From contig NZ_WBVQ01000001.1 of the NCBI RefSeq assembly GCF_008933165.1, positions 682,001-746,000 on the forward strand: a stretch of DNA of 64,000 bases, in the 5' to 3' direction. This document shows, piece by piece, positions 1 to 64,000 of the stretch. The notes below the pieces were generated by a model. That model did no database searches. It was not told the origin of the DNA and saw nothing but the letters and a program-made list of their open reading frames with translations. Each line of letters opens with the position of its first letter. Position 1 is the stretch's first letter. A program made the translations under genes and the position numbers. Origin of the DNA: Phaeocystidibacter marisrubri. Lineage in GTDB: Bacteria > Bacteroidota > Bacteroidia > Flavobacteriales > Schleiferiaceae.

Positions 1-1430
1 ACAGGAGCGTCATGATGAGAAGTTATAGTTAGTCCAGCATTAATGGCGTCCTTACATGGAGAGATATATTCTGCGCGTTCTTCACCTAATACCGATTCAC
101 GATGCCAATCACCCCAATAATAAGTATGCATAGGGAAGAGGGAAGGAAGGATATTCAATTCAACGAGAGATGGAATTTGATTCTTTCTCAAGGTTTGTCC
201 GTGAATCATGACCGTTCTATGATCCTTATAGCCATAGTTAGACTGTGCTGATTCAATGGCTTGAATGTATTGATCAATTGCGGCGTCCCCATTGGTGTGA
301 GCAAGGAGTTGCCAATGGTTTTTAAAAGCAGTCTCTACATAACCTATAGCCGTGTTATCATCCATGATAGGGTAGCCAGTGTAGCAACCATCTCTTCCTT
401 CTGGATTCACGTGATAGCATTTTGTAATCCATGCAGTCTTTCCTTGTGGTGAGCCATCCAGGGTTAGTTTAACTCCGCCAATTCTGAATTTACCTTGATA
501 TATTTTAGAAGGGGTATACTTTCCTTGGGTGAGGTGCTCAGTTCCTAAAGTGATGTCTGGATAAGCCACTACATCAATAAAGTACATACTGCTATCTGCT
601 GCCATTCGAAGAGATGCCAGTTGCTCGATAGTGGTTCTACCATCTTGAGCAGTCAAGTATCCATTTTTGGCATATTCTTCTTGCCCTTTAAGGATACACT
701 TCATCGCCATATCCTCATCAATCTTTCCTAAAAGAGGGAACAAAACCTGGAACAGGGCACCTTCCTCTAGAACACCCGTAGGATTGCCATTCTCATCTCT
801 TCGGATTACTCCACCTTCTGGATTTGAGGTTTCGGAATCAATGCCCAACAGTTCTAAAGCAACTGTATTGATTGCCCCCAAATGCCCTGATTGATGAATG
901 ATGATAACAGGATATTCCGTACTTATACCGTCGAGTGTTTTCGCATTTGGGTGATTCTTTTCTTCTAATTGAGAATCATCATACCCATTGCCCATAATCC
1001 ATCCAAGTTTTTGAAGCACATACTGTCCATCTTCTGATTGAATATAGGTGCGCATGGTTTCAACGATGGATTTGTAGTTGTCGCCAGGACCATCAGGCGG
1101 TGGAAGTAAATTAGCGCAAAGCGCTGTAAATCCTACATTGTAGAAATGACCGTGCCCATCGAGAAAGGCAGGGAGCATTGTCTTCCCGTTGAGGTCAACT
1201 CGATTCGCATTCCCGAATTTTTCATTGGCCTCTTCAAGCGTCCCTACAAAGACGATCATTCCATTTTCTTCAACAACGGCTTCTGCATAGATGGCAGAAT
1301 CGGATTCCATTGTAATAATATCACCGTTGAAGTACAAAGTTGAAAAATTACCTTTTTCTGTCGTGTTGTTATTGCATGAAACAGCTGAGAGTGAAACGAG
1401 TATTATCAAAAAAAAGGTGAAATTTTTCAT
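1..1430 (-). CDS. YtcJ-like amidohydrolase lipoprotein, 3' truncated by window edge
   Basis: The frame opens with ATG at 1430 and stays open to base 1, giving about 476 residues. The N-terminus is a lipoprotein signal: a hydrophobic run ending in the lipobox-like LSAVSCNN with Cys19. Next comes an amidohydrolase fold of the Amidohydro_3/YtcJ family: LPAFLDGHGHF carries the metal-binding HxH near residue 95, followed by LAHTNGDAAID and, near the break, TSHHDAP. Such enzymes are metal-dependent hydrolases of cyclic amides or related bonds; the substrate cannot be told. It is probably periplasmic and membrane-anchored. The rest of the C-terminal metal-site and composite beta domain lies outside the window. 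Confidence 0.88.
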   Translation of the reverse strand, partial: MKNFTFFLIILVSLSAVSCNNNTTEKGNFSTLYFNGDIITMESDSAIYAEAVVEENGMIVFVGTLEEANEKFGNANRVDLNGKTMLPAFLDGHGHFYNVGFTALCANLLPPPDGPGDNYKSIVETMRTYIQSEDGQYVLQKLGWIMGNGYDDSQLEEKNHPNAKTLDGISTEYPVIIIHQSGHLGAINTVALELLGIDSETSNPEGGVIRRDENGNPTGVLEEGALFQVLFPLLGKIDEDMAMKCILKGQEEYAKNGYLTAQDGRTTIEQLASLRMAADSSMYFIDVVAYPDITLGTEHLTQGKYTPSKIYQGKFRIGGVKLTLDGSPQGKTAWITKCYHVNPEGRDGCYTGYPIMDDNTAIGYVETAFKNHWQLLAHTNGDAAIDQYIQAIESAQSNYGYKDHRTVMIHGQTLRKNQIPSLVELNILPSLFPMHTYYWGDWHRESVLGEERAEYISPCKDAINAGLTITSHHDAP

Positions 1431-1486
1431 GATGATGGAGTTGATTTAGAAATTAAAAGTTACGATTCTTTTACAAAAAGAATTGT

Positions 1487-2365
1487 CTATTGAACGATTT
1501 CTAAAGGCTTCCAAAGAAAGTATCGAGAAGGATACTTTTTGATAAGTATCCAGTAATCTCCAGGTTCTAAAGAAGAAAGGTCATGGATTGATTTTTCCTT
1601 CGCTAGACTGGATTCAAGAAGCACCTGTGTTTGGGTCTCATCGTAAATGGAGAGTTCAGATTCCTCAGCCGTTCGGTAATAACAGAGTGATGTACCATTT
1701 ATTTGAAGTGGCTCCTCAGAATTGAAATCCTCCGAGGTAATGTGGTAGCCGAATGATTCGAATGTGAACTCAATGGGAACTTCCCAATATAAAACGGTGG
1801 CCGCCTGACGTTGTGATTCTTCTAAAACTCCCAATTTGAAGACGATTACGGTCGTATCCTTTGGCGCAATTGTTTGACCAGATACGACGCGAAAATTAGA
1901 AGGTATCTCAGTTCGAAGTGAAATGGGACTATCGCTATAGGAGACAAAGGAGGACTGAAATAGGACGGAATCTCCAATCGGTTCAGTGAGGTAAAAGACT
2001 TGCTTATCGAGTCGTTCGAGTTTTCGGTCTTCTCCGTAAACCCAGGTAGCTCTCCATCGGTAATATTCTCGTTTGTAGTAGTGCAGGTTGGAAATACCGC
2101 TTGTTAGTTCGGTATCTCTATAATTAAGACTCTCTAGATATAGGATTGAATCTGGTGAATTAGCGATTCCTAGATCAAAAGCAATTCTCACATTGCTCAA
2201 ATCATAGGCAGTAGGAGGGTTGTACACTTCAATAACCCGTTGGTCATGCTCGTTGACGGTGTGCCACTCACCAATTTTTAAGCCATTGGAATCTAACTGA
2301 TTGTAAGGATGTTGAGCTTTCAGTGCCGGGCTCAACAAAAGAAGGAGTATGCCATATATTTTCAT
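1487..2365 (-). CDS. secreted protein of unknown function
   Basis: 292 residues from ATG at 2365. I prefer this start to one 13 codons upstream because it opens directly into a signal peptide (MKIYGILLLLLSPALKAQ, cleavage after KAQ). The body is beta-rich by composition. A segment around residues 150-200 (SNFRVVSGQTIAPKDTTVIVFK) resembles the Ig-like DUF1573 style of Bacteroidota exported proteins, and the end (LSSLEPGDYWILIKK) looks like a weak, non-canonical version of a T9SS tail. I do not recognise a function. It sits alone between the amidohydrolase and the LytTR regulator, all on the minus strand. Confidence 0.75.
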   Translation of the reverse strand: MKIYGILLLLLSPALKAQHPYNQLDSNGLKIGEWHTVNEHDQRVIEVYNPPTAYDLSNVRIAFDLGIANSPDSILYLESLNYRDTELTSGISNLHYYKREYYRWRATWVYGEDRKLERLDKQVFYLTEPIGDSVLFQSSFVSYSDSPISLRTEIPSNFRVVSGQTIAPKDTTVIVFKLGVLEESQRQAATVLYWEVPIEFTFESFGYHITSEDFNSEEPLQINGTSLCYYRTAEESELSIYDETQTQVLLESSLAKEKSIHDLSSLEPGDYWILIKKYPSRYFLWKPLEIVQ

Positions 2366-2460
2366 AAGGAGAGAGTTGACTCCATTTAAGTGTGCTGATA
2401 ACAAGATAGTTAATATTCAACACCTCTCTTCTCTCAACGCTCAACTCCGAACTTATAACT

Positions 2461-3225
2461 CTAATCCATCCTCTCTCTTAAGCACTCCAGAGCATCACCT
2501 TTGTACGTCCGACTAATGGGTAGCTGGATTCCATTCACAATGACTTCAGTAGTTGAAAAGGAATCCACTGCATTTAGATTCACCAAAAAGGATCGATGGA
2601 TTCTGATGAATTGAGTGGGTAAGGATTCTAGCAAAGTTGATATCCTCTGACGCGTAATTAACTCCCTTTCGAGGGTTACTACTTTTACATAATCATTCAA
2701 GCTTTCAATGTATAGAATCTGATCAAAGGGAACAGGATGGTTCTTTCGGTCCGCTCGAATCACGATATGCGGTTGATGATTTCTCTCGGCCTCAGAGGCG
2801 AGGGAAGCCACTTGGACTTCAACCCTTTTATATTGAATGACCAGTCGAATAAAGCTGGTTGCGAAGACGATGAGGTAGAGGGTGGCACCTAGGATGAAAA
2901 TGGAAATTCCCTTCAAATTGATCTCACTGGTATTGAAGTCGGCCAACAGAACAAAGGACCCCAATGAAACAAGCATCTCCAAATACAGTGAGATTATCAA
3001 CATATAAATGAAGTAAAGGGCAAAACGACCGTATTGTCCCTTGAAGAGATACTTGGGTACCAAATATCCATTAAAGAAGTACGTGGTTCCTATTACAATA
3101 GGGAGTAAAAAACTCGAGAAGTAAAATGCCAAGGTGTAGCTCTTCCAACTCGACCCGAAGAAGAGGGTGAGGAAGAGGGTTATGACTGCCCAATAGACCA
3201 GATGAAGTACAGTTCGATTTTTCAT
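2461..3225 (-). CDS. membrane-anchored LytTR DNA-binding regulator
   Basis: 254 residues from ATG at 3225; an upstream start would only add eight poorly placed residues. Four hydrophobic segments fill the first 145 residues (for example VYWAVITLFLTLFFGSSW and LPIVIGTTYFFNGYLVP). A LytTR domain occupies about 160-254, with typical LYIESLNDYVKVVT and FIRIHRSFLVNLNAV motifs. The family binds DNA as a response-regulator output domain. Here there is no receiver and no histidine-kinase core, so signal sensing must lie in the membrane part or in a partner. It is divergent from the ExbB-like gene, and the shared upstream region is about 150 bp. Confidence 0.88.
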   Translation of the reverse strand: MKNRTVLHLVYWAVITLFLTLFFGSSWKSYTLAFYFSSFLLPIVIGTTYFFNGYLVPKYLFKGQYGRFALYFIYMLIISLYLEMLVSLGSFVLLADFNTSEINLKGISIFILGATLYLIVFATSFIRLVIQYKRVEVQVASLASEAERNHQPHIVIRADRKNHPVPFDQILYIESLNDYVKVVTLERELITRQRISTLLESLPTQFIRIHRSFLVNLNAVDSFSTTEVIVNGIQLPISRTYKGDALECLRERMD

Positions 3226-3374
3226 GCGTCGGTGGAGCGAATATCGCAAAAACCCTTATAAAACCAGCGTTTGTCGGTAGAATGCAGGTTTTGATATGGA
3301 TTCGACATTGTCTAATTTCACTGCTCTGTCCACTTTTGGAATAAGCAGTATCAACCATTTTAAACCACGAAATT

Positions 3375-3737
3375 ATGATGGAGCTATTCTATATGGGTGG
3401 ACCCCTTTTTATGGGAATTCTAACTTTTATTTTCATCGCCATAATTGCCATAGCGGTCATAAACGGCATCCCATTCTTGAAAGGAAAATACTCAGATTTA
3501 GATGAAGGAAGAAGAAAGCTAGCTTATATCAAGGATGCAGGACTTCTTGCATTGGTGATCGGGGTTTTGGGTCAGCTGATTGGCTTGTTCTCCGCTTTCA
3601 AGGCCATCGAAATGTCGATGATGGATATTTCTCCAGCCATGCTTGCCGGTGGCGTTAAAGTATCGATGATTACAACGATTTACGGGCTGGTGATTTATGC
3701 TTTGTCGCTGTTGATTTGGGTAGGGCTTCGCAGGTAG
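3375..3737 (+). CDS. small MotA/TolQ/ExbB-like membrane protein
   Basis: 120 residues with three hydrophobic segments (about 9-32, 53-75 and 92-116). The stretch with GVLGQLIGLFSAF and the helix with GGVKVSMITTIYGLVIY are typical of the pore helices of the MotA/TolQ/ExbB proton-channel family, but the protein is far shorter than ExbB and lacks a partner ExbD gene here. The start could be either of two adjacent ATG codons. The last four residues (GLRR) and the stop codon are encoded by the first unit of the downstream 25-bp tandem array, so the natural C-terminus may have been altered by a few residues. Confidence 0.75.
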   Translation: MMELFYMGGPLFMGILTFIFIAIIAIAVINGIPFLKGKYSDLDEGRRKLAYIKDAGLLALVIGVLGQLIGLFSAFKAIEMSMMDISPAMLAGGVKVSMITTIYGLVIYALSLLIWVGLRR

Positions 3738-4251
3738 CTTGGGGCAGGGGCTTCGCAGGTGGCTTGAGGCAAGGGCTTCGCAGGTGGCTTGAGGCAAGGG
3801 CTTCGCAGGAGGCTTGGGGCAAGGGCTTCGCAGGTGGCTTGAGGCAAGGGCTTCGTAGGTGGCTTGGGGCAAGGGCTTCGCAGGTGGCTTGGGGCAGGGG
3901 CTTCGCAGGTAGCTTGGGGCAGGGGCTTCGCAGGAGGCTTGAGGCAAGGGCTTCGCAGGAGGCTTGGGGCAGGAGCTTCGCAGGAGGCTTGAGGCAAGGG
4001 CTTCGCAGGTGGCTTGAGGCAGGGGCTTCGCAGGAGGCTTGAGGCAAGGGCTTCGCAGGTGGCTTGAGGCAAGGGCTTCGCAGGTAGCTTGAGGCAGGGG
4101 CTTCGCAGGTGGCTTGAGGCAGGGGCTTCGCAGGTGGCTTGGGCAGGGGCTTCGCAGGTAGCTTGAGGCAGGGGCTTCGCAGGTGGCTTGAGGCAAGGGC
4201 TTCGCAGGTGGCTTGGGGCAAGGGCTTCGCAGGTGGCTTGGGCAGGAGCTT
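3719..4251. repeat. tandem array, 21 copies of a 25-bp unit
   Basis: The core motif CTTCGCAGG recurs every 25 bp starting at 3726, 3751, 3776 and onward to 4225 (21 copies), with a decayed partial copy ending near 4250. Units differ mainly at two spots (GGTGG/GGTAG/GGAGG and GAGGCAAG/GGGGCAGG). Two units, before 4150 and after 4225, are 24 bp long because one G is missing. Because 25 is not divisible by 3 and the unit lacks most stops, long spurious frames with 25-residue periodicity exist on both strands; I do not regard them as genes. There are no unique spacers, so this is a minisatellite, not a CRISPR array. Confidence 0.97.
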
Positions 4252-4359
4252 TAAAGTTCCAAAATAAAAAGGGGCAATACATCCATAGAAGTGAGTACTG
4301 CGGATTACTCTTAGTTAATCGATAATCACATTTCGATCTGATGAGAAGTAACCGAGGAG

Positions 4360-4680
4360 CTAGAACTGCCCATTGATCAATGGCAGGGATCGTTTGCCAT
4401 TCACGTTCCACAATCCAAATTGGAATCCTCTCAATTCTATAGCCATGTTGTAAAGTCCAATCTGAACTCCATCTAATGCTAATTCTATGTTCATCCTTAC
4501 CTGGGGCATTACACCAAAGTCTGAGGTTGCCATTTCGTGCAGATCATCATTGCACTTCCTTAGGAACATTTAAGGGAAACGCTGCGAGTTCTCCAGTAAT
4601 TAGGGCTGCTAGGATTACAAGGGTACTTCTGTACGGTTCATTGGAGATTTCGCAATTGTATCTCCATGGTAGCATTCATT
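4360..4680 (-). pseudogene. remnant of a surface-repeat (LA_2272-like) exported protein
   Basis: The 3' part (4360-about 4500) reads GVQIGLYNMAIELRGFQFGL and ends WNVNGKRSLPLINGQF, the recurring G-x-Q-[IF]-G-L-[YW]-N pattern and the usual C-terminal ending of LA_2272-type surface repeat proteins. Upstream, in another frame (about 4565-4640), lies a signal-peptide-like stretch STLVILAALITGELAAFP. The two parts are in different frames with stops between, and most of the middle is missing. I therefore call it a decayed gene with an internal deletion and frameshift. The family assignment is from memory of the motif. Confidence 0.5.
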
Positions 4681-4687
4681 CTACAGG

Positions 4688-5713
4688 TTAAATCCAAACC
4701 TTACTTCCCTCGGTACAGTTCTGACAGATGTCGATGTTTTGACGAGACTGAATGATGCTATTTCTAAAATTCTGGTAAGTTTTATCGTACCAGATATCTT
4801 GAAAAGTGTGATCCTTCAAAGTACCCATTTTGTACTTGGCATCTTTGTCAAAACAGCATGGAACGATGTCGCCATCCCAAGTAACAACAGCAGAATGCCA
4901 CAATCTCCAACAGTGATTGTGCAGCTTGCTTTTGATGCTATAGGTTCCGTCGGGGTTTTGCTTGTAACGACTGTATTTTTGGTCGGATGGAAGCAGTGGA
5001 CTCCCGTTTTTATAGTCGTAGATTTGAGCGGTTTTGAGCGCCACTTTATCTACACCCATCTTTTTCGCCAATGCGTGCAGGTCGTCAATTTGATGCTCGT
5101 TGTGCTTCACTACCAAAAATTGGAAAATGATCTCTGGAGCATTTGACTTGAGGCGTTTCTTCGCTTCAATCACATTGGCTGTTCCTTCTAGAACTTTATC
5201 AAGCGTGCCGTGATAGCGATACATCTCATAGGTTTCTTGCGTGGTTCCATCCACACTTACGATCAATCGATCCAGTCCTGATTCTACAATTTCATCGGCC
5301 ACCTTTGGACTGATGAAATGGGCATTGGTAGAGGTTGAGGTGAAAATACCTTTGTCGGAGGCATATTTCACCATCTTCAAAAACTGCTTATTGATAAAAG
5401 GTTCTCCTTGGAAATAGAAGGTAAGGTAGATGAGTTTCTTCGATACCTGATCAATGATTTTTTGGAAGAGATCCATTCGCAAGTTCCCCGTAGGTCTACT
5501 GAATTGCTTCAAGCCACTGGGACACTCAGGGCAGCCTAAGTTGCAAGCGGTGGTTGGTTCAATGCTGAGGCTGAATGGCTCTCCCCACTGAATAGGCTTC
5601 TTGGTGATTCGGGAGGCATAGTACCCAGAAATCAGTTGAATACCGTTCCAAATTTTGGCTGGACTCAATTTTCGAATCAAGCCAGTTAGATTGTGAAGTT
5701 TGGCTGCTTTCAT
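4688..5713 (-). CDS. radical SAM/SPASM domain protein
   Basis: 341 residues from ATG at 5713; the longer frame would need a TTG nine bases upstream. The radical SAM cluster motif is CNLGCPEC (CxxxCxxC) near residue 58, followed by the usual GEP-like FQGEPF. A C-terminal SPASM region carries further cysteines (HNCWRLW, VPCCFDKDAKYKMGTL, ICQNC) that would bind auxiliary iron-sulfur clusters. Members modify peptides, cofactors or small molecules by radical chemistry; no precursor peptide or partner gene is visible next door, so the substrate is unknown. Cytosolic. The stop lies 8 bp past the pseudogene remnant. Confidence 0.9.
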   Translation of the reverse strand: MKAAKLHNLTGLIRKLSPAKIWNGIQLISGYYASRITKKPIQWGEPFSLSIEPTTACNLGCPECPSGLKQFSRPTGNLRMDLFQKIIDQVSKKLIYLTFYFQGEPFINKQFLKMVKYASDKGIFTSTSTNAHFISPKVADEIVESGLDRLIVSVDGTTQETYEMYRYHGTLDKVLEGTANVIEAKKRLKSNAPEIIFQFLVVKHNEHQIDDLHALAKKMGVDKVALKTAQIYDYKNGSPLLPSDQKYSRYKQNPDGTYSIKSKLHNHCWRLWHSAVVTWDGDIVPCCFDKDAKYKMGTLKDHTFQDIWYDKTYQNFRNSIIQSRQNIDICQNCTEGSKVWI

Positions 5714-6043
5714 TGAGGACAAAGATGAAAAATTATCAAAGGGGGAACGAAGATGTGGAAAGTAATTTTGGCAGGACTTGGACGTGAGACTCTCAATTCC
5801 AGTATCCGAGGCTCTGCCAAGGGAAAACTATGTTCATCAAATCCATTGAGCGCATTGTCATCCAAATTATTCACCATAGAAACGGAGAATCTAATTAGAG
5901 CGAATGTATCGCTTGAATCTCCGGATTGTTTTCGGGTGGAGATTTCCCAGCATTCTGAGCTTCATGAAAAGGCAGTCATATTGATCGGGAGAGTACGACT
6001 ATCATCCAACGGCTAGAATGGGAGAGGGGGGATTCAGAAGATC
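5714..6043. other. intergenic stretch with no supported gene
   Basis: About 330 bp between the radical SAM gene and the VOC gene. The longest frames here (87 residues on plus, about 55 on minus) have no recognisable motifs, no signal peptide and no good start context. I see no RNA gene, repeat or clear promoter in it. Confidence 0.5.
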
Positions 6044-6415
6044 CTATCGATGTTGATCAATAAGAATGGCGTTCCCATCTGGATCTTTCATGGTGATATG
6101 AGCGGGGCCTGAGGTGTTGGAATCGGCTTCAGCGGTCAAAGGAATACCATGCTTCTTTAGGTGCTCTTGAATAGCGCGCACATCGTCAAATTCTTCAAGG
6201 TTCTGAGCATCGCTATCCCATCCAGGGTTGAAGGTGAGAATGTTTCCTTCAAACATCCCTTGGAAAAGACCAATCACGGCATTTTCATTTTTCAGTACGA
6301 TCCAATTTTGATCAATATTGCCTCCTTTATACGTGAAACCTAGTTTCTCATAAAAGGCTTTAGACTCGTGAATGTCTTTTACAGATAGACTGATAGAAAA
6401 TGCTCCGAGTTTCAT
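6044..6415 (-). CDS. VOC/glyoxalase-family protein
   Basis: 123 residues, one vicinal-oxygen-chelate domain made of two beta-alpha-beta-beta-beta modules. The first opens KLGAFSISLSVKDIHESKAFYEKLGF, here in two parts, and the second ends with ITMKDPDGNAILIDQ, a hallmark of the superfamily. Members include glyoxalases, dioxygenases and antibiotic-binding proteins; the specific reaction is not deducible. Cytosolic. It is a single gene with no close operon partner. Confidence 0.88.
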   Translation of the reverse strand: MKLGAFSISLSVKDIHESKAFYEKLGFTYKGGNIDQNWIVLKNENAVIGLFQGMFEGNILTFNPGWDSDAQNLEEFDDVRAIQEHLKKHGIPLTAEADSNTSGPAHITMKDPDGNAILIDQHR

Positions 6416-6477
6416 GTGTTGGTTTTTGATTATGATTTATAAAATTACGGAATTGATGGCAGTCTTCAGAGCTTAGA

Positions 6478-6592
6478 CTTCAACACCCCCCATCCGTCAC
6501 CCGTCATCCAACCCCTCAAACCTCTAAAACTCCTCAAACCTCTAAAACCTCTAAAACCCTTCAAACTCCTAAAACAACCAACCCCCAACAAA
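6478..6592. repeat. low-complexity intergenic repeat (CTCTAAAAC type)
   Basis: The stretch is made of degenerate AAACCTCTAAAAC and CTCAAACCT words preceded by CATCCGTCACCCGTCATCC. Read on the minus strand these are the same words (TTTTAGAGGTTTGAGG and GATGACGGGTGACGGATG) that build the gene-free region at 9930-10640. It lies between the VOC gene and the rplT terminator. Confidence 0.8.
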
Positions 6593-6619
6593 AAAAGCCC
6601 CACCAATTTGGTGGGGCTT
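6590..6619 (-). terminator. intrinsic terminator of the thrS-infC-rpmI-rplT operon
   Basis: A perfect 12-bp inverted repeat (AAGCCCCACCAA and its complement with a single central base, 6595-6619) is followed on the minus strand by a run of T (the A-run at 6590-6596). It lies 22 bp past the rplT stop codon. Confidence 0.93.
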
Positions 6620-6641
6620 CACTGTAAGTCTTGCGGAGTGT

Positions 6642-6986
6642 TTATTTTACTTTCTCAACGATTGCTTTGAAAGCTTCTGGGTTGTTCATCGCTAGATCGG
6701 CTAGAACCTTACGGTTAAGCTCGATACCAGCAGCTTTTACTTTACCCATGAAAACGCTGTAAGACATACCGTTCAAACGTGCACCAGCGTTAATACGCGC
6801 GATCCACAATGCACGGAATGTGCGTTTTTTGTTACGACGGTCTCTATAAGAGTAAACAAGACCCTTTTCAACCGCGTTTTTGGCTACTGTCCAAACGTTC
6901 TTACGACGTCCGAAGTAACCTTTTGATAGTTCCATAAGGCGCTTTCTGCGAGCGCGAGATGCAACGTGATTTACACTTCTTGGCAT
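6642..6986 (-). CDS. rplT: large ribosomal subunit protein bL20
   Basis: 114 residues, the normal length for bL20. It opens [18 protein letters not shown] and contains the conserved [12 protein letters not shown]-like segment (here [19 protein letters not shown]) and [17 protein letters not shown]. bL20 binds 23S rRNA early in 50S assembly, and in other bacteria it represses its own operon at the translational level. It is the last gene of the operon, 108 bp after rpmI, and is followed by a strong terminator. Confidence 0.98.
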
Positions 6987-7094
6987 AATTTGATCATTTT
7001 TTGTGAGGCGCGTTCTCCGTTTCCAGAGAAACTTTTAGGAGCGACAACACAGGGTTTAATGAGATGAACCAGGCAATTCGTACCTGAAATCAGA

Positions 7095-7289
7095 TCAGAT
7101 AACGAGCTGCTGCTTAATTGATTTTACGTCGGCTTTGTCTACCAAAGTAGCATCCGTCAAACGACGCTTACGGTCAGTTGCTTTCTTGGTCAAAATGTGA
7201 CTTTTGAAAGCGTGCTTGCGCTTAATCTTGCCAGTACCAGTGAGCTTGAAACGCTTCTTAGCACTAGACTTAGTTTTCATTTTCGGCAT
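7095..7289 (-). CDS. rpmI: large ribosomal subunit protein bL35
   Basis: 64 residues, standard size, highly basic. It shows the family signature [20 protein letters not shown] and [16 protein letters not shown]. It is a structural protein of the 50S subunit. It stands between infC (34 bp upstream) and rplT, the usual order. Confidence 0.98.
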
Positions 7290-7323
7290 AATCCTACAGT
7301 TTATCGCGAGACTTACAGTTTGC

Positions 7324-7875
7324 TTATTTCTTTTTCTTGGATCCGATGAACATAATCATACGCTTTCCTTCAAGCTTAGGAAGTTGTTCAACCTTTCCCA
7401 CGTCTTCTAGATCCTGAGCTAGACGCAACAAGAGAATCTCTCCCTTGTCCTTGTACACGATGGAACGTCCCTTAAAGAATACAAAAGCCTTAAGCTTTGC
7501 ACCTTCTTCCAAAAACTTGCGTGCGTGCTTGAGCTTAAACTCGTAATCGTGGTCGTCAGTATTCGGACCAAATCGAATTTCTTTTACGGTGACCTTCTGA
7601 GCTTTCTGCTGAATTTCCTTCTGCTTCTTCTTCTGGTCGTACAAGAATTTCTTGTAGTCGATGATACGTACAACTGGTGGATCTGCCTTTTCAGTGATCA
7701 TCACCAAGTCTAAGTCTTGCTCTTTTGCAAGTGACAACGCGTCGCGCGTAGCCATGATTTGGGGTTCTGCTCCTTCTTGTATCACACGTACTTTAGGCAC
7801 TCGGATCTTCTCATTTGTCAAGTGAAGATCTTCCTGTCTTTGTACGCGCTGTGGGGCTCTTCTTGGTCTCCTCAG
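7324..7875 (-). CDS. infC: translation initiation factor IF-3, probable CTG start
   Basis: IF-3 binds the 30S subunit and checks the start codon and initiator tRNA. The N-domain begins [19 protein letters not shown] and the C-domain holds [18 protein letters not shown] and the end [13 protein letters not shown]. The frame has no ATG, GTG or ATT before this domain. Reading upstream from TTG at 7821 the frame encodes a basic extension ([18 protein letters not shown]) of the kind other Bacteroidota IF-3 proteins carry, and it is closed by a TAA at 7888-7890. The only near-cognate codon ahead of the extension is CTG at 7875, giving 183 residues; the TTG would give 165. E. coli infC uses AUU for autoregulation, so a rare start fits the family. 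Confidence 0.9.
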
Positions 7876-7915
7876 AGTTCTAAGATTTTAATTTAACTTC
7901 TTTTTATTCAGTAAG

Positions 7916-9856
7916 TTAGTCTTCAAATGAAGCTAGCTTTTCTTCAACTTCGGTTGAAACCACTTTGGCGAATTCTTCCACACTCATGGTTCCAATATCT
8001 CCTTCTCCATGTCGACGAACAGCGAGCATTCCGCTTTCGGCTTCCTTTTCTCCTACAATCAACATGTATGGAATCTTCTTGACTTCAGCGTCTCGGATCT
8101 TTCTTCCGATCTTCTCACTTCTGTCGTCAATCAGGGCGCGAATATCGTAATTTTCAAGCAATTTCGAAACTTTAACGCTGTAGTCCTGATACTTATCTGA
8201 AATTGGAAGGATGGCAACTTGCTCTGGCATCAACCAAAGTGGGAAGTTTCCTCCGCAATGCTCAAGTAACACAGCCACAAATCTTTCCATAGATCCGAAT
8301 GGTGCTCTGTGAATCATCACCGGTCTGTGGAGTTCGTTGTCGCTCCCTTTGTATTCCAATTCAAAACGCTCGGGTAGGTTGTAATCTACCTGAATTGTAC
8401 CCAACTGCCAACTTCTGCCTAATGCATCTTTCACCATGAAGTCGAGCTTTGGACCGTAGAAAGCTGCTTCACCATATTCTACAACCGTATTGAGTTTCTT
8501 CTCTTCGGCAGCTTCAATAATGGCGCGTTCTGCTTTCTCCCAGTTTTCGTCCGATCCGATGTACTTCTCGCGGTTCTCTGTATCTCTTAACGATACTTGA
8601 GCAGTAAAGTTTTCAAAATCAAGAGTTTTGAGGATATAAAGTACAAGATCAATTACTTTCTTGAATTCATCCTTCAACTGATCCGGTGTACAGAAGATGT
8701 GTGCATCATCTTGAGTAAAACCTCTCACACGAGTGAGACCGTGAAGTTCGCCGCTTTGCTCGTAGCGGTACACGGTTCCAAATTCCGCTAAACGAAGAGG
8801 GAGGTCGCGGTACGAGTGTGGGGATGACTTGTAAATTTCACAGTGATGTGGACAGTTCATCGGTTTCAACAAGTACTCTTCGCCTTCTTCTGGGGTGTGA
8901 ATTGGTTGGAAGCTGTCCTTGCCGTACTTCGCATAATGGCCAGAGGTTACATACAACTCCTTGTTTCCAATGTGCGGAGTGATCACTTGTTGGTATCCAG
9001 CCTTCTTCTGAGCGCGTTTGAGGAATTGCTCCAAACGCTCGCGAAGGGCTGCACCTTTTGGTAACCACAATGGCAAACCTTGACCCACTCGCTGAGAGAA
9101 AGTAAAGAGTTCAAGTTCCTTACCTAACTTGCGGTGATCGCGCTTTTTAGCCTCTTCCAGCAACTCCAAGTACTCGGTTAACATGCTTGCCTTCGGAAAG
9201 GAAATGGCATAGACACGAGTAAGCTGTGGGTTGTTTTCGTTACCTCTCCAGTAGGCACCGGCCAAGTTCATCACTTTCACTGATTTGATGTAACCGGTGT
9301 TTGGGATGTGACCGCCTCTACATAGATCGGTAAAGTTGGCGTGATCGCAGAAAGTGATGGTTCCATCCTCCAAGTTCTGGATCAATTCCGTCTTGTATTC
9401 GTTGTCCTTGTATTCTTCCAAAGCTTCAGCCTTGGTAACTGAACGCATTTTGAATTCCGACTTCTGTCTGGCGAATTCAAGCATTTGCTTCTCAATCTTC
9501 GGAAAATCAGCTTCTCCAATAGAAACGCCATTGAAATCTACGTCGTAGTAGAATCCATTTTCAATGGGAGGTCCGATGGTGAGTTTGATGTTCGGATAAA
9601 AATGAAGTAGGGTTTGTGCAAGTACGTGGGCAGACGAGTGCCAGAATGCACGTTTTCCTTCTTCTTGATCCCACGTAAATAGCGTGAGTTCTCCATCGCC
9701 ATCTAAAGGTTCCATCAATTCGATGGTTTCTCCATTGTAGGTTCCGCTAAGTACATTTCTAGCCAAACCGTGGCTGATGTCTTTCGCCACATCCATGGCG
9801 CTGCTTCCAACGGGCATTTCTTTTACAGACCCGTCGGGTAAAGTTACTTTGATCAT
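7916..9856 (-). CDS. thrS: threonine-tRNA ligase
   Basis: 646 residues, full length. The N-terminal TGS domain ([20 protein letters not shown]) is followed by the editing domain (HSSAHVLAQ, with the zinc-type HxxxH). The class II catalytic core has motif 2 [15 protein letters not shown] and the metal-site [10 protein letters not shown]. The C-terminal anticodon-binding domain begins near [10 protein letters not shown]. It charges tRNA-Thr with threonine and edits Ser-tRNA-Thr. First gene of the four-gene translation operon; infC starts about 40 bp downstream. Confidence 0.98.
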
Positions 9857-9887
9857 GCTCTTCTTCGTTACGAGTGAAGGTAAAGCA

Positions 9888-9918
9888 CAAAGGTAGTGGG
9901 AAGATTAGAGGTGGGAAA
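9888..9918 (-). promoter_or_regulatory. promoter of the thrS operon
   Basis: On the minus strand TTTC (9915-9918), 19 bp, then TACCTTTG (9888-9895), matching the Bacteroidota pattern TTTG-N19-TAnnTTTG. The thrS ATG lies about 30 nt downstream. Confidence 0.7.
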
Positions 9919-10274
9919 GGTTTTTTTGGTGAGGGTGTGAGGAATTGTGGGGATAAGGGTTGAGGGTGTTGGGTTTAAGGTGTTTTAGAGGTTTAAGGGG
10001 TTGGATGTCGGGTGACGGTTGATGGATGTAGGTTGATGGATGTTGGATGACGGGTGATGGGTGACGGATGGCGGGTGATGGGTGACGGATGGCGGATGAC
10101 GGGTGATGGATGTTGGATGACAGATGAAATCTACATTTCCTTTCTACCGCGCGAATCCTTTCGCGTGGGTGTTCGAGGTGTTGGTTTTAGGTGATGGGTG
10201 TTGAATGCGTTTAATGAGTTTAAGGGGTTTAAGATGTTTAAGATGTTTAAGATGTTGGAAGACGGGTGACGGAT

Positions 10275-10422
10275 GACGGATGACTTGAGTCAGTAACCGT
10301 TTCATTGATAACTGCCAGCGGCGGTAACTCCGTTAGCCCGATGGTGAGGAGGAACGACGCTACCTAGGGCTAGTTAGGAGGGGTTAATGGGTTTACGGTG
10401 TTTTAGAGGTTTGCGGGGTTGG
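10275..10422. repeat. 148-bp structured repeat, copy 1
   Basis: Direct repeat of 10453-10600, offset 178 bp, with three differences by eye and no gaps. It contains short hairpins: CTGCC-AGC-GGCGG, TAAC-TCC-GTTA and CCTA-GGGCTAGT-TAGG. It ends in the TTTTAGAGGTTTGCGGGGTT word common to the region. Confidence 0.92.
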
Positions 10423-10452
10423 AAGACGGATGGCGGGTGACGGGTGACGGGT

Positions 10453-10600
10453 GACGGATGACTTGAGTCAGTAACCGTTTCATTGATAACCGCCAGCGGC
10501 GGTAACTCCGTTAGCCCGATGGTGAGGAGGAACGACGCTACCTAGGGCTAGTTAGGAGGGGTTAATGGGTTTAAGGTGTTTTAGAGGTTTACGGGGTTGG
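10453..10600. repeat. 148-bp structured repeat, copy 2
   Basis: Second copy of the element at 10275-10422. Here the first hairpin is perfect (CCGCC-AGC-GGCGG, 10490-10502), whereas copy 1 would have a G-U pair at that spot. The flanks on both sides are GGTGACGG-type degenerate repeats. Confidence 0.92.
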
Positions 10601-10721
10601 GTGACGGATGGCGGATACTTCTGGTAACTGACATTTTATTACGGTTTAGTTGGCAAAAACAACCGAAGAGGGAACGGGAGGAGAGCGAAGCAGTTCATAT
10701 TCAACGGAATGATAATGTCGC

Positions 10722-12479
10722 TTAGTTGGATGCTACAAGCTTGGATGTGTCAATTCCATCTGGACCCACTGGTTCACATATGAATGAATTGACTCCTGAA
10801 TCAGAGAAGTTAGAAGTGTTTATTTCACCGTGATAGGCTTGGTTGTCACGGCCTAAAGCAATGAAGGTGAAGCGGGTATCCGTTCCTAGCTTCATTACTT
10901 GAACCCCTGTTTTATTGATGTTCTGATCCACAATGGCATTGTCGCTGGCATCTATTAATCGCAAATAGGTGATGTCTAGGTGTTGGCCATTGACATTGGT
11001 GAACTGTACGGTAAAATCGCTAGAAGGCACGCGGTAGAATCGGTCGCAATTGAATATACCAAAGGTATTGATGTCAAAATTCCTTGAGAGGGTTTCAGAG
11101 ACGCGATCCATCCTTTGAGTGATGCGCTCTCTGTATTCTCGAATCGAATCAGAATAACGAGTCCATTTGCTATTCTCGCGTCTTACTTGCGCATAATAAG
11201 CAGCTGGATCATTAATCCTGCGATAGGATTCTGGGTATTTCCCTAATACAAATTGGACGGAAAGGCGATATTCATTTCCATATTTATCTCCATTGATGAT
11301 ATTATTGACAAAGGCAGACGTTCGCGTTAAGTCGGTGCTCCATTTATCACCGTTGTATTCTTTCTTCGCCACTTTAACAAGTCGGTCGGAGAGGACCATC
11401 AATGCACTATCACATCGCCATTTGTTGTGGATGCTCTGCTGAACCTCCATCGCATGTCGACGTTGGTTTGGTGTATAGTTTGGAATCACTTCTACCAATA
11501 CGGAGTCACCGTCGTTTCTTCGGTTGTAGGAGTACATTTCATAATGTCCTTCAGGCGTTTTTCTGAATTGAAGATAGTTGGTACTCAATCGCATAGATCG
11601 TTTGAGGTTCTCCTCGTCAACCGCAGAAAAGTACATGGGTCGAAAATTGGCAAATTCCCAATGTGTCATGGCCTTGCTTATATCCATTCGAATGCTCAAA
11701 GCATTGTTGGCATTGTACTCTTGCCATTCCACTGGGCGTTCATTGTGAAACTGACTCATGCAAGTTGCTGGATAGTATACGAAGATGTCTTCGAACACCT
11801 CAGTGGCACAGGTGCGAGGTTGACCACGGGGGTCAACCACAATATCCCAAATACCCGCTGTACTCAATGGAGGGATTTCCACAATACTCTCATCTTTATC
11901 GGTTTGCGAAGGCTGCGTGGTTGTGGTGGTGGATACCTGTGTGGATGTTGAAATCTGTATCCATTCACCGGATTCTGCATCAAATCTCCAAAGGGGGTAG
12001 TCGTCTTTGGAATCAGCGGGTAGCTGAATGGACAAGGATTTACCATCGGCAATCGTAATGTTGGGGTCTGAAGTGATAGAAATCATCCCGGCAGTTTGAA
12101 AACTTCCTAGGGTTCCATCTGGACTTTTCGCTGTCATGGTAATGTTTGAATTCAGAACAGCAGAAAGGGAAGTCATGTCCTCTACATACAGCGTTACTGT
12201 TCCTTCAATGAGGTTTCCGCTGGCGTCGGCAAATGCGTTTTTAGGTACTTCGATTTCTACACCGCTTTTCAATTCAATCTTACCGCCACTTGATGCATGA
12301 ATGGCGTGCTCAGAGATCTCATTTTTAGGGAGGTGAGCTAGAAGGTTATCGGCATAGTCGACGGATTCAACTTCAGTAGGTTCAACTACTTCTTCAGTAT
12401 TGGGATTCTCTGAAGATTGACAAGACGGGAATAGGAGAAGGCAAAAAGCCGACATTCTGAGAAGAGAGTGAATTTTCAT
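10722..12479 (-). CDS. large lipoprotein of unknown function
   Basis: 585 residues with a lipoprotein signal (FCLLLFPSCQSS, Cys20), so probably anchored in a membrane facing the periplasm or outside. Residues about 60-160 (GGKIELKSGVEIEVPKNAF, VTLYVEDMTSLSAVL, GMISITSDP) match a beta-rich module seen in many Bacteroidota lipoproteins. A Thr/Ser-rich linker follows near 178-192 (STSTQVSTTTTTQPSQT), then a long alpha/beta region with many Arg and Tyr. No enzyme motif is seen. It is a stand-alone gene downstream of which the repeat region begins. Confidence 0.8.
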   Translation of the reverse strand: MKIHSLLRMSAFCLLLFPSCQSSENPNTEEVVEPTEVESVDYADNLLAHLPKNEISEHAIHASSGGKIELKSGVEIEVPKNAFADASGNLIEGTVTLYVEDMTSLSAVLNSNITMTAKSPDGTLGSFQTAGMISITSDPNITIADGKSLSIQLPADSKDDYPLWRFDAESGEWIQISTSTQVSTTTTTQPSQTDKDESIVEIPPLSTAGIWDIVVDPRGQPRTCATEVFEDIFVYYPATCMSQFHNERPVEWQEYNANNALSIRMDISKAMTHWEFANFRPMYFSAVDEENLKRSMRLSTNYLQFRKTPEGHYEMYSYNRRNDGDSVLVEVIPNYTPNQRRHAMEVQQSIHNKWRCDSALMVLSDRLVKVAKKEYNGDKWSTDLTRTSAFVNNIINGDKYGNEYRLSVQFVLGKYPESYRRINDPAAYYAQVRRENSKWTRYSDSIREYRERITQRMDRVSETLSRNFDINTFGIFNCDRFYRVPSSDFTVQFTNVNGQHLDITYLRLIDASDNAIVDQNINKTGVQVMKLGTDTRFTFIALGRDNQAYHGEINTSNFSDSGVNSFICEPVGPDGIDTSKLVASN

Positions 12480-12732
12480 AGCGAGAAAGGTTTCACTTGG
12501 AACGAATGAAGTAAAGTGAATCGTATTTCTTTATAGAAGAAATTTTCTCGTTTACTCGATCAGGCTTTTCGATCTCTCACTTCAACCCTTCGTTAACTGG
12601 AAAAAGAAAAGTTCTGGTATTGCAAATTCTTAAACGGGTTTTGCATCATTCTTCCACTTAGTTTCGACGCTTTGTCCTTCGTTTTTCCGAACTTGTATAG
12701 GCCTAATAATCAAAACACAACCTATAGAAATT

Positions 12733-12915
12733 ATGAAAGATAAAGTGAAGAAATCCGGAACTTCTGGTGCGGTTTACGGCTTAGGGATGATTGGCGCCAT
12801 GGTGTACTACATCCAAGCAGCAACCTCTTTTTGGATGGGGGTACTCGGTGTATTCAAAGCCTTCGTTTGGCCTGCATTTTTAGTGTATGAAGGATTAAGG
12901 GCAATGGGAGCTTAG
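12733..12915 (+). CDS. small conserved membrane protein
   Basis: 60 residues. A charged N-terminus (MKDKVKKSGTSGAVYGLG) leads to two hydrophobic segments (about 16-34 and 35-55, with FWMGVLGVFKAFVWPAFLVYE). It is small, but the clean start, the 250-bp gene-free space ahead and the composition argue for a real gene. I recall similar short proteins across Bacteroidota, without a known function. It lies just upstream of the menaquinone operon, but the operon has its own promoter. Confidence 0.7.
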   Translation: MKDKVKKSGTSGAVYGLGMIGAMVYYIQAATSFWMGVLGVFKAFVWPAFLVYEGLRAMGA

Positions 12916-12939
12916 GGCTGATATTTGTTCTCAGCGTGG

Positions 12940-12947
12940 TATCTTTG
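12940..12947 (+). promoter_or_regulatory. -7 box of the menaquinone operon
   Basis: TATCTTTG (TAnnTTTG type) ends only 4 nt before the ATG at 12952, which would give an almost leaderless message. A good -33 box at 19 bp is not evident (GCTG). Confidence 0.55.
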
Positions 12948-12951
12948 CACT

Positions 12952-13383
12952 ATGACTAAAGAAGAGAAACTAGCACATTTCAATGCGATTTCAACAAATA
13001 CTTTGATGGAAACGCTTGAAATAAAATACATTGACTTCGGTGAGGATTGGGTGAAGGCCTCTATGCCTGTGAATTCTCGCGTTCATCAACCTGTAGGATT
13101 GTTACATGGAGGTGCTACAGTAGCCCTTTGTGAATCTTTAGGAAGTGGAGCCTCAATGATGTTTGTAGATGATCCCGATAAGTATGTGGCGGTAGGAATA
13201 GAGATTTCTGCAAACCACGTGAGAAGTATTACCAAAGGGATGGTGTATTGTACCGGAAAGATTATCCACAAAGGACGATCTACCCATCTCTGGGAAATGA
13301 AGGTGGAGGATGAAAACGGCAAGTTGATTTCTTTTTGCAAGATGACTAATATGATTGTTCCTCGTGCCAGCAAGCAAAAGTGA
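12952..13383 (+). CDS. hotdog-fold thioesterase (PaaI type), possible DHNA-CoA thioesterase
   Basis: 143 residues from ATG at 12952. The hotdog motif HQPVGLLHGGATVALCESLGS (here in two parts: HQPVGLLHGG and ATVALCESLGS) contains the catalytic acid and the substrate pocket, and the end of the fold reads GRSTHLWEMKVEDENGKLIS. Enzymes of this subfamily hydrolyse aryl-CoA thioesters. Position is telling: it is the first gene of a menF-menD-menA-menC run, so hydrolysis of 1,4-dihydroxy-2-naphthoyl-CoA is the likely job (inference). Its end overlaps the start of menF by 29 bases. Confidence 0.88.
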   Translation: MTKEEKLAHFNAISTNTLMETLEIKYIDFGEDWVKASMPVNSRVHQPVGLLHGGATVALCESLGSGASMMFVDDPDKYVAVGIEISANHVRSITKGMVYCTGKIIHKGRSTHLWEMKVEDENGKLISFCKMTNMIVPRASKQK

Positions 13384-14362
13384 ACATAGTAATATCCTAA
13401 TTTGGCGCATCCCCGGTCTGCCCACTCAAGGGTGGAAGCTTTCGGAAGATGTGCCAGAGCGACTAGGTGATACGAAAGTTCACGTGAGTCCATTCATAGG
13501 GCGTGCCACTACTTTTCATGCCGAAGGTCCATTGGATGCTGCGGAACTTTGGCCTTCTATCAACGCCCAAAATATCCATGAGCTGGCGGATGTTCATTCC
13601 GATTCTAAGGAAGCGCACATAGAGCGAGTGCGAGCAGCTGTAAAGCAGATTGTTCAGAATCATCTGCGAAAAGTGGTCATTGCACGAAGAGAAGATTTGG
13701 AAATGGAGCTAGACTATGCGTCCACTTTCCAAAAACTAGTAAATGCTTATCCGCAAGCTATTGTTTATGCCCTTTTTATTGAAGGCCGACTATGGATGGG
13801 AGCTACTCCAGAAACGCTGTTAACGTCAGATGAGCACGCCATTTATACCATGGCTCTTGCGGGGACGCGTAAACCTGATGGACCTGAGTTTACTGAAAAA
13901 GAGTACGATGAACAGTTGGCGGTCACAGAATCGATCAACGATACGCTGCTTCAGTTGGGGTCTGCTAAGGTAGATGCCAAAGGTCCTGAAATAATTGCAG
14001 CAGGTCCCGTTCAACACTTGATTACCCGTATCACTGCGGGATTGCCCAATGAAGGGACTCCTGTGGACTGGGCACATTCGCTCCATCCAACCCCTGCTGT
14101 GTGCGGAATGCCCAAACGCGATGCCTTGTCCATTATTGACGCACTCGAGAATTTCAACCGAGAGCTCTACGCAGGGTATTTAGGGTGGACATCCGAAGAG
14201 AACTCCAGATTTTATGTAAATCTTCGATGTATGCAGGTTGGGCAAAAGCGTGTAGCTTTATACGCTGGTGGAGGAATTACGGCTTTGTCGGATCCCGAAG
14301 CCGAATGGGAGGAAACAGTGATTAAACTGAATACTCTCAAAAGCGTTATTACTCAGGAATAA
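13355..14362 (+). CDS. menF: isochorismate synthase
   Basis: About 335 residues of the chorismate-binding family, which turns chorismate into isochorismate, the first step of menaquinone synthesis. Seen: VVIARRED, MALAGTRKPDG, the conserved LHPTPAVCGMPK and RELYAGYLGW, and ALYAGGGITALSDPEAEWEE near the end with the Mg-binding glutamates. No in-frame ATG precedes the domain; the start must be TTG at 13355 or GTG at 13364, inside the thioesterase gene. The N-terminal part is shorter than in many homologues. Translationally coupled to its neighbours. Confidence 0.93.
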   Translation: MFLVPASKSEHSNILIWRIPGLPTQGWKLSEDVPERLGDTKVHVSPFIGRATTFHAEGPLDAAELWPSINAQNIHELADVHSDSKEAHIERVRAAVKQIVQNHLRKVVIARREDLEMELDYASTFQKLVNAYPQAIVYALFIEGRLWMGATPETLLTSDEHAIYTMALAGTRKPDGPEFTEKEYDEQLAVTESINDTLLQLGSAKVDAKGPEIIAAGPVQHLITRITAGLPNEGTPVDWAHSLHPTPAVCGMPKRDALSIIDALENFNRELYAGYLGWTSEENSRFYVNLRCMQVGQKRVALYAGGGITALSDPEAEWEETVIKLNTLKSVITQE

Positions 14363-14371
14363 CTATCCCTC

Positions 14372-16057
14372 ATGAATTACTCCGATAAGCGGAACGTACA
14401 GTCCCTTCTCGAAATCGCCTATTTCCATGGTATTCGAACGGTGGTGTTTTCACCCGGATCTCGAAATGCCCCCTTGGTGATTGCCTTTCAACGCGATGAT
14501 CGTTTTGAAAAGGTCATCATTCCAGATGAGCGAAGTGCTGCGTTTTTCGCCTTGGGTGTGATTCAAGAGCGGAGAGAACCCGTTGCGGTTTGTTGTACTT
14601 CTGGTTCTGCAGCAGCCAATTATTTGCCTGCTGTGGTGGAGGCATTCTATCAGCGGTTACCCTTGGTTCTTCTCACCGCTGATCGTCCACGAGAATGGGT
14701 AGATCAAGGCGAAGGACAAACCATTCGTCAGGAGGGTTTATACCGAGAACACGTGGTGGCAGAAGCCAATCTGTTGGTGGATAGTCCGAGTGAAGCCGAT
14801 CGTGCTTACAACGACAGAATTCTGAATGAAGCACTGAGTATGGCGGCCTTGCGAGAAGGTCCAATTCACGTGAATTTGCCGTTTGAAGAGCCCTTGTACG
14901 GACTTACGGAAGAGCGTTTCATTCCGAAGAAAATTGCGGTAGTTGGCGGTCGACCACAATTGTCGAAGACCGAACTGGCGGAGGTGATTGATATCTGGAA
15001 TACGGCCTCAAAGAAGTGGGTTCTTGTGGGACAATTACTTCCAGGTCCTCATTGGGCCGATGCCATTCATCAATTGGCAAAAGATGGAAGTACTTTGATT
15101 TGGACAGAGTCGACAACTAATTTGCCAGAAGAAGCCACTATTGGTCATATTGATCGAGTAATCAATACGTTGTCAGATACAGATCTCGATGACTTGGTGC
15201 CCGATGTGCTTCTCACTTTTGGAGGAGCGATTGTCTCGAAGAAGGTGAAAGCCCTCCTTCGCAAGAATCCACCGAAGTATCACATTCACGTGGATTTCAA
15301 ATGGCCTCAGCCCGACACCTATCGGGCTCTCACCCATGGTGTGATTGCTCGACCTGAAGAATTTTTATCTCATTTTCTTCCCAATATTCAACCTTCAAAT
15401 AGCGCGTATAGATCCACATGGATGGAAGTCGCCCAGAAGCGAAGAGAAGCTCATAATCGATATGCCGTTTCAGCTCCTTTCAGTGATTTCTATCTTTTTC
15501 GAGATACGCTAAAACGCATTCCGTCGGATTGGAAACTTCAAATAGCCAACTCATCGGTTATTCGATATGTTCAGCTCTTTGATGACGGCAGAGAAAACCT
15601 GCACTTCAGTAATAGAGGAACCGCAGGAATTGACGGAAGTTCAAGTACCGCTGTAGGAATGGCTTGGGCGAGTAAAGAGCCTGTTTTGCTACTGACAGGT
15701 GATGTTAGTTTCTTTTATGATTCCAATGCATTCTTTAACAAAGTAGTTCCACCTTCCATGCGTATTCTCCTTATTCACAATGGCGGAGGGGGGATATTTC
15801 GATTTATTCAAGGACCGAGTTCCACCGATGCACTAGAGGAGTATTTTGAAACGAAGCACGCCACTTCTGCCAAGGGTATTGCAGAATCGTACGGATTGAA
15901 TCACCGAGAGGTAAGAGTTGAAGAAGAGTGGCTTGAGGGGCTCTCCTGGTTGCTTCAAGAAGGAGATGGTCCGAGGTTGCTAGAAGTGTATACGCCAGGA
16001 GAGAAGAACGCAGACGTACTCAAATCGTATTTCAGCTTCCTTCGGGAAGAGGCTTGA
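14372..16057 (+). CDS. menD: 2-succinyl-5-enolpyruvyl-6-hydroxy-3-cyclohexene-1-carboxylate synthase
   Basis: 561 residues, usual length. A thiamine-diphosphate enzyme that adds 2-oxoglutarate-derived succinic semialdehyde to isochorismate. Seen: SPGSRNAPLVIAF near residue 28, LTADRPREWVDQGEGQTIRQ in the Pyr domain, and the ThDP/Mg motif GDVSFFYDSNAFFN near 448. It starts 9 bp after menF. Confidence 0.97.
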   Translation: MNYSDKRNVQSLLEIAYFHGIRTVVFSPGSRNAPLVIAFQRDDRFEKVIIPDERSAAFFALGVIQERREPVAVCCTSGSAAANYLPAVVEAFYQRLPLVLLTADRPREWVDQGEGQTIRQEGLYREHVVAEANLLVDSPSEADRAYNDRILNEALSMAALREGPIHVNLPFEEPLYGLTEERFIPKKIAVVGGRPQLSKTELAEVIDIWNTASKKWVLVGQLLPGPHWADAIHQLAKDGSTLIWTESTTNLPEEATIGHIDRVINTLSDTDLDDLVPDVLLTFGGAIVSKKVKALLRKNPPKYHIHVDFKWPQPDTYRALTHGVIARPEEFLSHFLPNIQPSNSAYRSTWMEVAQKRREAHNRYAVSAPFSDFYLFRDTLKRIPSDWKLQIANSSVIRYVQLFDDGRENLHFSNRGTAGIDGSSSTAVGMAWASKEPVLLLTGDVSFFYDSNAFFNKVVPPSMRILLIHNGGGGIFRFIQGPSSTDALEEYFETKHATSAKGIAESYGLNHREVRVEEEWLEGLSWLLQEGDGPRLLEVYTPGEKNADVLKSYFSFLREEA

Positions 16058-16100
16058 TACCCCGTCTTGTTTCCGTATTTTCGAGGCATAATTTCTACCT

Positions 16101-17009
16101 ATGTCCGCTAAATCGTGGGTGGCTGCGGCCCGACTCCGAACTTTACCACTAGCATTTTCCTGTATTTTTTTGGGGAACTTCTTGGCGCATTCAAAAGGAA
16201 GTTTTGAATGGAGCATTCTCATTTGGTCGCTTGTTACCACATTGTTATATCAAGTCTTGAGCAATTATGCGAACGATTATGGAGATGGGGTAAAGGGGAC
16301 GGATGATATTCGACAAGGAGAGAAGCGCGCCGTTGCATCGGGTGAAATTTCTGCCAATGCCATGCGCAATGCCGTCTGGTTGGTCGCTATCGCTGCGTGG
16401 CTGTGTGGGGCATGGTTGAGTTATATCGGAACTCGACACACCGAAACGTGGGTGTTTTACTTGTTTTTACTCCTGAATACGGGAGCCGTTTCTTCAGCTA
16501 TACGTTACACTGTAGGGGGAAAAGCTTATGGTTACAAGGGATATGGCGATGTTTATGTGTTGATTTTCTTTGGATGGATTGGCGTGATGGGAAGTTTTTA
16601 CCTGCAGACTAATCTCCTCAACTTTTGGATATTATTGCCAGCTTCTTCTATAGGAATGTTGGCCATGGGCGTATTGAATCTGAACAATATGCGCGATATG
16701 AAAAACGACGTAGCGGCTGGCAAAATCACTGTTCCAGTTCGAATAGGATTGACTGCAGCAAAACGCTATCATACCTTACTGCTCTTTGGTTCATTGGTCA
16801 GTATGGCGTTATACGTCTATTTTCAAACAGAAACCATGGGAGCATGGTTATTCATACTAGTGTCTCCATTGATCATTATACAACGCCAAAAAGCCATGAA
16901 GGCCAAATCGGCGGATGAGTTTGATCCACTACTAAAACCACTGGCCATAGGTACCTTGCTCTATGCACTTATAGCAGGTGTGGGTATTAATCTTCACAGC
17001 TTCTTGTAA
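16101..17009 (+). CDS. menA: 1,4-dihydroxy-2-naphthoate polyprenyltransferase
   Basis: 302 residues, a UbiA-family membrane prenyltransferase with about eight or nine hydrophobic segments. The two Asp-rich substrate motifs are NYANDYGDGVKGTD near residue 55 and NNMRDMKNDVAAGK near 195. It attaches the isoprenoid tail to 1,4-dihydroxy-2-naphthoate (DHNA) in the inner membrane. It follows menD by 43 bp; menB, which would act between them, is not here. Confidence 0.95.
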   Translation: MSAKSWVAAARLRTLPLAFSCIFLGNFLAHSKGSFEWSILIWSLVTTLLYQVLSNYANDYGDGVKGTDDIRQGEKRAVASGEISANAMRNAVWLVAIAAWLCGAWLSYIGTRHTETWVFYLFLLLNTGAVSSAIRYTVGGKAYGYKGYGDVYVLIFFGWIGVMGSFYLQTNLLNFWILLPASSIGMLAMGVLNLNNMRDMKNDVAAGKITVPVRIGLTAAKRYHTLLLFGSLVSMALYVYFQTETMGAWLFILVSPLIIIQRQKAMKAKSADEFDPLLKPLAIGTLLYALIAGVGINLHSFL

Positions 17010-17032
17010 GCCGACTAAATCTGATATTGAAT

Positions 17033-18073
17033 ATGAAGGCTAGATGGATCAAACACGAATTACAGTTTCGTCAACCAGCAGGCACCAGCCGAGGTGTGCT
17101 CACCACAAAAGAAACGTTCTTCATTATCGTAAGAGAAGAAGGGAAGTATGGCATTGGTGAATGTGGATTGCTTCGTGGATTGAGTCCTGACGATGTCCCT
17201 GAATATGAAACCAAGTTGGATGAGGTTTGTAAGTACGTCAACAAAGGGATGAAGTACTGGTATCCTCGCTTGGCTGAATTCCCATCTATCCAGTTCGGTT
17301 TGGAGCAGGCTGTTCGCGATTTGAATACGTCCGAACCACTTTCTCTCTTCGATACTTTTTACAGTAGAGGAGAGGAAGGTCAACCTATTAATGGATTGAT
17401 CTGGATGGGGGATGAGGATTTTATGCGAAAGCAAGTTGATGAGAAGATTGAAGCCGGATTTCGTTGTTTGAAAATGAAAATTGGTGCTATTGATTGGGAT
17501 ACAGAACATCAGATTTTACAGTCTATTCGATCTAGATATTCAGCAGAAGAACTCGAATTGAGGGTAGATGCCAATGGTGCTTTTACACCAGAGAATGTGA
17601 TGCCTGTCCTTGAACAACTCAAAGCTCTGGATATACACAGTATTGAGCAGCCTATTAAAGCGGGACAATGGGATGAAATGGCAAAACTTTGCGCCAGTAC
17701 ACCTGTGGCAATTGCGTTGGATGAAGAGCTTATCGGAGTACACGACTACGAGAAACGTCAGCTTTTGTTGGATACCATTAAGCCTCAGTTCATCATTCTA
17801 AAACCTTCCTTTATTGGCGGGTGGACAGGAAGTAGAGATTGGATTACTCGAGCAGAGAAGGCTGACATCGGATGGTGGGTGACTTCTGCTCTCGAATCAA
17901 ACATAGGATTGAATGCCATTGCCGAATGGACCAGTACTCTGGGCGTGGAAATGGCTCAAGGATTAGGAACAGGTTCACTCTACACCAATAACATAGAAGG
18001 TCCACTCTACATTTACAAAGGCCATTTGGTTAAGGTTCAACGCGATTGGGATTTGAGCTTGTTCGATCTTTAG
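17033..18073 (+). CDS. menC: o-succinylbenzoate synthase
   Basis: 346 residues from ATG at 17033, two codons after a TTG in the same frame. An enolase-superfamily (muconate-lactonizing-like) fold: KMKIG (catalytic lysine) near 147, VDANGAF, IEQP and ALDEEL for metal binding, and ILKPSFIGGW with the second lysine. It dehydrates the MenD/MenH product to o-succinylbenzoate. End of the menaquinone run on this strand; the next enzyme, MenE, is encoded near 33370. Confidence 0.94.
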   Translation: MKARWIKHELQFRQPAGTSRGVLTTKETFFIIVREEGKYGIGECGLLRGLSPDDVPEYETKLDEVCKYVNKGMKYWYPRLAEFPSIQFGLEQAVRDLNTSEPLSLFDTFYSRGEEGQPINGLIWMGDEDFMRKQVDEKIEAGFRCLKMKIGAIDWDTEHQILQSIRSRYSAEELELRVDANGAFTPENVMPVLEQLKALDIHSIEQPIKAGQWDEMAKLCASTPVAIALDEELIGVHDYEKRQLLLDTIKPQFIILKPSFIGGWTGSRDWITRAEKADIGWWVTSALESNIGLNAIAEWTSTLGVEMAQGLGTGSLYTNNIEGPLYIYKGHLVKVQRDWDLSLFDL

Positions 18074-18129
18074 CGTGTGGAGTGATCTTTGATGGGAGAG
18101 TTGTATTTTGAACTACTCAAACCTCAGTT

Positions 18130-18960
18130 ATGAAAAAGCTCCTCGTTTTCGCTCTGTTTATTCCTGCTATTTCCTATTCTCAACCTTTTATTTCGCACGA
18201 TAAAATGGATGTCCGAATTTCCTATACGTCTGGAAATGCAGGATTTCAAAGAGAGTTTAATGCAGCGAATTATGAAGACTTTTTAGTTATTCCCTTTCAA
18301 TTGGAAGGAGTTACAAATGCGGAGTATTCACGACCATTTGAGAATCGATACCTCACGAATTCATATTCCATTGGTTTCCATTTTCCAATTTCATCGAGCA
18401 GGTTTTTTCTTGAAACAGATGTGATGTACAGCGAAGGTGAATACTATTCTGATTTCTTCGGACCGTCTACCTACAACGGAAATACGCCACTTAATAAATT
18501 GCAGGTAAGCGAAAGTATGACGTATAAGGCCGGAGGTTTGGGGCTAGGGGTTGATTTTTTAAGTGATGAAGAGTTCGATTTGGAACTTGTTTTTAAGATC
18601 TATGCTGGCAATAGGACTTGGAAGCTGGAGTCCACCTTAATGGATATGACCGACGAAAAACCGCATGAAGCATTAGAATCATCTGAATTTAATTTTCAGC
18701 ACTCTTTGTCGATTCGTTGGGGGCAAACCATTGTTCCCCGCTTTGGCTATTTCATAGGATTTGGAGTCTTTCAAGGATACTCCTATGAATTGGACGAAGT
18801 CTATCGCACAGAATTATCATCGGGTCAGTATGATGTAAAAGATGGGACGAATATCCGATATCACTATATGAGCGGTACTCAAGTTGATGATATTGAGAAG
18901 GATGTTTTAAAGGTCTCAGAGCTTTCTATCCAATTTGGATTGTTTTACACGTTGGAGTGA
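18130..18960 (+). CDS. probable outer-membrane beta-barrel protein
   Basis: 276 residues with a signal peptide (KKLLVFALFIPAISYSQ). The rest has alternating aromatic/hydrophobic strands separated by polar turns, with segments such as SYSIGFHFPI, GLGLGVDF and FGYFIGFGVFQGYSY, and ends in an aromatic-rich strand (IQFGLFYTLE), as expected for a barrel in the outer membrane. No specific family is recognised. Confidence 0.7.
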   Translation: MKKLLVFALFIPAISYSQPFISHDKMDVRISYTSGNAGFQREFNAANYEDFLVIPFQLEGVTNAEYSRPFENRYLTNSYSIGFHFPISSSRFFLETDVMYSEGEYYSDFFGPSTYNGNTPLNKLQVSESMTYKAGGLGLGVDFLSDEEFDLELVFKIYAGNRTWKLESTLMDMTDEKPHEALESSEFNFQHSLSIRWGQTIVPRFGYFIGFGVFQGYSYELDEVYRTELSSGQYDVKDGTNIRYHYMSGTQVDDIEKDVLKVSELSIQFGLFYTLE

Positions 18961-18973
18961 AGTATTCGAATGA

Positions 18974-19510
18974 CTAGAGTTGCTCAATCATTTTAGCCAG
19001 TGCATTCACTGTGTTTTGATTCCTCGTGGTAGCACGCTGTCCCAGAATCTTTTCTAGAACATTGTTGTTGATAGATGGCTTCGCAAGCGATTTCGGATAG
19101 GATAGGTACACGGCTCTGCCAACCACTTTTAGCGATTCTTCTAATCCGAGCTTTTCTCGCAATCGGTTCACTTCTGTTGCACTTGGTGCTGTTTCGAGTA
19201 AGGTGATGTAGGCTTTGTGATCTTCGGGAAGTTGGACAAATACCGTGTTCATATCCGACTGAACACTTTTCCATTCTTCAGGCGAAAACAACATGGTTGG
19301 AACTTCAAATCCGGTGCTTCCTAGAATGGCATTCTCAAGATCACTCTTTAAAACTTCGTCTTCCGATTGAAAAACGGCATTTCCACTCTGGATGTACGTT
19401 TTCACATTATGTAACCCGATGGATTCGTAGCATTCACGGAGTTGAGCCATTGGTATTTTCTTATGCCCGCCAACATTGATACCTCGGAGAAGATGGATGA
19501 ATGTTTTCAT
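18974..19510 (-). CDS. DUF1697 family protein
   Basis: 178 residues. It shows the DUF1697 signature: FIHLLRGINVGGHKKIPMAQ at the start, ESIGLHNVKTYIQSGNAVFQ, and the end ILGQRATTRNQNTVNALAKM. The family is widespread and small, with unknown function. It ends 13 bp from the convergent beta-barrel gene. A decayed second copy lies at 22777-22991. The ATG sits 10 bp inside the left 220-bp direct repeat. Confidence 0.92.
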   Translation of the reverse strand: MKTFIHLLRGINVGGHKKIPMAQLRECYESIGLHNVKTYIQSGNAVFQSEDEVLKSDLENAILGSTGFEVPTMLFSPEEWKSVQSDMNTVFVQLPEDHKAYITLLETAPSATEVNRLREKLGLEESLKVVGRAVYLSYPKSLAKPSINNNVLEKILGQRATTRNQNTVNALAKMIEQL

Positions 19511-19720
19511 GTCCTCAAGGTACTGCTAATTGTGAACGCCAAAGTTGTGCAGGGTTGATGTGTCCTGTAAATGTATCGCTGTAGATGGTAGTTGCCGGTC
19601 TGTTAAACCCATCGCTGTCATCTGTCTCTTCGAGAATGCCCGTAAGTGCAACTCTCAATTCGGTTTCAAATTGACCTTCAAATTCTGGAAAAATGTACGT
19701 TGCTTGATGCTTAGGAGGGA
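19501..19720. repeat. 220-bp direct repeat, left copy
   Basis: Matches 22982-23201 at a constant offset of 3481 bp with no gaps; I count roughly ten substitutions, so about 95% identity. It begins with the ATGTTTTCAT that includes the DUF1697 start codon (minus strand) and ends at GGAGGGA, after which the sequences diverge at once. Confidence 0.95.
19515..19720 (-). pseudogene. 3' fragment of the WG-repeat protein gene
   Basis: Read on the minus strand this fragment encodes the last roughly 68 residues of the WG-repeat protein at 22996-24900, including FPEFEGQFETELRVALTG and TFTGHINPAQLWRSQLAVP with the stop. The frame is intact and the few amino-acid changes are mild (R to Q, L to F, S to N, V to L), but it has no start and no upstream body. 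Confidence 0.9.
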
Positions 19721-19814
19721 AACATATCAGTAAGTATTGAAACTTTTTTCAGTTCATAATTACGTGAGAATAAATAATTTCCGAAAATCAACTTCAGCTT
19801 GACTCATTACAACG

Positions 19815-21815
19815 ATGAAGATTAATGTTCTAAATTCTCTGCTGTATTCATTTTTTCTGGGAATGTCTGTAGTTTGCTTTGCTCAAGAACAAGAAAGATC
19901 TCACGCCCTAGGTGCTGAAGTGCTTTCTGAATCACCTAATGGTGTGATCTCAGTATCACCGCAACTATACGAAAGAATAAAAGCATGGCTTGCTATAGAA
20001 GAAATACCTCTAGATCATTTCCTAGCAAGTTCAGAACTTCCACAGGGTGAAGTACAAGAATTCCTCAATCAATTCAATGTAACGTTTTCGAAAACCGGTT
20101 CAGATTGTATTTGTGCGACGATCCGACCTAACATAGTGTATTCATATCGTACAATCGACCCAAATCAATGGACGGACAACCATGAAGTAGTCGATGACGG
20201 TGACTGGTTTGGAGGAGCTTATCGAAAAACGACACGCTTAATGGATGGTCCTGGTATGAATCTCGATTTGTACTTCTATTGGGATGACGGAGCCTTTAAC
20301 ACTTCTATTGAAATCAAAGAATCTTTGATTCAAGTAGAACTATTAAATCTTTGCACACAATTATTTTATCGCAATAGTGAGTGTTTTTGTGAGAAGCCTC
20401 TTCGCGTCTCGAGTCGCGCTTACTACAATTATAACTATGACTCCAGATCTTATGGTTTGTTTACGAGCCATGGCAGAGCAGGAGAATTAGATTTTGGATT
20501 TTCTACTTTGGTTCTTGATCTCGAGCCGAATATCAATGGTCAGAACATTTTCTCAGAGTTAGATGTCAAGAGCTTCGAAATTTACAATGGCTATTGGAAA
20601 GCATGGATTAATCCTAATTGGAAGGGCTACCTTAAATTCGGAGGAGAACTTGCAAAAACCATTTACGGTATTGCCACGATATCACCTACTGGAGCTATTG
20701 TAAAAAAAGATAGTACTGGAAATGTAGGCGCATCCCCCCCACCTTCATTTCCTGTTTCGAACTTAAGTGATTTATCCAACGCCCTAAACGGATTAGGCAC
20801 TAAGTATTCAATTTACACGAGTTCATTACCTGGTTCGGGAAATAGAGCATATTCTTCTATAACTTATCTCAAGTCGAACATCCCGAAGGTTATTCTACAT
20901 GTTGGACAAGCCAAAGTCTACGCTGACGGAAGTGGAACTTCTGGACATGTAGATATTGATTTCGGTAGCACCTATCAGGCCACTCATGTTGTTGGATTTC
21001 ACGACATCGGTTACAGCGATGAAATGACCCCAATTTCTGAAGGGCAATGTTGTAATGAAGATTATGGATTCTGGTGGTATTCAGAAGATTATTCCAAAAT
21101 TGGAATTGCAAACGTTCAAACAGATATTGCAAATCTGCTCAACTATGGTGGTGTCTTTAGATGGTATAACGCATATCCCATTACGCTTACACTTCATTCA
21201 AGTGGGATTCCAGCTTACATTAATTCATCTACTAGACAGATAAGTAGAGTACGCGAGAACGCCGGAGAGGTTGAAGGAGACGAGACGTGTCGTTGTAAAA
21301 GCTTAGAGTATCGCCCTAACGAAAGACTAGTACCACGGATCGTAGCAAATTCATTAGAATACTGTAGACAATCATTCACAATTCACGATGCAACATACCC
21401 CAATTTAGTTCAACTGTTTCCTAACGTGGAATCTAGATGGCGACTAAATGGTGTAGACATTCCGGGTTCTACAAACTCTAGTTCTGTAACGGTTAATGGT
21501 CCGGGAACATATTCACTTGTTTATGTAGACTTGGTCTCAGGTTATTGTCAAACTATTGATGCCGTTGAAATAACACAATGCGTGGGAAAACACGATTTCG
21601 GTTCAATTCAAGTTTTGAATGGTTCAATCTATATCAACACAGATAATCAAATGGATCGGGTAGATATTTTTACACTCGATGGCAGATTAATATCTTCAAA
21701 CCACGCTGACTCTCATATCTTGAGCATGCAAAATTCGAAATTGGCTCAAGGTGTTTATATTGTTAAGGTCCTACTCCATAATGGAGAGTACATTGTTGAA
21801 AGAATTGTTCTATGA
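19815..21815 (+). CDS. T9SS-secreted protein of unknown function
   Basis: 666 residues with a signal peptide (residues 1-23, ending CFAQE). The last about 75 residues form a type A T9SS sorting domain: DRVDIFTLDGRLISS, followed by AQGVYIVKVLLHNGEYIVER and a short basic/hydrophobic end. It is therefore probably exported across the outer membrane and cut or attached at the surface. The middle is rich in Tyr, Asn and Ser, with several cysteine pairs (CICATI, CFCEKP, CCNEDYGFWW, CRCKS) but no known domain. It overlaps the next gene by four bases. It lies inside the segment bounded by the 220-bp direct repeats. Confidence 0.85.
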   Translation: MKINVLNSLLYSFFLGMSVVCFAQEQERSHALGAEVLSESPNGVISVSPQLYERIKAWLAIEEIPLDHFLASSELPQGEVQEFLNQFNVTFSKTGSDCICATIRPNIVYSYRTIDPNQWTDNHEVVDDGDWFGGAYRKTTRLMDGPGMNLDLYFYWDDGAFNTSIEIKESLIQVELLNLCTQLFYRNSECFCEKPLRVSSRAYYNYNYDSRSYGLFTSHGRAGELDFGFSTLVLDLEPNINGQNIFSELDVKSFEIYNGYWKAWINPNWKGYLKFGGELAKTIYGIATISPTGAIVKKDSTGNVGASPPPSFPVSNLSDLSNALNGLGTKYSIYTSSLPGSGNRAYSSITYLKSNIPKVILHVGQAKVYADGSGTSGHVDIDFGSTYQATHVVGFHDIGYSDEMTPISEGQCCNEDYGFWWYSEDYSKIGIANVQTDIANLLNYGGVFRWYNAYPITLTLHSSGIPAYINSSTRQISRVRENAGEVEGDETCRCKSLEYRPNERLVPRIVANSLEYCRQSFTIHDATYPNLVQLFPNVESRWRLNGVDIPGSTNSSSVTVNGPGTYSLVYVDLVSGYCQTIDAVEITQCVGKHDFGSIQVLNGSIYINTDNQMDRVDIFTLDGRLISSNHADSHILSMQNSKLAQGVYIVKVLLHNGEYIVERIVL

Positions 21816-22708
21816 TTAGAACTTTAGCCACGGCTTTACTTTTATTTCCTAGTATCTGTTTGGCTCAATTCCATAATCCATGGAACGTTGAGGTAGGTTT
21901 TGATATTGGTCCAAGCAACTTGGCCTTAGATGATCAGCTTCCTTCAGAGAAGAACTATTTGCAAAGTCCATTTCAAGTTCCTTACGACACTTCTCAGTAT
22001 TTATTTGCGCATGATTACCGAGGAATTTGGATACGTTCTCAGGGTAGGATTGATTTGGGAATTAATTTTCAATTCACTCATGAAGATGGTTATACGTTTG
22101 GATTGGGATATAAAACTGGATTCGTACCGAATGCTAAACCAAGGGTATATAATCGATCAACGGGACTTGGAGAAAGTTATAGTCGCTCGCTTGAGATAGC
22201 ATTCAACTCCGTACAAACTCAATTCGGATGGGATTTCTTTCATGAACGATGGAATATCTCAAAGTCCCACACTCTGAGACTTATGGGATACGTAGGGTAT
22301 TCTTGGATGAGCGTAAATGACGACTATACTTACCATTATGTCGAACATAATGGTTCGAATGAGATGGAAGTCAACTCCGAGGAAAGCTTCACTTGGACTG
22401 CTGGCGGTATAAATTGGGGTTTTGGACTGAATTACCTGTGGTTTCCTAATAAGAATCGTCAAGGAATAGGTTTAGGCATTACAGCACGTTTTGAACGTCA
22501 TTATATGCAGTACCAAGAGATGAATCGTAACTCGTACATTCTCAATGGATCAGATGAAATGCCATCGTTATCAAAGAAAGAAATTTTCTATGTGTTTGAC
22601 GGTGAGACATCATCGAATAACAATTCTTCTACGCATTTTGAAAAGGTCACCTCTCATATGGATAATCTGCATGTCGGACTTCTCATATGTTACAGATTTG
22701 GGAGATAA
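21812..22708 (+). CDS. probable outer-membrane beta-barrel protein, coupled to T9SS cargo
   Basis: 298 residues. A signal peptide (LATALLLFPSICLAQ) is followed by strands with regular aromatic residues (WNVEVGFDIG, GRIDLGINFQFTH, FGLGYKTGF, FGLNYLWFP, and the last strand LHVGLLICYRFGR), a typical outer-membrane barrel. Its ATG overlaps the stop of the T9SS-cargo gene (ATGA), so the two are translated together and probably work together at the surface. It has no match to a family I know. Confidence 0.75.
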   Translation: MIRTLATALLLFPSICLAQFHNPWNVEVGFDIGPSNLALDDQLPSEKNYLQSPFQVPYDTSQYLFAHDYRGIWIRSQGRIDLGINFQFTHEDGYTFGLGYKTGFVPNAKPRVYNRSTGLGESYSRSLEIAFNSVQTQFGWDFFHERWNISKSHTLRLMGYVGYSWMSVNDDYTYHYVEHNGSNEMEVNSEESFTWTAGGINWGFGLNYLWFPNKNRQGIGLGITARFERHYMQYQEMNRNSYILNGSDEMPSLSKKEIFYVFDGETSSNNNSSTHFEKVTSHMDNLHVGLLICYRFGR

Positions 22709-22776
22709 AGTCTATTCGATTGATAATGAAGAGGGTTTAGTTTAAGCGGTGTGTCGAGTAATGGAGGGTAATACAA

Positions 22777-22991
22777 CTACAAGTCGATGCCTATCTCTTG
22801 GTGTACCAAAATGATTTTTTCCAATACAATGGTGGTGATGTCTGGATTCGTTTGAAACACCACATTTCCACTATAGATTTTCAATTAGACGTACTGAAGT
22901 CCCGCAGATTCATAGCATTCTCTCAGCGGTGACATAGGGATTTTCTTGTGTTTCCCAACACTGATGCCTCAGAGAAGATGGATGTTTTCAT
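22777..22991 (-). pseudogene. decayed DUF1697 gene fragment
   Basis: Minus-strand reading gives MKTSIF and then, after a frameshift and an in-frame stop, GISVGKHKKIPMSPLRECYE, SAGLQYV, another stop, and IYSGNVVFQTNPDITTIVLE. These align with the first 65 or so residues of the intact DUF1697 gene (GINVGGHKKIPMAQLRECYE, IQSGNAVFQ). The rest of the gene is lost. Similarity to the intact copy is clearly lower than that of the flanking 220-bp repeats. Confidence 0.88.
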
Positions 22992-23201
22992 GTCCTCAAG
23001 GTACTGCTACTTGTGAACGCCAAAGTTGTGCAGGGTTGATGTGTCCTGTAAATGTATCGCTGTAGATGGTAGTTGCTGGTCTGCTGAACCCATCGCTGTC
23101 ATCTGTCTCTTCGAGAATGCCTGTAAGTGCAACTCTCAATTCGGTTTCAAGTTGACCTTCAAATTCTGGAAAGATGTACGTTGCACGATGCTTGGGAGGG
23201 A
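22982..23201. repeat. 220-bp direct repeat, right copy
   Basis: Right-hand partner of 19501-19720. It covers the first 10 bp of the DUF1697 pseudogene and the last 206 bp of the intact WG-repeat gene. Between the two copies lie 3261 bp with the T9SS cargo gene, the barrel gene and the DUF1697 remnant. Confidence 0.95.
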
Positions 23202-24900
23202 TGCGCAAGGGATAACGTGAATTGCCACACCAAGATGTTGGAAAGTGGGTGATTTGCCTCCAGTTTCCACTAGCATCTTTGGCTTCAATAGAAATGAATA
23301 ATTCGCCATCTAGTGAACGAAGGTTTGCATCACTCGAATGCATTCCATTCACAATATGAACCATCATTCCACTGGATTTTAACTCGGTGGGAGGAGACCA
23401 TAATTCCAAGTAAAGCTCACGTTTTTTAGGGGCTTCAACGTATTCAAAATGGCCATCCATGCTGTACATGGCTCTGCTAGCGCTATCAGGACGTATGGGA
23501 GGGTTAAATCGCAGCATTCGGATGTGATGATCAACGTTTACGGGGGAATAAGGAACGTCGTGCAAAAAGCCCAATCGGGTGTTATCCGTCTTTATGAAAC
23601 CGCTTTTCACATCTTGTGTGGCAGCATACCACTTATTGGAGAGGGGAGTAGGAGTGATGATGTCGTACTCCGCGGGCACTAGGTTGCCTGAAGTAAGATC
23701 CCATAAGCCATACAATCGTTTCGAAGCACGAAGGTGAAAGTCAGAGGTGTTTCTTGAGAAGCGAATCACACCTTCATTGAGAACGTGGGGATCGGCAAAA
23801 TTGCTAAATGTCATTCGGTTCGATATTCGTCCATTCTCATTTACAGAATACCATTCATCCTTATACATGGCTCCTGTATATCCACCCGTAAACGGAGGAG
23901 TAGCAAACTGCTGTTGATTAATCGGAATGATAAACCCATCAAAAACGAAATTTCCAACCTTGTCAAAATCTTCGTCACACAACCACCAGTCGTGTTCACT
24001 GTTGCGCACTAACATGCGGTTGTCAACTATTCCAGTAGCCATTTTAATGGAGTCTGGAAAGGGTGTAAACGTACCGTCGTCTTCTAAGATGGCAAGAATC
24101 GTTGCCGAGTTGTTGGTGTTTTCTGAGGGAGGACGGTCTTCCAAATAGATGCGGGTTATGGCCTTATCGTCATTGAAATGAAGTTCGTGTACGTATGAGT
24201 AAGCATCGAGAATAGAGTTGTTAAAGGTGCCCGTTACATGGCCTTCTTCGTCAAGGATGTCAACTTCTATAAAAGCATCGGAGGAACGCGCAATCAACAT
24301 TCGATCTCCGGCTGAATAAAATTCGTCGTTGGGTTGTTTCGTGTATAGAACTTCGCCTTCATCATTGATGAGTCGTGATTCGGTTATTTCCTCTTCATTT
24401 CTATAGCTCACCACAAATAAATGAGGTAAAATGGCGTAAGCAGATCCTCCGGTGGCAGAGTGTATGATCTCATTTTCGTTATTCAGTAACACCAAATCCA
24501 TGGAGGGATTCAACACTACAAGAAGGACATCGGAGTTTGCGTATTCAATCGCTTGGTGGACATTGCGGTAGAGGAATTCACCATTTCGCAGGAGTACCGA
24601 AGGTTTTTCCGATTCATAGACAATAGCTCGTCCATCTTTGAAAGGACGGGCGAATTCAAATTTGGGTTGAAATACCCAGTTTCCGTTGGAGTTGATGAAT
24701 CCGTAATAACCTCCTTCTCGAACGGCCGCAAGACCTTCTGAAAAGTCATAGGCCTTGTGAAATCTAGGATGAATCACCCACTCTCCCTCTTCATTCATGT
24801 ATCCCCACTTCCCATTCTCCCCGCAAATTGGGAAGAGCAACTGGGCGCTGAGCACTGTGCTGAGAACAAGGAAAAAGGCGAGTAGTGTAATGCGTTTCAT
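22996..24900 (-). CDS. exported WG-repeat protein
   Basis: 634 residues from ATG at 24900, chosen because it opens straight into a signal peptide (MKRITLLAFFLVLSTVLSAQ). Two or three WG repeats follow (GKWGYMNEEGEWVIHPRF, then YYGFINSNGNWVFQPKF), each beginning with a W/Y-G pair and ending in a P-x-F/Y strand; weaker copies continue (GLWDLTSGNLVPAEYD near 430). A separate C-terminal region of about 170 residues ends INPAQLWRSQVAVP and is shared with the next gene. Function unknown; WG repeats are thought to bind proteins. Probably paralogous to 24957-26954. Confidence 0.88.
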   Translation of the reverse strand: MKRITLLAFFLVLSTVLSAQLLFPICGENGKWGYMNEEGEWVIHPRFHKAYDFSEGLAAVREGGYYGFINSNGNWVFQPKFEFARPFKDGRAIVYESEKPSVLLRNGEFLYRNVHQAIEYANSDVLLVVLNPSMDLVLLNNENEIIHSATGGSAYAILPHLFVVSYRNEEEITESRLINDEGEVLYTKQPNDEFYSAGDRMLIARSSDAFIEVDILDEEGHVTGTFNNSILDAYSYVHELHFNDDKAITRIYLEDRPPSENTNNSATILAILEDDGTFTPFPDSIKMATGIVDNRMLVRNSEHDWWLCDEDFDKVGNFVFDGFIIPINQQQFATPPFTGGYTGAMYKDEWYSVNENGRISNRMTFSNFADPHVLNEGVIRFSRNTSDFHLRASKRLYGLWDLTSGNLVPAEYDIITPTPLSNKWYAATQDVKSGFIKTDNTRLGFLHDVPYSPVNVDHHIRMLRFNPPIRPDSASRAMYSMDGHFEYVEAPKKRELYLELWSPPTELKSSGMMVHIVNGMHSSDANLRSLDGELFISIEAKDASGNWRQITHFPTSWCGNSRYPLRIPPKHRATYIFPEFEGQLETELRVALTGILEETDDSDGFSRPATTIYSDTFTGHINPAQLWRSQVAVP

Positions 24901-24956
24901 CTTGAAGATGTAGTTTGGAAGGATGGGAGGCAAGTATCGTTCCGAAAATTTCCTGT

Positions 24957-26954
24957 CTAGTATCGGAAGAATCCATATGGTTGGCGAATTGAGAATTTCC
25001 AGAACTGAACTGGATTTATTCTCCCTTTAAACGACGTGCTTTGAATTGAATGCTCACGGGAATCCAAGGCCGGAATATGATTCTTTGTTTCGGTGTCGGA
25101 TGGAAAGTAATTCAAGCTATCGTTGCTTGGATAGGTATATTCAAACATTAAATCATCTTGTGAAGTATTAGGAGAAGGTTTGAAATATAAATGACTTAAA
25201 CTGACTCTCATCTCCGTTTCAACTCCTCCTTCAAATTCCGGAATTAGCCAACTCCAAGCAAATTGTGGAGGTAAAAATGAGGTTGAGTAGGAATTCCCAC
25301 ATCCCGAATTTGGAGTGTGTTGAATGTCTTTCCAATCACCGTTTTCTGTTTGCGCTTGTATAGTTTGATAAACAGCCAGATTATGTTTAGCTAAGAAGAC
25401 TGTGTCGCTTGTATTATTTATAAATTCCACTCTTCTTGCCAAGATGTTAGTGTCCTTATCCCACCTAAAGCAGGGTTCTGATATGAGTAACAATAGAGTG
25501 TCTTCAAACTCTTTTTTATTAATGGGGTAGTAGAATTTTTCTGATGGCGCCCTTCTCGAACTGCTTGAATCAAATACGCTAGAGAATAATTGTACTTGAT
25601 TTATTATACGGTAGTTAATATTCAGTTTTCTGGATGGCTCAGGGTTTGTAGATGCATTTCGAACCATGCTACCATCTGCCAGAATGTATTGGTGACCAGT
25701 GAATCCGGTGGATTCGACTTCTATGTAGTCTTTATCAAATTCGACAATATCATAGATAAAAGGTGTTTGCCAATTTCCTTGCAGATCACCTATGGAAATT
25801 AAGTCATTGGAGTCGTTGGAAAAAATTAAGAACTGGCCAGCAATCCGTTCAATTCTAAAATCACACTTCCGTTCCTGAACAACTTCTCCATTTTGATTTA
25901 GACAGAGTAGGGAATTTCCTTTACTAAACCATTCAAATCCAGAGGTAAATAGATTGGGTGTCATCTGTCTTTGTTCCGTCCAATCCATATTGTTGAAATA
26001 GAGTCTTTCTGCCGACTCGTCGCCTATTCGTATTGAGCGGATGGAGTCAGCGGAATACTCTATAACTATCAATTCGCCTATCGCATAAAGTACTCGTGCC
26101 TCTGGCGATACAAGATAGAAGCCGCTCGATCCAATTCGTTTAACATTCCATACTGCTTCTCTAATTTGTTTCTTCTTAAAGAAGAGGAAATCTCCGTGTA
26201 GCTCGAGTTCAAGGAGGTTTGAAGAGATTGTGGTCATTGAGTCTACCCATTCCCCTTCGAAGTTGAGAATATTGATATGAGTGAGAGTATCACTCTCTTC
26301 AATATGGAGTATATACTCAGAATCGTATGACCATTTAAGGTTGCCTGGTAGATGCAGTACAGTACTTGTTCCTGTAATTCTGTTTACGAAGTGTTTTTGC
26401 GGTTGGTGATAGGGGAAAACCAGTAACTCATTATGTCCAATAAACTCCTCGTTTTTTGGAATGCTTGCAAGTTTTTGACCTGTCCAATCGTGTATTACTA
26501 ATTCTTCGGAATCGTATCTTACAAGGTAGTCTGGATCTTCTGGGTAATTGTTTGAATATAGTGGATACGATAAGTGTTTGCGAAGATTAGAGTCAATTCT
26601 ATAAATCTTCCAGTCTTCTCCAATTGTGTACAATTGCTCACCTATGAATGCTTCCCAATGATTATTGAATTGGTCTTCTGAAATGAGATCGAAAATTGCA
26701 GGTACGAGATATCTACCGTTGGTGTCTATTACACCGAATCGACCACTTTTCTGAACAAAAGCGAAGTAGCTATCAAAGTTGGACGCATCGTCAAATTGAG
26801 GATGGATGATGAGCTCACCTCTTGAGTTTGTGAATCCAATTTTGCCTTCAATTTCAATTTTGTAACGTCCTGAATCTGAAATTTGAAGTGACTGGTAAGA
26901 GTAAACGGAGAGTGAAGTTACGAAGTAGAATAAGCTGAGGAAAGTGAGTTTCAT
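24957..26954 (-). CDS. exported WG-repeat protein, paralogue
   Basis: 665 residues with a signal peptide in the first 20 (LSLFYFVTSLSVYSYQ). N-terminal WG repeats read GKIGFTNSRGELIIHPQFDD and GRFGVIDTNGRYLVPAIFD. The C-terminus parallels the neighbour: SGCGNSYSTSFLPPQF versus SWCGNSRYPLRIPPKH, then IPEFEGGVETEMRVSLSHL versus FPEFEGQLETELRVALTGI, and NPVQFWKFSIRQP at the end. The shared cysteine and the EFEG...ETE block are the most conserved parts. The two genes lie 56 bp apart on the same strand, an old tandem duplication. Confidence 0.87.
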   Translation of the reverse strand: MKLTFLSLFYFVTSLSVYSYQSLQISDSGRYKIEIEGKIGFTNSRGELIIHPQFDDASNFDSYFAFVQKSGRFGVIDTNGRYLVPAIFDLISEDQFNNHWEAFIGEQLYTIGEDWKIYRIDSNLRKHLSYPLYSNNYPEDPDYLVRYDSEELVIHDWTGQKLASIPKNEEFIGHNELLVFPYHQPQKHFVNRITGTSTVLHLPGNLKWSYDSEYILHIEESDTLTHINILNFEGEWVDSMTTISSNLLELELHGDFLFFKKKQIREAVWNVKRIGSSGFYLVSPEARVLYAIGELIVIEYSADSIRSIRIGDESAERLYFNNMDWTEQRQMTPNLFTSGFEWFSKGNSLLCLNQNGEVVQERKCDFRIERIAGQFLIFSNDSNDLISIGDLQGNWQTPFIYDIVEFDKDYIEVESTGFTGHQYILADGSMVRNASTNPEPSRKLNINYRIINQVQLFSSVFDSSSSRRAPSEKFYYPINKKEFEDTLLLLISEPCFRWDKDTNILARRVEFINNTSDTVFLAKHNLAVYQTIQAQTENGDWKDIQHTPNSGCGNSYSTSFLPPQFAWSWLIPEFEGGVETEMRVSLSHLYFKPSPNTSQDDLMFEYTYPSNDSLNYFPSDTETKNHIPALDSREHSIQSTSFKGRINPVQFWKFSIRQPYGFFRY

Positions 26955-26996
26955 GAGAGAAGGTTTATTCTAAAAAGAACGAAGCAGAATTGTGTT

Positions 26997-27869
26997 TTAA
27001 TACTCCGGCAACGGAATCACTTCATTTTCACCATCTACCATCTTGAATTCACCATTCTTCCAGCGCTCTTTGGCCGCTTCAATAGTCTTTTGTTCAGATG
27101 CAACGAAATTCCACCAGATATGGCGCTCTTCTTTAAAAGGTTCGCCTCCAAAGAGGAGAAGCAAGGAGTTGGGCATTACAGTCACTACACAACTTTCTTC
27201 GGATGTAGATACGAGCATGTTCCCTTCTTCAATGTGATCCCCACATGCACGAACGGCACCTTTTACCACGCAAATTCCAATCTCACCACTCAGTTTTCCG
27301 CTGAGGTCTAAGGTCTTTTCTTCCGTGGTTTCAACCTTTAGCATAAAGAGTGGTGAATAAACAGGAACGGGACTTTTTCGTCCAAATGCTTCACCAGCAA
27401 TCAGTTTAAATTTCATCGGACCATCTGTCCAAGTGGGCAGTTCAGATGCACCTACATGATGAAATGAAGGTTCTATGTTTTCACTTTCCAAAGGAAGAGC
27501 CACCCAAATTTGAAAACCATGAGTCGTCGATATCTGATTTCGCAGATCGTCAGGGGTTCTTTCGGTGTGTACCGCACCTTTCCCAGCGGTCATCCAATTC
27601 ACGGCACCGGGCATAATTCGCTGAACGGCTCCGGTGCTGTCTCGGTGAACAATCTCTCCTTCAAAGAGATAGGTGAGTGTAGAGATACCTATGTGGGGAT
27701 GCTGACCTATGTCCATGAAATTGCCATTTCCAATGGTGGCAGGGCCCATGTGGTCGATGAAAATGAACGGTCCAACCATTCTTTTCTTTCGAAAGGGAAG
27801 GAGACGGCCGACTAGAAAATCGCCAATGTCTCGTGCTCTTTCTTCAATGATTAATCCAGTGTTCGACAT
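26997..27869 (-). CDS. pirin-family protein
   Basis: 290 residues, usual length, with a bicupin fold. Seen: FLVGRLLPFRKKRMVGPFIF, the metal-site block MGPATIGNG...DIGQHPHIGISTLTYLFEGE with the conserved His residues and Glu, and HRDSTGAVQRIMPGAVNWMT. Some pirins have quercetin 2,3-dioxygenase activity and others act as redox-sensing regulators. Here the substrate is not deducible. Cytosolic. It stands between the WG gene and DUF4846. Confidence 0.94.
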   Translation of the reverse strand: MSNTGLIIEERARDIGDFLVGRLLPFRKKRMVGPFIFIDHMGPATIGNGNFMDIGQHPHIGISTLTYLFEGEIVHRDSTGAVQRIMPGAVNWMTAGKGAVHTERTPDDLRNQISTTHGFQIWVALPLESENIEPSFHHVGASELPTWTDGPMKFKLIAGEAFGRKSPVPVYSPLFMLKVETTEEKTLDLSGKLSGEIGICVVKGAVRACGDHIEEGNMLVSTSEESCVVTVMPNSLLLLFGGEPFKEERHIWWNFVASEQKTIEAAKERWKNGEFKMVDGENEVIPLPEY

Positions 27870-28010
27870 GCTATTGGGATGTTATTTTGCGGTCTCTTCT
27901 ATCTCTGGATTTACGTACTTCTCCATGATGGAAGCCGTAGTAGAAGCAGAATAGAGGTGACGTGATTTGTCGGAAAAGTTGTGCAAGGATGAAGAGCGGT
28001 ATTTTCTAGA

Positions 28011-28886
28011 TTACTCCTCCGGAAATTGCATCAGGTCGGTCGGTTCAAAAGTCCATTCTGGTGTAAAGATGCTCGCTTCAGGGTTGAGCTTATACCACGG
28101 ACTAATACTCGCATCGGTTGGATTGCTGAGCACCTGAATTTCTTGAGCAGGCATATAACTTTGGGCCAGCAGAAACATTTGTTCTCCTGTTTTGGGATGG
28201 ATAACCATATCTACCACAATCACGGCATGTCCAGGTGAGCCTCCTTGAATGAGTACGTTTCCAATTTTCATGTTGATTGGATCCACGGATTCCAATTCGA
28301 GTTGAAGTGATTGAGATCCGGCAAAGGCAAAGACCATTTCCAGATAATCCCACAAATCTTGCGAGGTATTCGATACATGATCTCCAGCTGTCCATCGAAC
28401 TTGATTTCCATCAACCGAAATTCTCTGACCGCGCATCCAATTGACGTAATCGGCCTTGAACCCATTGGTGAAGTTGAAGTGAATGTCGCTGTATCTTCCT
28501 TGATTCCATAGGTATTCCGCACGAAGTCGCATGATGGCATCGGCACATTGATGGAGGTCACGGGTACCGATGGGGAGATCCACTACGGCCACATATTTTC
28601 CGTCGTTAGATTTAAAAGTACCGTCGTAGTAACGAACTTCAGAACCGTCTGGGCGAACGGGGAGATAGCGCAAGTGCGCACCAAAGGAGGTGCTGTCTTG
28701 CCAAACCCTCAAATAGCCTTCTGGAGCATTAATTCTGTCGCGAATAGTGGTTCCTTCTGGATTGATGAAGCCATCGTCTTCCACTTGGGTCACTTCAAGT
28801 GCAGCAAATTCTGCATGGGAAGGAGATGCATCTGGCTCGGCACACGACCAAGCTAGGGGCAGGAAGAGGAGGGCAGTTCGTTTCAT
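28011..28886 (-). CDS. DUF4846 lipoprotein
   Basis: 291 residues. The lipoprotein signal is LLFLPLAWSCAEPD with Cys15. The DUF4846 body contains DLPIGTRDLHQCADAIMRLR, HFNFTNGFKADYVNWMRGQR and GGSPGHAVIVVDMVIHPKTG, which gives a conserved GHAVIVVD strand. I recall the domain as a family found in Bacteroidota lipoproteins, function unknown; the conserved Cys/His pattern suggests an enzyme but this is inference. Confidence 0.9.
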   Translation of the reverse strand: MKRTALLFLPLAWSCAEPDASPSHAEFAALEVTQVEDDGFINPEGTTIRDRINAPEGYLRVWQDSTSFGAHLRYLPVRPDGSEVRYYDGTFKSNDGKYVAVVDLPIGTRDLHQCADAIMRLRAEYLWNQGRYSDIHFNFTNGFKADYVNWMRGQRISVDGNQVRWTAGDHVSNTSQDLWDYLEMVFAFAGSQSLQLELESVDPINMKIGNVLIQGGSPGHAVIVVDMVIHPKTGEQMFLLAQSYMPAQEIQVLSNPTDASISPWYKLNPEASIFTPEWTFEPTDLMQFPEE

Positions 28887-28939
28887 AGATCCGTGTATTT
28901 CTCAGGCGTTCCCTAAATATACACAGAATTGCAAAGAGT

Positions 28940-29299
28940 CTATAGATGCAAAGCAATGAGTGCTAATAGAGCGGGTATTCCCTGAACGTACAGGATCTTT
29001 TTGCTGGCAGTTAGCGCTCCGTAAATCCCTGCAACTAGCACACAGGACAGGAAGAATACGGACACTTCTAATCGCATGATGGGATTAGAAATCAGCAAAC
29101 TCCAAATTAAACCTGCGGCAAGAAATCCGTTGTAAAGACCTTGATTGGCGGCCATGGCCTTGGTCTTTGGGAAGAGCTCTTTTGGAAATTGTCGGAATAT
29201 TTTCGGCCCTTTGGTCTCCCAGGCGAACATTTCAAAGTAGAGAATATACAGGTGAAAAGCGGCGATAGCGCCAATCAGAATACGGCTAATCCATTCCAT
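28940..29299 (-). CDS. DUF1304 membrane protein
   Basis: 119 residues with four hydrophobic segments. The conserved first-helix region is HLYILYFEMFAWETKGPKIF, followed by NQGLYNGFLAAGLIWSL. DUF1304 is a family of small inner-membrane proteins of unknown function. It lies 39 bp from the dehydrogenase gene and in the same direction. Confidence 0.93.
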   Translation of the reverse strand: MEWISRILIGAIAAFHLYILYFEMFAWETKGPKIFRQFPKELFPKTKAMAANQGLYNGFLAAGLIWSLLISNPIMRLEVSVFFLSCVLVAGIYGALTASKKILYVQGIPALLALIALHL

Positions 29300-29338
29300 C
29301 GAGATAGGTGTTGAGGTTTGATTGGAAGATACACTTTT

Positions 29339-30307
29339 TTATAAGGTGAAAACCCACTTTCCAGATGCGCTGCGCGAACCGTTTTCAACCAACCTCTCTA
29401 TGCCTTCTTCAAAAGGGATAACTCGTTCAATGACTGGTTTAAGCGAGCCTTTATCCGCCATTTCTGCCAAGATGTTTAAATCTTCTACCGTGTTTTTGAG
29501 CTGAACAATGGAGACAGAAATGCGGTATTTTCTGGCAATGATCTTCTTGAAGAAGAAGGTTCGATATAGAGTGGGCATGCCTCCTCCTAGATAGATGAAT
29601 TTTCCACCCGGCTTCAATTGCTCGGCATATACGCAGGGTTTTTCGTAGGCGTTTACACCCAGGATAATATCGTATTTCACATCGTTGTCTGCGAGGGATT
29701 TACGCTTGTAGTCGATCACATGATCGGCACCGAGTTCGAGTGCTTTCTCTACATTCTTAGTACTGCAAACAGCCGTAACGATTCCTCCGTGAGCTTTTGC
29801 CAATTGAATGGCCGAGTTTCCCACACCACCAGATGCACCAACAATCAGGATGTGTTGACCTTTTGAAAGTTTACCATGATCGCGAATGGCCTCTAAGGCG
29901 GTACGAGAGGCTAGAGGTAGTGATGCAGATTCAACATGACTAAGTCGCGTTGGTTTTTGGGCAATAACCTTGGCGGGAACAGCCAGATATTCAGCAAGAG
30001 TACCAAGTTTTAGATTCGACATGTCCCCAAAGACCATGTCGCCTACTTTCCATTTGGTTACATCCTTTCCTAGTTCGACAATTTCACCGCTAAAATCGGT
30101 TCCCAATCCGGTCACTTTCGGTTTGTTCCAACCAAAGGCAAGCTTGATAAACCAGGGGTTGGCCGATATAATTCTCCTATCGGCGGAGTTGATAGAGGCT
30201 GCGTGGACCTTTACGATTACCTCTTCCGGTTTTGCGGAGGGTCTAGGCCGTTCGGCATAGGTCAATACTTCAGGCCCGCCGTAGCGCGTAATTTGAATGC
30301 TTTTCAT
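29339..30307 (-). CDS. zinc-free NAD(P)-dependent alcohol dehydrogenase/quinone oxidoreductase-like protein
   Basis: 322 residues of the medium-chain dehydrogenase superfamily. The N-terminal GroES-like domain (VIVKVHAASINSADRRI, then GTDFSGEIVELGKDVTKWKVGD) is followed by a Rossmann domain with the nucleotide motif LIVGASGGVGNSAIQLAKAHG. The catalytic zinc ligands of alcohol dehydrogenases are absent, as in quinone-oxidoreductase-type members. The substrate is unknown. It runs the same way as the XRE regulator upstream (12 bp) and may share its message. Confidence 0.9.
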   Translation of the reverse strand: MKSIQITRYGGPEVLTYAERPRPSAKPEEVIVKVHAASINSADRRIISANPWFIKLAFGWNKPKVTGLGTDFSGEIVELGKDVTKWKVGDMVFGDMSNLKLGTLAEYLAVPAKVIAQKPTRLSHVESASLPLASRTALEAIRDHGKLSKGQHILIVGASGGVGNSAIQLAKAHGGIVTAVCSTKNVEKALELGADHVIDYKRKSLADNDVKYDIILGVNAYEKPCVYAEQLKPGGKFIYLGGGMPTLYRTFFFKKIIARKYRISVSIVQLKNTVEDLNILAEMADKGSLKPVIERVIPFEEGIERLVENGSRSASGKWVFTL

Positions 30308-30318
30308 TTGGGTTTGGT

Positions 30319-30531
30319 TTAAATCTCATAGAAAAAGACCTCTTCTAGAGGTACTTTGAAGGTTTGGGCGATTTTAAAGGCGAGTTCTAGTGAAGGCGAA
30401 TATTTCTCTTTCTCAATGGCAACGATGGTCTGACGAGAAACACCAACCGTTTCGGCCAGTTGCTGCTGGGTCATTTCACCATTCATGAAACGGAGTGTGC
30501 GAATCTTGTTTTTGACTTTCAGTTTGGCCAT
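30319..30531 (-). CDS. small XRE-type HTH regulator
   Basis: 70 residues from ATG at 30531 (a GTG three codons upstream is less likely because it would overlap the preceding stop). A single helix-turn-helix: GEMTQQQLAETVGVSRQTIV then AIEKEKYSPSLELAFKIAQ, with the short conserved tail VPLEEVFFYEI. This is the YozG-like group of minimal repressors. It follows the DUF2178 gene by one base. Palindromes in the operon promoter at 31016-31051 are likely its binding site (inference). Confidence 0.93.
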   Translation of the reverse strand: MAKLKVKNKIRTLRFMNGEMTQQQLAETVGVSRQTIVAIEKEKYSPSLELAFKIAQTFKVPLEEVFFYEI

Positions 30532-30532
30532 A

Positions 30533-30979
30533 TCAAACACCTTGTCGGTAATAGTAAACTCGACTAATACCGTCCACGATCTCTGAGATCATACCAGCGG
30601 CAATTAACGAGATGAAAAAGTAAGTGAGTCCGTAGCCCATATAAATCACAACAAAGCCAGCAATCATACCCAGTGAAAAGGTGGTGGAAGAATTTCGAGA
30701 GGCTTTTAAATCGATGATTTTGTCGAATTCATCAGTGAGTTCGAACTCCGTATTCTTGGTAGCGATGGAGTTGATGATGGAGAATAGAATATGGACTAGG
30801 ATGTGAATGACAATTTGAACGGGGATGACAAATAACAGCGTCTTCGCCCAGAATTGCAACTCTTCGTCTGTATTGAAATTGGGATTCCAGTTGTTGTTGT
30901 ACACGTAGGAACCATAGATGATCATCACGCCGAACGTGATCATCATGTTGAGTAGGGCTTTCTTTTCTTGGTAAGACAT
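30533..30979 (-). CDS. DUF2178-like membrane protein
   Basis: 148 residues from ATG at 30979. Four hydrophobic segments: LLNMMITFGVMIIYGSYVY, TLLFVIPVQIVIHILVHILF, SLGMIAGFVVIYMGYG and LTYFFISLIAAGMI. An acidic loop with ELTDEFDKIIDLKASRNS lies between helices 2 and 3, which is typical of proteins paired with small XRE repressors. The pair is conserved in Bacteroidota and Firmicutes; the role is unknown. Its gene leads the operon. Confidence 0.85.
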   Translation of the reverse strand: MSYQEKKALLNMMITFGVMIIYGSYVYNNNWNPNFNTDEELQFWAKTLLFVIPVQIVIHILVHILFSIINSIATKNTEFELTDEFDKIIDLKASRNSSTTFSLGMIAGFVVIYMGYGLTYFFISLIAAGMISEIVDGISRVYYYRQGV

Positions 30980-31009
30980 GGTCGGTAAGTTTGTCAATTA
31001 TTCCAGACA

Positions 31010-31051
31010 CAAAGTTATGTAAAGTTTACATAATGTAAAAAATACTTTACA
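31010..31051 (-). promoter_or_regulatory. promoter with double palindromic operator (DUF2178-XRE operon)
   Basis: On the minus strand the -7 box TAACTTTG is at 31010-31017, preceded by 19 bp and a T-rich -33 region. The spacer is filled by a perfect 17-bp palindrome TATGTAAA-G-TTTACATA (31016-31032), and a second pair of half-sites TGTAAA-N6-TTTACA follows at 31034-31051. A bound repressor would block RNA polymerase. The obvious candidate is the XRE protein of the same operon. Confidence 0.7.
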
Positions 31052-31222
31052 CAATAATGATTGAGTATTGATTATCAGCTAGATATATTAGGATGTTGTG
31101 GGGGGACCTCTTATTTCGATGAAATGGGTTGCACCAATGAAGATGAGGGAATTGTAGTTTTCGTCATTTGGATTTTTCTGGAAAAGCAAACATCTGTCAT
31201 GGTCTTGCCGCAGGAGTCACCC

Positions 31223-31230
31223 TATATTTG
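31223..31230 (+). promoter_or_regulatory. -7 box of fhs
   Basis: TATATTTG fits TAnnTTTG. A TTG lies 15 bp upstream (31205-31207), closer than the usual 19 bp, so only the -7 box is supported. Confidence 0.5.
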
Positions 31231-31252
31231 AGTCATCTTAAACGATACGCAT

Positions 31253-32926
31253 ATGAAATCGGATCTTGAAATCGCTCAAAGCGCAGATATAAAACCTATT
31301 CGTGAAATTGCCGCCTCTGTAGGGGTGGAAGAGAGTGTTTTGGAGCCTTACGGACACTTTAAAGCGAAACTCCCCCTTGATTTAATAGATGAATCGAAAG
31401 TGGAGAAAGCCAAACTAATTTTGGTTACCGCTATCTCCCCAACCCCCGCTGGCGAAGGGAAAACAACCGTAACTATCGGTTTGTCGGAAGGTTTACATTT
31501 TGAAGGAAAGAAAACAGTAGCAGCTCTACGTGAGCCAAGTCTTGGTCCTGTTTTTGGATTGAAAGGCGGTGCAGCCGGCGGTGGTATGTCGCAGGTGATT
31601 CCCATGGAGGATATCAATCTTCATTTTACAGGTGACTTTGCGGCTATTGAGAAAGCCAACAACCTCTTGGCTGCTATGATTGACAACAATATTCAAGCAA
31701 AGCCGGAAGTGAATTTGGGCTTGGATGGAAGAACCATTCGCTGGAAGCGTGTAATGGATATGAATGATAGAGCCCTCCGCCAAATCGTTTGTGGAATTGG
31801 AGGAAAAGCCAATGGTATTCCTCGTGAAGATGGTTTTAATATCACGGCAGCAAGCGAGATAATGGCCATTCTTTGCATGTCCAATGACCGAAAAGATCTT
31901 CAACGCAGGCTGGGCGACATCTTTGTTGGATTCACCTTCGATAAGAAACCGATTTATGCCAGAGACCTCAAAGCCGAAGGGGCAATGGCAGCACTGTTGA
32001 AAGACGCCATCAAACCGAACTTGGTTCAAACCTTGGCAGGAGTTCCTGCGGTTATCCACGGTGGTCCATTCGCTAATATTGCTCAAGGGACAAACTCTAT
32101 CCTTGCTACGAAGATGGCCATGAGTTTGGGTGATTATGTGGTTACCGAAGCTGGATTTGGTGCTGATTTGGGAGCGGAAAAATTCTTCCACTTAAAGTGT
32201 AGAGCATCTGGATTGAAACCTGCAGCAGTAGTTGTGGTTGCTACCATACGCGCATTGAGATATCACGGCGGAGCGCCTTTGTCGGAGCTCAATGAACCGT
32301 CACTTTCACGAGTACAAGAAGGTTTTGGAAACCTTGAGAAGCACTTGGAGAATATGAAGACTTTTGGGGTTCAGCCGGTGGTTGCAATCAACCAATTTGT
32401 AACGGATACAGATGAAGAAACCGAGTGGTTGAAGTCGAAGTGCGAATCACTAGGCGTTCGATGCGAGGTTTCAGAAGGATGGGCGAAGGGCGGAGAAGGC
32501 GTTCGCAATGTTGCCAAAGCTGTAATTGAGGAAGCAGAGTCAGGCAAATCTAACTTGAAAATGCTCTACGATGTTGAGCAAACGGTGGAGGAGAAAATTG
32601 AAAAAATCGCTACCACCATTTATGGAGCGGATGGTGTGGACTTCTCCGCTAAGGCAAAAGCGGATTTACGAGAAATTGATAAGCTCGGACTATCTAATTT
32701 GCCCGTTTGTATTGCCAAGACGCAGAAGTCGTTTTCTGATGATGATTCGTTGAGAAATCGACCGTCGGGATTTCGTATTACCGTTCGCGAGTTCGAATTT
32801 GCTCGTGGAGCGGGATTCATCATAGCGGTTGTGGGGAACTTGATGCGCATGCCAGGTTTACCGGCTGAGCCTGCCGCAACTCGCATTACTGTTGATGCCA
32901 ATGGTACAATTGACGGACTGTTTTAA
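31253..32926 (+). CDS. fhs: formate-tetrahydrofolate ligase
   Basis: 557 residues, full length. It joins formate and tetrahydrofolate using ATP to give 10-formyl-THF for purine and one-carbon metabolism. Seen: the P-loop TPAGEGKTTVTIGLSEGL near residue 66, REPSLGPVFGLKGGAAGGG, NLHFTGDFAAI, and VTEAGFGADLGAEKFF. A -7 box TATATTTG is at 31223-31230, 22 nt before the ATG. No folD or folate-synthesis neighbour is present. Confidence 0.98.
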   Translation: MKSDLEIAQSADIKPIREIAASVGVEESVLEPYGHFKAKLPLDLIDESKVEKAKLILVTAISPTPAGEGKTTVTIGLSEGLHFEGKKTVAALREPSLGPVFGLKGGAAGGGMSQVIPMEDINLHFTGDFAAIEKANNLLAAMIDNNIQAKPEVNLGLDGRTIRWKRVMDMNDRALRQIVCGIGGKANGIPREDGFNITAASEIMAILCMSNDRKDLQRRLGDIFVGFTFDKKPIYARDLKAEGAMAALLKDAIKPNLVQTLAGVPAVIHGGPFANIAQGTNSILATKMAMSLGDYVVTEAGFGADLGAEKFFHLKCRASGLKPAAVVVVATIRALRYHGGAPLSELNEPSLSRVQEGFGNLEKHLENMKTFGVQPVVAINQFVTDTDEETEWLKSKCESLGVRCEVSEGWAKGGEGVRNVAKAVIEEAESGKSNLKMLYDVEQTVEEKIEKIATTIYGADGVDFSAKAKADLREIDKLGLSNLPVCIAKTQKSFSDDDSLRNRPSGFRITVREFEFARGAGFIIAVVGNLMRMPGLPAEPAATRITVDANGTIDGLF

Positions 32927-32943
32927 GTTTATCCGTTTGTAAG

Positions 32944-32955
32944 CGTTTGCAAACG
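32944..32955. promoter_or_regulatory. 12-bp perfect palindrome CGTTTGCAAACG
   Basis: It lies in the 62-bp gap between fhs and the next gene. A second partial CGTTTG is just upstream (32933-32938). It could be an operator or chance; it is not followed by a T run, so it is not a terminator. Confidence 0.4.
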
Positions 32956-32988
32956 AGTTGCTTGCTTCCTCTCTTGTACCTTGTGTGT

Positions 32989-33354
32989 ATGAACAAGAAA
33001 AGAGCAGGAGAGGCAGCAGCTGACTTACTAGATTGCTCCTCGGTAATTGTAAAGAGATTGCAGTTGCGCAATCTCTCTCGTCTGGCAGAAGAACTTATAC
33101 TGGTTATGCGAACGGTTCAACTGCGATTTGAAGATGTAACCACAGCGTCGTATCACAACGCGAATTCGCGCTCGTGGAAAGTACTGGTTCAAAGCTTATA
33201 TCGAATGGAAGCCCTGTTTCGAGATTTGGACCGTAGGGGACTATTGAAGTCGGATGAATTCGAATTTCTCCACGAGTGCATGGAGGAAGTCCACAAGTTT
33301 GTCCGGCGTTATTTTGCTAAACGCGATCAGCCTCAATGGAGGCATGGCGCTTAA
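32989..33354 (+). CDS. small helical protein of unknown function
   Basis: 121 residues from ATG at 32989. It appears all-helical, rich in Arg, Leu and Glu (NLSRLAEELILVMRTVQLRF, LVQSLYRMEALFRDLDRRGL, FLHECMEEVHKFVRRYFAKR), a pattern compatible with a four-helix bundle. There is no signal peptide. It sits between fhs and menE with 15 bp to menE, so it may be co-transcribed with it. No family is recognised. Confidence 0.7.
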   Translation: MNKKRAGEAAADLLDCSSVIVKRLQLRNLSRLAEELILVMRTVQLRFEDVTTASYHNANSRSWKVLVQSLYRMEALFRDLDRRGLLKSDEFEFLHECMEEVHKFVRRYFAKRDQPQWRHGA

Positions 33355-33369
33355 AACCATGGAATACTC

Positions 33370-34389
33370 ATGACTATTCACCCTGAATTCAAGCTGACAC
33401 ACAAGAACAGAGCGATAACAAGAGAGGAAGTGTCCGTACAATTTCCCGAGGTTGCTCAGTTCTTGGAGGAGTGGAGTAATGAGCATACCTACATTACCTT
33501 GCAAACCAGCGGTAGTACTGGAGTTCCCAAGAAGGTCGTGATCGAAAAATCAGTGATGTGGCATTCTGCTGGTGCGACTTTAAAAGCTTTAGATTTAGAT
33601 CGACCCCTACGAGCTCTCTTAGCCTTATCTGCTTCGTACATTGCCGGCAAAATGATGTTGGTAAGAGCCATGAGAGGGGGGTGGACTTTAGAAATCGCGG
33701 CTGTCTCTTCTAATGTTCTTTCGGAAGTAGAAGGCGAGTTTTCCTTTGCCGCTCTCGTACCCATGCAAGTGGAGGCTGGGCTTCATCACCTTCTCAAATA
33801 CGGTGTAATTATTATTGGAGGAGCACCAGTAGGGGTGAGTCTGCGAAAGAAACTGGAACAAGTGGATTCAGCTATTTACGAGACCTACGGAATGACGGAA
33901 ACCGTATCCCACATTGCGATTAAGAAGATTGAATCGGGTGGTAAGAATCTATTTCACGCCTTGCCTGGTGTACATTTTTCCGCAAATGAGAATGATTGTC
34001 TAGTCATTCACGCTCCTGAATGGAATCAATCGAATTTGGTAACCACGGATGTGGTAGAGTGGGTGTCGCCAACCACCTTCCGTTGGCTGGGACGAGCAGA
34101 TTTTGTCATCAATTCGGGTGGAGTGAAAATTCATCCTGAGGAGGTGGAAACCACCATAGAGCGAAACCTAGGGATACACGGATTCCTTGTTGGAATACCC
34201 GATGAAACCATGGGAATGAAAGCAGTTTTTGTGGTGGATGAAGAACCATCCATCCCATTGGATTTTGATTTTTTATCGCCCTACCATCGTCCCAAGGAAG
34301 TGGTTGTGATTTCCACTTTTCCTCGTACTGCTACGGATAAAATAGATCGAAGAGCACTGGCGGACCATGCCGCCAGAGATTTGGCTTAG
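33370..34389 (+). CDS. menE: o-succinylbenzoate-CoA ligase
   Basis: 339 residues, an adenylate-forming enzyme in a compact form, as common for MenE of Bacteroidota. Seen: TLQTSGSTGVPKKVV (P-loop like) near 41, YETYGMTETVSHIA, GRADFVINSGGVKIHPEEVE, and the C-terminal catalytic lysine in RTATDKIDRRAL. It activates o-succinylbenzoate for MenB. It is physically separate from the other men genes, which end at 18073. Its end overlaps the convergent TsaC gene by four bases. Confidence 0.92.
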   Translation: MTIHPEFKLTHKNRAITREEVSVQFPEVAQFLEEWSNEHTYITLQTSGSTGVPKKVVIEKSVMWHSAGATLKALDLDRPLRALLALSASYIAGKMMLVRAMRGGWTLEIAAVSSNVLSEVEGEFSFAALVPMQVEAGLHHLLKYGVIIIGGAPVGVSLRKKLEQVDSAIYETYGMTETVSHIAIKKIESGGKNLFHALPGVHFSANENDCLVIHAPEWNQSNLVTTDVVEWVSPTTFRWLGRADFVINSGGVKIHPEEVETTIERNLGIHGFLVGIPDETMGMKAVFVVDEEPSIPLDFDFLSPYHRPKEVVVISTFPRTATDKIDRRALADHAARDLA

Positions 34390-35012
34390 TAGATGTCGTT
34401 CGGGTCTCCTTTTCCCAAACGGATAATTTCAATCTCTCCGTTCGACAAATCGATTACCGTAGAAGCTTCATTGTCACCATATCCTCCGTCAATAACCAAA
34501 TCAACGAGGTGGTCGTACTTCTCCTGAATAAGGCTGGGATCAGTGGTGTATTCAATCACCTCATCGTCATCGTGCACCGAGGTAGATGCCAAAGGATTGT
34601 CGAGCGAGAGCGCCAATACACGAGCTATATTGTTGTCGGGCACGCGAATACCAATGGTTTTCTTCTTGCTTTTAAAAATCTTTGGAATCGTGTTATTGGA
34701 TTCCAGGATGAAGGTAAAAGGACCTGGAAGCGCACGCTTCAAACGTTTATAAGTAGACGTGTCAAACTGACGAGTGTATTCACTCAGGTGACTCAGATCT
34801 GGGAAGATAAAAGAGAGATCCACCTTATCTAGTGATGCTCCCTTGATTCTTGCTAATCGTTCCAGTGCCTTAGGTTGACGAATATCAGCACCTATTGCAT
34901 AGACGGAATCTGTCGGGAAAATAACCAGTCCACCGTCCTTTAAAACCTTTACCGCTTTGTCAATTAAATTCTGAGGAGGATTGTCTGGATGTATGCGAAG
35001 TAAGTCGGCCAT
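34386..35012 (-). CDS. L-threonylcarbamoyladenylate synthase family protein (TsaC/YciO type)
   Basis: 208 residues from ATG at 35012. A YrdC fold with GGLVIFPTDSVYAIGADIRQ, KALPGPFTFIL-like LKRALPGPFTFILESNN and IGIRVPDNNIARVL. Family members make threonylcarbamoyl-AMP for t6A37 modification of tRNA, although the YciO branch may have a different role; the sequence is closer in style to YciO (ending STVIDLSNGEIEIIRLGKG), so I leave the symbol open. There is no Sua5 C-terminal domain. Confidence 0.88.
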   Translation of the reverse strand: MADLLRIHPDNPPQNLIDKAVKVLKDGGLVIFPTDSVYAIGADIRQPKALERLARIKGASLDKVDLSFIFPDLSHLSEYTRQFDTSTYKRLKRALPGPFTFILESNNTIPKIFKSKKKTIGIRVPDNNIARVLALSLDNPLASTSVHDDDEVIEYTTDPSLIQEKYDHLVDLVIDGGYGDNEASTVIDLSNGEIEIIRLGKGDPNDIY

Positions 35013-35189
35013 TACAGTAAGATTGATAGTCAAAAAATCACCTGTGAATGTACGGTTTTAGCATGGGTTAACCATCCGGTTGAGGGTGAAATATCGCCGA
35101 TATAGCTGTGAATTCAAGGCTTTGATTACAGGATGAGGAGAATTTGATTAATTGTTTTTCTACTTTAGGACATCTCTTATCTCAGGATC

Positions 35190-36791
35190 ATGAAGAAATT
35201 ACTCTTAGCTGCATTTACAGTGGTTCCATTCACATTGTTCTCTCAATCTAAAATTGAGTTCTCTTTTCCGTACGATTTGGACAGTGGTGAGGATGTACAA
35301 TTATATTCAACAGGTAATCAATTGCTGGTGGTACACGAGGGAGATCCACTTAGTAATTTAGGGAGTGTTCCATCGACAGACTCTTATTTATTTGATAAGT
35401 CAATACTAGGGTCTCACGTTTCTGTAGATGATTATATTGATTTTGAATATAACGGTGAGAAGTGTACCTACTTTGGTAGAGGAATTTATGACAGTCATCT
35501 CTACTATTTTTTCATGATGACCGATGAAATGCAAGAGAAGAAGGCTGAAGGCAGTGGCAGTATTTCGATTATTGGTGCTCGTGTCTTATCAAATGGGAAC
35601 TTTTTGAATCCAACCGTAGTGGCTGAAGTTCCAGTTATGTTGGATGGAGAGAAACTTGTAGGTCCTGTTGTAAGGAGCTTTCAAGACAGATTTAGTCTTA
35701 ATACATTTTACGGTGATTTGAATGAAGAAGCTTTGCTGACTGGTCAAAGTCCAGATTTTCAAGAGCTTGAAGCGGTTGTGTATTTACCGATAGATTCTTC
35801 GCCATTAAGATTTGAGAGTATTCATTCCAGAGCAGCAAGTTCATTGGGGACTTTCGACTTATTGGAAGTGACGGATACGGAGGTCTTGGCGTATTCTATT
35901 GGACCATCCAACGATGAGCAGACAGCTTGGTTTGGAAGTTTACTCGATACAGAAATTAAAGTCTATGTCACGGATAGAGCGAATGAAAATGTTCTTGATA
36001 TTAAGTTAGATCTCAATGAGATTCAAGTCCCATTTGGTGAAATGAGCTCTTGGAGTTATGTAAACGATTCACTTTTTCGATTTGCTTGTTTGGGTGTGAA
36101 AAATCAAGTTATTGGCGTGTATTTTCAGTCCATAAACTTATCGACTTTTGAGTTTGCTAAACCTGAATTTTTTGGATTCAACTCTCGTTACAATGAAGGA
36201 GATCCATTGAATTACAATGCGAGCTCGCTTAGCAAAGATGTGAGTGGCATATCTCGAAGGTTTACGGTTGGTGGATATAATTATCAATTATCAAACGTAT
36301 TGTTCAAATCAGATGGAGGTAGCTATGTAGTTTGGGAGGCGTATGACAATGCAGAAGGACACGACTTTGAATTTAAAAATGTGGTTGTAGAGAGTATTTC
36401 GGTAGACGGAAAGAGAGCGTGGAGAAAAGTCATTCCTAGACGACACAAGGACATGTGCGCTGTTAATTCTGAGATCATTTCATTAATTGAAGATGATGAC
36501 TTACACGTTTTTTACTTCGATAATGTGGAGAATTTAGAGCGGTTACATGCTAATGATTTTGAAGAGGAAATCTCCATAGAAGAGTTGAACGACGTTGATG
36601 ACGGCGCACTTTTCCACTTGAGTTTTGCGAGTTCAGGAGATTCGGTTCAAGTGGAGCGAGTGGGGGAGTACAGTGGCGAAAGTGATATCCTTCCCAACTT
36701 TACCTCTTTTGAATATGATGAAGCGAATCGAGCAGTATATGCCAACTTTATAGAGGGTGATAAGGGATATGTCGCGGTCATTGTATTTTGA
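35190..36791 (+). CDS. secreted protein of unknown function
   Basis: 533 residues with a signal peptide (residues 1-19, LLAAFTVVPFTLFSQ). The rest is acidic, rich in Asp, Glu, Ser and Phe, and may form a beta-propeller-like structure by its regular strand-turn patterns (inference). There is no T9SS tail. Base use is more AT-rich than the flanking metabolic genes, as for the other exported unknowns in this window. Transcription ends at the hairpin at 36814-36838. Confidence 0.75.
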   Translation: MKKLLLAAFTVVPFTLFSQSKIEFSFPYDLDSGEDVQLYSTGNQLLVVHEGDPLSNLGSVPSTDSYLFDKSILGSHVSVDDYIDFEYNGEKCTYFGRGIYDSHLYYFFMMTDEMQEKKAEGSGSISIIGARVLSNGNFLNPTVVAEVPVMLDGEKLVGPVVRSFQDRFSLNTFYGDLNEEALLTGQSPDFQELEAVVYLPIDSSPLRFESIHSRAASSLGTFDLLEVTDTEVLAYSIGPSNDEQTAWFGSLLDTEIKVYVTDRANENVLDIKLDLNEIQVPFGEMSSWSYVNDSLFRFACLGVKNQVIGVYFQSINLSTFEFAKPEFFGFNSRYNEGDPLNYNASSLSKDVSGISRRFTVGGYNYQLSNVLFKSDGGSYVVWEAYDNAEGHDFEFKNVVVESISVDGKRAWRKVIPRRHKDMCAVNSEIISLIEDDDLHVFYFDNVENLERLHANDFEEEISIEELNDVDDGALFHLSFASSGDSVQVERVGEYSGESDILPNFTSFEYDEANRAVYANFIEGDKGYVAVIVF

Positions 36792-36813
36792 TGACCGTAA
36801 GGAATAAACAAAA

Positions 36814-36838
36814 AAAGGGCGCTCAACGAGCGCCCTTT
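36814..36838. terminator. bidirectional intrinsic terminator
   Basis: An inverted repeat AAAGGGCGCTC...GAGCGCCCTTT with a 3-base AAC loop. The A-run at 36809-36816 gives a U-tract for minus-strand transcripts (aldolase gene), and TTTCTCT follows on plus. It ends both converging genes. Confidence 0.9.
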
Positions 36839-36859
36839 CTCTATTCGAATCAATTCGAA

Positions 36860-37516
36860 TTATGAATTTGACTTTGCGTGGTCTGCCAAGAATTGCTGTA
36901 GGCCGATGTCTGTCAATGGGTGCTTCAAAAGAGCAGTGATAGCACTTAGAGGACCCGTCATTACGTCTGCACCAATTTCAGCGCACTCAATGATGTGCAT
37001 TGGGTGACGAACAGAAGCGGCTAGAATTTCAGTTTCGTAACCGTAGTTGTCATAAATCACACGGATTTTCTCGATGAGGTCAAGACCATCCGTTGAGATA
37101 TCATCCAAGCGACCGATAAATGGCGAAACGTATGTTGCACCTGCTTTGGCAGCAAGAAGAGCCTGTCCGGCAGAGAATACCAATGTACAGTTGGTCTTGA
37201 TGCCTTGATCACTAAAGTAGCGGATGGCTTTAACACCGTCTTTGATCATAGGAACCTTCACAACGATTTTTGGATTGAGTTCAGCTAGAGCCATACCCTC
37301 TTTAATGATTCCTTCGTAGTCGGTAGAAATCACTTCAGCACTTACATCGCCATCCACGATATCGCAAATTGCCTTGTAGTGGTTGATTACATTTTCCTGA
37401 CCGCTGATGCCTTCTTTGGCCATGAGCGATGGGTTGGTAGTTACCCCGTCCAATACGCCCAAATCTTGAGCTTCGCGAATCTGATCGAGGTTAGCAGTGT
37501 CAATGAAAAACTTCAT
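36860..37516 (-). CDS. fsa: fructose-6-phosphate aldolase/transaldolase
   Basis: 218 residues, the short (TalC/MipB) class. The TIM barrel starts [16 protein letters not shown], then [17 protein letters not shown], and the Schiff-base lysine is in [17 protein letters not shown]; the end of the barrel reads [20 protein letters not shown] and [10 protein letters not shown]. It works on C6/C7 sugars in the pentose phosphate pathway or as a fructose-6-phosphate aldolase; which of the two is not decidable by eye. A -7 box TACCTTTG is seen on the minus strand at 37547-37554. Confidence 0.95.
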
Positions 37517-37546
37517 GCTGTGAAGATTGAGATTTTAAAATCGAGG

Positions 37547-37554
37547 CAAAGGTA
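37547..37554 (-). promoter_or_regulatory. -7 box of the aldolase/transaldolase gene
   Basis: TACCTTTG on the minus strand, about 30 nt before the ATG at 37516. The -33 region is not clear. Confidence 0.5.
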
Positions 37555-37707
37555 GGGAAAGAGGGTGAGGTGTGGGAGATGAGAAGTGAGAATTTGACAA
37601 AGGTGGAAGGTCGGAGATTCGTCAAGCAAGAGATTCTGTTAACGGCTGATGCGTAGGGAGTTGCAAAAGATGATGTGCGTTAAATCGAAACGATAAGGCA
37701 CAAAAAA

Positions 37708-37805
37708 TGGGCAAGCTCCTCATATCACACCGCTCAACCAGTTACCCTTGCTTCCTTCCGGACCTGGGGGAGTTCACCAGGAGCTGGTTGTATGAGACTT
37801 GCCCA
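37708..37805 (-). ncRNA. ffs: signal recognition particle RNA (small bacterial type)
   Basis: About 98 nt. The minus strand carries the universally conserved SRP apical region: CAGGTCCGGAAGGAAGCAAG (helix 8 and GGAA tetraloop with both internal loops). The ends pair as TGGGCAAG and CTTGCCCA. A run of U follows the closing stem at the 3' end. The RNA pairs with Ffh for co-translational membrane targeting. A matching promoter lies directly upstream. Confidence 0.97.
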
Positions 37806-37808
37806 CTG

Positions 37809-37839
37809 CAAAGGTAAGGCTAGAAAACCGAATGAAAAA
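37809..37839 (-). promoter_or_regulatory. promoter of SRP RNA
   Basis: On the minus strand TTTT (37836-37839), 19 bp, then TACCTTTG (37809-37816), 4-5 nt before the RNA 5' end at about 37804. This gives a good calibration point for this organism's -7 box to start distance. Confidence 0.75.
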
Positions 37840-37874
37840 AGGTTTTTCAGTACTATTTCCCTGATGGCATTGGC

Positions 37875-37882
37875 TATCTTTG
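37875..37882 (+). promoter_or_regulatory. -7 box of the nuclease gene
   Basis: TATCTTTG five nt before the ATG at 37888. With the SRP RNA spacing as a guide, transcription would start at or next to the ATG. Confidence 0.55.
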
Positions 37883-37887
37883 CCCGC

Positions 37888-39477
37888 ATGAAACGAATGA
37901 ACCTGACGCTCAAAGCCTTGCTTCTTGCAAGTGGCGCTATTTCTGCCCAATCTCTTGAAGTATCTCCTTCACAATTGCAATTCGGTTACGTTTTAGAAAC
38001 TACTCCGGATAGCCTTCAAGTAATGATTCACAACAAAACTCCGAATCAAGTGGATTTGGACTTGAACCTGAGTCGCGAAGTATACGGAGACGATGCCTTT
38101 CGTTTTAATCCGAATACGGTGAGCATTGCTCCTTTGGATTCAACTCCAGTTTGGGTGGTATTTAGTCCAATTCACAATGTGGATTACAGCGGTAATATCC
38201 TCTTTGCCGATAATGGTCCCGCAGGTGCAGTCTCTCTAGAGGTGAATGCACAAGGAAGATATTCGAAATCGTACTATGCTCCTACTGAGAACTTAAATGA
38301 GGAAGCCCTAAAGTCTGCCTTGAATACTTTACTTGCGCAGAATTACAGTTCGCTTTCGTACGATGGAGCTCGCGATCAGATGTATGGATCCATCGACAAT
38401 GTAGGTGGAGATGTGGAATGCGTGTATACCGGAAGGGTAGCGACATTCAACGATAGACCTGGCGCGAATGCGAACAACTTCAACTGTGAGCACACTTTTC
38501 CGCAAGGCTTCTTCAACTCCGCTCAACCCATGAGAAGTGACATTCACCATTTGTATCCTACCGATGCAGCGGTGAACAGCCGAAGGAATAATCACCCTTT
38601 TGGAATGGTTGCCAATCCTTCATGGACAGGGGGAGGAAGTAAATATGGCAATTCTGTATTTGAACCTCGCGATGCTCATAAAGGAGCAGCAGCACGTGCC
38701 ATGTTGTACTTCGTTATTCGATACCAAGACTATCAGAACTTCTTTGCCCCACAAGAGGCGATTCTTAAAGCCTGGAATGAGCAGTTTACTCCTTCGGCTT
38801 TTGAAAAGGGGAGAAACGATGATGTTTACGCTATTCAGAACAACAGAAACCCATTTGTTGATTATCCACAAATGGTCCGCCGAATCAACAACTTTGTGAC
38901 AAATTCCTCTGCACCTGTTGACTTTGAATTGTCGCTCGCCAACGACACCCTCTACCTGCCCGTAGATGCACAAGCCAACCACAACGTGATATTCAGAACG
39001 GCCGTTTTGAACACCGGAAATCAACCGGTTTTTGTTCAGCCTTTTCCAACAGGGTTGAGCAACTTGAATTATACTAATGGCACGGATCAGCCAGAAACAC
39101 TCTTGCCCGGTGAGGGCAAAGTTCTGGAGTTGATTTATTCGTATTCCGGTGTATTCAATTCAGATACGACCATTCGCTTAGCTACTAATTTGCCTTCTGG
39201 TTTTGTGAATATTCCCATCCGATCTACCCCCTTTGCTCTTTCAAATGCAGAGTGGAGTGAAGCAATCGGAACTCTTTACCCCAATCCTGCCAATGATGTG
39301 GTTTACCTTCCAGAAGGTACGGAGTCGGTTGAGGTATTCGATGTAAATGGTCGAGTACATTATAGTGGACAAGGCGCTACTCTTCATGTAAGTGAGTGGA
39401 TAGAAGGGGTATACACCGTTCGCTATAAACTAAAAGATCAGTACGTTACAGAACGACTCGTTGTCACCCATCTGTAA
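37888..39477 (+). CDS. T9SS-secreted endonuclease I family nuclease
   Basis: 529 residues from ATG at 37888. An earlier frame start at 37792 would lie in the SRP RNA gene. A signal peptide (LTLKALLLASGAISAQ) leads to an Ig-like, DUF1573/HYDIN-type module (about 20-120), then the EndA/NucM nuclease core with NCEHTFPQGFF and the His-rich SDIHHLYPTDAAVNSRRNNH. A T9SS sorting domain closes it (LYPNPANDVVYLP...VEVFDVNGRVHYSG...EGVYTVRY). It should be an extracellular DNase/RNase. Confidence 0.94.
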   Translation: MKRMNLTLKALLLASGAISAQSLEVSPSQLQFGYVLETTPDSLQVMIHNKTPNQVDLDLNLSREVYGDDAFRFNPNTVSIAPLDSTPVWVVFSPIHNVDYSGNILFADNGPAGAVSLEVNAQGRYSKSYYAPTENLNEEALKSALNTLLAQNYSSLSYDGARDQMYGSIDNVGGDVECVYTGRVATFNDRPGANANNFNCEHTFPQGFFNSAQPMRSDIHHLYPTDAAVNSRRNNHPFGMVANPSWTGGGSKYGNSVFEPRDAHKGAAARAMLYFVIRYQDYQNFFAPQEAILKAWNEQFTPSAFEKGRNDDVYAIQNNRNPFVDYPQMVRRINNFVTNSSAPVDFELSLANDTLYLPVDAQANHNVIFRTAVLNTGNQPVFVQPFPTGLSNLNYTNGTDQPETLLPGEGKVLELIYSYSGVFNSDTTIRLATNLPSGFVNIPIRSTPFALSNAEWSEAIGTLYPNPANDVVYLPEGTESVEVFDVNGRVHYSGQGATLHVSEWIEGVYTVRYKLKDQYVTERLVVTHL

Positions 39478-39492
39478 GTAGTTTCTTCCAGT

Positions 39493-39500
39493 TATATTTG
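39493..39500 (+). promoter_or_regulatory. -7 box of DUF4199-glycosyltransferase operon
   Basis: TATATTTG (TAnnTTTG), 33 nt before the ATG at 39534. A -33 box at 19 bp is not clear. Confidence 0.5.
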
Positions 39501-39533
39501 CTGAATTACAAAACTGAACAACTTCACACTTTC

Positions 39534-40061
39534 ATGGATCCACTTTTAAAGAAAGTCGCTGTCCGTTATGGCGGAATCATGAGTGCCATTGCCGTCCTCT
39601 ATTTGGTAATCGCCTACGTCGTGGACCCGTACTACATCATGTGGGAATTTGTTCGCTACCCGCTGAACATCGTGCTTTTGATCATGTCGGTTCTGACATT
39701 TAAGAAGTGGAACGGCGGTTATAGTTCGTTTAAAGAGACGTTTTCCGCTTGGATTTTACCTACAATCATGACAACGGCCATTTTGATAGTTGTCAAGTTG
39801 ATTCTCTTCTGGGGAATTGATCCAAACTTTGTCACAGAATTAAGAGGATACGAAGTACAGTTCCAGCAATATGTTGCGAAATTGGCCAATCCAACACCCG
39901 AGCAATTGCAAATGCAAGCGGAGATGTTGGATGAACAACTGGCAGTGAAAACTAAAGTGGGTCTGATCAATGAGTACTTGTTCCTCATTGTTGTGAATAC
40001 CATCTTTGGATTGTTGATTTCAGCTGCACTCACCAAGGCTAAGCCTTTAGATACGAAGTAA
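39534..40061 (+). CDS. DUF4199 membrane protein
   Basis: 175 residues from ATG at 39534, beginning MDPLLKKVAVRYGGIMSAIA. Four hydrophobic segments, with the conserved SFKETFSAWILPTIMT and a hydrophilic loop between helices 3 and 4. DUF4199 proteins are typical of Bacteroidota and often precede a dolichol-phosphate-mannose-synthase-like glycosyltransferase, as they do here (3-bp gap). Role unknown. Confidence 0.92.
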   Translation: MDPLLKKVAVRYGGIMSAIAVLYLVIAYVVDPYYIMWEFVRYPLNIVLLIMSVLTFKKWNGGYSSFKETFSAWILPTIMTTAILIVVKLILFWGIDPNFVTELRGYEVQFQQYVAKLANPTPEQLQMQAEMLDEQLAVKTKVGLINEYLFLIVVNTIFGLLISAALTKAKPLDTK

Positions 40062-40064
40062 TAG

Positions 40065-41033
40065 ATGGCAAATTCTGTAGATATTTCGGTGGTTATCCCT
40101 CTCTACAACGAAGAGGAAAGCTTGCCAGAACTCTATGCTTGGATTGTTAAAGTCATGACGGAGAATAATTTCTCTTTCGAGGTTTTCTTCATGAATGATG
40201 GTTCTACGGACTCCTCTTGGGAGGTGATTCAGAAGCTTCATAACGAAGATCCTGAGCACGTTCGCGCCATCCGTTTCCGCAAGAATCAAGGCAAATCAGC
40301 TGCACTGAACGTTGGTTTTAAAAAGACGAAAGGCGATGTGGTGATTACCATGGATGCCGATCTTCAAGATAGTCCAGACGAAATTCCAGATCTCTATAAG
40401 ATGATTATGGAAGACGGTTGGGATTTGGTTTCAGGATGGAAGAAAAAGCGTCATGATCCGCTCTCGAAAACCATCCCTACCAAACTGTTCAATTGGGCCA
40501 CTCGCAAGATGTCGGGTATTTACTTGCACGACTTCAACTGTGGCCTGAAGGCTTACAAAGGCGAGGTGGTTCAGAACGTTGACGTTACCGGTGAAATGCA
40601 CCGCTATATTCCCATTTTGGCAAAGAATGCGGGCTTCCCTAAAATCACCGAAAAGGTGGTGGTGCATCAAGCGAGGAAGTATGGCACAACCAAGTTTGGA
40701 CTCGACCGTTTTATCAATGGATTTCTGGATTTGCTCACACTATACGTGGTTACTCGATTCAGCAAGCGTCCCATGCATTTCTTTGGATTGATAGGAACCT
40801 TGATGTTCTTTATCGGCTTTGTTGCAATGGTGGGCTTGATTGCCTGGAAGTTCTGGAAATTAAGCGCAGGCGGTGATCCTGGATTGATTGCCGATAATCC
40901 TCTCTTCTATATGTTCTTGACTTCCATGTTGTTAGGTACTCAGCTATTCACAACAGGCTTTTTGGCAGAATTGATGTCTAGAAATTCTGCGAAGACGGTG
41001 GATTATACCATCGACGAAACGCTAGGTGAATGA
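40065..41033 (+). CDS. family 2 glycosyltransferase (DPM1/GtrB-like)
   Basis: 322 residues. Catalytic GT-A domain: DISVVIPLYNEEESLPELYA, MNDGSTDSSWEV, VVITMDADLQDSPDEIPDL with the DxD-type motif, and the HQARKYGTTKFG acceptor-binding segment. Two C-terminal membrane helices follow (LIGTLMFFIGFVAMVGLIAW and the MFLTSMLLGTQLFTTGFLAE stretch). Such enzymes load a sugar onto a polyprenyl phosphate at the inner membrane. It overlaps the next glycosyltransferase by four bases. Confidence 0.94.
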   Translation: MANSVDISVVIPLYNEEESLPELYAWIVKVMTENNFSFEVFFMNDGSTDSSWEVIQKLHNEDPEHVRAIRFRKNQGKSAALNVGFKKTKGDVVITMDADLQDSPDEIPDLYKMIMEDGWDLVSGWKKKRHDPLSKTIPTKLFNWATRKMSGIYLHDFNCGLKAYKGEVVQNVDVTGEMHRYIPILAKNAGFPKITEKVVVHQARKYGTTKFGLDRFINGFLDLLTLYVVTRFSKRPMHFFGLIGTLMFFIGFVAMVGLIAWKFWKLSAGGDPGLIADNPLFYMFLTSMLLGTQLFTTGFLAELMSRNSAKTVDYTIDETLGE

Positions 41034-42016
41034 GTCATCCTAGATTTTCACTAATCGTCCCCACTTTCGGTCGACCAGAAGAGGTTACCGAGTTTCTGGA
41101 AAGCTTACTCGAACAAGATTATGATTCGTTTGAAGTCATTATTTCAGATGGAACGCCCAAGGATACGCTTCGCCCTGAACTCGAGCGCTTTCTCGATCAA
41201 GAGGTATATCCGCTAACTCTTCACTACGAGGAGTATTTGCCTGTAAGCGCCGCCAGAAATGATGGAGCTAAAATTGCAATAGGGGATTACTTCATTTTCT
41301 TAGATTCAGATTGCATTATTCCATCGGGATATTTGAAGGCTATTGATGCCTACATCGAAAAGAATGACCCTGATATTTTCGGGGGACCCGATGCGGCACA
41401 TGCAGATTTCACGACCCTTCAAAAGGCCATTTCATATTCCATGACTTCCATGCTCACTACGGGTGGAATTCGTGGGAAGAAATCACATGTGGGAACCTAT
41501 CACCCCAGAGGATTTAATATGGGGATGAAGCGTTCTGCTTTTGAAGCAGTGAACGGTTATAGCACCTTCCGTTGCGGTGAAGATATAGAACTGAGTATTC
41601 GTTTGATAAAAGCGGGGTATAGAACAGCACTAATTGAAGACGCGCATGTATTCCACAAGCGCAGAACTAGTATCAGGCAGTTCTTCAAGCAGGTGTATAG
41701 ATTTGGAGCGGCACGAATCAATATTTGGAAATTGCATCCGGAAGAAATGAAGTTGACGCACGTTTTTCCGCTCGCCTTCATAACGTATTTCATCGTTTCC
41801 ATTCTCGCCATTTTGTCTTACTATGGAAGTCTGCTTGCAATTCCCATGATACTTTACACGTTAGCCGTTTGGGTAGACGCCACTTTTCAGAATAAGTCCA
41901 TTCGCGTTGGTTCACTTGCAGTGATTACAACAGTTGTGATGCATGCTGGATATGGGTGGGGCTTTCTCAAGAACTACATTCATTGGTCAAGACACGGAGA
42001 AGGGATGAAACTCTAA
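41030..42016 (+). CDS. family 2 glycosyltransferase
   Basis: 328 residues. GT-A domain: FSLIVPTFGRPEEVTEFLES, SDGTPKD, FIFLDSDCIIPSGYLKA, NMGMKRSAFEAVNGYSTFRC and GEDIELSIRLIKAGYR (ED motif). The C-terminal part has two or three hydrophobic segments (LAFITYFIVSILAILSYYGS). Sugar donor and acceptor are unknown. It is coupled to the preceding GT by ATGA. Confidence 0.93.
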   Translation: MSHPRFSLIVPTFGRPEEVTEFLESLLEQDYDSFEVIISDGTPKDTLRPELERFLDQEVYPLTLHYEEYLPVSAARNDGAKIAIGDYFIFLDSDCIIPSGYLKAIDAYIEKNDPDIFGGPDAAHADFTTLQKAISYSMTSMLTTGGIRGKKSHVGTYHPRGFNMGMKRSAFEAVNGYSTFRCGEDIELSIRLIKAGYRTALIEDAHVFHKRRTSIRQFFKQVYRFGAARINIWKLHPEEMKLTHVFPLAFITYFIVSILAILSYYGSLLAIPMILYTLAVWVDATFQNKSIRVGSLAVITTVVMHAGYGWGFLKNYIHWSRHGEGMKL

Positions 42017-42078
42017 TGGAAATTGTATTCCGTTTGTTACATTTACGTGCTACTTGACGCGATTCCATCGACCGAACT

Positions 42079-43164
42079 ATGAAAAAACTCACTCGCGTAG
42101 GATTGCTCCTCCTTCTTCTTCTTGGTGTGGTATATACCATGTGGTATTTATATGATAAGTCTCAAGAAGATCCCATTGTATATGAAACTGAAGCCGTTGA
42201 CTTTGGCAACATCGTTCAAAAGACGGTAGCAACAGGTAAGGTGGTTCCCCGTGAAGAAATTGATATCAAACCTCAAGTTTCAGGAATTATCGATGAGCTC
42301 TTTGTTGAACCTGGAGATCACGTCGGGAAGAATGATTTAATTGCCAAAGTTCAGGTGATTCCAGACATGGTTTCATTGAATAATGCTGAGAATAGAGTGA
42401 ATGTAGCTCAGCTAAATTTCGACCAAGCGAAAAGAGATTTTGATCGTCAGCAACGCCTGCACGAACAAAAGGTCGTTTCGGATCAAGCATTTCAAAGCTC
42501 TCAGTTGCAATTCCAAAATGCACAGGCGGAGTTGGAAGCTGCAAAGGATAACCTCCAAATCATTCGTGAAGGTGCTACACAAAAGTCTGGTAGCTCGTCA
42601 CTTACCTTAATTCGCAGTACTGTTGAAGGAATGGTGCTGGCAGTTCCCATCAAGAAAGGAAATCAAGTCATCGAATCGAATACGTTCAACGATGGTACTA
42701 CCGTAGCCACAGTAGCTGATATGAACGATATGATCTTTGAAGGTTTTATCGATGAATCAGAGGTGGGAAAACTAAGCACAGGAATGGACTTGGTGATTTC
42801 CGTAGGAGCCATTCAGAATGAGACTTTCTCCGCTAAACTGAAGTACATCGCTCCAAAAGGAACGGAAGAGAACGGCGCTATTCAATTTGAGATTAAAGCC
42901 GACGTTTCACTGGATACCTCTCAGTTTATTCGAGCGGGTTATTCAGCCAATGCCGATATTGTTTTGTCTAGCCGTGATAGCGTGATGCGTTTAGATGAAA
43001 AACTCCTTCAATTTGATGGTGATCAGCCTTTCGTGGAAGTAAAGGTGGGCGATCAAAGCTTTGAGAGAAGAGACGTAGAGCTCGGATTGAGCGACGGTCT
43101 TAAAGTGGAAGTGCTTTCAGGGCTTACGGCCGAAGATCAAATCAAAGTCTGGAATATCCGCTAA
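42079..43164 (+). CDS. efflux periplasmic adaptor (HlyD/RND or MacA type)
   Basis: 361 residues. An N-terminal membrane anchor (LLLLLLGVVYTMWYLY), then lipoyl-like half VVPREEIDIKPQVSGIIDEL with FVEPGDHVGKNDLIAKV, a coiled-coil hairpin (about 100-160, NVAQLNFDQAKRDFDRQQRL and ENAQAELEAAKDN-like FQNAQAELEAAKDNLQIIRE), and the returning half STVEGMVLAVPIKKGNQV. It would connect an inner-membrane ABC or RND pump to an outer-membrane channel. No pump gene follows; the next gene is convergent, so it is an orphan here. Confidence 0.92.
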   Translation: MKKLTRVGLLLLLLLGVVYTMWYLYDKSQEDPIVYETEAVDFGNIVQKTVATGKVVPREEIDIKPQVSGIIDELFVEPGDHVGKNDLIAKVQVIPDMVSLNNAENRVNVAQLNFDQAKRDFDRQQRLHEQKVVSDQAFQSSQLQFQNAQAELEAAKDNLQIIREGATQKSGSSSLTLIRSTVEGMVLAVPIKKGNQVIESNTFNDGTTVATVADMNDMIFEGFIDESEVGKLSTGMDLVISVGAIQNETFSAKLKYIAPKGTEENGAIQFEIKADVSLDTSQFIRAGYSANADIVLSSRDSVMRLDEKLLQFDGDQPFVEVKVGDQSFERRDVELGLSDGLKVEVLSGLTAEDQIKVWNIR

Positions 43165-44054
43165 GCTTTATCCGACCAAGGATGAAGGTCCATTGCCTCT
43201 CTGAGTTGCGTATCGTTCAAATGCGTGTAGATTTCCGTAGTGGTGATCGATTCGTGTCCTAATAGTTGCTGAACCACCCGAAGGTCAGCGCCATTGTTGA
43301 CGAGTGCTGTTGCAAAGGAATGTCGGAAGGTATGCGGACCAATGGATTTTCGAATTCCTGCTTTTTCAGCTGTATTCTTAATCATGGTGAAAACGGTACT
43401 CCGCGCCATTCGCTTGCCTCGTTTGGAGAGGAAAACGATGTCTTCTTCACCTTTTTGTATATCCACATGATTGCGGATTTGGTGAATGTAGAGTTTTAGT
43501 GCTTTCAGTGCAATGGCGTGAATGGGGACGAGCCTTTCCTTATCGCCTTTTCCTATGATGCGTAAAAATCCGCGATCGGCGTGAATGTCGGTGAGTCGTA
43601 GTTGAATGAGCTCGCTGACACGCAGTCCGCTAGCGTACAGAACTTCTAAAATGGCTCTATTTCGTTCGCCTTCATCTGTAGAACGGTCAATGGCATGAAT
43701 CATTTGAAGTACCTCACCGTGGGAGAGATAATCGGGTAACTTCTGTCCAATTCTCGGAGCCTCCAGTAATTCTGTGGGATCAGAAGTGATGGATTCATCG
43801 TAGAGCAAGAATCGGAAAAAGGCCTTGACGCTGGTGATGAGTCGAGCTTGAGATCGAGGTGACAAGTTCTTCAGTGTTTTCAAAAACTCCCGAAGCTGTT
43901 CCAGTTGAATGGATGAAACCGATATGCCACCTTCAATAGCCCATTTGGAGAGTTTGGCGATATCCTTCGAATAGGCATCTAAAGTGTTGGCACTGAGTCC
44001 TCGTTCGAGTTTCAAGTACCGGAAAAAATCTTTCTCTGCTCGTTCCCAAGTCAT
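43161..44054 (-). CDS. xerD: tyrosine recombinase XerD
   Basis: 297 residues from ATG at 44054, the normal length; a longer frame upstream would run into aroQ. The SAM-like N-domain (ERAEKDFFRYLKLERGLSAN) and catalytic domain with ASGLRVSELIQLRL (Arg I), GKGDKERLVPIH (Lys), GPHTFRHSFATALVNNGADL (His-x-x-Arg), LLGHESITTTEIYTHLND (His and the nucleophile Tyr) are all present. It resolves chromosome dimers at dif with XerC. It overlaps the end of the adaptor gene by four bases and is divergent from aroQ (45 bp). Confidence 0.95.
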   Translation of the reverse strand: MTWERAEKDFFRYLKLERGLSANTLDAYSKDIAKLSKWAIEGGISVSSIQLEQLREFLKTLKNLSPRSQARLITSVKAFFRFLLYDESITSDPTELLEAPRIGQKLPDYLSHGEVLQMIHAIDRSTDEGERNRAILEVLYASGLRVSELIQLRLTDIHADRGFLRIIGKGDKERLVPIHAIALKALKLYIHQIRNHVDIQKGEEDIVFLSKRGKRMARSTVFTMIKNTAEKAGIRKSIGPHTFRHSFATALVNNGADLRVVQQLLGHESITTTEIYTHLNDTQLREAMDLHPWSDKA

Positions 44055-44099
44055 GATACCAAGATAGGAAGCTGTATCTTTGATAGACAATCCCAAGTC

Positions 44100-44528
44100 A
44101 TGAAAATCCAAATAATTAATGGTCCCAATTTGAATCTCTTGGGACGTCGTGAGCCTGAAATTTATGGTAACGAAAACTTTATCACCTACTTGGAACGCCT
44201 GCGCATGGAGTTCCCCAAGGTGGATTTGAGCTACTTTCAAAGCAATTCGGAAGGTGAACTGGTCACCCAAATACAAATGGCAGGCTTTGATGCAGATTAC
44301 ATTATTCTCAATGCAGCCGGCTACAGCCACACTTCCATCGCACTCGCCGATGCCATTTCTTTAGTTCCTGCCCCGGTTATTGAAGTCCACATTAGCAATG
44401 TGTTTGCTCGAGAGGAGTTTCGAAAGAATTTGATGACTGCGACCAAGTGTATGGCCAGCATTACGGGCTTTGGACTAGATGGTTATGCCTTAGCTATTTC
44501 GGCTTGCCTTAGGAAAGGTAAAGGCTGA
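44100..44528 (+). CDS. aroQ: type II 3-dehydroquinate dehydratase
   Basis: 142 residues, typical length. It dehydrates 3-dehydroquinate in the shikimate pathway as a dodecamer. Seen: IQIINGPNLNLLGRREPEIYG with the catalytic Asn and Tyr, SNSEGELVTQIQ, IILNAAGYSHTSIALADA and PVIEVHISNVFAREEFR. Divergent from xerD. The 3' end overlaps the convergent glycosyltransferase gene by 39 bases. Confidence 0.97.
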   Translation: MKIQIINGPNLNLLGRREPEIYGNENFITYLERLRMEFPKVDLSYFQSNSEGELVTQIQMAGFDADYIILNAAGYSHTSIALADAISLVPAPVIEVHISNVFAREEFRKNLMTATKCMASITGFGLDGYALAISACLRKGKG

Positions 44529-45530
44529 TTTCGTCAGTTTGTCGAACGACTTCATACCGCCCAAGAAAACTTGTCGAACGATGCTTTGACGATACACTCC
44601 TGTGAGTGGCCATGGGAACTCGCCAGAGCGTCTCTTTACAATCTTACCATATCTGCCGTAAAAGTGAAAATGCGCCTTTACAATGGCCAGTGTATGTGGA
44701 ATTTGTCCTTTCAAGGCAAACTGGATTCCTGCCACACCATCTAAGATGAGTCGGGCTAAAATGACACTGAGAATCTTACGCTGAGGCAAATTCTTTGTAA
44801 GTAGGATGAGGTTATTGCGAAAGTTCAAGTAGGTTTTTTGGGTGGATTGACTAGAAAGAGTTCCGCCTCCTAAGTGATACACTTCACTTGCGGGTTCTAC
44901 CCAACACGAATAGCCGTTTCGTTGCATGCGCCAGCAGAGATCGATTTCCTCCATGTGCGCAAAGAACTGTGGATCTAGCTCACCCGCCTTGTGGTAAGCC
45001 TCAGCGCGAACGGCTAAGCAGGCACCGGTTGACCAAAACACGGGCATGGCGTCGTTGTACTGACCTTTGTCTTCTTCCGTGAAATAGAAAATTCTACCTC
45101 TGCAGAACGGGTACCCCAGTTGGTCAATGAACCCTCCAGCCGCTCCTGCGTATTCAAATTTAGACGGCTCGTTCAGCGAGAGAATTTTAGGTTGAATTGC
45201 ACCTATTTGTTCATCAGATGCGAAGCGATCTAGAATGGGTTGAAGCCAGTTTTTGGTTACCTCTACATCCGAGTTGAGCAAAACCACATATTCGTGTTCA
45301 ATTTGCTTCATGCCTTCGTTGTAGCCTCCCGCGTATCCTGAATTCGATTCAAGAGCAATAATGCGAACATCGGGATGGTGCGACTTCAGCCATTCAATAG
45401 AGTCATCCGTACTGCCATTGTCGATAACAATGACATCACCTTGATCACTATGTTGGAGTACACTGGGCAGAAAACGTTCAAGCAGGGGGCGTCCATTCCA
45501 ATTCAGAATGGCTACGGCAATTGACTTCAT
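44490..45530 (-). CDS. family 2 glycosyltransferase (rhamnosyltransferase-like)
   Basis: 346 residues. GT-A domain: IAVAILNWNGRPLLERFLPS, DNGSTDDSIEWL, NSGYAGGYNEGM, VVLLNSDVEVTKNWLQPIL, STGACLAVRAEAYHKAGELD and EEIDLCWRMQRNGYSC. This is the WbbL-like group that adds deoxysugars to surface glycans. Cytosolic face, no clear transmembrane segment. It starts 10 bp from the GWxTD gene upstream and may share its message. Confidence 0.93.
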   Translation of the reverse strand: MKSIAVAILNWNGRPLLERFLPSVLQHSDQGDVIVIDNGSTDDSIEWLKSHHPDVRIIALESNSGYAGGYNEGMKQIEHEYVVLLNSDVEVTKNWLQPILDRFASDEQIGAIQPKILSLNEPSKFEYAGAAGGFIDQLGYPFCRGRIFYFTEEDKGQYNDAMPVFWSTGACLAVRAEAYHKAGELDPQFFAHMEEIDLCWRMQRNGYSCWVEPASEVYHLGGGTLSSQSTQKTYLNFRNNLILLTKNLPQRKILSVILARLILDGVAGIQFALKGQIPHTLAIVKAHFHFYGRYGKIVKRRSGEFPWPLTGVYRQSIVRQVFLGGMKSFDKLTKSAFTFPKASRNS

Positions 45531-45539
45531 TCGTGGTCT

Positions 45540-47021
45540 TTATCTACGTTCATAACCAGAAGAAGTACTTCCGTTCATGATGCTGTTGTTGTTCAATCGC
45601 GTTCCAAATGGATCGCTGTTCGTGTTGCTGGATCTACCGTCAATTCCCGGAGGAGTACCCACACGGTTCACTTGATACTTCCATTGAGGATTGTAGTTCT
45701 CGCCGTTGGCATCAGAGTGTTCTAGACGGAAATTATTTCCCGCAACATCGCGATTGACAAAAATAAAGACCTTATTCACTTGACTCGGCCTATTTGGAGC
45801 CAACAATCGATCATAGCGCCAAATTTCCCATGGATAGGTGGCGTTGTCGAAGTTGCTCGACTCTGTATTGCTCGGTTCCCCGTATTGCATCCACACTCTT
45901 CCGCGGTCGGTTAAGTACCCCGGACGATTTCCCATTCCAAATCGTTCATCGGCTTCGGCAATGCGCTCCATATATTGGTTGAATGCCGCTGCAGGGTTCG
46001 TAGGACTCTGACGGTTCCAAAACGCATCTACATACTTGTGAAGTTGCGTGGAATCCCCGTCTTTCACGAGACCTCTCGCTTGTATAATTTGATGGTCTGT
46101 TGAAATCGGGTGGAGACAATCAACCATACGCTTTAAGTCTTCAAGCGAAGTGTTGGGAGGAATAAATGAGATATAATCAGGAGGAAGCTCTAATTCCATA
46201 TTGGTATTCACTCTCGTGTTATATCGACCAAACTTCACAGAGTCGGAGGCGATCACTACACCTTCTCGATTCTTAATCCAAAGCTTGGCAAAATAACTTC
46301 CTGTAGGCAATTCCCTGATGTCATATCGAACGGCGAGGGGGGTAAGTGGAGCGGCCGACTTTCGGAATACTCGTTCGGAGTTAGAAACCGTTCTGCCAGA
46401 GTTTGCTTCAATAAAGGAGGTGTAAACAGCTACGGCATCTTCATCTTTCGGTTGATAGATTTCAGAATAGAGTTGAATCAACGTGTCTTCAGTAGGGAAG
46501 TAGGAAACACCTTCAAGAGATTTTGGATACACCGGAATTCCGTAGCGATTCCAGGCAGGGGAAGGTGCCAAAGGCAAGGTGAGCTGTAACTTGGAGAGCA
46601 TGAAAGCTTTTGGCCCTACGATCTCGATGGAATCTTTTAGGACTTTATAGTATTGTCCATAGATATCCGACAATTTCAGCTCGATTTGCCATTTACCGTC
46701 TGGAATAGCCAATTTCATGAGATGAACAATTTCAAAAGAATTGTTCGTGTCTACGAGGGCAGGAGAGAGAACTTGTTCTGATTTTTCGGCAATCGTCTCG
46801 TCTCCATCCTTAATATGAATGTCAATTTGAATTCCCGAATGAAACTTGGAATCGATCGGTTCAAACCGAAGAGTGGAAGGGTCTGAGAAGACATACAGCT
46901 CGATATATGGCCCTGATGCAGGGTGCCAATACTGACTCATGAACACTTCTATAGACGGCAACTTCGCGAGGGAGGAAACCGAAAAGAGAAGAAAGAAGAT
47001 CGTGTAAACAGAATTTCTCAT
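45540..47021 (-). CDS. GWxTD-domain exported protein
   Basis: 493 residues with a signal peptide (residues 1-18, FFLLFSVSSLAK). After a beta-rich N-terminal region, the conserved module lies at about 350-430: FNQYMERIAEADERFGMGNR, then PGYLTDRGRVWMQYGEP (the GWxTD position has a Tyr in place of Trp) and PWEIWRYDR. The C-terminus is low-complexity, rich in Asn, Gly and Ser. The family is typical of Bacteroidota; its function is unknown. Confidence 0.9.
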   Translation of the reverse strand: MRNSVYTIFFLLFSVSSLAKLPSIEVFMSQYWHPASGPYIELYVFSDPSTLRFEPIDSKFHSGIQIDIHIKDGDETIAEKSEQVLSPALVDTNNSFEIVHLMKLAIPDGKWQIELKLSDIYGQYYKVLKDSIEIVGPKAFMLSKLQLTLPLAPSPAWNRYGIPVYPKSLEGVSYFPTEDTLIQLYSEIYQPKDEDAVAVYTSFIEANSGRTVSNSERVFRKSAAPLTPLAVRYDIRELPTGSYFAKLWIKNREGVVIASDSVKFGRYNTRVNTNMELELPPDYISFIPPNTSLEDLKRMVDCLHPISTDHQIIQARGLVKDGDSTQLHKYVDAFWNRQSPTNPAAAFNQYMERIAEADERFGMGNRPGYLTDRGRVWMQYGEPSNTESSNFDNATYPWEIWRYDRLLAPNRPSQVNKVFIFVNRDVAGNNFRLEHSDANGENYNPQWKYQVNRVGTPPGIDGRSSNTNSDPFGTRLNNNSIMNGSTSSGYERR

Positions 47022-47157
47022 GCTACGAATTTACGAAGAAAGGCGTGTGTAGGTTGGAGAAATCTACTGAATGTGTAGATATAACAGCATAGAGTTAACC
47101 TTCTGTTTTCATGTTTCTTATCATAAAATGACGTATTTTGAAATTAAAGCAAATTAG

Positions 47158-47661
47158 ATGAAGACTCTCTACTTGGTTCGGCATGCCAAGAGTTCTTGGC
47201 AATACGATGACATCGACGATTACGATCGACCTCTAAAGGGACGCGGAATTCGCGATGCGCATATGATCTCCCAATGGTTAGCCGATGAAATGTCCGCGCC
47301 AAGCATGTTAGTGAGTAGTCCCGCTACCCGCGCGCTTCATACGGCTATGATTTTTGCCCGAACGCTGAATTTTCCTTTTGCAGATATCAAGGTAGACGAC
47401 CGACTTTACATGGCCACTTCAGATCACTTGATATCCTTCTTACACGAACTTTCTGACGATCTAGATTCTGTGATGGTTTTTGGACACAATCCAACCATCA
47501 CAAATTTTGTGAATCGCTGTGTAGATCAGCGAGTAGACAATGTTCCAACATCAGGCGTGGTGTGTTTACACTTTGCAGAAGAACACTGGAAAGACGTACA
47601 AGATAGTGCCGAATTGCTTTACTTTGACTACCCCAAAAAGAGGAAGAAAAGCCATTCATGA
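47158..47661 (+). CDS. sixA: SixA-type histidine phosphatase
   Basis: 167 residues. The RHG motif LVRHAKSSWQYDD is at the N-terminus, followed by DRPLKGRGIRDAH, VSSPATRALHTA and VMVFGHNPTITNFVN (second catalytic His). The family removes phosphate from phosphohistidine. It overlaps ppk1 by four bases, which suggests a role linked to polyphosphate kinase, an enzyme that works through a phosphohistidine (inference). Confidence 0.92.
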   Translation: MKTLYLVRHAKSSWQYDDIDDYDRPLKGRGIRDAHMISQWLADEMSAPSMLVSSPATRALHTAMIFARTLNFPFADIKVDDRLYMATSDHLISFLHELSDDLDSVMVFGHNPTITNFVNRCVDQRVDNVPTSGVVCLHFAEEHWKDVQDSAELLYFDYPKKRKKSHS

Positions 47662-49730
47662 AAGAGAGAGAACGCTATGTCAATCGCGACTTATCCTGGT
47701 TGCGATTCAATGCTCGTGTATTACAAGAAGCCGCCGATTCTTCGGTACCCCTGATTGAACGAATTCGATTTTTAGGGATTTTTTCCAACAACTTGGATGA
47801 ATTCTTTCGTGTTAGATATGCATCGGTAAAGCGGATGCACGCCCTAAAAGGGAAGAAAGTAAAAGCTCAATTGGGAGGTTGGTCGCCGAACAAGTTGTTG
47901 AAGGCTATGACCGACGAGGTGATTTCTCAACAAAGAGAAGCAACGCGCATTTATGACGAATTGATTCTAGAACTCAAGTCGGAAGGCGTTGAGATTATCA
48001 ACGAGCAGAATCTTACGCATTCTCAGCAAATGTTTGTGCGGAAGTACTACGTTGAAAAAGTGAGTCCTTCTGTTTTCATCCTCCTGCTCAACGATAGAAG
48101 AGAGTTTCCAGAACTGCGAGATAAGAGCATCTACTTGGCTATTAAGCTCATTCAAGATGCCGATCCCAACAATCCAGTCTATTCTTTAATTGAGGTTCCT
48201 TCTGAATTGATTGGGCGATTTGTGATTTTGCCAAAATACGGCAAACATTACATCATGTATCTCGATGATTTGATTCGGTTTAACCTCAAGTACGCCTTCT
48301 TCATTTATCCGTTCGACCGCATTGAGGCACATACCATCAAGATCACTCGTGATGCGGAACTCGACCTGGATAACGACGTGTCGAAGAGCTTCTTAGAAAA
48401 GATCGAAAAAGGACTCAAAGCACGAAAAATAGGCGATCCCGTTCGTTTTGTTTACGATAAAGAGCTTCCCAAAGACTACCTCCATTACTTCAAGGGTAAG
48501 ATGGAATTGGACAGTTTCGACAGTTTGATTTCAGGAGGTAGATACCACAACAAAAAAGACCTGATGAAATTCCCAAATGTGGGAAGAAAGGACTTGGAAT
48601 ACGACAAGTTGGAGCCGATGTATCATCCCGACCTAGACTTGGAACGATCCATTCTAGGTGTTGTAAAAGAGAAGGATGTATTGATTTTCCTTCCATACCA
48701 TACTTTTAGTTACGTGATTCGCTTCTTGCGAGAAGCAGCGATCGACCCGCTGGTTGAGCAAATTCAAATTACGCTCTATCGCTTGGCAGACGAGAGTCGG
48801 GTGATTTCTGCCCTCATCAATGCCGCTAAGAACGGTAAGCAAGTTACCGTGGTGATTGAATTGCAAGCGCGATTTGATGAAGAGGCGAACATTTATTGGA
48901 CAGAAAAGCTCAGGGCAGAAGGGGTAAATGTGATTAGCGGAGTGCCTGGCTTGAAAGTGCACAGCAAGGTTACACTAGTCCAACGTCGTGAGGGTAAGAA
49001 GCTCGTCGATTATACCATCATTGGCACAGGAAACTATCACGAAGGAACTGCGAAGCTCTACACTGATTATCACTTGATGACTTCTGATACGCGAATTACA
49101 AAGGAGATTCGCCAGATCTTTGAATTCATCCGAGCCAATTATCTCCAGTTTACTTACGACCACTTGATTGTAAGTCCGCATTCAACCCGTCAGCGCTTCT
49201 TAGAGTTAATTGACCAGGAGATAGAGAATGCCAAAGCGGGAAAACAGGCTTCCATGTTCTTGAAGATGAATAGCTTGTCTGATTACGATATGGTAGATAA
49301 GCTTTATGAAGCCAGCAACGCAGGAGTGAAAATCCGACTGATTATTCGCGGTATTTGTTGCTTGATTCCTGGAGTTCCGGGCTTGAGTGAAAATATTGAA
49401 GCCATCAGTGTAATCGACAGATACTTAGAACATAGCCGTGTTTACTTCTTTGAAAATGCGGGTAAACCGAAGTGTTATATTGCTTCGGCTGACTTCATGA
49501 CTCGAAATTTGGATTACCGATTAGAAGTTAGTGTTCCTATCTTTAGCCAAAGTGTGATGCGTGAAATTCGCGATCACATGGAGATTATTTGGAAAGACAA
49601 TGTGAAATCTCGAATTCACAACGCAGAACAAGACAATACCTACCGCAAGATACCTGGACCCCGCATACGTTCTCAAATGGCCATGGCCGAATACGTTGCA
49701 AACCAGCTGAAGCGAGGAGGGAGGAAATAG
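47658..49730 (+). CDS. ppk1: polyphosphate kinase 1
   Basis: 690 residues, usual length. It makes polyphosphate from ATP through a phosphohistidine. Seen: YVNRDLSWLRFNARVLQEA, the domain-two segments FSNNLDEFFRVRYASVK, the active-site GLKVHSKVTLVQR (His near 435), NYHEGTAKLYTDYHLMTS, and the second catalytic His region FENAGKPKCYIASADFMTRN. All four Ppk domains appear present. It lies between sixA (overlap) and ppx (6-bp gap). Confidence 0.97.
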   Translation: MKERERYVNRDLSWLRFNARVLQEAADSSVPLIERIRFLGIFSNNLDEFFRVRYASVKRMHALKGKKVKAQLGGWSPNKLLKAMTDEVISQQREATRIYDELILELKSEGVEIINEQNLTHSQQMFVRKYYVEKVSPSVFILLLNDRREFPELRDKSIYLAIKLIQDADPNNPVYSLIEVPSELIGRFVILPKYGKHYIMYLDDLIRFNLKYAFFIYPFDRIEAHTIKITRDAELDLDNDVSKSFLEKIEKGLKARKIGDPVRFVYDKELPKDYLHYFKGKMELDSFDSLISGGRYHNKKDLMKFPNVGRKDLEYDKLEPMYHPDLDLERSILGVVKEKDVLIFLPYHTFSYVIRFLREAAIDPLVEQIQITLYRLADESRVISALINAAKNGKQVTVVIELQARFDEEANIYWTEKLRAEGVNVISGVPGLKVHSKVTLVQRREGKKLVDYTIIGTGNYHEGTAKLYTDYHLMTSDTRITKEIRQIFEFIRANYLQFTYDHLIVSPHSTRQRFLELIDQEIENAKAGKQASMFLKMNSLSDYDMVDKLYEASNAGVKIRLIIRGICCLIPGVPGLSENIEAISVIDRYLEHSRVYFFENAGKPKCYIASADFMTRNLDYRLEVSVPIFSQSVMREIRDHMEIIWKDNVKSRIHNAEQDNTYRKIPGPRIRSQMAMAEYVANQLKRGGRK

Positions 49731-49736
49731 GAGATT

Positions 49737-50648
49737 ATGAAGCTGAAGAAGCTCGGTGCAATTGACATTGGATCAAACTCTGTTCGATTGCTGATTACGA
49801 ACGTCATTCACGAACCTACGAAGGGATATACGTATTACAAGAAATCTAGCATGATCCGATTGCCGATTCGCTTGGGTGCCGATTCCTTTATGAAGGGAAA
49901 AATCACACGTTCTAATCGCCAGCGAATGTTGGAAGGCATGAAGGCCTATGAATCGATTATGAAAGTTCATGGAGTGGAGGACTATCGCGCCTGCGCTACC
50001 AGTGCCATGCGCGAAGCAGTGAACGGACAGAAATTGGTGAAGAAGATTAAGAAGGCCACGGGAATCAACATCGAAATTATTGATGGAGAGGAAGAGGCTC
50101 GACTCATATTTGAATCCAAATTGTTTGACCGTGTTCAACCCGCTGAATCCCGATTTCTTTATATCGACGTAGGGGGTGGATCAACAGAGCTCACCTTACT
50201 AGAAGGAGGAGATATCGTCACTTCTCGTAGTTTCAAAGTGGGTACAGTTCGACTCCTCAATCAAATGGACACGGCTTCAGAATGGGTTGAGATGAAAACG
50301 TGGATTGAACAAAATGTTACACCTGGTAGCGATTTGGCCATGATAGGTTCGGGTGGTAACATCAACAAACTTCACAAGATGAGCGGTAAGAAGATCAATG
50401 AACCGCTCACGATGCGTTATTTAAATGCTCAGGCTAAAATCCTTTCTGCTCTTACTCGAGATGAGAAAGTAACCGAGTTGGGCTTGAACTTCGACCGAGC
50501 TGATGTAATCGAACCAGCATTGAGCATTTACAAGAGTGCCATGCAATGGGCACACTCGCGTCACATGTACGTTCCCAAGATAGGTGTGAGTGACGGTATT
50601 GTGAGAGATCTCTATCACCGCAAGTACAAGGACGAGCTGGAGGGGTGA
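49737..50648 (+). CDS. ppx: exopolyphosphatase/guanosine pentaphosphate phosphatase family
   Basis: 303 residues, the short Ppx/GppA form. Actin-like ATPase fold: KKLGAIDIGSNSVRLLI, RACATSAMREAVNG, EIIDGEEEARLIF, IDVGGGSTELTLLEGG and GSGGNINKLHKM. It degrades polyphosphate from the ends, or removes the gamma-phosphate of pppGpp. As part of sixA-ppk1-ppx it provides the breakdown arm next to the synthase, a common arrangement. Confidence 0.93.
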   Translation: MKLKKLGAIDIGSNSVRLLITNVIHEPTKGYTYYKKSSMIRLPIRLGADSFMKGKITRSNRQRMLEGMKAYESIMKVHGVEDYRACATSAMREAVNGQKLVKKIKKATGINIEIIDGEEEARLIFESKLFDRVQPAESRFLYIDVGGGSTELTLLEGGDIVTSRSFKVGTVRLLNQMDTASEWVEMKTWIEQNVTPGSDLAMIGSGGNINKLHKMSGKKINEPLTMRYLNAQAKILSALTRDEKVTELGLNFDRADVIEPALSIYKSAMQWAHSRHMYVPKIGVSDGIVRDLYHRKYKDELEG

Positions 50649-50694
50649 TAGATGGAAATTATGAGGAGGTAATTTTTCTCGATTGATTCCATTG

Positions 50695-50702
50695 TACTTT
50701 TG
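50695..50702 (+). promoter_or_regulatory. -7 box of thioredoxin-DUF6952 operon
   Basis: TACTTTTG (TAnnTTTG), 25 nt before the ATG at 50728. The -33 region is T-rich but no exact TTTG at 19 bp. Confidence 0.45.
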
Positions 50703-50727
50703 TCGTGCATAACAAACAAAGCGACCA

Positions 50728-51048
50728 ATGGTACATCCAGTAGACGATACAACTTTCGAATCTAAAATTAATGAGGGCGGCATTGTTGCTGTGAAATACT
50801 ACGCCGATTGGTGTGGTTCATGTAAGCTCTTTGCTCCTAAATTTCGCCGCATTTCTGATGAAGATGAAATGAGCGATGTAACCTTCTTGGATGTCAATGC
50901 TGAGGTAAGTGAAAAGGCTCGTAAGCTTGCAGGCGTTGACAATCTGCCTTTCCTAGCCGTATTCAAAGACGGAGAACTTGTAGAAGGAAGCGCTACAAGC
51001 AAAGAAGAGTATCTCAGAAAAATGATTGAAAAAGCGAAGAACGCATGA
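50728..51048 (+). CDS. thioredoxin-family protein
   Basis: 106 residues, a single thioredoxin domain with an unusual active site CGSC in VKYYADWCGSCKLFAPKF (typical thioredoxin has CGPC). The cis-proline is in GVDNLPFLAVF. Cytosolic, no signal peptide. It overlaps DUF6952 by four bases (ATGA). In related genomes this pair often travels with a peroxiredoxin (from memory); here the 2-Cys peroxiredoxin is 5.5 kb away. Confidence 0.92.
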   Translation: MVHPVDDTTFESKINEGGIVAVKYYADWCGSCKLFAPKFRRISDEDEMSDVTFLDVNAEVSEKARKLAGVDNLPFLAVFKDGELVEGSATSKEEYLRKMIEKAKNA

Positions 51049-51284
51049 AAGTTCCTGTGATTCGCAATCTCGTTAAGACGTATTCTATTGAAGAACTGCG
51101 TGCAGCAGAGAATGCTCTGCTTGAAGAACAACCACTTGCTATAGAGGTAGGTGGAGACGATGAGGGTGAGCAGTTGACTCACATCATCGGAGCCTTGGAG
51201 ATTTTAGAGAATATTCAAAAAGGCATGAAAGAAGGAGAAGCATTGCGTGCATTTACTTCACGTGTGCGGAATTCTATCAGTTAG
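51045..51284 (+). CDS. DUF6952 small protein
   Basis: 79 residues, conserved in Bacteroidota and, as far as I recall, always next to a thioredoxin gene. Seen: VPVIRNLVKTYSIEELRAAE, GDDEGEQLTHIIGALEILEN and ALRAFTSRVRNSIS. There are no cysteines, so it is not itself a redox protein; it may be a regulator or a partner. It overlaps the thioredoxin gene by four bases. Confidence 0.88.
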   Translation: MKVPVIRNLVKTYSIEELRAAENALLEEQPLAIEVGGDDEGEQLTHIIGALEILENIQKGMKEGEALRAFTSRVRNSIS

Positions 51285-51298
51285 GGGTTATTCGATGA

Positions 51299-51337
51299 AT
51301 CGGGTGAAGGTCTGAGAACTCCTCACCCGATTTTTTT
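51299..51337 (+). terminator. intrinsic terminator after DUF6952
   Basis: CGGGTGAAGG pairs with CCTCACCCG (one bulged base), followed by a seven-T run. It lies 15 bp past the DUF6952 stop. Confidence 0.8.
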
Positions 51338-51348
51338 ATGGCAATCAG

Positions 51349-51389
51349 TTTGATGTTGTAACATTAATTACTATCTTTGTTGTAACATT
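51349..51389 (+). promoter_or_regulatory. yceI promoter with two direct repeats
   Basis: TTTG (51349-51352), exactly 19 bp, then TATCTTTG (51372-51379), a perfect match to the Bacteroidota consensus. The 10-bp word TTGTAACATT occurs twice, at 51356-51365 (inside the spacer) and 51380-51389 (just after the -7 box), 24 bp apart. This would place a regulator on one face of the helix across the promoter. Confidence 0.8.
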
Positions 51390-51440
51390 GGTTGAATGGT
51401 CAATGTAAAACCGAGCATTAACTCACAAATAAATAAAGCT

Positions 51441-51989
51441 ATGAGTACTCAAAAATGGGCACTAGACACCACTCACACTAACATTCAATTCAAGGCAAAG
51501 CACTTGATGATTACTACTGTTACTGGGAACTTTGGTTCAGTAGAGGGATCAGTAGAAATGGAAGGTGAAGATTTCACTACAGGTAAGTACACCTTTGCAG
51601 CAGATGTAGCAAGTGTAACTACGGGTTCACAAGATCGCGACAACCACTTGCGCAGTGATGATTTCTTCAATGCAGAAGAATATCCAAAATTGACTTTTGT
51701 GGGTAGCGAAGTTTCGAATGTGAAAGACAATGAGTTTGACTTAACAGGAGAGATGACCATACGCGACGTAACCAAGCCTGTAACCATCCGAATTGAAGTA
51801 GGGGGAACGGTTGTAGACCCATGGGGAAATACAAAGGCTGCCTTTTCATTTAAAGGTTCATTGAACCGCAAGGACTTCGGCTTGAAGTTCCACGTTGTCA
51901 ATGAAGCAGGTAATTTGCTAGTAAGCGATGAAATTAAGCTTGAAGGCGAAGTGCAGCTTGCAAAAGTGGCTGAAGAAGTGGAAGCTTAA
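51441..51989 (+). CDS. YceI-family lipocalin-like protein
   Basis: 182 residues from ATG at 51441; a start 15 codons upstream would lie in the leader and reads poorly. The YceI fold is seen as WALDTTHTNIQFKAKHLMIT, GNFGSVEGSVEM, DNHLRSDDFFNAEEYPKLTF and KAAFSFKGSLNRKDFGLKFH. The family binds isoprenoid or amphiphilic molecules in a barrel. It lacks a signal peptide, so it is cytosolic in this form. Confidence 0.94.
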   Translation: MSTQKWALDTTHTNIQFKAKHLMITTVTGNFGSVEGSVEMEGEDFTTGKYTFAADVASVTTGSQDRDNHLRSDDFFNAEEYPKLTFVGSEVSNVKDNEFDLTGEMTIRDVTKPVTIRIEVGGTVVDPWGNTKAAFSFKGSLNRKDFGLKFHVVNEAGNLLVSDEIKLEGEVQLAKVAEEVEA

Positions 51990-52018
51990 TCAGCAAGACT
52001 AAACACGTTAAGGGAAGA

Positions 52019-52044
52019 ACGGCTGCCAATAGGCAGCCGTTTTT
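52019..52044 (+). terminator. intrinsic terminator after yceI
   Basis: Stem ACGGCTGCC-AATA-GGCAGCCGT followed by five T's. The convergent thioesterase gene ends 9 bp beyond. Confidence 0.92.
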
Positions 52045-52052
52045 GTTTGATA

Positions 52053-52517
52053 TTACTTCGGACTCTTACTGGTGGCAATCCATTCAAAGTCATCAGCCTT
52101 GGGAAGCTTATCAAATGCTTCTTCAATCATTTTCGGAGGAAGAGTGAGTTTTCTCTTAACGGTGTCTATCCACGCACCATTCAAGGTGAGGATGGCTGCG
52201 ATGGTACCATCAGTCTTTACGAAGGTGTGACGAAATGCGAAGCGCTCAAAATCCCTAGATAGTCCGACAATTTCAACCTTAATGTCCACTTCATCTCCAA
52301 AGTGAAGTTCTCGCTTGAATTGACATTTTTCTTCAAATAGAACAGGACCTACTTTCTCTCTGGCAAATACAGCCATGGTGAGTCCAATGGCATTCAATAC
52401 TTCGGTTCTCTGTGCAGCACCAAAATCATAGTAAACAGAATGGCGCATGTGGAAATTCGGGTCGATGTCGCTCCATCGTATATCTAGACGCTTGGTCTGT
52501 GGAAAGTTATACTCCAT
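52053..52517 (-). CDS. acyl-CoA thioesterase (hotdog, 4HBT type)
   Basis: 154 residues from ATG at 52517. A TTG 16 codons upstream is possible but overlaps a candidate promoter (TTG-N20-TATCTTCA). The hotdog signature is LDIRWSDIDPNFHMRHSVYY with the catalytic Asp, then FEEKCQFKRELHFGDEVDI. It hydrolyses acyl- or 4-hydroxybenzoyl-CoA-type thioesters; specificity unknown. It is divergent from the lipoprotein esterase, 53 bp apart. Confidence 0.88.
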   Translation of the reverse strand: MEYNFPQTKRLDIRWSDIDPNFHMRHSVYYDFGAAQRTEVLNAIGLTMAVFAREKVGPVLFEEKCQFKRELHFGDEVDIKVEIVGLSRDFERFAFRHTFVKTDGTIAAILTLNGAWIDTVKRKLTLPPKMIEEAFDKLPKADDFEWIATSKSPK

Positions 52518-52570
52518 ATTATTGTACTTTACGGTGAAGATACTTTCCTCGATATTATTAGCCAAGCATA

Positions 52571-53722
52571 ATGAATAAACTCTGTATAAACTTTGGTCGA
52601 TTGTGGCTTTTCATGTTGATGGTAGGGGCGATGTCGTGCTCTAAATCTACCATTACCGTAGAAATTCAAGTTGAAGATACATCTGGTTTAAAGCCAGATT
52701 CGGTTTACATAGTAGGCAATACTCCAGAGCTAGGAAATTGGAATCCAGCCATTACCTTGATGGAGAAGGTTGACGATTACTATGTTTTTACTCTTGAAAT
52801 GAAGAAGGAGGAAAGCATTGAGTTCAAGTTCACTTTGGGAGATTGGGCAAAGGAAGGAATGATTGAAAACGGCGATGGCGGAAATATTGTGCTGTCTCCA
52901 AAAACGGATACGAGTGTGGTATTCAGTGTAAAGTCGTGGCATCGACCAGAGCCTACCTCTACAGCAGTTGGAAATGTATTTCAGTGGAATGTGGCTGATC
53001 CCAAGGGCGAATTGGCGCCGCGAAAGCTTCACATCTATCTACCCAAGAATTATGAAAGAGATAGCACCGCTACGTACCCTGTGCTGTACATGATGGATGG
53101 CCAGAATTTGTTTGATGAACGCTTTAGCACCTCGATGGGAGAGTGGGGCATTGATGAGTATTTAGAGTCGGATACAGCAAGTAAGGTAATAGTGGTGGGC
53201 GTTGAAAATTCAGTAAATAGAATGGAGGAGTACATGGATTATGTGAAAGGAAAGCCGTTCAGAGAATGGCTGGCCCATTTCATTTTTCCCAAAGTTGATT
53301 CAGCTTTCCGAACTGACACCAACCGAAGATTTGTTGGAGGATCATCTGCCGGTGGGGCTTTAGCCTACATGATGAGAAGGGAATATGGTAGGAGCGGACG
53401 TAATCGAGTGGATGGCGTCTTGTGCTTTTCTCCTGCGCTTTATGTGAATACAGAGGAAGATCAGTACAGCATCTTTTTGGCAGATGAATTAGAAAGTAGG
53501 CCTTACCCACGCGTACCCATTTACTTTGACATTGGAGGGAAAGGGGTTGACCGTATTTTATTGGAGGGAACGGAGATGCTGAAAAAGCATTACCCAGAGA
53601 ATAGTTCAGCGAGTCCGGTCTACAAGTATGTTGTAGACCTAAATGATGATCACAATGAAACCGCCTGGAGAAAACGATTTCCAGCCGCTCTAGAGTGGTT
53701 ATTAGCGAATGATAGAAACTGA
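52571..53722 (+). CDS. lipoprotein esterase with N-terminal CBM20-like domain
   Basis: 383 residues. Signal with lipobox LMVGAMSCSKST. Residues about 28-120 form a starch-binding-like (CBM20) module: DSVYIVGNTPELGNWNPAIT, FKFTLGDWAKEGMIENG. The rest is an alpha/beta-hydrolase of the esterase D/IroE type: VLYMMDGQNLFDERF, IVVGVENSVNRMEEYMDY and the nucleophile elbow FVGGSSAGGALAYMM (GxSxxG). The end LNDDHNETAWRKRF carries the catalytic His. It may cleave acyl or siderophore esters at the cell surface. Confidence 0.9.
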   Translation: MNKLCINFGRLWLFMLMVGAMSCSKSTITVEIQVEDTSGLKPDSVYIVGNTPELGNWNPAITLMEKVDDYYVFTLEMKKEESIEFKFTLGDWAKEGMIENGDGGNIVLSPKTDTSVVFSVKSWHRPEPTSTAVGNVFQWNVADPKGELAPRKLHIYLPKNYERDSTATYPVLYMMDGQNLFDERFSTSMGEWGIDEYLESDTASKVIVVGVENSVNRMEEYMDYVKGKPFREWLAHFIFPKVDSAFRTDTNRRFVGGSSAGGALAYMMRREYGRSGRNRVDGVLCFSPALYVNTEEDQYSIFLADELESRPYPRVPIYFDIGGKGVDRILLEGTEMLKKHYPENSSASPVYKYVVDLNDDHNETAWRKRFPAALEWLLANDRN

Positions 53723-53751
53723 AAAAGGCTCCGCTGTACTGGAGCCTTTTT
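53722..53751 (+). terminator. intrinsic terminator after the esterase gene
   Basis: AAAAAGGCTCC, 8-base loop, GGAGCCTTTTT. It begins directly at the stop codon. Confidence 0.92.
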
Positions 53752-53862
53752 CGCTATGAGAACATCACGTGTCGCGCTGTGATATTTGGTGTCTCATTTT
53801 CAACTATACCTATAACGCGACAAATTGGAATAGGGTGGGGTCGTGAGACCCATTTTTTCAAA

Positions 53863-54363
53863 TTATTTTAATGCGCTTACAGCTGCATCGTAGTTTGGTT
53901 CGTGAACAATGTCGTCAACAATCTCATTGTGAACAACTTGACCTTCTTTGTTGATGACAACAATTGAACGAGCCATTAAGCCGGCCAACGGACCATCTTG
54001 CATTTCAACACCGTAATTGGTCGTGAAGCTGTTGCTTCTAAAATCAGACGCACTGATAACGTTTTCAATTCCTTCGGCACCACAAAAGCGCTTGTGAGCA
54101 AATGGAAGATCTTTAGAAACACAAACTACTTTTGTGTCTTTTAAGTCAGCAGCCATTTTGTTGAAAGTGCGGACCGATGCAGCACAAACTCCTGTATCTA
54201 CACTTGGGAAGATGTTCAGAACCACATTGGTTCCTTTGAAGTCTGCCAAGCTACGGTTTTGCAAATCTGTGTCTGTGATAATGAAATCTGGTGCCGCAGA
54301 ACCTACTGATGGTAATTCTCCAGCCAGTTGAACTGGGGCTCCTTTAAAAGCAGTTGTACTCAT
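53863..54363 (-). CDS. tpx: thiol peroxidase (atypical 2-Cys peroxiredoxin)
   Basis: 166 residues, standard. The peroxidatic Cys is in FPSVDTGVCAASVRTFNKMA and the resolving Cys in HKRFCGAEGIENV, as in Tpx. GAPVQLAGELPSVGSAAPDF is the usual N-terminus. It reduces peroxides with thioredoxin. It precedes the patatin gene with 35 bp between, all on the minus strand, though they need not be an operon. Confidence 0.97.
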   Translation of the reverse strand: MSTTAFKGAPVQLAGELPSVGSAAPDFIITDTDLQNRSLADFKGTNVVLNIFPSVDTGVCAASVRTFNKMAADLKDTKVVCVSKDLPFAHKRFCGAEGIENVISASDFRSNSFTTNYGVEMQDGPLAGLMARSIVVINKEGQVVHNEIVDDIVHEPNYDAAVSALK

Positions 54364-54398
54364 ACTATTTCGTTTTATGGTATTAACAGGGTTGATAT

Positions 54399-55316
54399 TT
54401 ATTTGTTTTCGAATTGATCCAGTGCTTTGGCCGTTAATTGTCGACCTGTTTCGATCAGCTGTTTACCCATGTAAAAGTCAAATGTGCTCGCGCATTTTCT
54501 AGGAATCTTGACCAGAACATCTGGAGGGTTTTGCTTCATGGCTAAGGTAGCCACTTGGTCTTGCATCATCTCAAAAGACGCATTTAAAATTCCCAGATAA
54601 TTTTTCTTAATGTGACTCTTTTCTTCTCCCTCATCACCGTTACTGGCCCAAGGCCACCAGTCGCCAATTTTCTGTCGAATGGACTCCATGAATTTATTCT
54701 GCTCGATTTCGTTTTGATCTGCAGAAGATTTTTCGTGGACCACCTCTAGATCGATGAGCGCATTAAGGTCAACTGCCACCATGATGTCGTCTTCTATCCG
54801 AGAAACACGATTGACAGGCAAGGGGTTCACCACTCCACCATCTACCAATACTCGGTTGTTGTGCTGTACAGGGGTAAGGACGGAAGGAATGGCCACAGAA
54901 GCTCGAATGGCTTGCCAAAGGTCACCGGAATCATACACGACTTCTTCTTGATGCTCGAGGTCGACGGCAATGGCGCAAAACGGGATTTTTAAGTTTTCGA
55001 TTCTCTCCTCTCCAACAAATTGCTTCATTTCGTTAAACACGCGTTCACCTTTAATAAAGCCGTGAGAGGAAATGGTGAAGTCGATGAGTTGGAAGACCCG
55101 CCTTCTGTCCAAATTGAGTACCCACTCTTTGTATTCGTCCAAGTAGCCAGCGGCATAAACGCCACCAATCACGCTTCCAATACTGCTTCCCGCAATGGAG
55201 CTGATCGTATACCCTCTGCTTTCAAGTTCTTCAATCACTCCAATGTGGGCTAATCCACGAGCGCCTCCACTACCTAGAACGAGTGCTACTTGCTTTTTGT
55301 CATTGACGTCAGACAT
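54399..55316 (-). CDS. patatin-like phospholipase
   Basis: 305 residues from ATG at 55316 (MSDVNDKKQVALVLGSGGAR). The longer frame upstream overlaps galM's leader and lacks domain content. Oxyanion hole GSGGARGLAHIGVIEELESR, nucleophile elbow IAGSSIGSVIGGVYAAG (GxSxG) and the catalytic Asp in LVDGGVVNPLPVN. The Ser-Asp dyad hydrolyses lipids; this RssA/YlbK-like form lacks a signal peptide. Confidence 0.92.
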   Translation of the reverse strand: MSDVNDKKQVALVLGSGGARGLAHIGVIEELESRGYTISSIAGSSIGSVIGGVYAAGYLDEYKEWVLNLDRRRVFQLIDFTISSHGFIKGERVFNEMKQFVGEERIENLKIPFCAIAVDLEHQEEVVYDSGDLWQAIRASVAIPSVLTPVQHNNRVLVDGGVVNPLPVNRVSRIEDDIMVAVDLNALIDLEVVHEKSSADQNEIEQNKFMESIRQKIGDWWPWASNGDEGEEKSHIKKNYLGILNASFEMMQDQVATLAMKQNPPDVLVKIPRKCASTFDFYMGKQLIETGRQLTAKALDQFENK

Positions 55317-55412
55317 CTGAGAGATTTTTTTTTGTGAAGATAAAGATATGTGTGCATCGTTTTTATGGATTACGAAACTTTGGCAGTACCTTGGATATAA
55401 ATACCAAACAAA

Positions 55413-56411
55413 ATGAGTGTCAACGCTGTAGCGAAGCCGTTGGGAAGATCTAAAGCCGATCGGCAAATTAAGGTAGTCACTTTGACCCGCGAAAATGCAA
55501 CCGTTGAGTTGTGGTCCTACGGAGCGCGAATTCAATCCATTCAACTCGTGTCAGGAAGGAAGAAATGGGATATCGTTAAGTCACCTTCAGACCCGCGCTC
55601 AAAGCAATCGGTTGCGGGTGCTTCTATTGGACGAGTTGCGAATCGAATTAGAGGAGGTCAGTTTGAACTGAAAGGCAAGAAATATCAATTGGAACAGAAC
55701 GAAGGCGTGAATCACATTCACGGCGGATCCAATGGTTTGCAGTTCCAGAATTGGCAACTCGCAGAATTGCGTCCCGACCAAGCCATGGCACGTTTCTATT
55801 TGAATCAAACAGAAGATATAGATGGGTATCCGGGAAGAATGGAGGTTACCTGTACTTATTGGTTGTTGGATGATGGGCTGAGAGTAGAATACCGTGCACA
55901 GTCTTCACACGACACTCTGTTTGCTCCAACGTTACATACTTACTTCAATCTTTCAGGTGATCGCTCAGTAGCCAAGCATCAACTGCAAATTCACACTCCT
56001 TTTTTCCAATTGTTGGATGCGGATGGTTTGCCGAAAGGTCGACCAAAGTCGATGAAGGGGTGGAATGACCTCAGTAAGCCCACTGCTATTTCACGCATCA
56101 TGACAGGTCCCAGAAAGGATACCCTTGATATCTGTTTTATGAGTGATGGTTCTGGAAGAGATATGGAAAGATGTACCCTCACCGGTCCCAATGGTTTGGA
56201 GTTGAAAGTGAATAGTACCATGCCCTCTCTTCAGGTTTATACCAGTACCGACCTCAAACACGATGGGCTGCGTCCGATGAGTGGCATCGCACTAGAAGCT
56301 CAATATCCGCCCGATTCTGTGAATAGAATCTTGCTAAATCGCGTAGCTCTATGGGCTGGCGAAGCGAGGAGAGAAGTGATAGAGTACAAGTGGAAAACAA
56401 GTGACCACTGA
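55413..56411 (+). CDS. galM: aldose 1-epimerase
   Basis: 332 residues. The galactose mutarotase fold is seen as TVELWSYGARIQSIQL, GASIGRVANRIRGGQFELKG (substrate Arg), GVNHIHGGSNGLQFQNW, LFAPTLHTYFNLSGDRSV (catalytic His) and IALEAQYPPDSVN (catalytic Glu). It interconverts alpha and beta anomers of aldoses. No signal peptide, unlike many Bacteroidota homologues. Alone, with a terminator after it. Confidence 0.95.
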   Translation: MSVNAVAKPLGRSKADRQIKVVTLTRENATVELWSYGARIQSIQLVSGRKKWDIVKSPSDPRSKQSVAGASIGRVANRIRGGQFELKGKKYQLEQNEGVNHIHGGSNGLQFQNWQLAELRPDQAMARFYLNQTEDIDGYPGRMEVTCTYWLLDDGLRVEYRAQSSHDTLFAPTLHTYFNLSGDRSVAKHQLQIHTPFFQLLDADGLPKGRPKSMKGWNDLSKPTAISRIMTGPRKDTLDICFMSDGSGRDMERCTLTGPNGLELKVNSTMPSLQVYTSTDLKHDGLRPMSGIALEAQYPPDSVNRILLNRVALWAGEARREVIEYKWKTSDH

Positions 56412-56463
56412 GCATGGCGTATCAAGTTGGCCATGGTTCCTATCAGCAAGCAGCCCAATAAAA

Positions 56464-56489
56464 AAAGCCCCCCAACTCTGGAGGGCTTT
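56464..56489. terminator. bidirectional intrinsic terminator (galM / peroxiredoxin)
   Basis: AAAGCCCCCC pairs with GGAGGGCTTT (one mismatch, six-base loop). The A-run before it gives a U-tract for the minus-strand peroxiredoxin message. Confidence 0.88.
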
Positions 56490-56510
56490 CAATATGATAC
56501 GAGGTCAATT

Positions 56511-57140
56511 TTAGTTCTTGCTCAAGTAATCAGCAACACCTTCGTGTGTAGCGTTCATACCTTCTGAACCTTTGCTCCAGTTAGCTGGACAAACCTCACC
56601 TTTTTCTTCGTTGAATTGAAGTGCGTCAACCATGCGAATAGCCTCGTCAACGTTTCGACCCAATGGAAGGTCGTTCACAAGTTGGTGACGAACTACACCT
56701 TCTTTATCGATAAGGAACAAGCCGCGGTAAGCAACCAATTCGCCTTCTGCAGTAAGGTGATCGTTCTCGTCGAAGTACCAGTTACCAGCTAGTACGTCGT
56801 AGTTGTGTGAAATCGTCTTGTTGGTATCCGCAACAATTGGGTAAGTAATACCTTGAATACCACCTTGATCTTTAGTGAGTTGCAACCAACCCCAGTGAGA
56901 TTGCTCGGTGTCTGTAGAAACGGCAATCACTTCTACGTTACGGCTCTTGAACTCATCCAATTTAGCTTGGAATGCGTGCAATTCAGTAGGGCACACAAAG
57001 GTGAAGTCTTTTGGATAGAAGAAGAGGATCACGTACTTACCACGGAATTGTGAAAGTGAGAAATTCTCAACAATCTCTTCGCCGTTGATCACAGCAGCAG
57101 CTTGAAAATCTGGAGCCTGTTTTCCAACTAGAACAGCCAT
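56511..57140 (-). CDS. typical 2-Cys peroxiredoxin
   Basis: 209 residues, AhpC/Prx family. The peroxidatic Cys is in FFYPKDFTFVCPTELHAFQ and the resolving Cys in EEKGEVCPANWSKGSEGM. It reduces hydrogen peroxide and alkyl peroxides with a thioredoxin-like donor. Divergent from nothing close; its promoter matches the consensus well. Confidence 0.97.
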   Translation of the reverse strand: MAVLVGKQAPDFQAAAVINGEEIVENFSLSQFRGKYVILFFYPKDFTFVCPTELHAFQAKLDEFKSRNVEVIAVSTDTEQSHWGWLQLTKDQGGIQGITYPIVADTNKTISHNYDVLAGNWYFDENDHLTAEGELVAYRGLFLIDKEGVVRHQLVNDLPLGRNVDEAIRMVDALQFNEEKGEVCPANWSKGSEGMNATHEGVADYLSKN

Positions 57141-57182
57141 ATGTATTTGATTTAGAATTTATGATTTATCCGATTTGCAGTG

Positions 57183-57213
57183 CAAAGATAGAGTTCGAGT
57201 GGATGGATTCAAC
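57183..57213 (-). promoter_or_regulatory. promoter of the 2-Cys peroxiredoxin gene
   Basis: On the minus strand GTTG (57210-57213), 19 bp, then TATCTTTG (57183-57190). The message would have a leader of about 40 nt before the ATG at 57140. Confidence 0.78.
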
Positions 57214-57281
57214 CCTAGAACTATCATTTGTCTCTATAACTTCATAGTGATGGGTTATAGAGCAAAACGGAGGTGTTACAA

Positions 57282-57983
57282 TTAGTGCGTAATGGTGAGC
57301 CAGCCTAAAAGTGCGCCTAAAATGACCACAACCAATTTGCGAACATTGAACTTGTGATCTTTGCTCGATTCATAGAGAATGGTGGTACTCACGTGCAAGA
57401 AAATACCAATAACAAAGGCACTAATTTGTGTCGTCCATTCTTGAAGCACAGGTAAGACGCTTATGGTGAGTGAACCCAAGGGAGCCATCAAACTAAAAGC
57501 GAGAATAGAAAGCCATAGTCGAATGGGTGGAATAGACGCTTCTTTTAACAAGACGTACAATACAATAGCGACAGGGATTTTATGTAAAGCCACCGCAATT
57601 ACAAATCCTCTCAAAGAAACATCGTTCATGCCGAACGTAGGTAGACCTTCCATAAAGGCATGGATGAAAAGTCCAGCAAAGATTCCAATAGGAAGGATGC
57701 CCTTCATTACATCGCCAGAATGGGTATGACCATGTTCAACCCCTCTGCTCAAAAAGTCCATTAAGAATTGAGAGATAAAACCCGCCAACATGAGCAGCCC
57801 AGGCAAGTGACTGTGATTGTGTCCGTACAATTCCGGAATGAGATGCAAAACCGATACGGAGAATAAGAAAGAACCGCTGAAGGCAAGTAACATGGAGGTT
57901 CCTACCTTCACCTGCTTGCGAATTACTTTGGCAATAAGTACTCCCACCCAAACGGATAGAAAGAATATGATGGATGCGGTCAT
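57282..57983 (-). CDS. ZIP-family metal transporter
   Basis: 233 residues with about eight membrane helices. ZIP signatures: LFIHAFMEGLPTFG in helix 4 and ALHKIPVAIVLYVLLKEA in helix 5 form the metal site, and the loop HGHTHSG is His-rich. It imports zinc or another divalent metal into the cytosol. The promoter carries a perfect palindrome, so expression is probably controlled by a metal-responsive or other repressor (inference). Confidence 0.94.
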   Translation of the reverse strand: MTASIIFFLSVWVGVLIAKVIRKQVKVGTSMLLAFSGSFLFSVSVLHLIPELYGHNHSHLPGLLMLAGFISQFLMDFLSRGVEHGHTHSGDVMKGILPIGIFAGLFIHAFMEGLPTFGMNDVSLRGFVIAVALHKIPVAIVLYVLLKEASIPPIRLWLSILAFSLMAPLGSLTISVLPVLQEWTTQISAFVIGIFLHVSTTILYESSKDHKFNVRKLVVVILGALLGWLTITH

Positions 57984-58036
57984 GTTCGTGATAATAGCTT
58001 ATGCTGCATCATGGTCAATTATATGCAACAGGATTG

Positions 58037-58071
58037 CAAATGTACTGTAAAGAAACTTTACATTATCCAAA
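58037..58071 (-). promoter_or_regulatory. ZIP-gene promoter with palindromic operator in the spacer
   Basis: On the minus strand TTTG (58068-58071), a 23-bp spacer, then TACATTTG (58037-58044). The spacer contains the perfect palindrome TGTAAAG-AAA-CTTTACA (58046-58062), which a repressor could occupy. Confidence 0.72.
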
Positions 58072-58097
58072 TTGAAAGCATCACTTTACGGCTGGGT

Positions 58098-58868
58098 TTA
58101 AATCCACGGAGTGAAGAGCTTAACGATGGCAAAAAGGATCACCACTATGAGGAGGTAGCGTATGTAATCGTTGGCTTTCTTCATGTATAGGATGTACCGA
58201 GTTCCCACATATGCACCTCCAACCGCACCAATGGCAAGTGCAATTCCGGGGATCCATTCAATATCACCGCTCAACAAGAAAATAATGAATGCGGGAATGA
58301 TGAGTACAAAGGCCAAGATGAGTTTGATGATGTTGGCATCTTTTAAACTGTATTTCGCACTGAGGACCAATGCGGCCAACATCATGATGCCAATTCCCAT
58401 TTGAATGAATCCTCCATACAGACCAATTGCAAAGAGTAGCATCCAATTGAGAAGTGTTTTGCGATTTTTGGAACTATCGGTGGAGATCAACCATTTTTTG
58501 GGTTTGAGCAACAGTGTGAAAAGGAGAATAACCATGAAACTACCTATGATGTAGTTCATGATGGCCTCCGGAATATCAATGGCGACGTAAGCGCCGATCA
58601 GAGAGCCGAGTACCGTAGGGATGAAGTACCACGAGCTATCCTTTACCAAGAAATAAGTTCGTTTGCTGCGCTTTAATGAGAGAACCGAAGTGGTGGTTTG
58701 AAGTAAGACTCCCACTCGATTCGTGGCGTTGGCAATATTGGAATCTAAGCCCGTTGCCAAGAGCAGTGTGAGGGTGATAGCCGATCCATTTCCAGCCAGA
58801 GAATTAATGATACCCGCTGCAAATCCTCCCAAAATAAAAAGCAGCCAATCCCAAACATCTAGTTCCAT
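58098..58868 (-). CDS. TSUP (TauE/SafE) permease
   Basis: 256 residues with about eight hydrophobic segments. The conserved N-terminal block is FAAGIINSLAGNGSAITLTL and the second half starts GLYGGFIQMGIGIMMLAALV, the internal-repeat pattern of the family. Members export sulfite, sulfoacetate or other organosulfur anions. Substrate unknown. Confidence 0.93.
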   Translation of the reverse strand: MELDVWDWLLFILGGFAAGIINSLAGNGSAITLTLLLATGLDSNIANATNRVGVLLQTTTSVLSLKRSKRTYFLVKDSSWYFIPTVLGSLIGAYVAIDIPEAIMNYIIGSFMVILLFTLLLKPKKWLISTDSSKNRKTLLNWMLLFAIGLYGGFIQMGIGIMMLAALVLSAKYSLKDANIIKLILAFVLIIPAFIIFLLSGDIEWIPGIALAIGAVGGAYVGTRYILYMKKANDYIRYLLIVVILFAIVKLFTPWI

Positions 58869-58913
58869 GGTGCGAAGTTAGGGATTGACTGCCTATCGAC
58901 AGATAGAGTGCTA

Positions 58914-59192
58914 TCAGTGTCTCATCGGTTTTATTGATATTTCTTCTCGATGAATGGGTTTGAATTCAGCTCTGTGTATGGCTCGAAGGGCATTTGGATT
59001 CTCTGCTGATCTCACTTCTTTCAAGGAGGTTCGGAGCTCTCTTCCTGCTCGACTGTGCAGCGGATTGCCCTTAATTTCTTCACAAGTTTGAACGGTACGC
59101 GACGGTTGAACGGTGAGTTCTGTCGGTCGGCTTTGGGCGAGTGCAGCGGTGCTAATTAGCATGCTACACGCTAAAATCAATGTGTTCTTCAT
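58914..59192 (-). CDS. small exported protein of unknown function
   Basis: 92 residues from ATG at 59192, chosen because it opens a signal peptide (MKNTLILACSMLISTAALAQ). The mature part is short, basic and rich in Arg, Glu and Ser, with one cysteine (TVQTCEEIKGNP). Function unknown. Confidence 0.6.
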   Translation of the reverse strand: MKNTLILACSMLISTAALAQSRPTELTVQPSRTVQTCEEIKGNPLHSRAGRELRTSLKEVRSAENPNALRAIHRAEFKPIHREEISIKPMRH

Positions 59193-59245
59193 ATCAATAC
59201 TGTGTTGATTCAACTCGATGTATTCAAGATGTGTGCCACTCCAAT

Positions 59246-59833
59246 TTAAGGAAAGAGTCCAGTGCAATCTCTTAAATATGAATAGGACCTCCGATTCAAG
59301 GCAATGATGAAGAAGTTGAAATTCGATGGGGTATCTTCGCATTCAGGTAGGGTGATGCGAGCGGGTTTATCCCACCATTTTATGCCATTTCTCATGGCTT
59401 CATGTAATTGGGCAATCAACACATGTGCACTTTCTAAATCGGGAGTAAGTGAGGAATATTGAAGCGTGTCAACTTGAAAGGGATTGCTGTTGAGTGGATG
59501 ATGAAGGACTCGTATGACGTATTGGGATGTAAAGATGTCGAGTTCATGGAAAGGACAATTCACACATCCTCCGAGGTAGACTTCTCGCATTAGTAGTGTA
59601 TCACTCAATTCATGTGCATAGATGGAGTCTAGCAAGGGGGAGAGGACTTTTCTAGATTGGTACGAGTACTTTACATGCAATCTCAACTCTAGCTTTTCAG
59701 CGCGAGTATCGCTTTTGCAATTCTTTAATTCTGCCCTATAAATCAAGCGGTTCACATCTTTTTTTAAGTATGAGGTTCCACAACTTTGAAGCAGGAGTAA
59801 AGAGAAAAGGATGATGGAGAGATAGTTTCGCAT
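59246..59833 (-). CDS. lipoprotein of unknown function
   Basis: 195 residues from ATG at 59833. Lipobox in LFSLLLLQSCGTSYLK (Cys18). The mature part contains a CVNCPFHELD motif near residue 100 and ends RSYSYLRDCTGLFP, so several cysteines are available. No known family. It lies 54 bp from the small exported protein, in the same direction. Confidence 0.65.
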   Translation of the reverse strand: MRNYLSIILFSLLLLQSCGTSYLKKDVNRLIYRAELKNCKSDTRAEKLELRLHVKYSYQSRKVLSPLLDSIYAHELSDTLLMREVYLGGCVNCPFHELDIFTSQYVIRVLHHPLNSNPFQVDTLQYSSLTPDLESAHVLIAQLHEAMRNGIKWWDKPARITLPECEDTPSNFNFFIIALNRRSYSYLRDCTGLFP

Positions 59834-59930
59834 GAGAGGAGTTCCAACATGTAGCAAGATAGATAATGGGGTAACGGATTACGCTGTACTGTTCTTACTT
59901 TTTTCCATCTTTCTATCCATTATGAGAATC

Positions 59931-59961
59931 GTTGTAGTCCCATTCCCTAGGTGTATCTTTG
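59931..59961 (+). promoter_or_regulatory. promoter of the THUMP methyltransferase gene
   Basis: GTTG (59931-59934), 19 bp, then TATCTTTG (59954-59961). The ATG at 59966 is only 4 nt past the -7 box, so a leaderless message is expected. Confidence 0.75.
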
Positions 59962-59965
59962 CGCC

Positions 59966-61114
59966 ATGGAGTTGACAATATCGACCAAGGATCAAACCTT
60001 GATTGCCAAGACATTTTTTGGACTAGAAACTGTTCTTGCGCGTGAATTGCGCCATTTGGGTGCACGTGATGTAAAACCACTTAAAAGAGCGGTTTCGTTT
60101 ACCGGCGATTTGGGTTTCATTTATAAATCAAACCTTTGGTCGGCTACGGCGCTGAGAATTCTGCGCCCCATCGCGAACTTTGAAGTCCATCGCCAAGATG
60201 ATCTTTACCACAACATGTCTCAGATTCCATGGGAAGATTTGTTTGGTATTGAGAAGAATATCATGATTGATGCCGTGGTGCATTCGGATACTTTTTCGAA
60301 TTCACATTACGCCTCTCTCCGTGCTAAAGATGCTGTGGTAGGTCGCTTTACTAAGAAGTTCAAGCGCCGTCCTTCTATCGATAAAGAGAATCCGCATGTG
60401 GTGATTTCCATTCACTTGATTCGCAATCACTGTGAGGTGTTCTTGGATTCAAGTGGGCGCTCTCTACACCGAAGAGGCTATCGTGATGCGGTTGGTCCAG
60501 CTCCTATCAATGAGGTACTCGCGGCAGGTCTAATTCGCCTTTCGGGATGGGAAGGTCGTCAAACTTTGTACGATCCAATGTGCGGTTCGGGCACCATCCT
60601 TACTGAAGCGGCTATTTTGGCGGATAATATTCCAGCCAATATCTACCGCAAGGATTTTAGTTTTATGCATTGGCGCGATTACGATGAAGAACTTCACGCG
60701 GTAATTGAGGAGTCGGCATTAAACAAAGCAAATCCATCTTCTTGCAAGATCATAGGTTCGGATTCCGACATAAGTATGCTGACAAAGGCGAATATCAATA
60801 TTGAAAAAGCCCTCTTTCAAGATCGAATCAAAGTATGGCATCAAGATTTTATTGGCTCAACCAAGCCAGAAGAAAATGGCATGCTTATCTTCAATCCTCC
60901 GTACGACAAGAAGCTGACTTCCGATAACTTTAAGCTATACCAAGAGATTGGGGATACCTTAAAGCAGGGATATGACGGTTGGACGGCGTGGTTTATTTCT
61001 TCCGATTTGGAGGCGTTGAAGTATCTGGGTCTTAGAACCAAGTCGAAAATCAAAATGTACAACGGCAAATTAGAATGCCGTTACGTTGGATTGGAGATGT
61101 ACAAGAGCAAGTGA
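59966..61114 (+). CDS. THUMP-domain RNA methyltransferase (RlmL-like)
   Basis: 382 residues from ATG at 59966. An N-terminal ferredoxin-like/THUMP module (about 1-160, FGLETVLARELRHLGARDV) binds RNA. The Rossmann methyltransferase carries SAM motif YDPMCGSGTILTEAAILADN and the catalytic FNPPYDKKL (NPPY). It resembles the N-terminal half of RlmL (YcbY), which makes m2G2445 in 23S rRNA, but lacks the RlmK half. Confidence 0.94.
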   Translation: MELTISTKDQTLIAKTFFGLETVLARELRHLGARDVKPLKRAVSFTGDLGFIYKSNLWSATALRILRPIANFEVHRQDDLYHNMSQIPWEDLFGIEKNIMIDAVVHSDTFSNSHYASLRAKDAVVGRFTKKFKRRPSIDKENPHVVISIHLIRNHCEVFLDSSGRSLHRRGYRDAVGPAPINEVLAAGLIRLSGWEGRQTLYDPMCGSGTILTEAAILADNIPANIYRKDFSFMHWRDYDEELHAVIEESALNKANPSSCKIIGSDSDISMLTKANINIEKALFQDRIKVWHQDFIGSTKPEENGMLIFNPPYDKKLTSDNFKLYQEIGDTLKQGYDGWTAWFISSDLEALKYLGLRTKSKIKMYNGKLECRYVGLEMYKSK

Positions 61115-61153
61115 GAAAGGTTTGTATTCTAAAGGCTCACAAACAGAATACAC

Positions 61154-62122
61154 ATGAAGAAAATAGCGGTTATGACTTCCGGGGGAGATGCTCCGGGAAT
61201 GAATGCAGGAATACGTGCAGTTACGCGTACGGCTTTGAGTCTTGGACTTGAAGTGGTAGGTATTTACCGCGGCTATCAAGGAATGATTGAAAACGATTTC
61301 ATTCCTCTATCTCACGAATCCGTTCGAAATATTATTCATCGCGGAGGTACGTTTTTGAAAACGGCTAGAAGCGATGACTTTCGCACCATTGAAGGTCGCG
61401 CTCAAGCGGCCGCAAACCTGAAAGCACATGGGGTTGAAGGTCTCGTTGTGATTGGTGGTGATGGTAGTTTTACAGGGGCCGCAGCTCTTCATGATGAACA
61501 TGGAGTGAAGGTAGTGGGCTGCCCTGGCACGATTGATAACGATCTTTTTGGTACTGATTATACCATCGGCTATGATACCGCTGTAAATACGGCGGTTCAT
61601 GCCATTGATCAAATTCGCGATACCGCGGCGAGTCACAATCGCTTGTTTTTTGTAGAAGTGATGGGGCGTGACGCCGGATTCATCGCGCTCCGCACAGGAT
61701 TGGCTTCAGGTGCTGAAGCAGTTCTAGTTCCAGAAACGACCACTTACATTGAAGACCTCACCGCGAAGCTGGAGAAGAACTGGAAGATGAAGAAATCGAG
61801 CGCCATCATCATTGTTGCAGAAGGTGATGACGCAGGTGGAGCGATTGAAATTGCTAAAAAAGTGAACGCTAAGTTTGAGGGATGGGAGTCGAAAGTGACG
61901 GTTCTTGGCCATATTCAACGCGGGGGATCACCCACAGCTTTTGATCGAATTTTGGCCTCTCGAATGGGGCATGCCGCTGTTCTAGCTTTACTCGCAGGTT
62001 CTACTGATGTAATGATCGGACAAAAGAACGGTGAAATGGTTGAGGTGCCATTCAAGCAAGCGGTTAAGCATCATGAAACGCTCAGCAAACATTTGTTAGA
62101 CCTAGTAGAAATTCTTTCTTAA
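61154..62122 (+). CDS. pfkA: ATP-dependent 6-phosphofructokinase
   Basis: 322 residues, the usual bacterial length. Seen: MTSGGDAPGMNAGIRAVTRT, GGDGSFTGA (Gly at 104-equivalent indicates ATP rather than PPi), PGTIDNDLFGTDYTIGYDTA with the catalytic TIDND, and EVMGRDAGFIA. It commits fructose-6-phosphate to glycolysis. Its stop overlaps the priA start codon by one base. Confidence 0.97.
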   Translation: MKKIAVMTSGGDAPGMNAGIRAVTRTALSLGLEVVGIYRGYQGMIENDFIPLSHESVRNIIHRGGTFLKTARSDDFRTIEGRAQAAANLKAHGVEGLVVIGGDGSFTGAAALHDEHGVKVVGCPGTIDNDLFGTDYTIGYDTAVNTAVHAIDQIRDTAASHNRLFFVEVMGRDAGFIALRTGLASGAEAVLVPETTTYIEDLTAKLEKNWKMKKSSAIIIVAEGDDAGGAIEIAKKVNAKFEGWESKVTVLGHIQRGGSPTAFDRILASRMGHAAVLALLAGSTDVMIGQKNGEMVEVPFKQAVKHHETLSKHLLDLVEILS

Positions 62123-64000
62123 TGGCCGTATACGCGGATGTTATTCTTCCCTTAGCTCTCAACCAAAGCTTTACCTATGGAATTCCATTGGTTTGGCAAG
62201 AGGGGTTGAGTGAGGGACACCGCGTTTTGGTTCAATTTGGTCAGAGAAAGCTCTATGCTGGAATTGTACTTCGCGTACATGATACGCCTCCGGGATATGA
62301 TGTGAAGGAGATTCTGGATGTAGAGGATGATATTCCGATCGTTACACCCATTCAACTGCACTACTGGAAGTGGTTGTCGGAGTACTACATGTGTTCTATG
62401 GGAGAAGTGATGAACGCTGCACTTCCTGCGGCGTTTAAGATGCAATCAGAGACAAAAATCAGCATCAATCCTGAACTTGAGTTTGAGGAAAGCGACTTGA
62501 AAGATAATGAATTTCAAGTGTTTAACCTCTTGCGTGAGTTAAAGGAAATGAAGATCACCGATCTCACCAAGAAATTGGGATGGAAGAATCCCATGCCTGT
62601 CATTCGGAGAATGTACGCAGAAGGGTACATCGACTTGGATGAGGCTGTGAAGTCTACTGTGAAGTCCAAGGTGGAAAAGAAGGTTCGTTGGCCGGAAGGG
62701 TACAATGAATCGATGACACAAGACGCCTTTGACTCACTTTCTAATGCCAAGGTTCAAAAGGAACTCTTGCTCACGTACTTTAAGATGAGTTTGGGCAGTG
62801 AACCTTGGGTGAGAGAGAAGGAATTGCTCGAAGAGGCGAAAGCGACAAAAGCTCCGCTAAAAGCATTGATTGAGAAGGGGTGGCTAGAAATTGCTGAGTT
62901 CAAAGTAGAAGAAGAGCAAATTGATGCTTCACTCGATAAACCGACTCTTACACCAGCTCAGGCGAAAGCGGCGAAAGATTTGGAGACGGGGTGGATGGAG
63001 AGCAATACTTCATTGCTTCATGGTGTAACCTCCAGTGGGAAGACGGAGATTTATATTCACTTCATTCATCAGCAAATAGAGCTTGGTCGGCAGTCGTTAT
63101 TTACGGTGCCGGAAATCGCACTAACGGCTCAAATGGTTCGTAGACTTCAATCCCATTTTGAATCGAAGGCGGCGGTATACCACAGTAAGATGAGTGATAG
63201 AGAACGCCTAGAGCTTTGGGAGAGAATGTTAGATCCAGAGCGCAAACCTATGGTTGTTCTTGGAGCGCGCTCATCGGTCTTTCTTCCTTTTGAAAACCTC
63301 GGACTCGTCATTGTGGATGAGGAGCACGAGTCTTCGTACAAGCAATACGATCCCGCACCTCGATATCATGGTAGAGATGCAGCAATTGTGCTGTCTCATC
63401 TTCACAAGGGGAAATCGCTGTTGGGCTCAGCAACACCTTCATTGGAATCGTACTACAATGCCAAAGAGGGAAAATATGGTTTTGCCTTTCTAGGAGAGCG
63501 ATACAGTGGCGTTCGATTGCCGATTGTGGAAGCGGTGGATATCAAGAAAGACACCATTCAAAAACAGATGCATGGGCACTTGTCTCATCGACTATATGAG
63601 GAGATGAGGATGCAATTGAAAGAGGATAAGAAGGTCATTCTATTCCAGAATAGAAGGGGGTTTGCTCCCGTCGTAATCTGCCAGAGTTGTGGTCATTCAG
63701 AACAATGTGTGAATTGCGATATCACGTTAACTTACCACAAAGGATCGCACCAATTGCGCTGCCATTATTGTGGGTACAGTATTGCACCGCCTCAGCGTTG
63801 TAAGTCGTGCGGTAGTTTTGAGTTGAAAATGCAAGGCTTTGGAACCGAAAAGATCGAGGAAGATCTTCAAATCTTGTTTCCCAATGCTTCCATTGCACGC
63901 ATGGATTTGGATGCCACGCGAAAGAAGAATGCCTTCCAAAAGTTGGTGGATCGATTTGAACGGGGGGAAATTGATATCCTTATCGGCACCCAGATGGTGG
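62122..64000 (+). CDS. priA: primosomal helicase PriA, 3' truncated by window edge
   Basis: 626 residues are visible from ATG at 62122. The N-terminal DNA-binding domain (AVYADVILPLALNQSFTYGI) leads to helicase motifs: Walker A HGVTSSGKTEIYIH, Walker B VIVDEEHESSYKQYD, and the zinc-binding insert with four CxxC pairs (CQSCGHSEQCVNC, then CHYCGY and CKSCGS). It restarts stalled replication forks. Overlaps pfkA by one base. Confidence 0.96.
   Translation, partial: MAVYADVILPLALNQSFTYGIPLVWQEGLSEGHRVLVQFGQRKLYAGIVLRVHDTPPGYDVKEILDVEDDIPIVTPIQLHYWKWLSEYYMCSMGEVMNAALPAAFKMQSETKISINPELEFEESDLKDNEFQVFNLLRELKEMKITDLTKKLGWKNPMPVIRRMYAEGYIDLDEAVKSTVKSKVEKKVRWPEGYNESMTQDAFDSLSNAKVQKELLLTYFKMSLGSEPWVREKELLEEAKATKAPLKALIEKGWLEIAEFKVEEEQIDASLDKPTLTPAQAKAAKDLETGWMESNTSLLHGVTSSGKTEIYIHFIHQQIELGRQSLFTVPEIALTAQMVRRLQSHFESKAAVYHSKMSDRERLELWERMLDPERKPMVVLGARSSVFLPFENLGLVIVDEEHESSYKQYDPAPRYHGRDAAIVLSHLHKGKSLLGSATPSLESYYNAKEGKYGFAFLGERYSGVRLPIVEAVDIKKDTIQKQMHGHLSHRLYEEMRMQLKEDKKVILFQNRRGFAPVVICQSCGHSEQCVNCDITLTYHKGSHQLRCHYCGYSIAPPQRCKSCGSFELKMQGFGTEKIEEDLQILFPNASIARMDLDATRKKNAFQKLVDRFERGEIDILIGTQMV

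Follow-up and report, generated by a model that had tools for sequence, protein, structure and literature searches.

How did a short block of two genes come to stand between direct repeats in a bacterial chromosome, with one intact and one dead copy of a different gene at its two ends? The question is raised by a locus of the marine bacterium Phaeocystidibacter marisrubri, contained in the 64,000-nucleotide stretch of DNA analysed here and referred to as the window. The genus is covered in one published source (PMC7214798), and a literature search by titles and abstracts returned nothing on this locus. Along the plus strand the order of genes is menC, barrel1 (+), DUF1697 (−), a WG tail (−), a T9SS-type protein of 666 aa (+), a beta-barrel of 298 aa (+), a DUF1697 fragment (−), the WG-repeat genes WG1 (−) and WG2 (−), and a pirin-like gene. 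The features used below are the following:

18130 to 18960, plus strand: barrel1, between menC and DUF1697; 27% to barrelA of the related genome G002, E 3e-19
18974 to 19510, minus strand: intact DUF1697 gene, 178 aa; PF08002 at 122.5 bits over residues 1-135
19496 to 19720, minus strand: left repeat copy, the 3' end of a body-less WG gene plus the first nucleotides of DUF1697; 95% to 22977-23201
19815 to 21815, plus strand: cargo gene 1, 666 aa, T9SS C-terminal sorting domain; TIGR04183 at 24.5 bits, cut-off 23
21812 to 22708, plus strand: cargo gene 2, 298 aa, predicted outer-membrane beta-barrel; all-beta structure model
22765 to 22984, minus strand: dead 5' fragment of a second, diverged DUF1697; 51% aa identity over residues 5-77, three stops, 4-nt shift at the joint
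22977 to 23201, minus strand: right repeat copy, inside the intact gene WG1
22996 to 24933, minus strand: WG1, the intact WG-repeat gene, 645 aa when counted from the TTG given in the open reading frame list (searched with a query of 631 aa); PF14903 at 86 bits

The segment had been described in the first-pass annotation as bounded by gapless copies of about 220 bp, some 95% identical at a constant offset of 3481. This description is borne out by a direct repeat of 225 nt with 11 differences and no gaps, whose longest identical run is 66 nt (19530-19595). The copies are however only part of a similarity that amounts to about 425 nt in total and consists of two parts of very different identity. 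Past the repeat it extends roughly 200 nt further, into DUF1697, where identity is 60-71% and the register is displaced by 4 nt; a flanking stretch of 136 nt in this part (19364-19499 and 22849-22984, offset 3485) is 71% alike. Local alignment places the fall from 95% to 71% at an indel of 4 nt, some 13 nt into the DUF1697 frame. At the opposite end, beyond 19721 and 23202, the copies are no longer alike, the next two blocks of 20 nt being identical at 6/20 and 4/20 positions. The left copy, read earlier as the 3' end of a WG gene lacking its body, is indeed in frame as such an end, with 67 sense codons and the stop inside the repeat, and the right copy supplies the last part of the long WG open reading frame. 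Each gene is thus present once intact and once dead, DUF1697 being intact on the left and WG on the right only. The prediction that recombination between the copies would restore a clean DUF1697-WG junction also held when the sequence was spliced in silico at four points in the repeat: each splice restored both DUF1697 (178 aa) and WG1 (645 aa), and a like arrangement is found in Phaeocystidibacter luteus. A RecA-dependent loop-out via the 66-nt identical run would be possible in principle.

The segment is a real feature and is unusual for its surroundings. A search of the genome (3,351,272 bases, 22 contigs) found the repeat sequence at two places only, which rules out the widespread domain that had been considered as an alternative. 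The window together with 20 further stretches of its contig, 464 kb in total, contains 28 pairs of direct repeats of at least 90 nt and at least 70% identity. Fourteen of them are spaced by at most 400 nt, seven by more than 25 kb and seven lie in between. One of these seven intermediate pairs is the DUF1697/WG repeat; the other six fall within 804-823 kb and, judged by eye from their sequences, appear to be one dispersed repeat. As the first-pass annotation had stated of transposases, the two genes of the segment match no recombinase family in Pfam or NCBIfam. Seven inverted pairs of 12-26 nt were detected inside 19490-23210, none of them linking the segment ends, and no inverted repeat of at least 30 nt occurs in the 15-29 kb interval of the window. 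A transposon, an IS or an integrase element was therefore rejected, the cargo genes being devoid of recombinase match and the ends of inverted repeats. On this evidence the segment is not a new mobile element.

The two cargo genes are closely packed, the start of the second overlapping the stop of the first by 4 nt. The sorting domain of the first was recognized by TIGR04183, while PF18962 stayed under its cut-off (22.8 bits against 27); the structure model of this protein is unusable (pLDDT 31). The second has no match in Pfam or NCBIfam. Its model is all-beta and of moderate quality (mean pLDDT 65, pTM 0.63), and the 50 PDB matches listed for it are barrel proteins of the outer membrane, with low TM-scores (0.08-0.39, normalised by query length). 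Own genome included, the T9SS protein was found in 8/88 genomes of the family and the cargo beta-barrel in 3/88. Outside its own genome the T9SS protein has a long match only in G011 (residues 30-592, 29%, one stop in frame); the match in G064 is weak (residues 3-233) and the remaining genomes hold short parts only. G011 is the one other genome in which the cargo pair is adjacent, a 23% relative of the barrel standing after its T9SS gene, and for this reason the pair looks like an old unit. Its role would likely be that of a secreted protein with an outer-membrane partner. Neither cargo protein has a match in the plasmid collection. The G+C content of the cargo is low (0.39), and that of the neighbours barrel1 and WG2 is equally low.

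The locus was compared in relatives, as the first-pass annotation had advised. In the genome taken as that of P. luteus LMG 25704 (G001), the row is pirin-like gene, WG (679714-681690), DUF1697 (681885-682403) and menC (682404-683444), with neither the segment nor barrel1. WG and DUF1697 are separated there by 194 nt, versus 4 nt here. In G002 the row is two WG genes, the pirin-like gene, DUF1697, two barrels and menC, so that WG and DUF1697 are not adjacent; a relative of barrel1 adjoins DUF1697 in that genome, and none is found at the corresponding place in P. luteus. The cargo is absent from the locus in both. DUF1697 was found in 10/88 family genomes (own included), with one match each in G001 and G002 to which the intact gene is 54-57% identical in amino acids. 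The WG genes evolve fast in these genomes (25-28% identity between species); among candidate named relatives of the WG gene two stretches fit a pattern and none was confirmed. Elsewhere in the P. luteus genome (NZ_WBVO01000004.1), a 59% relative of the cargo beta-barrel lies beside a copy of the comM 3' end. Copies of the comM 3' end are present in three genomes of the genus.

The alignment of both parts of the repeat, proposed earlier as a means of dating, yielded strikingly unequal divergence. In codons 5-49 of DUF1697 the fragment and the intact gene differ at 40/135 sites, and the WG tails inside the repeat at 10/204 (2, 2 and 6 by codon position, 68 sites each; Fisher p 4e-10). The inequality holds for third positions (22/45 versus 6/68, p 3e-6) and for first and second positions together (18/90 versus 4/136, p 4e-5). 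When the WG tail is extended by 4 nt past the repeat, it persists with 13/210 (p 9e-9), three differences lying just outside the repeat. On these counts the DUF1697 and WG halves have different histories. Among the ten tail differences, seven have G/C on the right and A/T on the left, two are the reverse and one is T/A; this imbalance hints at decay in the left copy.

The fragment carries two stops in 45 ungapped codons and three over the wider match to residues 5-77. It differs from the intact gene by 12:6:22 at the three codon positions (45 sites each), and the intact gene differs from its P. luteus and G002 counterparts by 7:5:25 and 7:6:32, respectively. Under pure decay, changes would be spread evenly over the three positions on the branch of the fragment. 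Because 12:6:22 resembles the pattern of working orthologues and not even decay, these small counts suggest that most of the divergence of the fragment accrued while it was still a working gene. Its excess at first and second positions (18 versus 12 or 13 of 90, thus 6 or 5 of 90), set against 10/204 in the WG tail (or 4/136 at first and second positions), is compatible, if weakly, with a death of the fragment at about the time when the tail was duplicated. By a rough estimate, three stops exceed what is expected from about 5% decay, which hints at an older death. The fragment shares 12 sites with its own gene and 8 and 6 with the other two, and its poorly resolved tree leans slightly toward its own gene as nearest; for these reasons it may possibly derive from a paralogue within the lineage.

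Evidence for and against appears to us evenly balanced for the following reading, which we prefer: the segment would be the scar of one homology-assisted insertion of foreign DNA that also duplicated the WG tail, an unusual case of a kind of recombination scar already known. In the ancestor, WG1 would have stood beside DUF1697, barrel1 and menC. The donor would have been another lineage of the same clade, bearing the secreted-protein/beta-barrel pair beside its own DUF1697, and its DNA would have recombined at the WG-DUF1697 junction. The anchor would have been the shared 5' end of DUF1697, with a joint at about codons 3-5 that fell 4 nt out of register and left the incoming DUF1697 piece out of frame. 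The far end would have been joined inside WG, so that 225 nt were duplicated and both resident genes were kept intact, one per side. Such a duplication might have arisen between sister chromosomes or through a circular intermediate. We infer a foreign rather than paralogous source, a single event and an entry by DNA uptake or other transfer.

Several observations argue for this insertion. P. luteus holds WG-DUF1697-menC without the segment. One joint lies inside shared homology: the break in identity falls near codons 3-5 of DUF1697 and coincides with the 4-nt shift, the trace expected if two diverged DUF1697 genes had been joined 4 nt off register. The two halves have also diverged differently. 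The codon pattern of the fragment is orthologue-like and G001 and G002 have one DUF1697 match each. Finally, the cargo pair is adjacent in G011 and the splice restores both genes. Other points weigh against it. The origin of the duplication is the weakest, given that homology-facilitated insertions are known to delete recipient DNA and the 225 nt duplicated here require an extra assumption. No donor with DUF1697 beside the cargo barrel was found among the genomes compared. The low G+C of the cargo is not its own but is shared by barrel1 and WG2. The ancestral adjacency of WG and DUF1697 is suggested by one genome, P. luteus, the pirin-like gene intervening in G002.

The unequal identity had been tentatively attributed from the outset to gene conversion or a second recombination event. 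The inequality is real and conversion stays a rival, although it is not required, the codon pattern of the fragment allowing for a lineage already diverged at insertion. In its full form this rival supposes old tandem DUF1697 paralogues between which the cargo entered, followed by an ectopic conversion that started from the DUF1697 5' end and copied the 225-nt WG tail leftward. It accounts directly for an old DUF1697 and a young tail, and agrees with the sites that the fragment shares with its own gene (12 versus 8 and 6). We nevertheless regard it as rather unlikely: it takes two or three events, and the single DUF1697 match in each of G001 and G002 calls for a loss, or for a duplication within this lineage that would date from about the time of the species split. 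The unequal halves speak against a plain tandem duplication of DUF1697-WG with decay of one copy of each gene and addition of the cargo. The order A-b...a-B fits, yet equal age for both parts of the repeat is rejected (p 4e-10), and the codon-position counts rule out an equal-age duplication that only an added conversion of the tail could rescue; we give such a history little credence. A comparison of barrel1 with barrel2 gave no match, even at E up to 10; a recent duplication of the barrel genes was accordingly discarded as well, and any recent unit would have excluded them.

A single crossover also yields this order (intact A, fragment b, cargo, fragment a, intact B), and a circle that carried a DUF1697-5'/WG-3' junction with the cargo could have integrated in the Campbell manner within the shared stretch and could leave likewise. 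Excision does restore both genes in silico, and P. luteus has a like layout at comM/beta-barrel. A single integration however predicts a WG tail as diverged as the DUF1697 fragment, contrary to the counts, the genome has no second copy and the cargo proteins have no match in the plasmid collection, which makes this origin improbable. More speculative still, and in our estimate very improbable, is a recombinase-free cassette with its own homology arm that would loop out via the WG-tail repeat and re-enter by homologous recombination. Repeated exchange would keep the tail young while the trapped DUF1697 aged, and the copies of the comM 3' end present in three genomes of the genus would reflect the use of this strategy at another site.

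The preferred insertion has relatives among known processes. Homology-facilitated illegitimate recombination is reportedly the subject of works by Prudhomme (2002), de Vries (2002) and Meier (2003). Site-specific elements are known to displace the 3' end of a gene, as e14 does in icd. They resemble this locus in that the displaced 3' end of a gene recurs beyond the insert; the locus differs by the absence of an integrase gene and by a repeat that does not stop at the stop codon but reaches the neighbouring gene, where identity falls. Homology-facilitated illegitimate recombination joins DNA to the chromosome by homology at one end only (PMC3240628). The DUF1697 joint proposed here would correspond to the homologous end; the difference lies in the 225 nt of recipient DNA duplicated and in the two resident genes left intact. 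In Vibrio cholerae, T6SS effector-immunity modules are displaced by a mechanism that the authors propose to be akin to it (PMC5361080). As proposed for this locus, the modules come in next to a conserved anchor and remnants of genes are left behind; by contrast, no effector-immunity pair was recognised here, the anchor would be the DUF1697 5' end and the event would be one. Duplication of recipient DNA is in turn shared with the transformation-induced merodiploids of Streptococcus pneumoniae, in which incoming DNA integrates between chromatids; these duplications are about 100 to 900 kb long, in contrast with 225 nt here (PMC3784515). No case combining one-end homology, anchored modules and recipient duplication was met in the literature covered.

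The locus may be a readable record of how a Bacteroidota chromosome acquires genes for accessory secreted proteins when no mobile element is involved; one of its joints can be placed to within a few bases, with a rough age for both sides. The comM 3'-end copies may be the better lead in this respect. Reuse of gene-end repeats as landing sites across the genus, at which comM hints, would if real amount to a general route of gene turnover.

Repeats of other kinds also occur in the window. At 3647-4317 lies a direct-repeat array with 20 registered copies at a 25-nt spacing, and 9970-10638 holds a dispersed repeat in which GGGTTT and TTTTAGAGG are abundant. The latter recurs elsewhere on the same contig (G000:C1:804226-822900), where some of its copies contain a CGCGCGAATCC stretch.

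Additional copies or pieces of the comM 3' end were found alongside comM in the genus:

Phaeocystidibacter luteus, contig C22 (L056), 4444-11948: comM/beta-barrel locus
Own genome, G000:C2:567581-568066 and 575180-576712 (L064): second comM 3' end and intact comM, ~7 kb apart
Further genome of the genus (G002), C71:13382-14917, C71:40443-40806 and C21:1-169 (L065-L067): comM and copies of its 3' end

The P. luteus locus begins with an intact comM and a dead beta-barrel piece; a further pair of minus-strand genes comes next, followed by dead pieces of comM and an intact beta-barrel. This layout (A-b-cargo-a-B) has the same order as the DUF1697/WG segment of the window. The intact barrel is a 59% relative of the cargo barrel of that segment; the dead barrel piece is a weak match (31% across 65 residues) with two stops.

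Among the 88 family genomes, three (own, G002 and G024) have at least two matches to the comM end at a limit of E 1e-15. The P. luteus pieces are shorter and fall below this limit, and both G024 matches lie within long open frames. In G002, comM 3'-end copies are located at contig edges (end of C71, start of C21); one copy is 25 kb away from comM, and the region between them is putatively pilus-like. The second 3' end of the own genome keeps an open frame of 162 codons. Its identity to the intact comM end is mosaic, with 97-98% over the first 120 nt, 88% over the following 60 nt and 62-80% thereafter up to the final few nt. The two are separated by what may be a defence island, with genes for a C5-cytosine methylase, a two-HATPase-domain protein and a 794-aa protein of unknown type.
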